Origin: Clostridiales bacterium
Lineage (GTDB): Bacteria; Bacillota; Clostridia; Caldicoprobacterales; DTU083
Reading direction: 5' to 3'
DNA: 38,623 nucleotides
Assembly (NCBI GenBank): GCA_012837325.1
Contig: DURK01000148.1
Location: 1 to 38,623, forward strand
In this document: positions 1 to 38,623 of the stretch, in pieces
Numbering within the stretch: position 1 is the first letter of the stretch
How the letters are laid out: every line of letters starts with the position of its first letter
The notes under the pieces: model-generated
Seen by the model: the letters and a program-made list of their open reading frames with translations, nothing else
The model's database searches: none
Told to the model about the DNA's origin: nothing
Made by a program: the position numbers and the translations under genes

Positions 1-11
1 AGGTGAAAGAA

Positions 12-713
12 ATGGCTGTTGTTTCAATGAAACAGTTGCTGGAGGCAGGTGTCCACTTTGGACATCAGACCCGCAGATGGAATCCCAAGATGGCTCCCTA
101 TATCTTTACGGATCGAAATGGTATCTATATTATTGACCTGCAGAAAACCGTAAAGAAGATGGAAGAAGCGTACAATTTCGTACGTGATCTATCAGCAGAA
201 GGTCAGGATATCCTCATGGTGGGTACCAAAAAGCAGGCGCAGGAGTCAATTGAAGCTGAGGCAAAACGCTGCGGCATGTTCTATGTAAATCAAAGATGGC
301 TGGGCGGCATGCTTACCAATTTCAAAACCATTCGTCAACGTATCGACCGTTTGGACGAGCTGGATGAGATGGAAACCAGTGGTGCCTTTGATGTACTTCC
401 TAAAAAGGAAGTCATCAAGCTGAAGCTGGAAAGGGACAAGCTGGAGAAAAACCTGGGCGGAATTCGAGGAATGAAGAGGCTTCCAGGTGCCTTGTTTGTA
501 GTGGATCCCCGGAAGGAGCGCATTGCAATTGCTGAAGCCAGAAATTTAAGGATTCCTGTGATTGCTATCGTGGATACCAATTGCGATCCGGACGAGGTTG
601 ATTACGTAATCCCCGGCAATGACGACGCAATTCGTGCTGTCAAACTGTTTGCATCCAAAATCGCGGATGCAGTTCTGGAAGGTCGGCAGGGCGAGCAAAT
701 CAGTGAAGAATAG
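12..713 (+). CDS. rpsB: 30S ribosomal protein S2
   Basis: Structural protein of the small ribosomal subunit, among the last to join the 30S particle. The N-terminus ([20 protein letters not shown]) and the stretch [18 protein letters not shown] are typical of bacterial S2, and the 233-residue length fits the family. The chosen start is ATG at 12, preceded by AGGTG at 1-5; the frame is also open from GTG at 3, but that GTG lies within the ribosome binding site. The native promoter lies outside the window. A hairpin with a T-run follows directly, so only part of the transcription is expected to continue into tsf. Confidence 0.97.
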
Positions 714-727
714 TTCGATTGACAAGG

Positions 728-766
728 GGGAAGAACGGGGGATTGCGCCCTATTCTTCCCTTTTTT
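728..766 (+). terminator. Intrinsic terminator/attenuator between rpsB and tsf
   Basis: GGGAAGAA (728-735) pairs perfectly with TTCTTCCC (753-760). The stem can be extended inward by GGG (737-739) with CCC (748-750). Six T residues follow at 761-766. It lies 15 bases after the rpsB stop, between two genes that are normally co-transcribed. Confidence 0.8.
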
Positions 767-789
767 GTGATTGACTGACGATTGTTGAT

Positions 790-819
790 TTGTCTATGAC
801 ATTTTGATTTTTCTATAAT
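790..819 (+). promoter_or_regulatory. Possible SigmaA promoter for tsf
   Basis: TTGTCT at 790-795 and a consensus TATAAT at 814-819 are separated by 18 bp. The site lies between the rpsB terminator and the tsf ribosome binding site. The -10 is perfect and the -35 is weak, so this is plausible but not certain. Confidence 0.45.
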
Positions 820-839
820 CGATAAGGAGGAATAAGAAC

Positions 840-1487
840 ATGATCTCTGCTTCAAGTGTAAAGGAACTAAGAGAACTTACCGGAGCCGGAATGATGGACT
901 GCAAGCGCGCGCTGCAGGAGGCGGACGGAAATTTGGAAAAAGCAGTTGAAATTTTAAGAGAAAAAGGCTTGTCGGCAGCTGCAAAAAAAGCCGGCAGAAT
1001 CGCTGCAGAAGGGATTGTTGAATCCTACATACACATGGGTGGCAAAATTGGCGTACTGGTAGAAGTAAACTGTGAAACCGACTTTGTTGCCAAAACAGCT
1101 GAATTCAAATCCTTTGTCAGAGATATTGCTATGCATATAGCAGCTACCAATCCCCAATTCCTGTCCAAGGAAGAGGTTCCGGAAGACCTTGTTGCCAAGG
1201 AAAAGGAAATTTTGCGGGCACAAGCCTTGAATGAAGGAAAGCCAGAGAAAATTGTAGATAGAATGGTGGAAGGCAGAATTGAAAAGTATTTCAAGGAAGT
1301 ATGCCTTCTGGAGCAGCCCTTTGTAAAGGATACCGATAAAACCGTTCAGAGCATTGTGAACGAGCAAATTGCTACAATTGGTGAGAAAATCAGTATCCGG
1401 CGCTTTGTTCGCTATCAAATGGGCGAAGGTCTGGCGAAAAGAGAGGATAATTTTGCTGACGAAGTAATGAGTCAGATGAAGGGCTGA
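840..1487 (+). CDS. tsf: Elongation factor Ts
   Basis: Guanine nucleotide exchange factor that regenerates EF-Tu-GTP during elongation. Both EF-Ts family signatures are visible: [16 protein letters not shown] near residues 10-25 and [11 protein letters not shown] near residues 75-85. At 215 residues it is the short form usual in many Clostridia and in Thermus, lacking part of the region present in the roughly 290-residue proteins of E. coli and Bacillus. ATG at 840 follows AAGGAGG at 824-830. It is flanked on both sides by terminator-like hairpins, so its level may be set separately from rpsB and pyrH. Confidence 0.97.
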
Positions 1488-1494
1488 GTAAAAA

Positions 1495-1523
1495 GGGGAA
1501 CACTCTTGTGTTTCTCTTTTTTT
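1495..1523 (+). terminator. Intrinsic terminator/attenuator between tsf and pyrH
   Basis: GGGGAACAC (1495-1503) pairs with GTGTTTCTC (1508-1516) over nine positions if two G-U pairs are allowed. The loop is TCTT, and seven T residues follow at 1517-1523. The pyrH ribosome binding site begins only about seven bases later. Confidence 0.7.
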
Positions 1524-1525
1524 AA

Positions 1526-2272
<747 letters not shown>

Positions 2273-2276
2273 TACC

Positions 2277-2831
2277 ATGAAGGAAGTGTACAGGGAAACC
2301 AAGACAAGAATGGGAAAAACACTGCAAGTGCTGAAATCAGACCTCGCCAGCATCCGAGCAGGACGAGCCAATCCGCACCTTCTCGATCGGATTATGGTGG
2401 ACTATTATGGCACGCCCACCCCAATCAATCAAATAGGAAACATCTCCTCTCCTGAACCCAGACTGCTGGTAATTTCCCCTTGGGAACCCAAAATGATATC
2501 TGCCATTGAAAAAGAAATCATGAAATCTGACATTGGTATCACGCCCAACAATGACGGGAAGGTCATTCGACTGGTTTTCCCTGAACTGACCGAAGAAAGA
2601 AGAAAAGAACTGGTGAAGGTGGTCAGCAAATACGGTGAAGAATCCAAAATAGCCATTCGTTCCATCCGCCGGGATGCGAATGACACCCTGAAGAAAATGA
2701 AAAAAGCAAGCGAAATCACAGAGGACGAACAAAGGCTTGGTGAAACTGAAATACAAACCATTACGGATGACCATATCAAGCAGGTAGACATAATCGTGAA
2801 AGAAAAGGAAAAGGAAATCCTAGAGTTTTGA
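2277..2831 (+). CDS. frr: Ribosome recycling factor
   Basis: Splits post-termination 70S ribosomes together with EF-G. The 184-residue length, the segment [17 protein letters not shown] near residues 23-40 and the C-terminal helix rich in Lys and Glu are characteristic of RRF. ATG at 2277 lies four bases after the pyrH stop; its Shine-Dalgarno AAGGAGG (2261-2267) is inside pyrH. A terminator follows immediately, ending the rpsB-frr translation cluster. Confidence 0.97.
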
Positions 2832-2840
2832 TTGAATGAG

Positions 2841-2865
2841 AAAAGCAGCGTTCAGGCTGCTTTTT
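2841..2865 (+). terminator. Intrinsic terminator after frr
   Basis: AAAAGCAGC (2841-2849) and GCTGCTTTT (2856-2864) form a nine-pair stem with loop GTTCAG, and the 3' arm runs into TTTTT. It starts ten bases after the frr stop and separates frr from uppS. Confidence 0.8.
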
Positions 2866-2942
2866 CAAATAGTAACAGATTAATTAAAATACAGGCATCT
2901 TGGATATCATTGCCGCCTTAGCATACGAAAAGGAAGGGTATC

Positions 2943-3731
2943 ATGAATTTAAAAGGTTTTTTCAATAGGGAAAAAAACCAGGACGATTTGCTTCGGACTG
3001 TATCATCCAAACCGATTCCGAAGCATATTGCCATCATTATGGATGGCAACGGTCGATGGGCAGAAGCACGCCATTTGCCCAGAACAGCTGGTCATAGACA
3101 AGGTGTGGAAGCACTGCGGGAAATTATCAAAACCTCCGTTCAGCTCAAGATAGCCCATCTTACCTTGTATGCGTTTTCTACAGAGAATTGGAAGAGGCCT
3201 GAATCTGAAATACGGGCTCTGATGTCTTTGATGGTTGAGTTTTTAAAAAAAGAACTACCTGAGCTCCATGAAAATGAAATCAAGATTAACATGCTGGGTG
3301 ATATGCAAGGTCTTCCCCAGGATGCTGTCCGGGAAATCCAAAACGCCATGGATGTAACCAGACATAACCAAGGCTTGCATGTGAATATTGCCATTAACTA
3401 TGGCAGTCGTATGGAGATTGTCAAAGCTGTAAAAAAAATTGCACAGGATATCTCCCAAAGCGTCCTTACACCGGATGATATCGATGAACACTTGTTTTCC
3501 CAATACTTGGAGACCCGAAGCATTCCAGACCCAGACCTCATGATTCGTACGGGAGGGGAATGCAGGCTTAGCAATTTTCTCCTGTATCAGTCTGCATATA
3601 CGGAATTGCTGTTTACCGACAAACAGATTTTATGGCCAAACTTTACCCGTCGAAGATATCTGGAAGCGATTTCTGAATACCAGTTTCGAAAGCGAAGATT
3701 CGGCGGAATAGATGTAGGGGAAGGTGTTTGA
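2943..3731 (+). CDS. uppS: Undecaprenyl diphosphate synthase (cis-prenyltransferase)
   Basis: Condenses isopentenyl diphosphate units onto farnesyl diphosphate to make the C55 carrier lipid for cell-wall polymers. The active-site motif IIMDGNGRWA lies at residues 31-40 with the catalytic Asp at 34. The C-terminal motif RTGGECRLSNFL, which binds the homoallylic substrate, is also present. The 262 residues are slightly longer than the usual 240-255 because of an N-terminal lead of about 25 residues. The start follows AAGGAAGG. Its stop overlaps the region where cdsA begins, so the lipid genes form one unit. Confidence 0.96.
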   Translation: MNLKGFFNREKNQDDLLRTVSSKPIPKHIAIIMDGNGRWAEARHLPRTAGHRQGVEALREIIKTSVQLKIAHLTLYAFSTENWKRPESEIRALMSLMVEFLKKELPELHENEIKINMLGDMQGLPQDAVREIQNAMDVTRHNQGLHVNIAINYGSRMEIVKAVKKIAQDISQSVLTPDDIDEHLFSQYLETRSIPDPDLMIRTGGECRLSNFLLYQSAYTELLFTDKQILWPNFTRRRYLEAISEYQFRKRRFGGIDVGEGV

Positions 3732-3733
3732 AG

Positions 3734-4543
3734 GTGTTGGGAATGAGAGTGATATCAGCTGCTATAGCGATTCTTTTCCTGATAGCGATTTTTTGGATCG
3801 GTGGATGGCTTATTGATCTTGTATTGATTATAGTGTCTCTTATTGGAATGAAGGAGATCTATCAGGCATTTATGAACAAGGGGATGCATCCTCAAAAATT
3901 GGCAGGGTATCTAGCGATTGTATTGTTTTACATACAAAATTTTTTCTTTGAGGGCAGCTACAACTTTTTTTATGTTCTGCTTGCCATTGTACTGTTGTTG
4001 TCCATTCTGGTTTGGAAGCCTTCTGTCAAGCCTGATGATATTGCAGTTACAATGCTGGGATTGTTATATCCGGGTATTCTATTGTCTACAGCCGGTCTGA
4101 TTAAGGAAGCTGCGCATCTTCCCCAATATTATTTGCTGTATATGACTCTGGCAGCAACTTACGGTACAGACACCTTTGCCTACTTTAGCGGACGTCTTCT
4201 GGGAAAAAGGAAGCTGTGTCCGGTCATCAGCCCCAATAAAACTGTAGAAGGCAGCGTAGGAGGCTTGGTTGGCGGCATTTTTCTTGTCATGGTGCTTGGA
4301 ATTGTACTGAATTGGGTATACAATATTAATGTACACCCCTTTCATTTTGCAATGTTCGGTCTGCTGGGAGGGGTATTTTCCCAAATTGGCGATTTGACAG
4401 CTTCGTCTATCAAACGATATTGCAATATAAAGGACTTTGGCAATCTTATTCCAGGCCACGGGGGTATTTTGGATCGGATTGACAGCCTTTTGTTCGTGCT
4501 TCCTGTTGTCTATGTATACTCCCAGCTGGTTTTGATGGGTTAG
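3734..4543 (+). CDS. cdsA: Phosphatidate cytidylyltransferase (CDP-diacylglycerol synthase)
   Basis: Makes CDP-diacylglycerol from phosphatidic acid and CTP, the precursor of all phospholipids; polytopic membrane protein. The CdsA signature is near the C-terminus: SSIKRYCNIKDFGNLIPGHG followed by GILDRID. About seven or eight hydrophobic segments are visible. The start is uncertain. GTG at 3734 gives the family-like MLGMRVISAA and lies nine bases after AAGG; TTG at 3728 (overlapping the uppS stop) and ATG at 3743 are alternatives. It supplies the substrate of the PgsA encoded near 32400. Confidence 0.93.
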   Translation: MLGMRVISAAIAILFLIAIFWIGGWLIDLVLIIVSLIGMKEIYQAFMNKGMHPQKLAGYLAIVLFYIQNFFFEGSYNFFYVLLAIVLLLSILVWKPSVKPDDIAVTMLGLLYPGILLSTAGLIKEAAHLPQYYLLYMTLAATYGTDTFAYFSGRLLGKRKLCPVISPNKTVEGSVGGLVGGIFLVMVLGIVLNWVYNINVHPFHFAMFGLLGGVFSQIGDLTASSIKRYCNIKDFGNLIPGHGGILDRIDSLLFVLPVVYVYSQLVLMG

Positions 4544-4557
4544 AAAGGAGAACTCCA

Positions 4558-5706
4558 GTGAAGAGGATTGCCATTTTAGGATCTACCGGTTCCATTGGAA
4601 CGCAGGCCCTGGATGTTTTAAGCAGATATCCGGAATATGAATTTGTTGCATTGTCAGCCAATGAGAATATTGATATTCTGGAAAAGCAGGCCTTTATGCA
4701 TCGTCCCGCCAAAGTAGGGGTAATTAACGAGGAAAAGGCTGCTATCCTTCGTGACAGGCTTCCCACTGATATAACGGTTGTAGCCGGTAAACAGGCTTTG
4801 GTTGAGCTTGCTACTTTGCCTGAAGCAGACATGGTATTAATGTCTGTGGTCGGTATTTCAGGTCTGGAAGCAACCTTGGCTGCCTTGCATGCAGGCAAGG
4901 ACATTGCTCTTGCAAATAAGGAGACTTTGGTAGCAGGCGGCGAACTGGTCATGAATGCTGCCAGAAAGTCCGGCAGAAGCGTTCTTCCCGTGGACAGCGA
5001 ACATTCAGCGATTTTTCAATGTCTGCAGGGTACAAAAGATGAAGGGGAGATTGAAAAAATATTCTTAACCGCTTCAGGAGGTCCTTTCAGGGGATACAAG
5101 CCTGAAGAGCTTCAAAAGGTAACGGTCGATGATGCACTAAAACATCCACGTTGGAATATGGGCAGGAAGGTTACCATTGACAGCGCAACCCTTATGAACA
5201 AGGGTCTGGAAGTAATCGAAGCCAAATGGCTGTTTGATCTCAATTTGCATCAAATCGAGGTCATCATTCATCCTCAAAGTATTGTTCATTCCATGGTACA
5301 ATATGTTGATGGATCCATACTTGCTCAAATTGGAGCAACGGATATGAGGCTTCCCATCCTATATGCCTTTACCTGGCCAAATAGATTGAGAGCTGATCTT
5401 CCTGCAGTGGATTTTCAGCATTTGGGCAGTCTAACCTTCGAAAAGCCGGACACCGATACCTTTCCTTGTTTGAATTTAGCTTATGAAGCCTCCCATATCG
5501 GAGGCAGCATGCCAGCTGTATTGAATGCAGCCAATGAAGTGGCAGTTGAATTGTTCTTAAAGTCATCATTGTCTTTTACTGACATACCGCGAATGGTGGA
5601 GAAGGCAATGGGGCTTCATCAAAAAATTTCCAATCCGACCCTGGAAGAGATTCTATTTATTGATCAGGAGACCAGGGATCGAATAAAGAGGGATGATAGT
5701 GTATGA
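4558..5706 (+). CDS. dxr: 1-deoxy-D-xylulose 5-phosphate reductoisomerase
   Basis: Second enzyme of the MEP isoprenoid pathway; converts DXP to MEP with NADPH. Visible are the nucleotide-binding GSTGSIG (residues 8-14), ANKET near 119-123, the metal-binding PVDSEHSAIFQ near 145-154, and TIDSATLMNKGLEVIEA. The 382-residue length is normal. It begins with GTG at 4558, eight bases after AAAGGAG (4544-4550). Its product pathway feeds UppS two genes upstream. The stop overlaps the rseP start in an ATGA. Confidence 0.97.
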   Translation: MKRIAILGSTGSIGTQALDVLSRYPEYEFVALSANENIDILEKQAFMHRPAKVGVINEEKAAILRDRLPTDITVVAGKQALVELATLPEADMVLMSVVGISGLEATLAALHAGKDIALANKETLVAGGELVMNAARKSGRSVLPVDSEHSAIFQCLQGTKDEGEIEKIFLTASGGPFRGYKPEELQKVTVDDALKHPRWNMGRKVTIDSATLMNKGLEVIEAKWLFDLNLHQIEVIIHPQSIVHSMVQYVDGSILAQIGATDMRLPILYAFTWPNRLRADLPAVDFQHLGSLTFEKPDTDTFPCLNLAYEASHIGGSMPAVLNAANEVAVELFLKSSLSFTDIPRMVEKAMGLHQKISNPTLEEILFIDQETRDRIKRDDSV

Positions 5707-6737
5707 CAACCATATTAATAGCCATATTGTTTTTCAGTGTATTTATCATGATACATGAACTAGGTCATTTTCTAGTAGCCAGAGCGGTTGGAATCCATGC
5801 AGAGGAGTTTTCTCTTGGGATGGGGCCAAGACTGCTTAAAATTTCGGGGAAAGAAACAGAATACTCTCTTCGAGTCCTTCCTATCGGCGGTTACGTTCGC
5901 TTTCTGGGAGAGGATGAATCCAGCAGCGATCCAAGGGCTTTTAATAATGCCAAGGTCTGGAAACGCTTTCTGGTAATCTTGGCAGGTCCTGTAATGAATC
6001 TGCTGCTGGCTGTTGTTCTGTTCAGCGCAGCCTTTCTTTCTTTCGGCATTTACGATTCGGATCTGCCTGTTATTGAAAGTGTTATTTCAGGATATCCTGC
6101 TGAGCAAGCGGGTCTTAAGGCTGGAGATCGAATCCTCGGTGTTGGTGACTTGGATGTAAGCGGGCTTGAAGACTCAGATGCAGTGAAGCACATTCGCACC
6201 TTTATCGCTGACAACGGGTCCAAACCTTTTACCGTTACCATACAAAGAGAAGAGCAAACCTTGGAAATAGATGTGATTCCAAGCTTGGATGAAGCAAACA
6301 GCCGCTGGCAGCTTGGTTTTTACTTCACTCCTTCCATCCGAAGAATCGGATTTTTCCAAGCCATCGGCATGTCATTCAAGCAGACCTTCCGCGTCGTAGG
6401 CATGATGTTTGTCTTATTGAAGGATCTAATTTTTGCTGGTCAAGGTTTGGGAGACGTAATGGGACCTGTTGGTATCGTTGGCGAAATCGGCAGAGCAGCA
6501 CAAGCAGGCATGCAGCAACTGTTAAACCTTGGCATCATTATTACAATTAATCTGGGAATCATGAATTTGATCCCCTTCCCAGCTTTGGATGGAGGACGGC
6601 TGATTCTTCTCATTGTAGAAGGGGTACGCGGAAAGCCCATGGATCGCAACAAAGAAGGGTATTTCCATTTGATTGGTTTTGTTTTACTGATGATATTAAT
6701 GATAATTGTGACTTACAAGGATATCCTGAAAATCTGA
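5703..6737 (+). CDS. rseP: Site-2 metalloprotease RseP/RasP family
   Basis: Intramembrane zinc protease of the S2P family that cleaves anti-sigma factors and remnant signal peptides within the membrane. The zinc motif HELGH is at residues 18-22 in the first transmembrane helix. A PDZ domain covers roughly residues 105-190. The second active-site motif NLIPFPALDGG is near residues 288-298. The 344-residue length is typical. It overlaps dxr by four bases. In many Firmicutes ispG and/or proS follow, but here a glycosyltransferase gene comes next. Confidence 0.95.
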   Translation: MTTILIAILFFSVFIMIHELGHFLVARAVGIHAEEFSLGMGPRLLKISGKETEYSLRVLPIGGYVRFLGEDESSSDPRAFNNAKVWKRFLVILAGPVMNLLLAVVLFSAAFLSFGIYDSDLPVIESVISGYPAEQAGLKAGDRILGVGDLDVSGLEDSDAVKHIRTFIADNGSKPFTVTIQREEQTLEIDVIPSLDEANSRWQLGFYFTPSIRRIGFFQAIGMSFKQTFRVVGMMFVLLKDLIFAGQGLGDVMGPVGIVGEIGRAAQAGMQQLLNLGIIITINLGIMNLIPFPALDGGRLILLIVEGVRGKPMDRNKEGYFHLIGFVLLMILMIIVTYKDILKI

Positions 6738-6776
6738 CATGATTGATTATGAAACACGAGCAGGAGTTGAACCAAG

Positions 6777-7409
6777 GTGGAAGCCTCTATCATTATTCCA
6801 GCCTTCAATGAAGAAGTAAATATCCCGCCGGTACTGGATGTTGTCTGCACCTTGCGGGATGATTATGAAATTTTGGTGGTAAATGACGGCTCTGAAGATA
6901 AAACATCAGATATTGTACGTTCTTATGATATTCGTGTTTTGGACATGCCGGAAAACAAGGGAAAAAGCTGTGCCATGTGGGCAGGTGTGCAAAATACCAG
7001 CGGCGGGATAATCTTATTTCTGGATGCAGATCTGATCGGGTTAAAGGCTGAGCATGTTCACCAACTGGTGCTGCCCATCAAAGAGAATATTGCTGACATG
7101 ACAGTAGGTATCTTCAGTTCCGGAAGGGGATTCACTGATTTGGCACAAAAGTTGACACCCTTTCTATCCGGACAACGGGGAGTGAAGAGAGAAATACTGG
7201 ATATGCTGGATGAAAAAGAGTGGATTTCCGGGTACGGAATAGAAATTTCCTTGACCCGATGCGTGAAAGAACATGATCTGCGCTTACTGGAAGTCCCTCT
7301 GGATCACGTGACGCAGATTATAAAGGAAGAGAAACTTGGTCTGGCCAGAGGAATGATGGCACGACTGAAAATGTATTGGGAAATTGCTAAAGAGATCAAC
7401 AGAGTTTGA
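6777..7409 (+). CDS. Family 2 glycosyltransferase, cytosolic, substrate unknown
   Basis: GT-A fold sugar transferase. The N-terminus SIIIPAFNEEVNI and the nucleotide-binding VVNDGSEDKTSDIV are typical of GT2. A DxD-like metal site (FLDADL) sits near residues 80-85. At 210 residues it has only the catalytic domain and no membrane helices, unlike polyprenyl-phosphate transferases with C-terminal anchors. It starts with GTG at 6777, ten bases after AGGAG. It occupies the position between rseP and polC where ispG or proS usually sit. Acceptor and donor sugars cannot be inferred. Confidence 0.85.
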   Translation: MEASIIIPAFNEEVNIPPVLDVVCTLRDDYEILVVNDGSEDKTSDIVRSYDIRVLDMPENKGKSCAMWAGVQNTSGGIILFLDADLIGLKAEHVHQLVLPIKENIADMTVGIFSSGRGFTDLAQKLTPFLSGQRGVKREILDMLDEKEWISGYGIEISLTRCVKEHDLRLLEVPLDHVTQIIKEEKLGLARGMMARLKMYWEIAKEINRV

Positions 7410-7440
7410 CGCAAGTGTTTATACGCATAGGGGGATATGG

Positions 7441-10400
7441 ATGGCACCGCAGAGAACTGCAGTCTCACAAAGGACCTGGCTGGATCTGCCTTTTGAAGAA
7501 CTGGGTCTGAAGGGAACAAAAATTCATATAGAGAAAGCATTGGTTTACAAAAAGAGCAGAACATGGGAGATCGTACTAAACGCAACTCAGTATATTCCGT
7601 TTCAAACCATCGCCATGTTACAAAGCAAGCTGAGAGATCAATTCTTTGACATCGATCATATTAAGCTTCGCGTTACTTATCGGATGAGCCTGGAGAGTAT
7701 AATCCAGAACTTTGAATTCATTTGGGAAGATTTACAGGAGTGCATAAAAATTGACATGCCGTCCGTTACTTGGCTGAAATCCTGCCCCTGGTACTGGGAT
7801 GGAAATGTCCTTCATATTTGCGCCAGACAATCAGCCAAGATGGACATCGCAACCCACAAATCAGTCCCCCGGTGGATTGAGAATTGGTTTCAAACAAATT
7901 TTTTTCAAAAGTTGAAAGTAGTTCTGCTTCAGAAGCTAGAGGACGATGGAGCTGTTTCTGATGAGTATTTTCTTGAAAGAGAAAGGGAAGAGTTGGAGCT
8001 GATTCGGCAGGCAACGGAGAACACCGTACTCACTGACAGAGAAAACGGGAAGAAGGTTTCCGCAAAAACCGGTACAGTACTTTTGGGGCGTCCGATTAAA
8101 GGTGAACCCTTATCAATTGACACTTTGAGAGAAGACAGCGGACGAGTTATCATAGAAGGCTGCATCTTTGACACGGATTCCAGGGAACTGCGGGGTGGAA
8201 AATACCTCATTACCATTGATGTAACCGATCATACCAGTTCTATTACCGTTAAAATGTTTCTTGAACCGGATAAAGCCAAAGTCTTAACAGGTTGTTTAAA
8301 AAAGGGAAACTGGTTTCGGTTCAGAGGAGATTGCCAATATGACAAATACCAGAAGGAAATTGTTCTTATTGCCAATGATATCAATACTGCCCAGTCCAGA
8401 ACACGCATGGATGAAGCACCGGTAAAAAGAGTAGAGCTTCACCTGCATACCCAGATGAGCTCATTGGATGCAGTGACATCTGCAAAAGCTTTGATAGAAA
8501 GAGCAGCCTTGTGGGGCCATTCTGCCATCGCCATTACCGATCACGGTGTAGTGCAGGCTTATCCTGAAGCATATGCAGCAGGAAAAAGAAATGGAGTTAA
8601 GATTTTATTTGGGGTAGAAGCTTACTTGATCAATGACTGCAGACCCATTATTCAGTACAGCAGAAATTATGATTTCGATCAGACCTTTGTAGCTCTTGAT
8701 ATTGAAACCACCGGCCTGGATGCAGTAAATAATGAAATTATTGAAATTGGCGCAGTTAAAATACAGGGAAGAAAAATCACTGACCGCTTTCAATCCTTTG
8801 TTGCCCCTGTCCGTTCGATACCTGCACATATTACCGAACTGACGGGTATTACACAGGACATGGTGAAGGATGCACCGCCAATCGAACAAGTATTAACAAA
8901 TTTTTTTGCTTTTTGCGGAGATGCTGCCCTGGTTGCTCATAATGCCTCTTTTGATATTGGCTTTCTCAGGGGAAAGGCAAGACCATTGGGGATTGCGCTG
9001 AATCACCCGATTGTTGACACCCTGGCTTTGTCTCGGGAGTTGCTGCCTGAGTTAAAGCGCTTCAAGCTGAACCTGGTGGCAGATCATCTGGGTATACAGT
9101 TGAAAAACCATCACAGGGCAGCGGATGATGCTGAAGTAGCAGGCAGGATTATGCTGAACCTCTTTGAAAAACTGGAAGAGCAGGGAACTTCCAACCTGGA
9201 TGATATCAATGGTTTGTTTCGAAAAAGAAGAAACTTAAACGGTTTACGAAGCCATCATGCTGTTCTTTTCGTAAAAAATGCCGTTGGTTTAAAAAACCTT
9301 TACAAATTAATCTCCCTTTCTCATTTGGAATATTATTATAGGAGGCCCCGCATTCCAAAGAGCTTGCTTGCCCAGTATAGGGAAGGGTTGATTATTGGAT
9401 CCGGCTGCGAAGCAGGGGAATTGTATCAAGCTGTCCTGCAAAACTTACCGGATGAAGAAATCAATGAAATCGTTGATTTTTATGATTATCTTGAAATTCA
9501 GCCAATTGATAACAATCGACACCTGATTCGAAATGGGCAGGTAGTAGATGATGAAGCATTAAGGGAAATCAATCGGCGTATTGTCTCATTGGGCAGAACA
9601 CACAGTAAAAGGGTAGCAGCTACCGGAGATGTGCACTTTATGGATCCTGCTGATGAAATTTTTCGCCGTATTTTAATGAGCGGCCAAAAGTTCGAAGATG
9701 CTGATCATCAAGCTCCTTTGTATTTTAAAACTACACAAGAGATGTTGGAGGAGTTCTCTTATTTGGGACAGGAAAGTGCAACAGAGGTTGTCATAAACGC
9801 TCCACGCAGCATTGCTGATGAAATGGAGGATATCCAGCCTATTCCTGGTAATTTATTTCCACCTGAGATTCCGGGTGCAGAGGATGAAATACGAACCATG
9901 GCGCAGGAAACTGCACAGTCTATTTATGGAAATCCACTGCCGGATACCGTAGAGAAAAGATTGGATAAAGAATTGAGATCCATTATCGGAAATGGATATG
10001 CCGTGTTGTATTTAATCGCTCATAAACTGGTGAAGAAGTCCAACAGCGATGGCTACCTTGTTGGTTCCCGGGGCTCTGTGGGCTCATCTTTTGTTGCAAC
10101 CATGACAGGAATCACTGAAGTCAACCCGCTTCCTCCTCATTATATCTGCCCAGCCTGCAAAAATTCTAATTTTCAGGTTGATTCAGAACGATATGGATGC
10201 GGGGCAGACCTCCCCGATCAATTATGCCCCAATTGCGGTCATTCTTATGAAAAGGATGGCTTCGATATTCCTTTTGAAGTATTCCTGGGATTTAAAGGCG
10301 ACAAAGTACCGGATATCGACTTAAACTTTTCCGGCGAATATCAGCCAATGGCTCATAAATATACAGAGGAGCTGTTTGGAAAGGGATATGTTTTTCGCGC

Positions 10401-11751
10401 AGGAACCATCGGAACGATAGCGGAAAAGACCGCCTTTGGCTTTGTAAAAAAGTATTTGGAAGACAAGGAGAAGGTTGTAACCAATGCAGAAATCAAAAGG
10501 TTGGTTACCGGCTGTTCCGGTGTAAAACGCACTACCGGGCAGCATCCCGGCGGTATTCTGGTTGTTCCGAAAAGCAGAGAGATTTATGAGTTTACCCCTG
10601 TCCAGCATCCGGCAGATGATAAGAGTTCAGGAGTCATTACCTCTCATTTTGATTTTCATGCCATTCATGATACCTTGGTTAAGTTGGATATTCTCGGCCA
10701 TGATGATCCTACCGTCATCCGAATGCTGGAGGATATTACCGGCATCGATGCGAGAACGATTCCTTTGGGAGAAGAGGTTACCATGAAACTTTTTTCCGGA
10801 ACCGAATCCTTGCAGCTCTCCCCGGAGGATATCAACAGTCCTGTCGGTACCTTTGGAGTCCCGGAGTTCGGTACCAAATTTGTTCGGCAAATGCTGGTTG
10901 ACACAAAACCTACAACTTTTGCAGAACTGATCAGGATTAGCGGTCTGTCACATGGTACCGATGTTTGGCTGAATAATGCCCAGGAGCTGATAAGGAGTAA
11001 CACTGCCACCTTACCAGAGGTAATTTGTACCCGAGATGATATTATGATCTATTTGATTAATCGCGGTTTGGAGCCTACCCTTGCCTTCAAGATTATGGAG
11101 AATGTCCGAAAGGGGAAAGGGCTGACTCCTGAAATGGAAGAAGCCATGCAGAAAAAAAGCGTTCCGGAATGGTACATTGATTCCTGTAAAAAAATTAAAT
11201 ACATGTTTCCAAAAGCCCATGCAGCTGCATATGTAATTATGGCATTCCGCATCGCATGGTTCAAGGTATATTATCCGGAAGCATTCTATGCAGCCTATTT
11301 TACAGTTCGTGCGGATGATTTTGATGCAGCCTTGATTTTAAAAGGACCGGAATTTGTACGTGATACCATCAGAGAAATGGAAGAAAGAGCAAATGATCTG
11401 ACTGCCAAAGAAAAGAATGTACAAACCATTCTTGAAGTCGCATTGGAAATGTATATGAGAGGTATTCGATTCGTACCGATTAACCTATATGAGTCTCATT
11501 CTCATCGGTTCCTTATCACCGACGAAGGAATCCGACCTCCTTTGAATGCTTTGCAGGGTGTGGGTATCAATGCAGCGAAGAGTATTGTGGAGGCAAGAAC
11601 TCAAGGAGAATTTATTTCCATTGAAGATTTAAGAGAAAGAGCCAAGGTAACAAAAACCGTAATTGAAGCATTACAGCAAGAAGGGGTGTTGAAGAATCTA
11701 CCCGAGACCAGCCAAATTTCGTTATTCTCTCTTGCATTCCCTTCAATTTAA
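7441..11751 (+). CDS. polC: DNA polymerase III alpha subunit, Gram-positive type (PolC)
   Basis: Main replicative DNA polymerase of low-GC Gram-positives, with built-in 3'-5' proofreading. Domain order: N-terminal domain, OB fold (about residues 215-320), PHP domain (HLHTQMSSLDA near 333), exonuclease (ALDIETTGLD near 417 and HNASFDIGF near 499) inserted in the PHP domain, a four-cysteine zinc module near 903-934, and polymerase palm with PDIDLNFSGEY near 957. ATG at 7441 is chosen because AGGGGG at 7429-7434 precedes it and it gives 1436 residues, matching the family; the frame is open to 7384. The promoter of the next operon overlaps its stop codon. Confidence 0.97.
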   Translation: MAPQRTAVSQRTWLDLPFEELGLKGTKIHIEKALVYKKSRTWEIVLNATQYIPFQTIAMLQSKLRDQFFDIDHIKLRVTYRMSLESIIQNFEFIWEDLQECIKIDMPSVTWLKSCPWYWDGNVLHICARQSAKMDIATHKSVPRWIENWFQTNFFQKLKVVLLQKLEDDGAVSDEYFLEREREELELIRQATENTVLTDRENGKKVSAKTGTVLLGRPIKGEPLSIDTLREDSGRVIIEGCIFDTDSRELRGGKYLITIDVTDHTSSITVKMFLEPDKAKVLTGCLKKGNWFRFRGDCQYDKYQKEIVLIANDINTAQSRTRMDEAPVKRVELHLHTQMSSLDAVTSAKALIERAALWGHSAIAITDHGVVQAYPEAYAAGKRNGVKILFGVEAYLINDCRPIIQYSRNYDFDQTFVALDIETTGLDAVNNEIIEIGAVKIQGRKITDRFQSFVAPVRSIPAHITELTGITQDMVKDAPPIEQVLTNFFAFCGDAALVAHNASFDIGFLRGKARPLGIALNHPIVDTLALSRELLPELKRFKLNLVADHLGIQLKNHHRAADDAEVAGRIMLNLFEKLEEQGTSNLDDINGLFRKRRNLNGLRSHHAVLFVKNAVGLKNLYKLISLSHLEYYYRRPRIPKSLLAQYREGLIIGSGCEAGELYQAVLQNLPDEEINEIVDFYDYLEIQPIDNNRHLIRNGQVVDDEALREINRRIVSLGRTHSKRVAATGDVHFMDPADEIFRRILMSGQKFEDADHQAPLYFKTTQEMLEEFSYLGQESATEVVINAPRSIADEMEDIQPIPGNLFPPEIPGAEDEIRTMAQETAQSIYGNPLPDTVEKRLDKELRSIIGNGYAVLYLIAHKLVKKSNSDGYLVGSRGSVGSSFVATMTGITEVNPLPPHYICPACKNSNFQVDSERYGCGADLPDQLCPNCGHSYEKDGFDIPFEVFLGFKGDKVPDIDLNFSGEYQPMAHKYTEELFGKGYVFRAGTIGTIAEKTAFGFVKKYLEDKEKVVTNAEIKRLVTGCSGVKRTTGQHPGGILVVPKSREIYEFTPVQHPADDKSSGVITSHFDFHAIHDTLVKLDILGHDDPTVIRMLEDITGIDARTIPLGEEVTMKLFSGTESLQLSPEDINSPVGTFGVPEFGTKFVRQMLVDTKPTTFAELIRISGLSHGTDVWLNNAQELIRSNTATLPEVICTRDDIMIYLINRGLEPTLAFKIMENVRKGKGLTPEMEEAMQKKSVPEWYIDSCKKIKYMFPKAHAAAYVIMAFRIAWFKVYYPEAFYAAYFTVRADDFDAALILKGPEFVRDTIREMEERANDLTAKEKNVQTILEVALEMYMRGIRFVPINLYESHSHRFLITDEGIRPPLNALQGVGINAAKSIVEARTQGEFISIEDLRERAKVTKTVIEALQQEGVLKNLPETSQISLFSLAFPSI

Positions 11752-11760
11752 TGGTATAAT
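11732..11760 (+). promoter_or_regulatory. SigmaA promoter of the rimP-nusA-infB operon
   Basis: TTGCAT (11732-11737) and a perfect TATAAT (11755-11760) are 17 bp apart. The element overlaps the last codons and stop of polC. Transcription should begin near 11767, leaving a leader of about 140 bases before rimP. Confidence 0.8.
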
Positions 11761-11790
11761 TCCCTTGGTACGAATAGCTGGAAGGTGTTT

Positions 11791-11818
11791 AGAGTGGGTT
11801 ACGCCCACTCTTTCATAT
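11791..11818 (+). terminator. Leader terminator/attenuator upstream of rimP-nusA
   Basis: AGAGTGGG (11791-11798) pairs perfectly with CCCACTCT (11804-11811) around loop TTACG. The following tract TTTCATATTGTT is rich in T but interrupted. It lies about 25 bases after the predicted transcription start. A strong stem with a poor U-tract is the type of terminator that needs NusA, and the operon encodes NusA, so negative autoregulation is inferred. Confidence 0.6.
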
Positions 11819-11910
11819 TGTTATCCGGTGCATTGAGATACAATAAAGAAAAGTCGATAGGGTTATAATAGGATATACTGCTTTTATCTATTATATTGGA
11901 GGGAAGAAGT

Positions 11911-12372
11911 TTGGCGAAAGTGAAAATTGAACAATTGGTCGAAGAAATGGTACATCCAATATTAATGCAGCAGCATTGCGAGCTGGTAGACATCGAATAC
12001 AAAAAAGAAGGAAGCCACTGGTATTTACGAATTTACATAGACAAACCCGGCGGTGTCACCATCGACGATTGTCAAGCAGTCAGTGAACAAGTCAGCAGCT
12101 TGTTGGACAAAGAGGATCCGATTCCCCACTTTTATTTTCTTGAAGTCTCTTCACCGGGTCTGGATCGCATTCTCAAAAAGCAATCGGATTTTGAACGATA
12201 TCAGGGATCCAAGGTAGATGTTTCCTTGTATCAGTCCAAAAATGGCAGTAAAAAGTTTACCGGTGAGCTGTTGGGCTGGGAAGATGACCAATTGCTTATA
12301 CGGGAAAAAAACGAAGTGCGGTCTTTTTCACGGACAGAAGTTGCAGTAGTCCGGCTGGCAGTAGAATTTTAG
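11911..12372 (+). CDS. rimP: Ribosome maturation factor RimP
   Basis: Assists 30S subunit assembly. The sequence fits the RimP/YlxS family: an N-terminal alpha-beta domain with LRIYIDKPGGVTIDDC and the conserved SSPGLDR near residues 89-95, followed by a small SH3-like domain. TTG at 11911 is chosen as start because GGAGG at 11898-11902 precedes it, giving MAKVKIEQLVEEM and 153 residues; the frame is open a little further upstream. It is the first gene of the nusA operon, as in Bacillus. Confidence 0.94.
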   Translation: MAKVKIEQLVEEMVHPILMQQHCELVDIEYKKEGSHWYLRIYIDKPGGVTIDDCQAVSEQVSSLLDKEDPIPHFYFLEVSSPGLDRILKKQSDFERYQGSKVDVSLYQSKNGSKKFTGELLGWEDDQLLIREKNEVRSFSRTEVAVVRLAVEF

Positions 12373-12410
12373 GCACCTGTATGAGCATCAATCAAGGAGG
12401 AGTAAATAAC

Positions 12411-13496
12411 ATGTCCGGGGATTTTTTAGAGGCTATTGAATCGATTTGCCGTGAAAAAGGGATAGATAAAGAAGTTTTATTAGAAGCTATTGAAGCAGCC
12501 CTGGTTTCAGCTTACAAGAAGAACTTTGGCTCAGCGCCTAATGTAAGGGTGGGAATCGACCGCAACAGCGGTATGGTAAAGGTATATTCCCAAAAGAAGG
12601 TTGTCGAGGAAGTTGAAGACCAGCTGCTGGAGATTGCAGAGTCAGAAGCAAAGCAGCTTAGTCCGGGTATTCAAGTAGATGATATTCTGGATATCGAGGT
12701 CACCCCCAGAGACTTTGGGAGGATTGCCGCACAAAATGCAAAGCAAGTAGTAGTACAGCGCATTCGTGAAGCAGAACGGGGTTTGATTTACGAAAGGTTT
12801 ATCGAAAAAGAAAATGAGATTGTAACTGGCCTGGTACAAAGGGTAGAAAAGCGAAATGTGTTCATCGATCTGGATAAAACCGAAGCCATTCTGCCTCCCA
12901 GTGAACAAATGTCTGGAGAGATCTATCAGGTTAACAACAGGTTAAAGGTGTACATTACAGAAGTGAAGAAAACAACAAAAGGACCTCAGATAACCGTTTC
13001 CCGAACTCATCCCGGTCTGGTGAAAAGACTATTTGAGTTTGAAGTGCCGGAAATTGCCAAAGGGGAGGTGCTGATAAAAAACATCTCCCGTGAAGCAGGT
13101 TCACGGACCAAGATTTCAGTATCAGCGCAAGATAGTGAGATTGATCCTGTTGGTTCCTGTGTGGGTTATAGAGGTACAAGAGTACAGCGGATTGTTGAAG
13201 AGTTGAAGGGCGAAAAAATTGATATCATTAAGTGGAGCGAAGAACCGGTTGAATACATCTCCAGTGCTTTGAGCCCTGCCAAGGTTTTATCGGTACTGCC
13301 CAACCCTGATCAGAAATCTGCAATGGTCATCGTACCGGACAATCAATTGTCACTTGCTATTGGGAAAGAAGGGCAAAACGCAAGATTGGCAGCAAAACTG
13401 ACCGGTTGGAAGATTGATATTAAAAGCTTATCCCAAGCTCAGTTTTTACAGAGCACTGAGTTAAATACCGTACAAGGCGATGGTGATGACCTTTGA
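12411..13496 (+). CDS. nusA: Transcription termination/antitermination factor NusA
   Basis: RNA polymerase-bound factor that modulates pausing, intrinsic termination and antitermination. The N-terminal RNAP-binding domain is followed by an S1 domain (about residues 135-200, with VTGLVQRVEKRNVFIDL) and two KH domains, including VGYRGTRVQRI and IGKEGQNARLAAKL. The 361-residue length matches the Gram-positive form without C-terminal acidic repeats. ATG at 12411 follows AAGGAGG at 12394-12400. A leader hairpin upstream of rimP may let NusA limit its own synthesis. Confidence 0.97.
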   Translation: MSGDFLEAIESICREKGIDKEVLLEAIEAALVSAYKKNFGSAPNVRVGIDRNSGMVKVYSQKKVVEEVEDQLLEIAESEAKQLSPGIQVDDILDIEVTPRDFGRIAAQNAKQVVVQRIREAERGLIYERFIEKENEIVTGLVQRVEKRNVFIDLDKTEAILPPSEQMSGEIYQVNNRLKVYITEVKKTTKGPQITVSRTHPGLVKRLFEFEVPEIAKGEVLIKNISREAGSRTKISVSAQDSEIDPVGSCVGYRGTRVQRIVEELKGEKIDIIKWSEEPVEYISSALSPAKVLSVLPNPDQKSAMVIVPDNQLSLAIGKEGQNARLAAKLTGWKIDIKSLSQAQFLQSTELNTVQGDGDDL

Positions 13497-13768
13497 AAAA
13501 AAGAAAAATACCCATGAGAATGTGTATAGGCTGTCGTGAAATGAAGCCCAAAAAAGAGTTGATTCGAGTGGTAAAAAGTCCCGAAGGGGATATTGATATG
13601 GACTTAAAGGGAAAGGCACCAGGCAGAGGAGCATATTTATGCCGCAATCAGGTTTGTGTCGATAAGGCTGCAAAAAGCAGGCTGCTGGAAAAAGCATTTG
13701 AACAAAAAATAGAACAGGAAGTTTTTGAGAAATTGAAAGCGCAGTTGAATGAGGGTGAAATACATTAG
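13493..13768 (+). CDS. rnpM: RNase P modulator RnpM (YlxR family)
   Basis: Small RNA-binding protein of the YlxR family; the Bacillus homologue was recently shown to bind RNase P RNA and modulate its activity. The family motif PMRMCIGCREMKPKKELIRV and GRGAYLC are present, with three cysteines. The 91-residue length is normal. It starts with TTG at 13493, overlapping the nusA stop (TTGA), and overlaps ylxQ at its end, so it is tightly coupled to both. Confidence 0.92.
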   Translation: MKKRKIPMRMCIGCREMKPKKELIRVVKSPEGDIDMDLKGKAPGRGAYLCRNQVCVDKAAKSRLLEKAFEQKIEQEVFEKLKAQLNEGEIH

Positions 13769-14099
13769 CGAAAAGTTTTTGTCTCTTTTAGGTTTGTGCC
13801 AAAAAGCAGGAAAGCTTGTATCCGGCACCATGCAATGTGAAAGTGCAATCCGCTCAGGAAAGGCATCACTTGTTATATTGAGCGAAGAAGCATCGGATGC
13901 AACAAGGGAAAAATTTGTGCACCTGTGCAACAACCAAAATATCAACATCATTATATTCGGTACAAAATACCAGCTTGGTGGTGCAATCGGAAAAGGAAGC
14001 AGGACATTATTGGCAGTTATTGATGAGTCGTTTTGTAAAATGATATGGAAGGGATATCAAAATTCCAGCACGGGGGTGACAGTTAATGGCAAAAATTAA
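13749..14099 (+). CDS. ylxQ: L7Ae/L30e-like RNA-binding protein YlxQ
   Basis: Member of the L7Ae/L30e/S12e family, which binds kink-turn-like RNA; the cellular role of YlxQ is not established. [15 protein letters not shown] near residues 12-26 and [16 protein letters not shown] are family features. It overlaps rnpM by 20 bases and infB by 14 bases. The start is not firmly fixed: ATG at 13749 lacks a strong ribosome binding site, and GTG at 13755 is possible. The C-terminal tail after IWKGYQN is poorly conserved in character. Confidence 0.85.
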
Positions 14100-16653
14100 G
14101 GTTTTTAGCAAGACAAAAGAAATCAGTATGAGTATGGAAGGACTGTCCGACAGGATGGACCATTTGAAGTCCAACATGGATGAATACTTCCGTTTGTTGA
14201 CCGAGGCAAAGGCAAAAGCTGAAAGAAAAGCCCGCGAGCTGGAAGAAAAGAGAAAGGCAGAACTGGCAGCAGAGCAGAGTCGAAAAGAGGAACAAGCCCG
14301 ACAGGAGGCTGAAAGGCTTGAGAAGGAACGACAGGATCGGCTACAGCAACAGCAGGAACAGGCACCACAGGTAGTAGAAACAGCTGCTGGAGTCCCATCG
14401 AAGAGCAAAGACACTTCGGATGAAACTGCGAAAGCGGTGGATCAGCCTCAGAGAAGCCAACGAATATCGAAAGCTCAGGATCCTGCTGTACAGGATAAAA
14501 GCAAACAAGCTGCTTCTGTCAAGTCAGTCAAACCAGACAGGCAGACACAAACCGGCATCGTTTCAGACAAGCCTCGTGCTGACAGCAGAAGCGCAGGCAG
14601 GCCAATAAAGCCCGATGAGACCAGAGACAAGAAGCCCTATGGTGACAACCGGGTACAAAAAGGCCATCGAAAGGGAGACATCGTAGATAAATTTTTATCA
14701 CAGCCTGTCATAGTTCCCGACAAAGGCAAGGCTGACAGCGGAAAAGGTTCCGGAGGGCGGTTTGTTGATCAAAATAAAGACAAAAGCCGCAAATATAAGA
14801 AGGATTATTGGGAAGAAAACGCAAAATTTAATGAGCTGAGAAAAAGTAGAAAGCCTAAAAAAGGGAAAGCTGTTAAGCAAATGACACCAGCTCCTGAAAG
14901 GAAAAAGGCCATCACTATGGGAGATATCATTACAGTGAAAGAACTGTCTGAAAAAATCGGCATTCAAGTAGCTGAAATCATCAAAAAACTTTTAAGTCTG
15001 GGAATACTGGCCACCATTAATCAAGAGTTGGATTATGATACCGCCAACTTGATCGCTGCCGAATTTAATATTGAATTGGAAAGAAAAGCAACGAAAACCT
15101 TTGAGGAGCAGTTGGAAGATATTGATACGGAAGATTCAGAAGAAGACCTGATTGGAAGGCCGCCAGTGGTAACCGTTATGGGTCATGTTGACCATGGAAA
15201 GACTTCTTTGCTGGATGCAATCCGAAACGCCAATGTAACAGATGCAGAGGCGGGTGGTATTACTCAGCATATTGGTGCTTATAGTGTAAATATAAGAAAC
15301 AAAAAGATATCCTTCCTTGATACGCCCGGCCACGAAGCATTTACTTCCATGCGAGCCAGAGGTGCACAGGTTACAGACATTGCCATTTTGGTTGTGGCTG
15401 CTGATGACGGGATTATGCCTCAAACCGTAGAGGCGATTAACCACGCCAAAGCAGCAAATGTCCCTGTGATTGTTGCCATCAATAAGATGGATAAGCCTGA
15501 AGCCAACCCTGACAGGGTCAAGCAGGAACTGACCGAGCATGGTCTGGTTGTTGAAGAATGGGGTGGAGAAACCATAGCTGTACCGGTTTCCGCATTGAAA
15601 AGGGAAGGGATATCTGAACTTTTGGAAATGATTCTCTTGGTTGCCGAAATGCAGGACTTAAAGGCGAATCCCAACCGACATGCAAAGGGAACCATTATCG
15701 AGGCACAGTTAGACAAAGGGAGGGGACCGGTTGCTACAATACTGGTACAGAACGGTACCCTTAAAATAGGTGACTCCATCGTTGCAGGCATCACTTTTGG
15801 CAGAGTTCGTGCTATGGTTGATGACAAGGGTAGGAGGATTAAGGAAGCTGGTCCATCTACTCCGGTAGAAGTACTGGGTTTGAATGATGTGCCCGCCGCC
15901 GGTGATATTATGTATGCAGTAGAAGATGATAAGCTGGCTAAACAGGTAAGTGAAGAACGCAAAGACAATGAGAAGGCCAAGCAAGTCAAGGTGACCTCCA
16001 GAACCTCTTTGGATGAGCTGTTCAGTCAACTGAAGGAGGGGGAAGTCAAAGACTTGAATCTGATCATCAAAGCAGACGTTCAAGGGTCAGTAGAAGCTGT
16101 AAGGCAAGCATTGGAGAAGCTTTCCAACGAACAGGTGCGGGTCAGGAGTATACATGGTGGAGTAGGAGGTATAACTGAGTCTGATGTTATGCTTGCTTCC
16201 GCCTCCAATGCCATCATCATCGGGTTTAATGTCAGGCCATCCGCCAATGCGATTGAGCTGGCTGAACGAGAAGAAATCGATATTCGTACCTATCGGGTTA
16301 TCTACAATGCCATTGAAGACATTGAAGCAGCCATGAAGGGGATGCTGGATCCCGAGTTTAAAGAAACGGTAATCGGCCATGCATCCGTGCGGGCCACTTT
16401 CAAGGTTTCCAATATTGGTACCATAGCCGGTTCCTATGTTACAGATGGTAAAATTACTAGGAATGCTGGTGTCAGAATCGTACGAAACGGAATAGTCATT
16501 CACGAAGGCAAGATTGATTCCCTTAAGCGCTTCAAGGATGATGTACGAGAAGTTGCTTCCAATTATGAATGTGGAATTGGTCTGGAAAATTTCAACGACA
16601 TTAAAGAGGGAGACATCATTGAAGCCTTTGTTATTGAAGAAATCAAAAGATAG
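14086..16653 (+). CDS. infB: Translation initiation factor IF-2
   Basis: GTPase that places initiator fMet-tRNA on the 30S subunit and promotes subunit joining. G-domain motifs are GHVDHGKTS near residues 366-374, DTPGHEAF and NKMDKP. Elongation-factor-like and fMet-tRNA-binding domains follow. The first roughly 270 residues are highly charged and probably disordered; an IF2_N domain ([20 protein letters not shown]) sits near 283-330. The very N-terminal module is short and not clearly a second IF2_N. ATG at 14086 lies inside the end of ylxQ, after GGGGGTGA. The length of 855 is at the long end of the usual range. Confidence 0.97.
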
Positions 16654-16666
16654 AGGGTGACCGCAT

Positions 16667-17035
16667 ATGGCTCATTATCGAATCAATCGAATTTCAGAAG
16701 AGATTCGAAAGGAAGTCAGTGATATTATCCGAAACGCAGTCAAGGATCCTCGCATTGCGGAGCTTTCTTCTGTTGTAAAAACAGAAGTAACAGGAGATTT
16801 GCGCTACGCTAAGATATATGTCAGTGTTTTGGGAGACGAAGTCACTGGGAAAAGCACCCTTGAAGGATTGAAAAAAGCTGCAGGGTTTATCAGGCGGGAG
16901 TTGGGAAAGCGACTGGATATCCGACACACTCCCGAGCTTCAATTTGTTTTGGATCGTTCCATTGAATACAGCATTGAAATATCCCAGAAGTTAAACGAGT
17001 TGAATCTGGGTCAGGAGAATAAGGATGACATTTAA
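16667..17035 (+). CDS. rbfA: Ribosome-binding factor A
   Basis: KH-fold 30S maturation factor needed for 16S rRNA 5' processing and growth in the cold. RINRISEEIRKEVSDII, DLRYAKIYVSVLG and HTPELQFVLDRSIEYS are clear family segments. The 122-residue length is normal. ATG at 16667 follows AGAGGGTGA. The nrnA start lies within its last codons, with an 11-base overlap. The ylxP gene that separates infB and rbfA in Bacillus is absent. Confidence 0.95.
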   Translation: MAHYRINRISEEIRKEVSDIIRNAVKDPRIAELSSVVKTEVTGDLRYAKIYVSVLGDEVTGKSTLEGLKKAAGFIRRELGKRLDIRHTPELQFVLDRSIEYSIEISQKLNELNLGQENKDDI

Positions 17036-17999
17036 TACAGCTCTTCATCAGCTTCAACAATCCGAGGATATTGCCATAATTACCCATGTTCAGCCCGATG
17101 GGGATGCCATTGGATCCTGCTTGGCTTTGGCGGATATCCTGGAGAGAGCAGGCAAAAAAAAAGTTACTCTTTACTGTCAAGACAAGGTGCCTGCCCTATT
17201 AGAATTTTTGCATGGTCATCAGAAGTTTAAAAATTCACTGGAAGATGGGCAGCAGTTTGATTTATCCATAGCTGTAGATTGCAGTGATGAAAATCGGATG
17301 GGAACCTGTTTTGCTGTGTTTAAGGCGGGTAAAAAGTCGATGAACATTGATCATCACGTCAGCAATACTTTTTATGCTGATACCAACCTGGTAGATATAA
17401 AAGCCGCAGCCACGGGAGAGATTATCTATAGAATTGGCAAAGAACTGACGGACAATCTTGGAAAACATTCGGCAGAAGCTCTATATACAGCAATATCAAC
17501 TGATACCGGAAGCTTCTGTTTCAGAAATACCACCGCTCAATCTTATCGTATAGCCTCAGAGCTGATTGAGATTGGGATCGATATCGAACGAGTTACCACA
17601 CTCTTATATAAAACCAACCGGTTGGAGCGCATCCGCCTGCTTGCAAAAGCGCTCAGTTCATTAGAACTGTTTGAAAATAACAAAATAGCTGTAATCACCA
17701 TTACCCAACGGGATCTAACCTCTACAGGTGCCATGGAATCTGAAATGGAAAACATGGTGAATTATGCAAAAAATATAGTAGGGGTAGAAATAGGAATTTT
17801 GTTGAAAGAAGCTGATGACAGCACGTCAAAAATCAGCCTAAGGTCAAAAGGCAGAATAGATGTCAGCCTCTTAGCCGGGCAGTTCGGCGGGGGAGGACAT
17901 CAGGCAGCTGCTGGTGCCAGTTTGCCAATGGATGTGGAACAGGCTAGGAAAGAAGTTCTAGCAGCTGCTAGAAAAATGCTTGGGGCTGGAACTCAATGA
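17025..17999 (+). CDS. nrnA: DHH/DHHA1 phosphoesterase, NrnA-type (nanoRNase/pAp phosphatase)
   Basis: Family members degrade 2-5-mer RNA and dephosphorylate pAp. The metal-binding motifs are HVQPDGDAIGS (residues 21-31) and NIDHHVSN near 107-114. The C-terminal DHHA1 domain has the substrate-binding GGGGHQAAAGAS. The 324-residue length fits. ATG at 17025 follows AGGAG at 17013-17017. Placement between rbfA and truB is common in Clostridia. It probably finishes RNA decay begun by PNPase and RNase Y, both encoded in this window. Confidence 0.92.
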   Translation: MTFNTALHQLQQSEDIAIITHVQPDGDAIGSCLALADILERAGKKKVTLYCQDKVPALLEFLHGHQKFKNSLEDGQQFDLSIAVDCSDENRMGTCFAVFKAGKKSMNIDHHVSNTFYADTNLVDIKAAATGEIIYRIGKELTDNLGKHSAEALYTAISTDTGSFCFRNTTAQSYRIASELIEIGIDIERVTTLLYKTNRLERIRLLAKALSSLELFENNKIAVITITQRDLTSTGAMESEMENMVNYAKNIVGVEIGILLKEADDSTSKISLRSKGRIDVSLLAGQFGGGGHQAAAGASLPMDVEQARKEVLAAARKMLGAGTQ

Positions 18000-18901
18000 A
18001 CGGAGTTATTAATGTTTTAAAGCCGCCGGGTATGACGTCCAGTGACGTGGTTGTCTATCTTCGCAGAAATCTGAAGATTAGAAAAGTTGGCCATACCGGT
18101 ACTTTGGATCCTGAAGCATCGGGTGTTTTGCCGGTATGCCTGGGAAAGGCTACCCGAATTGCAGATTATATCATGCAAGGTAACAAAGTATATCGATGTA
18201 CAATGAAGTTGGGCATCACCACCGATACCTGCGATCTAACCGGAGGTGTGATTTCCAGGTCAGACCAATTACCTGATGTTGAAAGAATTATTCATGCATT
18301 ATCGGTCTTTCAGGGAGAGTTGGAACAAATCCCGCCCATGCACTCTGCTCTTAAGGTAAAAGGAAAAAAGTTGTATGAACTTGCCAGGCAGGGAATCGAA
18401 ATAGAGCGCAAACCGAGAAAAGTTATAATTATGGAAAACAAATATCTTGCATTCTATCCGCCTGATGAGGTTTTGTTTGAGACTACATGCTCAAAGGGCA
18501 CGTATATTCGAGCTCTATGCAGAGATATTGGCAATTACCTGGGTTGTGGTGCTGTTATGTCCAATTTGGTACGCATTGCCAGCGGTAATTTTCATTTGGC
18601 TCAAGCTCATACCCTGGAAGAAATAATAGAAGCTTATGATCTTGGGCAATTCGTAGAGCTGATTATTCCCATGGATAAAGCTTTGGAATCCATAATGCCG
18701 TCTATCGTCTTAGATGAGTCATGCAAAGAAAAGATAAGCCATGGTAACAAAGTTGGGTCAGAAAATATTGTGGATCAAAGCGAAGGTGTTACTCCGGATC
18801 AGCCTTGCAGTGTTTTCTGCGGAAGTGTTTTTATGGGAATAGGTTATCTGAATGCTTATGGCAACCGCCAAGTAGTACAAATGAAATGTGTTTTAATATG
18901 A
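17996..18901 (+). CDS. truB: tRNA pseudouridine-55 synthase
   Basis: Isomerises U55 in the T-loop of tRNAs. The catalytic motif HTGTLDPEASGVLPVCLGKA holds the nucleophilic Asp at residue 38. The second signature, SKGTYIRALCRDIG, is also present. ATG at 17996 overlaps the nrnA stop in ATGA. The length of 301 is usual. The C-terminal region after residue 240 is less conserved, as is typical. Confidence 0.96.
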   Translation: MNGVINVLKPPGMTSSDVVVYLRRNLKIRKVGHTGTLDPEASGVLPVCLGKATRIADYIMQGNKVYRCTMKLGITTDTCDLTGGVISRSDQLPDVERIIHALSVFQGELEQIPPMHSALKVKGKKLYELARQGIEIERKPRKVIIMENKYLAFYPPDEVLFETTCSKGTYIRALCRDIGNYLGCGAVMSNLVRIASGNFHLAQAHTLEEIIEAYDLGQFVELIIPMDKALESIMPSIVLDESCKEKISHGNKVGSENIVDQSEGVTPDQPCSVFCGSVFMGIGYLNAYGNRQVVQMKCVLI

Positions 18902-18908
18902 GGGATCT

Positions 18909-19838
18909 ATGCAGGTAATATTTAATTATGACAGAAATTATGGAACGAAACTACCTTCTGCGATAGCATTGGGTACCTTTGACGGGATTCATATGGGTCA
19001 CAGGCAGCTTATTTATGAACTTCTGAAGAAAAAGAGGAAATTTGGATTTCAAACCATTGTATACACTTTTTTAAATCATCCTCTCCAAGCCCTGGCTCCG
19101 GAAAAGGAACCACCTCGCATTATGCTGCTGAAAGAAAAGATAAAAACATTTTCCAGGCTGGGTATTGATGTCCTGGTATTAAATTCCTTTGATGATTTCT
19201 TCCTGCATCAGACACCAAGGGAGTTTTTAGATCAGCTCTATAGAAAAATACTGGTTAAAAGCTTTATAGTGGGCTTTAATTTTCGATTTGGCTACAAAGG
19301 AGCCGGTGATATCAATTACCTGAAAACGGAAGCTGAACAAACAGAACTCGACGTGGTTTCCGTACCCCCTGTCGAGTTGGAAGATGAAGTTGTCAGCAGC
19401 ACTTTAATTCGAAATAAAATTCAAGAGGGCAATATAAAGGATGCTGCCAGATTGTTAACACAACCGTACAGCATCAGCGGTACAATCATACATGGTTTCG
19501 GCCGAGGTAAAAACATGGGCTTTCCTACGGCAAATCTGCGCTTTTCTTCCTACAAGGTATTACCTGCGTATGGTGTATACCTCACAAAGTGCTTCGTCAA
19601 GGGCAAAGATTACTGGGGCCTTACCAATGTTGGCGTCAACCCAACTTTTTCCAATGGGAATGTGCAGGTGGAAACCTATATACTGGATTGCAATGAAAAC
19701 CTTTATGGACAAACCATGAAAATCAGCTTTCTTGAAAGGCTTAGAGGGGAAATCAAGTTTGACAGTTCTGAGGCATTAATCAGACAAATGGAGTTGGACA
19801 GCATCAAAGCGAAAAAGCTGATTTACAAAAAACGTTAA
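18909..19838 (+). CDS. ribF: Bifunctional riboflavin kinase/FMN adenylyltransferase
   Basis: Converts riboflavin to FMN and FMN to FAD. The N-terminal adenylyltransferase domain carries ALGTFDGIHMGHRQLI near residues 18-33 and VGFNFRFGYKGAGD. The C-terminal kinase domain begins near GRGKNMGFPTANL, which binds ATP and flavin. The 309-residue length is normal. It starts seven bases after the truB stop with GAGGG as ribosome binding site. A promoter for rpsO overlaps its 3' end. Confidence 0.95.
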   Translation: MQVIFNYDRNYGTKLPSAIALGTFDGIHMGHRQLIYELLKKKRKFGFQTIVYTFLNHPLQALAPEKEPPRIMLLKEKIKTFSRLGIDVLVLNSFDDFFLHQTPREFLDQLYRKILVKSFIVGFNFRFGYKGAGDINYLKTEAEQTELDVVSVPPVELEDEVVSSTLIRNKIQEGNIKDAARLLTQPYSISGTIIHGFGRGKNMGFPTANLRFSSYKVLPAYGVYLTKCFVKGKDYWGLTNVGVNPTFSNGNVQVETYILDCNENLYGQTMKISFLERLRGEIKFDSSEALIRQMELDSIKAKKLIYKKR

Positions 19839-19850
19839 TCATGATAAAAT
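19822..19850 (+). promoter_or_regulatory. SigmaA promoter of rpsO
   Basis: TTTACA (19822-19827) and TAAAAT (19845-19850) are 17 bp apart, with an extended -10 TG at 19842-19843. It overlaps the ribF stop and would give an rpsO leader of about 95 bases. Confidence 0.7.
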
Positions 19851-19860
19851 ATCTTTTATA

Positions 19861-19926
19861 GCTGATAAGACTCAGCAAACCATTTTCCCGGTTTTGCGAC
19901 CACTCCGACGTACTACTGGGATTATG
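19861..19926 (+). promoter_or_regulatory. Structured rpsO leader, candidate S15 autoregulatory element
   Basis: GCTGA (19861-19865) can pair with TCAGC (19872-19876). GCAAACC (19875-19881) can pair with GGTTTTGC (19890-19897) with one bulge; the two stems overlap at GC and would compete or stack. S15 represses its own mRNA through structured leaders in several bacteria. No published S15 leader motif could be matched by eye. Confidence 0.35.
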
Positions 19927-19952
19927 GCGATTTATTAGAGGAGGTGAATGAC

Positions 19953-20216
19953 ATGGATCAAAACAGAAAGAATGAAATCATTGAAACCTACAAGCTTCAT
20001 GACAGTGATACAGGTTCTGCTGAAGTTCAGATTGCAATCTTAACTGAACGAATCAATCATCTAAATGAGCATCTGAAGGTTCACAAAAAGGATCACCATT
20101 CCAGAAGAGGTCTTCTGATGATGGTTGGTCGCAGAAGAGGCCTGCTTAATTACCTGGCCAAGAAGAATATTAACCGCTACAGGGATATTATCGAAAAACT
20201 GCATCTAAGAAAATAA
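19953..20216 (+). CDS. rpsO: 30S ribosomal protein S15
   Basis: Early-binding small-subunit protein that organises the central domain of 16S r[22 protein letters not shown] and [19 protein letters not shown] are hallmark segments. ATG at 19953 is chosen because AGGAGGTGA at 19939-19947 is its ribosome binding site; the upstream in-frame GTG at 19944 is part of that site. The 87-residue length agrees with the family. A strong terminator follows. Confidence 0.97.
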
Positions 20217-20220
20217 TAAT

Positions 20221-20247
20221 GGAGCGGAAATCCCGCTCCCTTATTTT
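20221..20247 (+). terminator. Intrinsic terminator after rpsO
   Basis: GGAGCGG (20221-20227) pairs with CCGCTCC (20233-20239) around loop AAATC, followed by CTTATTTTG. It starts within five bases of the rpsO stop. Read-through into pnp is possible given the interrupted T-tract. Confidence 0.75.
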
Positions 20248-20379
20248 GCTTGTTACATATGGAAATTACTGGAATTTCAGTTCTGTTCAATTCGATTAAT
20301 AACAAGCATTGTGGAAATAATACTATTTATCTCAATAAAGTTGATGTCGCACAGAAATGATGCGAGAGGAGGTCACTGT

Positions 20380-22524
20380 TTGGAACATAAAATATACACA
20401 ATGGAACTGGCTGGACAAACCCTCAGTGTAGAGGTAGGAAAGCTGGCTGAACAGGCCAATGGCGCCTGTACAATAAGATATGGCGATACCATGGTCTTTG
20501 TCGCCGCTACCGCATCGGATACCCCTCGAGAGGGAATTGATTTTTTTCCTCTCAGCGTGGACTTTGAAGAAAAGCTCTATGCAGTAGGGCGTATTCCAGG
20601 AGGATTTATAAAAAGAGAAGGCCGGCCTACGGAAAAGGCCATACTGACTTCAAGACTGATTGACAGACCGATTCGACCCCTGTTTCCAGAAGGCTTTCGC
20701 AATGACGTGGTTGTAGTAGCCACAGCCCTATCCATTGATCCGGAGTTTCCTCCGGAAGTCTTTGCCATGATTGGATCCTCCGTAGCCCTCAGCATATCCG
20801 ATATTCCCTTTTCGGGTCCCACAGGTTCGGTTGCAGTCGGCATGGTTGACGGAGAGTACATTATCAACCCCAACAGCGAACAGAGAGAAAAAAGCAGCCT
20901 GCATCTTGTGGTATCCGGAACCAGTGATGCCATCATGATGGTAGAAGCAGGAGCGCATGAACTGTCCGAACAGGAAATGCTGGAAGCAATTATGTTTGCT
21001 CATGAACATATCAAGGAATTGGTTGTCTTCCAGGAAAAGATAATTCAGGAAGTTGGAAAGCCAAAGATGGAATATGTCACCTTTATTCCTGAAGCTGATT
21101 TGGAACAAAGGGTTAGGGAATATGCCACCGAGAAAGTGAGCGATTCTGTCCAGGCTGTAGACAAGCGAGTACGGGAAGAAAACATGGACGCAGCCAAGTC
21201 AGATATAAAGGCTTACTTTGCCGATATTTTTCCGGATAGAGAAAAGGAAATTGACGAGGTTATCTATAACATCACCAAGGAAGTGGTAAGAAGCCGCATT
21301 CTGAATGAGGGCGTTCGACCTGACGGCCGCACCATGACGGAAATCAGACCCTTGTCATCTGAGGTCGGCCTGCTGCCTAGAACCCATGGTTCCGGTTTGT
21401 TCAAGCGCGGACAGACGCAGGTTCTTACCGTTTGTACCTTAGGAGCAATGGGAGATGTGCAAATTTTGGATGGCCTGTGGGAGGATGAATTCAAGCGATA
21501 CATCCATCACTACAATTTTCCTCAGTACAGCGTTGGAGAAGCCCGAACCTCAAGAGGCCCGGGGCGCAGGGAAATCGGTCACGGCCATTTGGCTGAGCGG
21601 GCTTTGGAGCCGATGATTCCTTCTGATGAGGAGTTTCCCTATACCCTCCGGTTGGTATCAGAGGTTATGAGCTCGAATGGCTCATCATCTATGGCCAGTG
21701 TATGCGGCAGCACTCTTGCTTTAATGGATGCAGGCGTACCCATCAAAGCGCCGGTAGCCGGAATAGCCATGGGGCTGATTAAGGATGAAGGGTCCGATCA
21801 GGTTGCCATTTTAACTGATATTCAGGGTCTGGAAGATTTCCTGGGTGATATGGACTTTAAGGTAGCCGGTACAGAAAAGGGAATTACCGCCATTCAGATG
21901 GATATTAAAATAAAAGGTATCGACCGTGCTATTTTGGAGCGAGCACTGGAACAGGCAAGATTAGGCAGACTGCAAATTCTTGATTCCATGCTGCAGGTAA
22001 TTCCAGGTCCTAGAGAAGAAATATCACCCTATGCCCCTAAAATTATTCAAACCTGCATCCATCCGGATAAAATCCGCGATGTAATTGGGCCTGGCGGGAA
22101 GATCATCAATAAGATCATTGCAGAAACCGGCGTTAAAATCGATATCGAAGACGACGGCCATGTTTATATTTCCTCTCCCAACCAGGAAGCAGCTCAAAAA
22201 GCACTGAAAATTATAGAGGGAATCACCAAGGACGTAGAAGCAGGAGATATCTACACCGGTAAAGTTGTCCGTATCATGAATTTTGGTGCATTTGTTGAAG
22301 TTCTCCCGGGTAAAGAAGGACTGGTACACATATCCAAGCTGGCACACCATAGAGTGGAAAAGGTAGAGGATGTTGTTCAAGTCGGAGACGAAATTACTGT
22401 TAAGGTCACCGAAATTGACAGCCAAGGAAGAATCAATCTTTCTCATAAAGATACCATCCCTCGCCCGGAAAAAGCCAATGGCGAATCCTCCAGAAGAAAT
22501 GATGGAAATAAACGATCACACTAA
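20380..22524 (+). CDS. pnp: Polyribonucleotide nucleotidyltransferase (PNPase)
   Basis: Phosphorolytic 3'-5' exoribonuclease, trimeric. Two RNase PH domains flank a helical linker; the second contains [22 protein letters not shown] domain ([17 protein letters not shown]) and an S1 domain ([20 protein letters not shown]) end the protein. TTG at 20380 is chosen because AGGAGG at 20367-20372 precedes it, giving [15 protein letters not shown] and 714 residues; the frame is open to 20311, and ATG at 20401 is a less likely alternative. The 130 bases upstream hold no convincing promoter. Confidence 0.96.
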
Positions 22525-22528
22525 AAGT

Positions 22529-22565
22529 GAAACATAAACTTGCCCAAGTTTATGTTTCCTTTTCA
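22529..22565 (+). terminator. Strong intrinsic terminator after pnp
   Basis: GAAACATAAACTT (22529-22541) pairs perfectly with AAGTTTATGTTTC (22546-22558), a 13-bp stem with a four-base loop, followed by CTTTTCATT. It starts four bases after the pnp stop. Confidence 0.85.
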
Positions 22566-22567
22566 TT

Positions 22568-22611
22568 CATATCCTTACATTGAATGAATAACTATAAAAT
22601 GTAAGGATATG
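22568..22611 (+). repeat. 13-bp inverted repeat abutting the ylxY-like gene's ribosome binding site
   Basis: CATATCCTTACAT (22568-22580) and ATGTAAGGATATG (22599-22611) are perfect inverted copies with an 18-base loop. The last base of the right arm is the first base of GGAGGTG (22611-22617), the ribosome binding site of the next gene. There is no T-run, so it is not a normal terminator. It could be an operator or an RNA hairpin affecting initiation. Confidence 0.7.
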
Positions 22612-22622
22612 GAGGTGTCTTG

Positions 22623-23339
22623 ATGAAGGTAATTTTTATTCCCCTGAAAAGGAATACCCTCATTCAATTGCTGGTTATTTCCTCTTTCATTATGTTATTG
22701 TTTTTTTTTCAATCAACTGAAGCCAGGACTGTTTTGAATCGAACGATAGCACCACCTGTTTACAAAGGAAATGAAAATAATCCGATTATCGCTTTTGAAT
22801 GTAACGTGGTATGGGGTACCGACTATATAGGCCCCATGCTGGATGTCTTCAAAGAACACGATATTCGGATTACTTTTTTCATTGGTGGAGAATGGGCGAA
22901 GAATAACCCGGCTTTATTGAATCGAATGAAGGCGGAGGGACATGAGCTGGGTAATCACGGTTATTCTCATAAGCATCACAGCAAGTTGGATCTGGAGCAA
23001 AACCGCAAGGAAATCCTTGGTACAGAAAAGGAGATTGAATCCATAACAGGGGTTAAAACCACCCTGTTTGCACCTCCTTATGGTGAATTTAATGAAATCA
23101 CAATCAAAGCAGCAGATTCTCTGGGTTATAAAACCGTTATGTGGAGTATCGACACCATTGACTGGAAAAGGGACGGAATCGATAAAATTATACATCGTGT
23201 AATGAAAAACCCACATAATGGTGCGATGGTGTTAATGCATCCAACTGCTGATACGGTAGCCGCGCTGCCTGTTATCATAGAGCGGCTGCAAAGTCAGGGC
23301 TACAGCATCGGGACGGTTTCAGAAGCATTGGCTGAATAA
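22623..23339 (+). CDS. ylxY: Polysaccharide deacetylase-like protein, YlxY/PdaB type, probably membrane-anchored
   Basis: NodB-homology (carbohydrate esterase 4) fold. Residues 12-30 form one hydrophobic segment, a signal peptide or anchor, so the domain is extracytoplasmic. The first catalytic motif, normally FDD, reads AFECNVVWG with Asn at 61, as in the YlxY subgroup. Putative zinc His residues are H112 and H116 (NHGYSH). Motif 3 reads FAPPYG with Ala at 150 where Arg is usual; DTIDW and LMHPT follow. Deacetylase activity is therefore doubtful. ATG at 22623 follows GGAGGTG. The position after pnp and before mlpA is that of Bacillus ylxY; a spore-related function is inferred only. Confidence 0.82.
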   Translation: MKVIFIPLKRNTLIQLLVISSFIMLLFFFQSTEARTVLNRTIAPPVYKGNENNPIIAFECNVVWGTDYIGPMLDVFKEHDIRITFFIGGEWAKNNPALLNRMKAEGHELGNHGYSHKHHSKLDLEQNRKEILGTEKEIESITGVKTTLFAPPYGEFNEITIKAADSLGYKTVMWSIDTIDWKRDGIDKIIHRVMKNPHNGAMVLMHPTADTVAALPVIIERLQSQGYSIGTVSEALAE

Positions 23340-23377
23340 ACCTGATTGGAAATACATAAGAAAACAAAGGTGACTCA

Positions 23378-24643
23378 ATGTACAAGCACTACCTGTTGAA
23401 CAATGGAATTCGTATTATTACAGATCAAATCCCACATTCTCGATCCGTTTCAGTCGGATTATGGTTTCGTGCCGGTTCAGCTTATGAAAGCCCTGAAGAA
23501 AATGGTCTTTCCCATTTTATTGAACATATGCTGTTCAAGGGAACGATGAGAAGAACTGCCAGAAATATAGCCGAGGCCATGGACTCTGTCGGCGGTCAGT
23601 TGAATGCATTTACGGCTAAGGAATACACCTGCTTTTATTGCAAAGTAATGGATGAGCATCTTGAATTATCGCTGGATTTACTCTCTGACATGCTTCTTTA
23701 TTCTCTTTTTGATCCAACGGAGATGGAAAAAGAGAAACAGGTCATATTGGAAGAAATTCATATGTATGATGACTCACCTGAAGATTTGGTTCATGAACTG
23801 TTGTCTGAAGCCTTTTTTGGGAATCATCCTCTTGCTAAGCCAATCCTTGGCAGTCCGGAGCGGCTATTGCAGTACAGCAGATCAGATTTATTGGATTTCA
23901 TGAATAAGTTTTATACCACCGACAACTTGGTTATCGCCATTGCAGGAAATGTTCACGATGAAAAACTGTTACTTTTTCTTGAAAAAAGCTTCGGTCATTG
24001 GCAGCAAAGAGGCAGCATTCCACAAGAAGTACCGGCTTCCTTTAATGAACCACGAATTCTTTATGCAAAAAAAGATATTGAGCAATTCCACCTGTCTCTG
24101 ACCTTCCCGGGAATTGCTTCAAACAATGATTATTTTTATCCCATGTTGGTTATGAATAACCTCTTTGGAGGCGGTATGAGTTCCAGGTTGTTTCAAAAAA
24201 TACGGGAAGACAGAGGACTGGCTTATTCTATTTTCTCCTATCCGTCGAATTACTTAAGCGACGGTATGTTTAGTATCTATGCGGCTATGAAGCCGGAACA
24301 GAGCGAGGAGGTACTGCGCCTCATCCTTGAAGAAATTCTTCTTTTAAAGGAGAAGGGCTTTACAGAGGAAGAGTTCCTTAAGGCTAGAGAACAGCTGAAA
24401 GGCAACTATATTCTAGGCAATGAAACAACAGGCAGCAGGATGAATGCCATAGGTAAAACCAAGTTGATGATGGAGAAGGTGTATACCCCTTCTGAAATTA
24501 TCGAAAAGATCAGCCGAATACAGCCGGAGCAGGTAAATGCAATCATTCAAGAAACCTTTCGATTGGATAAAGCTTGCACCGCTTTGGTAGGCAGTACGGA
24601 TCAAACGAGTAAAATATGGGAGTTAATCAAAAGAGGTGTTTGA
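23378..24643 (+). CDS. mlpA: M16 family zinc metallopeptidase (MlpA/YmxG)
   Basis: Processing-peptidase-like zinc protease of the insulinase superfamily. The inverted zinc motif HFIEH is at residues 46-50, followed by MLFKGT. The downstream Glu is in the KEKQVILEEIHMYDD region near residue 120. The C-terminal R/Y-type motif AYSIFSYPSNY is present. 421 residues is normal for a two-domain half-clamshell. ATG at 23378 follows AAAGGTGA. Its stop codon sits inside the terminator hairpin that ends the gene. The physiological substrate is unknown. Confidence 0.93.
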   Translation: MYKHYLLNNGIRIITDQIPHSRSVSVGLWFRAGSAYESPEENGLSHFIEHMLFKGTMRRTARNIAEAMDSVGGQLNAFTAKEYTCFYCKVMDEHLELSLDLLSDMLLYSLFDPTEMEKEKQVILEEIHMYDDSPEDLVHELLSEAFFGNHPLAKPILGSPERLLQYSRSDLLDFMNKFYTTDNLVIAIAGNVHDEKLLLFLEKSFGHWQQRGSIPQEVPASFNEPRILYAKKDIEQFHLSLTFPGIASNNDYFYPMLVMNNLFGGGMSSRLFQKIREDRGLAYSIFSYPSNYLSDGMFSIYAAMKPEQSEEVLRLILEEILLLKEKGFTEEEFLKAREQLKGNYILGNETTGSRMNAIGKTKLMMEKVYTPSEIIEKISRIQPEQVNAIIQETFRLDKACTALVGSTDQTSKIWELIKRGV

Positions 24644-24656
24644 CACCTCTATTTTT
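24632..24656 (+). terminator. Intrinsic terminator overlapping the mlpA stop codon
   Basis: AGAGGTGT (24632-24639) and ACACCTCT (24643-24650) form an 8-bp stem with a TTG loop, followed by ATTTTTAT. The TGA stop (24641-24643) straddles the loop and the right arm, so terminating ribosomes would cover the hairpin. Confidence 0.8.
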
Positions 24657-24717
24657 ATGTATTTCTTTATTTTTGTTGGCTTGAGCTTCACCGTTGTAGA
24701 TGTAACTTTTATATTGC

Positions 24718-24745
24718 ACCATAACCTTTCAGAGCACATATGATG
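24718..24745 (+). promoter_or_regulatory. Possible SigmaK-type promoter for dpaA
   Basis: ACC (24718-24720) and CATATGATG (24737-24745) are 16 bp apart. This resembles the SigmaK pattern AC-N16/17-CATANNNTA with one mismatch (TG for TA). Dipicolinate synthase is known to be a late mother-cell gene in Bacillus. The motif is short, so the call is tentative. Confidence 0.35.
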
Positions 24746-24778
24746 TTATTGATACTCTTGGTAAAAGGTGATTGGATC

Positions 24779-25651
24779 ATGAAGATTACAAGATTAACAA
24801 TAATCGGTGGAGATAATCGCCAAAAACAGGTTTCCCTTTTGATGGCGGAATCCGGTTTTTACGTGGAAGCATACGGCTTGAACATTCCAATGCATCATAG
24901 CAAGATCACAAACCATTCGGAGTTAAATCCGGAACTATTTGAATCAGAAGTGATCATTCTTCCAGTGCCTTATAAGAATCAAAGCGGGGGAATCAACATC
25001 AAAGAGCGGCAGGAACATTTGGAGCCTCAATCCTTGTTTCAGCGAATGAAGCCTGAAACCATCGTAATCTATGGAAAGCAAGATCAGGAAATTGTTGATT
25101 TATCCAGACAATACTCCATTCATAGCTTTGATATTGTGCAGGAGGAATCCTTTTCCATTTTAAATGCCATACCAACAGCTGAAGGGGCAATACAAAGGGC
25201 TATGGAAAAAACGAATTTTACTCTTCATGGATCAAAGGTACTTATTCTGGGATATGGCAGAATTGGACGGGTATTATCGAGAATGCTTCAAGGCATTGGA
25301 GCAAAGGTAACAGTAGAGGCCAGAAAAACAGAAGATCTTATCTGGATAGAAGAAAGAGGTTATCATGCTGTGCATTTAGATGAACTGGATCGGATACTCA
25401 ATGAACAAGACATCATTTTCAATACCGTACCATCTTTGATATTGAACCGTAATCGATTAGAGCAGATAAGAAAGGATTGTGTGATTATCGATCTGGCAAG
25501 CAGACCTGGTGGCGTGGATTTTCAAGCAGCAAGAGAAATTGGGATATCTGCCTCCCTTGAACTGGGTCTGCCCGGACTTGTTGCACCGAAAACAGCAGCA
25601 TCGATTATCTGTCAGGTTACCGATAGAATATTAAAAAAGCATGTGATGTAG
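24779..25651 (+). CDS. dpaA: Dipicolinate synthase subunit A
   Basis: With DpaB it oxidises dihydrodipicolinate to dipicolinic acid, the Ca-chelator packed into the spore core, in the mother cell. An N-terminal domain precedes a Rossmann NAD(P)-binding motif, ILGYGRIGRVLSRML near residues 153-167. ATG at 24779 is chosen because AAAGGTGA ends at 24771; it gives 290 residues, as in the family, while the frame is open to 24740. dpaB begins ten bases after its stop. This gene identifies the organism as a spore former. Confidence 0.93.
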   Translation: MKITRLTIIGGDNRQKQVSLLMAESGFYVEAYGLNIPMHHSKITNHSELNPELFESEVIILPVPYKNQSGGINIKERQEHLEPQSLFQRMKPETIVIYGKQDQEIVDLSRQYSIHSFDIVQEESFSILNAIPTAEGAIQRAMEKTNFTLHGSKVLILGYGRIGRVLSRMLQGIGAKVTVEARKTEDLIWIEERGYHAVHLDELDRILNEQDIIFNTVPSLILNRNRLEQIRKDCVIIDLASRPGGVDFQAAREIGISASLELGLPGLVAPKTAASIICQVTDRILKKHVM

Positions 25652-25661
25652 AGGATGGGGG

Positions 25662-26291
25662 TTGATTGCCTTGCTTTTGAATGGAATAAAGATCGGATTT
25701 TGCGTTACTGGTTCGTTTTGTACACTTGCTTCGGTGTTGACACAAATGAAAAAGCTGAAGGAGCATGGTGCAGAGCTGCATCCTGTTCTTTCAAATGCAG
25801 TTGCTGCCACAGATACACGGTTTACAACAGCAAAAGCCTTTCGGGAACAGGTTGAGGCCATCAGCGGCAGGACAGCAATCGATAGCATTGTTGATGCCGA
25901 ACCCTTTGGCCCAATTAATAAAATGGACTTAATGCTGATCGCACCATGTACCGGAAATACCCTGGCCAAGCTGGTAAATGCGATTACCGATACACCAGTA
26001 ACAATGGCAGCAAAGGCACACCTTCGAAACCAAAGACCACTGTTACTTGCAATTGCTACCAATGATGGTCTGGGGAGCAATGCAAAAAACATTGGAATGG
26101 CTTTAAACCTAAAAAACGTTTATATGGTCCCATTTCGGCAGGATGATCCGATTAAAAAGCCAAATTCACTGGTTGCGGATATGGAAAAAATAATGGACGC
26201 TGCTTTGATGGCATTGAAAAAAATCCAGATTCAGCCTATAATAATCGGGGGAAAAATCTTTAATATAACGCATGATAACAATGCTCGTTGA
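25662..26291 (+). CDS. dpaB: Dipicolinate synthase subunit B (flavoprotein family)
   Basis: Flavoprotein-fold partner of DpaA. The N-terminal IKIGFCVTGSFCTLASV and the FMN-binding-like APCTGNTLAKLVNAITDTP near residues 93-112 match the family. Also conserved are DSIVDAEPFGP and FRQDDPIKKPNS. The start is probably TTG at 25662 after GAGG at 25651-25654; TTG at 25671 is possible. Length is 209. Its last bases overlap the upstream open region of the aspartokinase gene, so the three genes form an operon. Confidence 0.92.
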   Translation: MIALLLNGIKIGFCVTGSFCTLASVLTQMKKLKEHGAELHPVLSNAVAATDTRFTTAKAFREQVEAISGRTAIDSIVDAEPFGPINKMDLMLIAPCTGNTLAKLVNAITDTPVTMAAKAHLRNQRPLLLAIATNDGLGSNAKNIGMALNLKNVYMVPFRQDDPIKKPNSLVADMEKIMDAALMALKKIQIQPIIIGGKIFNITHDNNAR

Positions 26292-26305
26292 ATGGGAGGC
26301 AACCT

Positions 26306-27526
26306 ATGAGAATCATAGTACAGAAATTTGGGGGAACTTCGGTTGCAAAGCCGGAAAACAGAGAAATGGCGGTGCAAAAGATCATCAATGCCCAGAAAAG
26401 CGGCTTCAAACCTATTGTTGTGGTATCAGCCATGGGGAGACGTGGCGAACCATACGCAACCGATACCCTGATTGAGTTTCTGCAAAATATCTATAGGGAT
26501 ACCCATGCGAGGGAAATGGACTTTGTGATGTCGATAGGAGAAATCCTTTCCGCTGCAGTTATTGCCACAACCTTAAGGAGCAAAGGATACGATGCCATTG
26601 CAGTAACAGGTTGGCAGGCCGGCATTATCACAGACCAGAATCACGGGAATGCTGATGTTCTGGAAGTAAAGCCCGCTTTTCTGCTGCGAGCACTTGAGCA
26701 GGGCAAAATACCCGTTGTAGCAGGATTTCAGGGTATTTCGGAAACAAATGATATCACTACCCTGGGTAGAGGAGGAAGTGACACCACTGCCGCTGTGCTG
26801 GGAGAAGCAGTAAGTGCAGAGTCCATAGAGATTTATACTGATGTAGACGGAATCATGACTGCCGATCCACGTATTGTAACCAATGCTTCCATGATCCGGT
26901 ACATTACCTACTCGGAACTATTCCAAATAGCAGATCAGGGGGCTAAGGTCATCCATCCGAAGGCGGTGGAAATTGCCATGCATGCAGGAATACCGGTCAA
27001 GATAAAAAATACGATGAGCGATTCACCGGGTACGATGATTTCCGCTTTAGTCGAAAGAAAACAGCAAAGAAAAACCCTGCTGTCAGAACAATTGATTACC
27101 AGTATTGCACATATTACCGGAAGAACCCAGATTTCCATAGATACAAAGCAGGGCTTAGAGGAACAAAACGACATCCTGCTTCGGCTGGCTGATCATCAGA
27201 TCAGCATCGATATTATCAATATCTTTCCTGAAAAAATGGTGTTTACCATAGAAGGAAATGCAACAAAACGAGCCATGGAGGCTTTAAGAGAGAAAGCAGA
27301 TGCCTGTGAAGTAATAGAAAACTGCAGTAAAGTTTCCGTAGTGGGTGATAGAATGAGAGGTGTTCCTGGAGTCATGTCCCGGATTATCCGAGCTCTGACA
27401 GCCAAACAAATAGATGTACTTCAAACCTCCGACTCTCATACTACCATTTCCTGCCTGGTTAAAGGGGAGGATACCATACCTGCCGTTCTTGCCTTGCATG
27501 AAGAGTTTAAGCTTTATATACAATAA
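26306..27526 (+). CDS. dapG: Aspartokinase (DapG-type)
   Basis: Phosphorylates aspartate in the first step towards lysine, diaminopimelate and dipicolinate. KFGGTSVA is at residues 7-14; TTLGRGGSDTTAAVLG and TDVDGIMTADPR follow in the kinase domain. Two ACT-like regulatory domains occupy the last roughly 140 residues, so allosteric control is likely. ATG at 26306 follows GGGAGG at 26294-26299 and gives 406 residues, typical of the monofunctional enzyme. Its place behind dpaAB mirrors Bacillus spoVFAB-asd-dapG-dapA, but asd and dapA are not here. Confidence 0.95.
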   Translation: MRIIVQKFGGTSVAKPENREMAVQKIINAQKSGFKPIVVVSAMGRRGEPYATDTLIEFLQNIYRDTHAREMDFVMSIGEILSAAVIATTLRSKGYDAIAVTGWQAGIITDQNHGNADVLEVKPAFLLRALEQGKIPVVAGFQGISETNDITTLGRGGSDTTAAVLGEAVSAESIEIYTDVDGIMTADPRIVTNASMIRYITYSELFQIADQGAKVIHPKAVEIAMHAGIPVKIKNTMSDSPGTMISALVERKQQRKTLLSEQLITSIAHITGRTQISIDTKQGLEEQNDILLRLADHQISIDIINIFPEKMVFTIEGNATKRAMEALREKADACEVIENCSKVSVVGDRMRGVPGVMSRIIRALTAKQIDVLQTSDSHTTISCLVKGEDTIPAVLALHEEFKLYIQ

Positions 27527-27533
27527 GAACTTC

Positions 27534-27560
27534 AATGAGCTGAAAAGCTCATTTTTTCTT
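27534..27560 (+). terminator. Intrinsic terminator after dapG
   Basis: AATGAGCT (27534-27541) pairs with AGCTCATT (27546-27553) around a GAAA tetraloop, followed by TTTTCTTTTC. It ends the dpaA-dpaB-dapG operon. Confidence 0.85.
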
Positions 27561-27586
27561 TTCGTACGGTTATACTAAGCAAGTGA

Positions 27587-27615
27587 TTGATTATGGAATC
27601 ATTAAAGCGTAAAAA
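27587..27615 (+). promoter_or_regulatory. Weak candidate promoter for the tepA-like gene
   Basis: TTGATT (27587-27592) and TAAAAA (27610-27615) are 17 bp apart; each matches four of six consensus positions. It sits between the dapG terminator and the ribosome binding site CGGAGGA (27625-27630). Confidence 0.3.
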
Positions 27616-27641
27616 GTATTGTACGGAGGATATGTTGATTT

Positions 27642-28388
27642 ATGGATAACAACCAACCCCATCCTCAGCAGCCCAATCAACAGGTACAGCTGGGGCAACT
27701 AGATAAAGGCCAGCCTGCAGGGAATACGGCTAACAATATAAAAGAATTTGGCAGCACCAGTACCCCTGTTCCTCCAAAAGGTTCGAGTATTCACTGTATG
27801 ACTATCATCGGTCAGATCGAAGGGCATATGATCCTTCCGCCGCAAAACAAAACAACCAAATACGAACATATTCTACCGCAGCTGGCAGCCATCGAACAAA
27901 GTGAAGAAATTGATGGATTGCTGTTGGTTTTAAACACAGTAGGAGGCGATGTTGAAGCTGGTTTGGCTATAGCCGAAATGATCAGCTCCATGTCAAAGCC
28001 CTCGGTTTCCCTGATTCTTGGCGGTGGGCACAGCATAGGCGTACCACTGTCGGTGTGTGCTGATTATTCCTATATCGCGTCAACAGCAACCATGACAATT
28101 CATCCAATTCGTATGACCGGTATGGTGGTAGGCGGTCCTCAAACATATGAATACTTTAATAAAATGCAGGAGCGAATTTCCAATTTTATTACTGCTCATA
28201 CCTCGGTTACAAAGGAAAGACTCAATGAACTGCTTTATAACACAAATGAACTGGCAAATGATGTGGGGACGGTGTTGATCGGATCGGATGCTGTAAAAAA
28301 TGGGTTGATAAAGGAGGTCGGCGGGCTTCAGCAGGCTTTATCAAAGCTAAAGAAACTCATTCAGCAGAAAAAGGAGGGTGTAGAATGA
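27642..28388 (+). CDS. tepA: ClpP-fold serine protease, TepA/YlfB family
   Basis: Cytosolic ClpP-like protein (translocation-enhancing protein TepA in Bacillus). The catalytic Ser is at residue 131 in [17 protein letters not shown] and the His at 154 in [23 protein letters not shown] is the oxyanion-type loop. The first about 45 residues are Gln/Pro-rich and likely disordered. ATG at 27642 lies 11 bases after CGGAGGA. The next gene, of the YlzJ family, starts within its stop codon, as in Bacillus. Substrates are not known with certainty; a link to signal-peptide removal or spore formation is literature-based. Confidence 0.92.
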
Positions 28389-28609
28389 TACTGCATACCA
28401 TTGTTGATCCGGATCTGATCTGGAACAAGGGATCGGTTTGTTATGAGCGAAAGGAGATTACATATAAGGGTGTAAAGCTGGAGGTGATCAGAGCAAACGA
28501 AAGCTATGTTGTTGTTAATCGCATTTTTAGCACGGACCTGAGTCATTACCTGGATCCAGACCTGCAGCCTGGGTCAACCATTAAATATACACTTATGTCC
28601 CAGAGATAA
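28385..28609 (+). CDS. ylzJ: YlzJ-like protein
   Basis: Short protein of unknown function conserved in spore formers next to tepA and ftsK/spoIIIE. The N-terminus [13 protein letters not shown] is typical of the family. It has 74 residues, no membrane segment and no recognisable catalytic motif. It overlaps tepA by four bases (ATGA), with GGAGG-type sequence just upstream. The stop codon sits in the loop of the terminator that follows. Confidence 0.85.
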
Positions 28610-28630
28610 AGATAAGCTGGGACTTTTTTC
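28597..28630 (+). terminator. Intrinsic terminator spanning the ylzJ stop
   Basis: GTCCCAG (28597-28603) pairs with CTGGGAC (28617-28623), loop of 13 bases containing the TAA stop, followed by TTTTTT (28624-28629). Confidence 0.8.
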
Positions 28631-28639
28631 ATGGTCCTG

Positions 28640-28668
28640 TGGAAACCAGTCGCAGGAGATGATATAAT
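28640..28668 (+). promoter_or_regulatory. Extended -10 promoter upstream of ftsK/spoIIIE
   Basis: A perfect TATAAT at 28663-28668 is preceded by TGA (TGN extended -10). A weak -35, TGGAAA (28640-28645), lies 17 bp upstream. The leader to the ATG at 28767 would be about 90 bases. Confidence 0.55.
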
Positions 28669-28766
28669 AAAATGCATCGAATGCTTATCCTGATGCTCCA
28701 TATTGTTACAGGTACAGGAAGGAAACTGCCCGTCTGCTGGCGAATATGGATAATTGAGGTGGTACT

Positions 28767-31055
28767 ATGAGGAGAAAGAGAAGTAAAACCGCAGCCTCAA
28801 AAAGGAGCGGGACGTATGAAATCGCTGGCCTGTTAACTGTTTCCCTGGGTCTTTTTTTTGGGCTGACAATCTACAGTCATGGCTTATCTGCAGGGGTGGT
28901 GGGGCAGTTTTTTTACCCTGTGTTAAAGGGGCTCTTTGGCATTGTCTCCTATGTCTTGCCAATCGTTATCGTTATAAGTGGTATTCTTATTATTGCAGCA
29001 CGTCATAGACAAATTAACCGTTTCAAAATGGCTTTGTCTGTTACAACAATCTATTTGTTTCTTTGTTTTGTTCACCTGCTCTATTTTGAAGAATTTCATA
29101 CGAGTGGGTTCGTCAGCTTTGTCCTGGATTCCTATGAAAAGGGCAAGCAGGTGGCATCAATCGGAACAGGTGCTGTCTGTGCACCTGTTGTGTACCTATT
29201 TTATTCCCTTTTTGGCCTCCCTGGAGCCTTTATCTTTTTTATTACCACCGCGATAGTTGGTCTTTTGCTTTTAACCAATCTTTCCATTAAGAATATGGGA
29301 ATTCGTATTTTCAGATTCCTGAGGCTGGATCAGGCAGGGAAAGCTCTTAGCAATTTCCGTATTCACCGAAAGGAGAAAAAAAGCAAAGCAGGATTCATAC
29401 AGACAGCAGACAGGTCACAACCTCATCCGCAACAGGAAGAAAAGCCAAAGGAACTGCCTGAAAGTGATACTGCAACACAGCAGGAAGCTTCTGATTCTGA
29501 TTTAAAGATAATCGACTTCCAGACGGGCAGGGAAAAAGAAGGCTTGCCCCCAACACCACCAAAATCGGGGGAGAGTAAGCAGCCTGAAATACCGATTCCA
29601 GAAATGATATTTCATCAGGAGTCCCTTCCATACATGATCCCGCCAGTTTCACTCTTGCGAGAGGCTTCCGCCAAAAAAAGCGCTTTGTCAACCGAGAAAA
29701 CAGTCAGAAGCAATGCCAAACTGCTGGAAGAAACGTTGAACAGCTTCGGCGTTTCCGCAAAAGTGGTACAGGTCAGCCGAGGACCGGTCATCACCCGATA
29801 TGAATTGCAGCCAGCTCCAGGAGTCAAAGTCAGCCGTATTGTCAGCTTGTCTGACGATATCGCTCTGAATCTGGCAGCTCCAGGTGTTCGGATCGAAGCA
29901 CCTATTCCTGGTAAAGCAGCAATCGGAATTGAAGTACCAAATAAGGATATTGCTCCGGTCCTGTTGCGAGAAGTATTGGAAACCGACAGCTTTTTCAACC
30001 ATCCATCCAAAGTTGCCTTTGCTCTGGGAAAGGATATTGCCGGGAAAAACATTATTGCAGATATTGCCAAAATGCCTCATCTGCTGATAGCTGGTGCCAC
30101 TGGATCAGGTAAGAGTGTTTGTCTGAATTCATTGATAGTCAGTATTTTATACAAAGCCACACCGGATGAAGTTCGTTTAATCATGATTGATCCCAAGGTA
30201 GTCGAACTCAGCACCTACAATGGCATACCCCATTTATTGATTCCTGTAGTAACCGACCCCAGGAAGGCTGCAGGCGCATTAAACTGGGCGGTTCAGGAAA
30301 TGGGTTCACGCTATAAAATATTTGCTGAAAAAGGTGTCCGGGATTTTGAGCGTTATAATGAGCAAGTCCAGGAAGGTGATCACAAGCTGCCTCAGATTGT
30401 TGTAATCATTGACGAGCTGGCCGATCTGATGATGGTAGCTCCCGGTGATGTAGAGGATGCAATCTGCCGATTGGCTCAAATGGCCAGAGCAGCTGGAATT
30501 CACTTGGTTATTGCAACACAACGTCCTTCTGTAGATGTCATTACCGGTGTCATAAAAGCGAACATTCCATCCCGCATTGCTTTTGCTGTTTCTTCCCAAA
30601 CTGATTCCCGTACCATATTGGACATGGGTGGTGCAGAAAAGCTGCTGGGAAGAGGAGACATGCTATTCTATCCATCCGGTACAAGCAAACCAAAACGAGT
30701 GCAGGGTGCATTTATAACAGAAAAGGAAGTAGAAGCCATTGTCTCCTGTATTAAAAATCAAAATGAAGGGCCCAAGTATCAGATGGAAGTTCTGGAGGAA
30801 ACAGCAGCAGATCAAGATGGGCAGGAAACCGGTTTCGACGATGAACTCCTGCCTGATGCAATTGAAGTCGTGATCGATGCGGGACAAGCTTCTATATCCA
30901 TGATACAACGCAGACTGCGGGTAGGTTATGCCCGTGCAGCGAGGTTGATTGATGAAATGGAAGTTCGCGGTTTGATTAGTGGTTTTGATGGAAGTAAACC
31001 AAGAAATGTATTAATAACAAAAGAAGAATTTGACGAACTCTATAAAGATCTATAA
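28767..31055 (+). CDS. ftsK: DNA translocase FtsK/SpoIIIE family
   Basis: Hexameric DNA pump that clears chromosomes from the division or sporulation septum. About four transmembrane segments occupy residues 18-175, followed by a Gln/Glu/Pro-rich linker. The motor has Walker A (GATGSGKSV, near 442-450) and Walker B ([12 protein letters not shown], near 544-555). The C-terminal winged-helix gamma domain ([23 protein letters not shown]) reads DNA orientation motifs. ATG at 28767 follows GAGGTGG. At 762 residues it is in the range of SpoIIIE; whether it serves vegetative or spore division cannot be told from sequence. Confidence 0.94.
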
Positions 31056-31076
31056 TCGAAAGGAGCACTTTATCCC

Positions 31077-32414
31077 TTGCATAAAAGAGTAGGAATGGTA
31101 TCCCTGGGCTGTGCTAAAAATCAAGTAGATGCTGAAGTCATGCTGGGGCTTCTCAAAGGCAGAGGGTACGAAATTGTGAATCAGCCTGAAAAAGCGGATA
31201 TTATCGTGGTCAACACCTGCGGATTTATTGGTCCAGCGAAAGAGGAATCCATACAGGCCATATTGGAACAGGTAAAACATAAAAAACGGGGCAGCTGTGA
31301 AACCTTGATCGTAACAGGCTGTCTGGGGCAGCGATACAGTGACGAATTGATGAGGGAAATTCCTGAAGTAGATGCGGTAGTGGGCACCGGGAACTACTCC
31401 CGAATTATTGAAGTATTGGACGACATCATTATGGGGCAGAGAAGAGCTTATTTAGGTAATCTGTCTGCTCCCGAAAAAGATGGATTGCCCCGAATGCTCA
31501 GCACCATTGGGTCTTCCGCCTACTTAAAAATCGCAGACGGATGTGACAATTTTTGTACTTATTGCATCATCCCACAGTTGAGAGGTCGTTATCGCAGCCG
31601 TTCCATTTCTTCCATTATTAAGGAGGCAGAAGGGCTTGTCCAGGACGGTATTCGTGAGCTGGTGGTGATTGCCCAGGACGTTTCCAGATATGGTTTTGAC
31701 AGCAATGACAAATTCAATTTAATTACTCTTCTGAAAGAACTCTGTCAGATCCCGGGTTTGAAATGGATTCGCTTAATGTACTGCTATCCTGATCGAATCA
31801 CAGAAGAGTTGATCGACTTAATTGGCAGAGAAGAAAAGATATGCAATTATCTTGATATTCCCATCCAGCATATTAATCAAGATATCTTGTCAAGAATGAA
31901 CCGAATTTCCGATAGCAAGCAAATACGCAGCCTTCTTGCCATGATAAAGAAACGCATACCGGATATTGTACTGCGTACCTCCCTCATTGTGGGCTTCCCC
32001 GGGGAGGGAGAAGCAGAATTTCAAGAATTGATGGATTTTGTTGAAGAAGGCTACTTCCAGCATATAGGGGTATTTCCCTATTCCCAGGAGGAAGGAACCC
32101 GAGCGGCAACCTTTTCCAGGCAGGTAGAGGAATCCGTTAAACAGGAGCGAAGGTCTAGATTGCTGTCTATTCAGAAGAGGGTATCCAAGCGCTTGATGAG
32201 AGCCAGGCATGGGCAAAGATGCGATGTTTTAATTGAAGGAAGGGAATCCGAAAGCCTTTATTTCGGACGTTCATATGGAGAGTCACCCGGGGTTGATGGA
32301 CTGGTGTATGTACACAGTTTATCCCCTTTGAGATTAGGAGACTTCGTTCGGACGAGGATTACAAATGTCTTTGACTACGATTTACTGGGGGAAGTTTATG
32401 AACTTAGCGAATAA
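31077..32414 (+). CDS. rimO: Ribosomal protein S12 methylthiotransferase RimO
   Basis: Radical SAM enzyme that methylthiolates an aspartate of ribosomal protein S12. The N-terminal domain binds one 4Fe-4S cluster through C12, C48 and C82; the radical SAM motif CDNFCTYC holds C156, C160 and C163. A TRAM domain ends the protein. SLGCAKNQVDAEVMLG and GDFVRTRITNVFDYDL distinguish RimO from MiaB/MtaB. TTG at 31077 is the likely start, 11 bases after AAAGGAG; it gives 445 residues as in the family. The pgsA start is inside its last codons. Confidence 0.94.
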   Translation: MHKRVGMVSLGCAKNQVDAEVMLGLLKGRGYEIVNQPEKADIIVVNTCGFIGPAKEESIQAILEQVKHKKRGSCETLIVTGCLGQRYSDELMREIPEVDAVVGTGNYSRIIEVLDDIIMGQRRAYLGNLSAPEKDGLPRMLSTIGSSAYLKIADGCDNFCTYCIIPQLRGRYRSRSISSIIKEAEGLVQDGIRELVVIAQDVSRYGFDSNDKFNLITLLKELCQIPGLKWIRLMYCYPDRITEELIDLIGREEKICNYLDIPIQHINQDILSRMNRISDSKQIRSLLAMIKKRIPDIVLRTSLIVGFPGEGEAEFQELMDFVEEGYFQHIGVFPYSQEEGTRAATFSRQVEESVKQERRSRLLSIQKRVSKRLMRARHGQRCDVLIEGRESESLYFGRSYGESPGVDGLVYVHSLSPLRLGDFVRTRITNVFDYDLLGEVYELSE

Positions 32415-32952
32415 GATTACTATTTTACGGATATTGTTTATTCCGTTGTTCGTTGCAATCCTGCTGATCCCTTTTCCATATCACAATTTTGCAGCGGCTT
32501 TTGTATTTCTAATTGCTGCCAGTACGGATAGCCTGGATGGTTATATTGCCAGAAAAAGAAATGAGATTACCAATTTCGGGAAATTCATTGATCCATTGGC
32601 TGACAAGCTTCTGGTGTGCTCCGCATTGATCTGCCTGGTGGAAATGGCCAGTGTACCAGCTATAGCAGCGATAATCATCATCAGCCGTGAATTTATTATT
32701 ACCGGTTTCCGTCTCCTCGCCGTCACAGAAGGCAGTGTGATTGCAGCAAGCTGGTGGGGAAAACTGAAAACCGTAACGCAAATTGTTGCATTGACATCGC
32801 TGCTGCTTGACAACTTTCCATTTTATTATATCGGAATTCCTTTTGATCAAATTGCATTGTATCTGTCTGTAACCATTACCATCGTTTCAGGAGTCGACTA
32901 CATTCTCAAAAATAAAGGCTTATTATCTTTGGAAAATGGAAAGCTTAAATGA
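32398..32952 (+). CDS. pgsA: CDP-diacylglycerol-glycerol-3-phosphate 3-phosphatidyltransferase
   Basis: Makes phosphatidylglycerol phosphate, the committed step to phosphatidylglycerol and cardiolipin. The CDP-alcohol phosphatidyltransferase signature, DG-x2-AR-x8-G-x3-D-x3-D, is present as DSLDGYIARK and then GKFIDPLADK. It has several hydrophobic segments. ATG at 32398 follows GGGGGAAG and overlaps rimO by 17 bases; 184 residues is normal. It uses the product of CdsA encoded at 3734-4543. Confidence 0.94.
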   Translation: MNLANKITILRILFIPLFVAILLIPFPYHNFAAAFVFLIAASTDSLDGYIARKRNEITNFGKFIDPLADKLLVCSALICLVEMASVPAIAAIIIISREFIITGFRLLAVTEGSVIAASWWGKLKTVTQIVALTSLLLDNFPFYYIGIPFDQIALYLSVTITIVSGVDYILKNKGLLSLENGKLK

Positions 32953-32983
32953 ATCATGTCGCTCAAAAAGACAGGAGGTTCAT

Positions 32984-34216
32984 ATGAATGCAGAAATTAT
33001 CAGCATCGGCAGTGAATTGCTGTTAGGACAGATTGTAAATACCAATGCACAATTTCTATCACAACAATTGTCTGTTTTGGGTATCGATGTGTATTGGCAT
33101 ACGGTAGTCGGAGACAACCGCATTAGAATTTTGGAAGCCCTTCGCATGGCATCGGATCGATCAGATATCATAATAACAACCGGTGGTCTTGGTCCTACAA
33201 TGGATGACTTGAGCAAAGAAACCATCACCGAGTTTCTTGGTATGCAGTTGACGATTCATCAACCAAGCTTGAAACGCATTCAGGATTACTTTCAATCCCT
33301 GAACAGAAACATGACCGAAAACAATGTGAAGCAGGCTATGTTTCCTAAAGAAGCATTGATTTTACAAAATGATAATGGTACCGCACCAGGTGCTGTCATT
33401 GAAAAGGACAACAAGGTTTTTGTCATCCTGCCTGGCCCGCCTGCTGAATTACAGCCCATGTTTCTAAACTATGTGTCTACTTATCTTGCAAAAAAGACAG
33501 GAGAGGGGATATTTTCCAAAGTACTGCGTATTTTTGGCATCGGAGAGTCGGTTGTTGAAGAACTTATCAAGGATTTGCTGCAGCAGCAGGAAAATCCCAC
33601 CATTGCACCACTGGCAAGTGCAGGTGAAGTAAAGCTGCGAATCACTGCAAAAGCTGCGTCCCGGGAACAGGCAGAAGCGTTGATCAGACCTGTTCAGACT
33701 GAGGTGGAAAGCAGGTTGGGAGATGCAGTGTATGGCTATGATGATGATACAATGGAAACCATTGTACTGAAATTACTGCGTGAAAGAGGGATGCGTTTGG
33801 CTCTGGCGGAATCCTGCACCGGTGGTCATGTTTCAGACTTGATTACAAACGTTCCTGGAGCCTCCGATGTTTTTCTGGAAAGCTGTGTTACATACAGCAA
33901 CGAATCAAAAGTAGCCCGTTTGGGCGTTTCTCCCGATACATTGAATAAATATGGTGCAGTCAGCCATCAAACAGCCAAAGAAATGGCGGAAGGAATCCGT
34001 AAGACCTCCGGATCGGACATTGGAGCAGCCATTACCGGTATTGCGGGTCCAGGAGGTGCAACAGTCGAAAAACCTGTTGGCCTTGTCTTTATGGCAATCG
34101 CCGGCTCAGATGGTACGAAAACCAAAGAGTTGCACTTGGGAGGAAACAGGATGCGCATTAAATATAGTTCAGCATTGCAAATGTTAAACTGGCTTAGGTT
34201 GTATTTGAAGAAATAA
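32984..34216 (+). CDS. cinA: CinA: nicotinamide-nucleotide amidase with MoCF-type domain
   Basis: Two-domain protein. The N-terminal molybdopterin-binding-like domain (IITTGGLGPTMDDLSKE near residues 62-80) has ADP-ribose pyrophosphatase activity in homologues. The C-terminal PncC domain (LALAESCTGGHVSDLI, then TGIAGPGGA) deamidates NMN. ATG at 32984 follows AGGAGG and gives 410 residues, normal for full-length CinA. It precedes recA as in many Firmicutes; the recA promoter and SOS box lie in the gap, with no terminator between them, so some co-transcription is possible. Confidence 0.94.
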   Translation: MNAEIISIGSELLLGQIVNTNAQFLSQQLSVLGIDVYWHTVVGDNRIRILEALRMASDRSDIIITTGGLGPTMDDLSKETITEFLGMQLTIHQPSLKRIQDYFQSLNRNMTENNVKQAMFPKEALILQNDNGTAPGAVIEKDNKVFVILPGPPAELQPMFLNYVSTYLAKKTGEGIFSKVLRIFGIGESVVEELIKDLLQQQENPTIAPLASAGEVKLRITAKAASREQAEALIRPVQTEVESRLGDAVYGYDDDTMETIVLKLLRERGMRLALAESCTGGHVSDLITNVPGASDVFLESCVTYSNESKVARLGVSPDTLNKYGAVSHQTAKEMAEGIRKTSGSDIGAAITGIAGPGGATVEKPVGLVFMAIAGSDGTKTKELHLGGNRMRIKYSSALQMLNWLRLYLKK

Positions 34217-34224
34217 AAACATTA

Positions 34225-34254
34225 TTGACGAACCATATCAGGCTGGTATATAAT
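34225..34254 (+). promoter_or_regulatory. SigmaA promoter of recA
   Basis: TTGACG (34225-34230) and TATAAT (34249-34254) are 18 bp apart. It is followed immediately by a LexA-type operator. Confidence 0.8.
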
Positions 34255-34260
34255 GACTTA

Positions 34261-34274
34261 AGAACAAATGTTCG
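34261..34274 (+). promoter_or_regulatory. LexA (DinR-type) SOS box of recA
   Basis: AGAACAAATGTTCG contains the Gram-positive SOS core GAAC-N4-GTTC with a central R-N-R-Y. It lies 7-20 bases after the -10, over the expected transcription start, so LexA would block initiation. Confidence 0.8.
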
Positions 34275-34300
34275 ACTTTAAAAAACTAGGGGGTATATGT

Positions 34301-35323
34301 ATGGATAAGAAAAAAGCGTTGGAAATTGCTCTTACCCAAATCGAAAAGCAGTTTGGAAAAGGGTCTATCATGAAACTGGGCGAGTCCACACATTTGAATG
34401 TAAGCGCAATTTCCACCGGTGCCCTCGAACTGGATATTGCACTGGGTGTAGGCGGTGTTCCCAGAGGCCGTGTCACCGAAATTTTTGGGCCGGAATCGTC
34501 GGGTAAAACCACAGTTGCCCTTCACATTATAGCAGAAGCGCAAAAAAACGGAGGGACTGCAGCATTTATTGATGCCGAACACGCCTTGGATTCCATCTAT
34601 GCCTCCAAGCTGGGTGTCGATATAGAAAATCTGCTGGTATCACAGCCCGATACCGGTGAACAAGCTCTTGAAATCGTCGAAGCATTGGTACGCAGCAGCG
34701 CTATCGATGTGATCGTTATCGATTCAGTAGCTGCTTTGGTACCCAGAGCTGAAATTGAAGGCGAAATGGGGGATTCCCATGTCGGGTTGCAGGCCAGGCT
34801 CATGTCCCAGGCTCTCCGTAAGCTCTCCGGAGTCATTAATAAATCCAATACCGCAGCAATTTTCATTAATCAATTAAGAGAGAAGGTTGGCGTTTTATTT
34901 GGCAATCCAGAAACCACTCCCGGCGGTCGTGCCCTTAAATTCTATTCTTCTGTCCGATTGGATGTCAGAAGGATTGAGACACTCAAGCAGGGAACGGAAA
35001 TGGTTGGCAACCGTACCCGGGTCAAGGTGGTAAAAAACAAGGTAGCTCCACCTTTCCGTCAAGCTGAATTTGATATCATATACGGTGAGGGTATTTCAAA
35101 AGAAGGTTCCATCCTTGATATGGGAGTCGCTCAAGATATTGTTGAAAAGAGCGGTGCCTGGTATTCCTATGAAGGTACCAGAATCGGTCAGGGCCGCGAA
35201 AATGCTCGACAATTCCTGAAAGACAACCCAGAGATGGCTGCAGAAATAGACGCTCGCGTACGTGAGAAGATACTGGCTGTTCATGTTCTAGAAGCAGAAT
35301 CGGACAATTCAGTTGAGGAATAA
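34301..35323 (+). CDS. recA: Recombinase RecA
   Basis: Forms ATP-dependent filaments on single-stranded DNA, catalyses strand exchange and triggers LexA self-cleavage. The Walker A motif GPESSGKTT is at residues 63-71; [12 protein letters not shown]-region equivalents and [22 protein letters not shown] (L2 loop and signature, given in part) follow. ATG at 34301 follows AGGGGGT and gives 340 residues, with a short acidic C-tail (ESDNSVEE). The frame is open to 34268 but without a ribosome binding site. It is controlled by its own promoter and SOS box. Confidence 0.98.
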
Positions 35324-35346
35324 ACCCATTTGGGTTTATTCTTTTT
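35319..35346 (+). terminator. Intrinsic terminator of recA
   Basis: AATAAACCC (35319-35327) pairs perfectly with GGGTTTATT (35332-35340), loop ATTT, followed by CTTTTT. It includes the recA stop codon. The intron-like relic begins at the next base. Confidence 0.88.
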
Positions 35347-35566
35347 GTTCGGCCGCCATGGGCGGGCTCTAACGGGTGAAAGTCCCGGGTGCGCCCAGGC
35401 AACGAGGAAGCACATAGCTGAACAGCAAGGGTGTCCATCGTGAGGTGGAATCTGAAGGCAGCTGTAGGCAAACCCTTGATCCGACGAACAGGAATCACAT
35501 AACGGAGCGCACGGCGGTGTGAGAGGCCGGAAATTTCTCATTTAGAGAAATTTTCTCCTAATCGAT
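35347..35566 (+). mobile_element. Miniature group II intron-like relic, no reverse transcriptase
   Basis: The 5' part resembles domain I of bacterial group II introns: TCTAACGGGTGAAAGTCCCG near 35368-35387, then GCAAGGGTGTCC, GAGGTGGAATCTGAAGG and GACGAACAGGAATCACAT. Intron-like pairings are intact: CAAGGGT (35426-35432) with ACCCTTG (35472-35478), and AGCTG (35416-35420) with CAGCT (35459-35463). The 3' part, CGCACGGCGGTGTGAGAGG followed by an AAATTTCTC/GAGAAATTT hairpin and CTCCTAATCGAT, resembles the 3' strand of domain V and domain VI. The rest of domain I, domains II-IV with the maturase gene, and the 5' half of domain V are missing, so self-splicing is unlikely. The 5' end GTTCG differs from the usual GTGCG. 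Insertion right behind a terminator is typical of group IIC introns. Boundaries are estimates. Confidence 0.7.
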
Positions 35567-35596
35567 TTACGATCGTGCAAGTTATGTGCAATTTAC

Positions 35597-35625
35597 TTGA
35601 CACACCTATTAATTAGTTATAAAAT
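35597..35625 (+). promoter_or_regulatory. Strong SigmaA promoter of rny
   Basis: A perfect TTGACA (35597-35602) and TAAAAT (35620-35625) are 17 bp apart. The transcription start should be near 35632, giving a leader of about 143 bases. The promoter lies just outside the intron relic. Confidence 0.8.
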
Positions 35626-35703
35626 AATCATAAATCACAAGCTTATGGTTTGAGCTTTGTTTGATTTTTTGGTGTAAACAACAATTTGGAATTACACTGG
35701 TTT

Positions 35704-35733
35704 ACCGAGTGGTTCCCTTTACTCGGTTTTATT
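35704..35733 (+). terminator. Terminator-like hairpin in the rny leader
   Basis: ACCGAGT (35704-35710) pairs with ACTCGGT (35721-35727), loop of ten bases, followed by TTTATT. It stands between the promoter and the rny ribosome binding site, so it would act as an attenuator. CACT about ten bases upstream could pair with AGTG (35708-35711) and compete with the stem. Confidence 0.55.
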
Positions 35734-35774
35734 ATGCAAATGAAATTCGAAGTAAGATTGAGGAGGTGTACCCC

Positions 35775-37316
35775 ATTCCACTACCATTACAATTACTAAT
35801 TGTCCTGGTAGTAGCCATTGTATGTCTCGTTGCTGGATACTATTATCGCAAGCGGATCGCTGAAGGAAAGATATCCAGTGCAGAAGATGCCGCTAAAAGA
35901 ATTGTAGAAGAGGCCCAAAAGCAAGCCGAAGCAACGAAACGTGAAGCCTTGTTGGAGGCAAAGGAAGAAATCCATAAACTGCGAAGTGAAGTAGATCGGG
36001 AAAGCCGTGAAAGGCGAAATGAAGCACAAAGAACAGAAAGAAGGCTTCAACAAAAGGAAGAAAACCTTGACAAAAAAATGGATTCCCTGGAAAGCCGCGA
36101 AGATTTGTTGAACCGAAGGCAAAAAGAAATTCAAAAGCTGCAGGAGCAGGTTGAAATGCTTCATAAACAGCAGCTTACCGAATTGGAACGTATTTCAGGC
36201 TTAACAAGGGATCAGGCCAAAGAGCATTTACTGGAGAATATTGAAAGGGATATCAGTCACGAAATCGCGGTTAAATATCGTGAAATTGAGTCGAGAGCCA
36301 AAGAAGAGGCAGACAAAAATGCCCGCAGCATCATTTCATTGGCTATCCAAAAATCAGCTGCCGATCATGTAGCCGAATCCACAGTATCCGTAGTTTCTCT
36401 GCCTAATGATGAGATGAAAGGACGAATCATAGGCCGTGAAGGAAGAAATATTCGCACTTTGGAAACCGCTACCGGTATTGATTTAATTATTGATGATACC
36501 CCTGAAGCAGTAATTCTATCCGGTTTTGACCCAATTAGAAGAGAAGTAGCCCGTATTGCTCTTGAGAAATTAATTGTTGACGGCAGGATTCATCCAGCCC
36601 GTATAGAAGAAATGGTGGAAAAGGCCAAAAAAGAAGTTGAAACTCAAATAAGGGAAGAAGGAGAGCAGGCTGTATTTGATATTGGAATACACAATGTTCA
36701 TCCTGAATTGGTTAGACTTCTGGGCAGGTTGAAGTATCGTACCAGCTATGGTCAAAATGTACTGAAACATTCCATAGAAGTTGCGAACCTTGCCGGAATT
36801 ATGGCATCCGAGTTGGGAGCCGATGTTAAACTTGCAAAACGAGCAGGTTTGCTGCACGATATAGGAAAAGCAGTTGACCATGAAGTAGAAGGTTCTCATA
36901 CGCAAATTGGTGCGGATTTGGCAAAGAAATATCGCGAACACTATCAGGTAATTAATGCGATAGCTGCCCACCACGGTGACATTGAAACCACGACCGTGGA
37001 AGCTGTGTTGGTGCAGGCTGCAGATGCGGTTTCCGCTGCCAGGCCTGGAGCCAGAAGAGAAACATTGGAAGCATACATCAAGAGATTGGAAAAATTGGAA
37101 GACATCGCAAATTCCTTCGCAGGAGTAGAAAAATCCTTTGCTATACAAGCAGGAAGAGAAATCCGAATTATCGTTAAACCTGATAAGGTAAATGATGATC
37201 AGGCTGTATTAATGGCTAGAGATATTGTCAAGCAGGTTGAAAAAGAGCTTGAGTATCCAGGACAAATCAAGATTAATGTTATTCGCGAAACGCGAGCTGT
37301 TGATTACGCAAAATAA
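35775..37316 (+). CDS. rny: Ribonuclease Y
   Basis: Membrane-anchored endoribonuclease that starts mRNA decay in Firmicutes. Order: N-terminal transmembrane helix (about residues 5-22), long charged coiled coil (about 25-200), KH domain ([13 protein letters not shown]), HD domain ([12 protein letters not shown]) and conserved tail ending [12 protein letters not shown]. No ATG is available at the expected start. AGGAGGTG (35761-35768) is correctly spaced for ATT at 35775, giving [13 protein letters not shown]; the first 23 residues then match the Bacillus protein in length, and the total is 513. GTG at 35766 overlaps the Shine-Dalgarno, and TTG at 35661 has none. Confidence 0.9.
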
Positions 37317-37344
37317 AAGATGTGGTTTTCCACATCTTTTTTTG
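37315..37344 (+). terminator. Intrinsic terminator after rny
   Basis: AAAGATGTGG (37316-37325) pairs with CCACATCTTT (37330-37339), TTTT loop, then a run of T to 37343. It begins at the rny stop. Confidence 0.88.
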
Positions 37345-37353
37345 TTGCCAAAA

Positions 37354-37383
37354 AGAGGATTATACGAAAAGGATGTAGAATAT
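37354..37383 (+). promoter_or_regulatory. SigmaH promoter of spoVS
   Basis: AGAGGATTA (37354-37362) and GTAGAATAT (37375-37383) are 12 bp apart. Both match the SigmaH consensus RNAGGAWWW-N11/12-RNNGAATWW at every position. spoVS is a known SigmaH gene in Bacillus. Confidence 0.78.
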
Positions 37384-37469
37384 CTTCATAACAAAGAAAA
37401 CATCACAATTATATTATCAATATTAACAGCATAATTACGAGTCAAATACATAACACGGGGAGGATCATG

Positions 37470-37730
37470 ATGGATGTATTAAAGGTATCAGCAAAATCCA
37501 ATCCAAATTCAGTAGCCGGTGCTCTGGCAGGTGTTTTGAGAGAGCGAGGAAGTGCTGAGATGCAGGCAGTAGGTGCCGGTGCGTTGAATCAGGCAGTAAA
37601 GGCAGTGGCAATTGCCCGAGGCTTTGTTGCTCCTGGAGGTATTGACTTGATTTGTGTTCCTGCCTTTACGGACATTCTAATTGATGGCGAAGAAAGAACC
37701 GCGATCAAACTCATAATTGAACCCAGATAA
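37470..37730 (+). CDS. spoVS: Stage V sporulation protein S
   Basis: Small nucleic-acid-binding-like (Alba-fold) protein needed for proper spore coat assembly and core dehydration in Bacillus. It is among the most conserved spore-former proteins: VLKVSAKSNPNSVAGALAGV, GAGALNQAVKAVAIARGF and GEERTAIKLIIEPR are family segments. Two ATGs are adjacent; 37470 is preferred because GGGGAGGA lies seven bases upstream and the product is then 86 residues, like the Bacillus protein. It is preceded by a SigmaH-type promoter and closed by its own terminator, so it is monocistronic. Confidence 0.96.
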   Translation: MDVLKVSAKSNPNSVAGALAGVLRERGSAEMQAVGAGALNQAVKAVAIARGFVAPGGIDLICVPAFTDILIDGEERTAIKLIIEPR

Positions 37731-37755
37731 TCTGCACTCTGTGCAGGTTTTTTTA
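37731..37755 (+). terminator. Intrinsic terminator of spoVS
   Basis: CTGCAC (37732-37737) pairs with GTGCAG (37741-37746), TCT loop, followed by TTTTTTT (37748-37754). It also separates spoVS from the convergent gene whose stop is at 37757. Confidence 0.85.
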
Positions 37756-37756
37756 T

Positions 37757-38401
37757 TTAAAGCGTGCATCGGTTGTGCAGGTAAATTGTATTCTGGCAGT
37801 TACTGTAGTATTCCAGCCTCTTCACTCTGGATGCCTTTTCAATTTCTTTCCCACATTTCAAGCAAATGTAATGACTCTTATACAATACATCCTCTTGCAT
37901 TTTTACATTGAGGTTTCCGTACTTTTTCCAGCTTTTCCAACCGGTTTTGCATAGAGCGGTTCTATCATCATAATCAGCGTATACCCAGCGAAGTATCCGG
38001 TGAAAGTGAAGCGGATACTTTGTATATTTTACATACTGAGGTAACAACCCCAGGCTGAGAGCATATTCCTGGAATGTTTTCTCAACCCGTGATTGCAGAG
38101 GTTCTGCAATTTTCCTGGATCGAAAGTTAACTTTTTTTTCTTCAAGCATCTGTCTGGCCTGATCAAACATATAACCCTGGCAGATTTCCACCATATCATA
38201 CGATTTCCAATCCAGCTTTTGTAAAAGAGAAAGCACGATTTGACCCGATTTATTCAGATATCTTTTGGTACGGAATAAATTACTTTGGTAATACTCCAAG
38301 GGGATAAAATCGTAGACATAGTCTCCTGTTTCTACTCTGATTGCACCTATACAGGTTCCGCCAATGAGACTGCCGCTTCCTGAATCATCTATTTGTATCA
38401 T
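37757..38401 (-). CDS. Uncharacterised protein with RNase H-like N-terminal motif and Cys cluster
   Basis: Not assigned to a named family. The N-terminus IQIDDSGSGSLIGGTCIGA (residues 2-20) resembles the first strand and loop of RNase HII (IDEAGRGPLAG), with D5 and D6 as possible metal ligands. A further acidic segment is MVEICQGYMFDQA (70-82). The middle is basic and aromatic (LHFHRILRWVYADYDDR). The C-terminus has CLKC (180-183) and C202/C212 with H209, which could form a zinc ribbon. Start at 38401 follows GGAG about ten bases upstream; the frame is open to 38446. It is 214 residues long, convergent with spoVS and divergent from surE, the only minus-strand gene here. Nuclease function is conjecture. 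Confidence 0.8.
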   Translation of the reverse strand: MIQIDDSGSGSLIGGTCIGAIRVETGDYVYDFIPLEYYQSNLFRTKRYLNKSGQIVLSLLQKLDWKSYDMVEICQGYMFDQARQMLEEKKVNFRSRKIAEPLQSRVEKTFQEYALSLGLLPQYVKYTKYPLHFHRILRWVYADYDDRTALCKTGWKSWKKYGNLNVKMQEDVLYKSHYICLKCGKEIEKASRVKRLEYYSNCQNTIYLHNRCTL

Positions 38402-38437
38402 TGGCTGACACTCCATTCGTGAAATATAAAATAGTAT

Positions 38438-38467
38438 TTGTAACAATCAGGCAAACTATAATATAAT
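38438..38467 (+). promoter_or_regulatory. SigmaA promoter of surE
   Basis: TTGTAA (38438-38443) and TATAAT (38462-38467) are 18 bp apart. A second overlapping TATAAT at 38457-38462 has only a 13-bp spacing. It lies in the short region shared with the divergent minus-strand gene. Confidence 0.6.
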
Positions 38468-38500
38468 AGTTTTTGAAAACGCGTAAGTAAAGGAGAAAAA

Positions 38501-38623
38501 ATGAAGTTTCTAGTAACAAATGATGATGGGATTCATGCAGAGGGCTTGTTTCAGCTTGCAGCCAGTCTTTCTTCCATTGGCGAAGTAACAATTGTTGCCC
38601 CAGATATTGAGAGAAGCGCAACC
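38501..38623 (+). CDS. surE: 5'/3'-nucleotidase SurE (5' part only)
   Basis: Metal-dependent nucleoside monophosphate phosphatase. The 41 residues visible begin [15 protein letters not shown], with the metal-binding Asp pair NDDG at residues 7-10, and continue to [10 protein letters not shown], the second active-site motif. ATG at 38501 follows AAAGGAG at 38489-38495. The gene runs off the end of the window. Confidence 0.93.

Follow-up and report, generated by a model that had tools for sequence, protein, structure and literature searches.

What the short non-coding stretch between recA and rny of this Clostridiales bacterium is, and whether it still does anything, was asked because the initial annotation had described it as an intron-like relic of about 220 bp directly behind the recA terminator. 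Its coordinates in the window, i.e., the whole stretch of 38,623 nucleotides that was analyzed, were borne out: the first base of the element (35347) directly follows the T-run of the terminator, and its last base is 35567, with an ambiguity of 1 nt. The nearest full-length relative found was an ltrA-bearing intron on plasmid NZ_CP135163.1 of Roseburia sp. 831b, which served for alignment. The locus comprises the following features:

34301..35323, + strand: recA coding sequence (open reading frame; RecA 77-89% identical in same-order relatives), the host gene upstream of, and outside, the intron
35319..35346, + strand: intrinsic terminator of recA, AATAAACCCA-TT-TGGGTTTATT-CTTTTT, overlapping the recA stop codon; insertion target
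35347-35567, + strand: gutted group IIC intron of 221 nt, in the interval from the recA terminator to the rny promoter
35347..35501, + strand: intron 5' end of about 155 nt, proximal domain I (RF02001; alignment to the Roseburia intron)
35501..35502, + strand: deletion junction CACATA/ACGG (alignment with the full-length ltrA-bearing intron; multiple alignment of 5' regions)
35502..35526, + strand: remnant of domain V (loop side and 3' strand) and linker to domain VI, aligned to Roseburia AACGGTACGCACGGTGGTGTGAGAGG
35527..35567, + strand: domain VI and intron 3' terminus CTCCTAATCGATT (alignment; terminus of the same type as the domain V-VI ends on contigs C185 and C186)
35597..35625, + strand: rny promoter TTGACA-17-TAAAAT, just outside the intron and conserved in relatives without the insert

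The identity of the element could be read directly. Rfam model RF02001 (group-II-D1D4-3) matched at 35434-35538 with 55.6 bits (cut-off of 32; E of 6e-10 for the 2 kb searched and 1.2e-8 for the whole window), the sole Rfam match in the window. Since this score is well over the cut-off, the feature lies far above chance, and the covariance-model search that had been proposed as a check found similarity to group II introns, which are self-splicing mobile elements. A ceN47 snoRNA match in recA, with 21.6 bits against a cut-off of 35, was discarded as chance. Assignment to group IIC followed several lines. First, the sequence and structure of domain I scored above the RF02001 cut-off, confirming the 5' portion of domain I that had been annotated. 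Second, the terminator (35319-35346) abuts 35347, so that the site is directly 3' of an intrinsic hairpin, as had been claimed; almost all of the related copies inspected are directly preceded by a terminator hairpin, and insertion behind such hairpins is documented for class C introns (PMC8919778). Third, the element starts with GTTCG and ends with ...CGATT; the GTTCG terminus also occurs in L053, and the Roseburia intron has GTTTG. The 5' part shared 81% identity with the Roseburia plasmid intron and 79% with a contig from a faecal phage collection.

The extent of the deletion was likewise visible in the alignment. Of a group IIC intron, about 155 nt from the 5' end and about 66 nt from the 3' end remain, joined directly, and the right side of the break falls in the loop region of domain V. 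The element shares with the Roseburia intron the 5' terminus, proximal domain I, domain VI, the 3' terminus and the site behind a terminator hairpin, but lacks an interior of about 1.6-1.7 kb. Gone with this interior are the distal part of domain I, which bears the exon-binding sites, all of domains II-IV, the reverse transcriptase, and of domain V the 5' strand. The annotated 3' strand of domain V and domain VI were recovered in this alignment, the latter with a perfect stem of 9 bp (35531-35553), as described. Also as described, no open reading frame for a reverse transcriptase or maturase occurs in or near the element, and domain V is incomplete, with its 5' strand deleted and the site unmatched by RF00029. 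EBS1 of the E.r. group IIC structure corresponds to nt 184-188 and EBS3 to nt 231, and the maturase is anchored via domain IVa (PMC10190682). The EBS1-like loop GTAAA of the Roseburia intron complements the TTTAC that precedes the insertion point of this intron, and is located past the break. EBS1, EBS3 and the domain IV maturase anchor are all absent from the recA element, as judged by alignment and not by exact numbering, because position numbers differ slightly between introns. Given these missing parts, splicing, reverse splicing and maturase binding are almost certainly not to be expected of the remnant. Its minimal anatomy, a remnant of domain I plus domain VI, recalls the group III introns of Euglena, which measure about 90-120 nt and sometimes carry domain I and VI motifs only (PMC4424553); those are working introns of chloroplast genes, whereas the recA element gives no sign of splicing at the sequence level.

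Intact long-range pairings in domain I had been put forward for the element, and this claim fell. CAAGGGT is nearly invariant among relatives, but its partner strand is not: in the CAAGGGT/ACCCTTG columns, all seven pairs form in the recA element only, compared with three to six of seven in 18 aligned rows of relatives (which include the duplicate-locus pairs L013/L059, L023/L056 and L041/L052), with many A-C and G-G mismatches. By eye, the 3' strand of the relatives can instead pair with a strand of domain Id, e.g., ATCTCT/AGAGAT in Roseburia, and it is this domain Id strand that is deleted in the recA element. CAAGGGT/ACCCTTG was therefore rejected as a native pairing and is regarded as fortuitous. 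AGCTG/CAGCT is not the conserved register either, an ACAGC/GCTGT helix with the same 3' strand being better kept in relatives. Because one domain I pairing is fortuitous and the other in a non-native register, the argument from perfect pairing to recent origin or selection is weak.

The insertion site was examined in relatives. Same-family genomes without the intron carry a hairpin and T-run at the same place behind recA. When the flanks of the element were joined, they aligned to the corresponding recA-rny interval in a genome of the same family (G010, L077; RecA 89% identical) with no indel at the join, where CTTTTT is followed by CATAGTTGTGCAGG here and by TACGATCGTGCAAG in L077. Nothing similar to the element was detected behind recA in any of 25 relatives with a located recA stop. 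Since the same junction exists without the insert, the element is a lineage-specific insertion; a conserved 3' element of recA, which the initial annotation had named as the competing outcome, was rejected.

Downstream of the insertion, the leader of rny (RNase Y; 35626-35778) showed the same motifs in eight same-family genomes (L077, L079-L084 and L093), in the order GTGTAA...TTACAC, a hairpin of the CCGAGT/ACTCGG type, a T-rich stretch (hairpin and T-rich stretch at 35704-35727 in the window) and the Shine-Dalgarno sequence GAGGAGGTGTACC. TTACAC has two potential partners, the GTGTAA upstream of it and the GTGTA within the Shine-Dalgarno sequence, and these alternative pairings suggest a switch in the leader. 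Folds computed from single sequences gave no common structure, and no Rfam family matched the leader. Passages on rny of B. subtilis describe it as autoregulated and do not contain the arrangement seen here (PMC10303841). By sequence, the rny start appears to be ATT (35775-35777), which follows GGAGG by 8 nt, so that 20 residues precede GYYYRK. No ATG, GTG or TTG codon has normal spacing, and the sole alternative, GTG at 35766-35768, is inside the Shine-Dalgarno sequence. The same position holds ATT in L077, L079, L080, L081, L083 and L093, ATA in L082, L100 and L101, and TTG in L084. Such a start resembles the AUU start of infC.

The search for copies and a parent in the same genome, which had been recommended, was answered in part. 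A second gutted copy on contig C203, 93% identical over the first 126 nt and also behind a terminator, carries a different internal deletion and ends with CTACTCGATT; the genome thus holds two gutted copies, of 221 nt (recA) and 174 nt. A full-length parent was not found: another group IIC intron is cut off within its 5' part by the end of contig C162, and contigs C185 and C186 stop within 3' parts carrying domains V-VI, all partial, located at contig ends and without a close match to the element, and searches for RVT_1, GIIM and LtrA gave no match in the draft genome. Because draft contigs break at these introns, a complete intron may be unassembled. Near the end of C186 (L005, G000), a group IIC 3' end abuts the tRNA T-arm-like sequence ACTTGGGTTCGACTCCCAAGT, with no obvious complete tRNA.

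Beyond this genome, the deletion junction had no match in 84,980 genomes or viral contigs by exact pattern matching, which would miss diverged copies. A looser pattern (domain I motif followed by a 3' terminus within 41-101 nt) had none in viral contigs and 11 genomic matches, ten of which were real mini derivatives of 178-212 nt; the eleventh (L073) was a chance match in coding sequence. The ten occur in Clostridia, Bacteroidota, Listeria and Photobacterium, one per genome and with differing junctions, which argues for independent deletions and not for an amplified family; an amplified mini-intron family was rejected on these single copies and the unmatched junction. Group IIC LtrA matches are carried by eight of the ten hosts. 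Four minis of 184-207 nt (L067, L069, L072 and L075) retain all or nearly all of domain V plus domain VI and are better candidates for residual activity than the recA element. In a census of the class, RF02001 matched in 68 of 293 genomes. Fragmented copies proved common: among 12 weak or short census matches read by eye, seven retain the 5' end and show no 3' end, and L121 has an internal deletion closely resembling that of the recA element. Another of the 12 (L038/L125, G016:C4) is a group IIC intron that measures about 0.5 kb and has no ORF; it lies behind a terminator and adjoins rRNA genes, and its domain V-VI match, with 33 bits, is below the cut-off.

With high confidence, the locus is read as a full intron that inserted behind the recA terminator, lost its interior and persists as a dead, neutral remnant. 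The covariance model, the alignments to full-length introns, the empty site in the relative and the second copy in the genome all uphold the group IIC relic of the initial annotation. The starting point would be a full-length intron of about 1.9 kb, equipped with a reverse transcriptase, that inserted by the usual group IIC route, recognizing the terminator hairpin and T-run. The whole interior would then have been lost in one deletion, or copying would have been incomplete during insertion, and the joined ends (155 nt from the 5' side, 66 nt from the 3' side) would remain as presumably neutral filler between terminator and rny promoter. Fragmented group II introns are well known from bacteria (PMC4424553, PMC4496777, PMC2882425), and the recA element agrees with this record, as a trans-mobilized family does not. 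TeI3n of Thermosynechococcus elongatus is likewise a copy that a single large deletion, from DId to DIVa, has inactivated (PMC2882425); the recA element differs in its group, IIC, and in the additional loss of part of domain V. Against the relic reading stand the lack of an assembled parent of the same subfamily and the exact preservation of both ends in both copies of the genome, since in published cases of decay it is typically the 3' end that is lost (PMC4496777). The latter objection is weak because it concerns only two copies and the search started from such an element.

Deletion at or after insertion would fit the same product. Within the relic reading, a copy stillborn through the reverse transcriptase jumping across folded intron RNA during insertion is possible but rather doubtful: 12 mini elements keep their ends and lose their interiors with a different junction each, several at or just before domain V, but this pattern is partly ascertainment because the search required both ends and a short interior, and DNA deletion after insertion yields the same outcome. 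Both-ended minis were found once per genome elsewhere and twice in the genome of the recA element; that such minis of 174-221 nt are made repeatedly at insertion by jumping, or that some are still moved in trans, is unlikely.

Much less probable is a non-autonomous mini-intron that is spliced and moved in trans, with a full intron at another locus of the genome supplying the maturase; the alternative offered by the initial annotation, a non-autonomous RNA moved or stabilized in trans, was not supported. Both termini are intact, other intron copies lie at contig ends of the same genome, similar minis occur in bacteria that mostly carry group IIC LtrA matches, and ORF-less introns of T. elongatus are mobilized in trans (PMC2882425). 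The TeI3 family likewise lacks an internal reverse transcriptase, but it keeps its ribozyme and is multicopy with one shared deletion (PMC2882425), and the recA element does neither: several copies sharing one deletion were sought, and its junction, counted directly, is single in the genome and had no exact-pattern match in the 84,980 other genomes or the viral contigs. The ten minis are single per genome, with differing junctions. With EBS1, EBS3, domain IV and the 5' strand of domain V gone, the parts for target pairing, maturase anchoring and catalysis are missing, which makes mobilization in trans unlikely. Least probable of all is a host-adopted RNA under selection, e.g., a second terminator or a regulatory RNA of recA or rny: a perfect domain VI hairpin does stand between two housekeeping genes, but no T-run follows it, the insert is absent at the same junction in every relative checked, and relatives that lack the insert conserve the rny promoter and leader, both of which are located entirely downstream of it.

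The recA element is thus a real but ordinary molecular fossil. Its correct annotation explains a ribozyme-family match in non-coding DNA behind recA and indicates no activity, and the small set of independently gutted, both-ended group IIC introns provides material on how such deletions arise.
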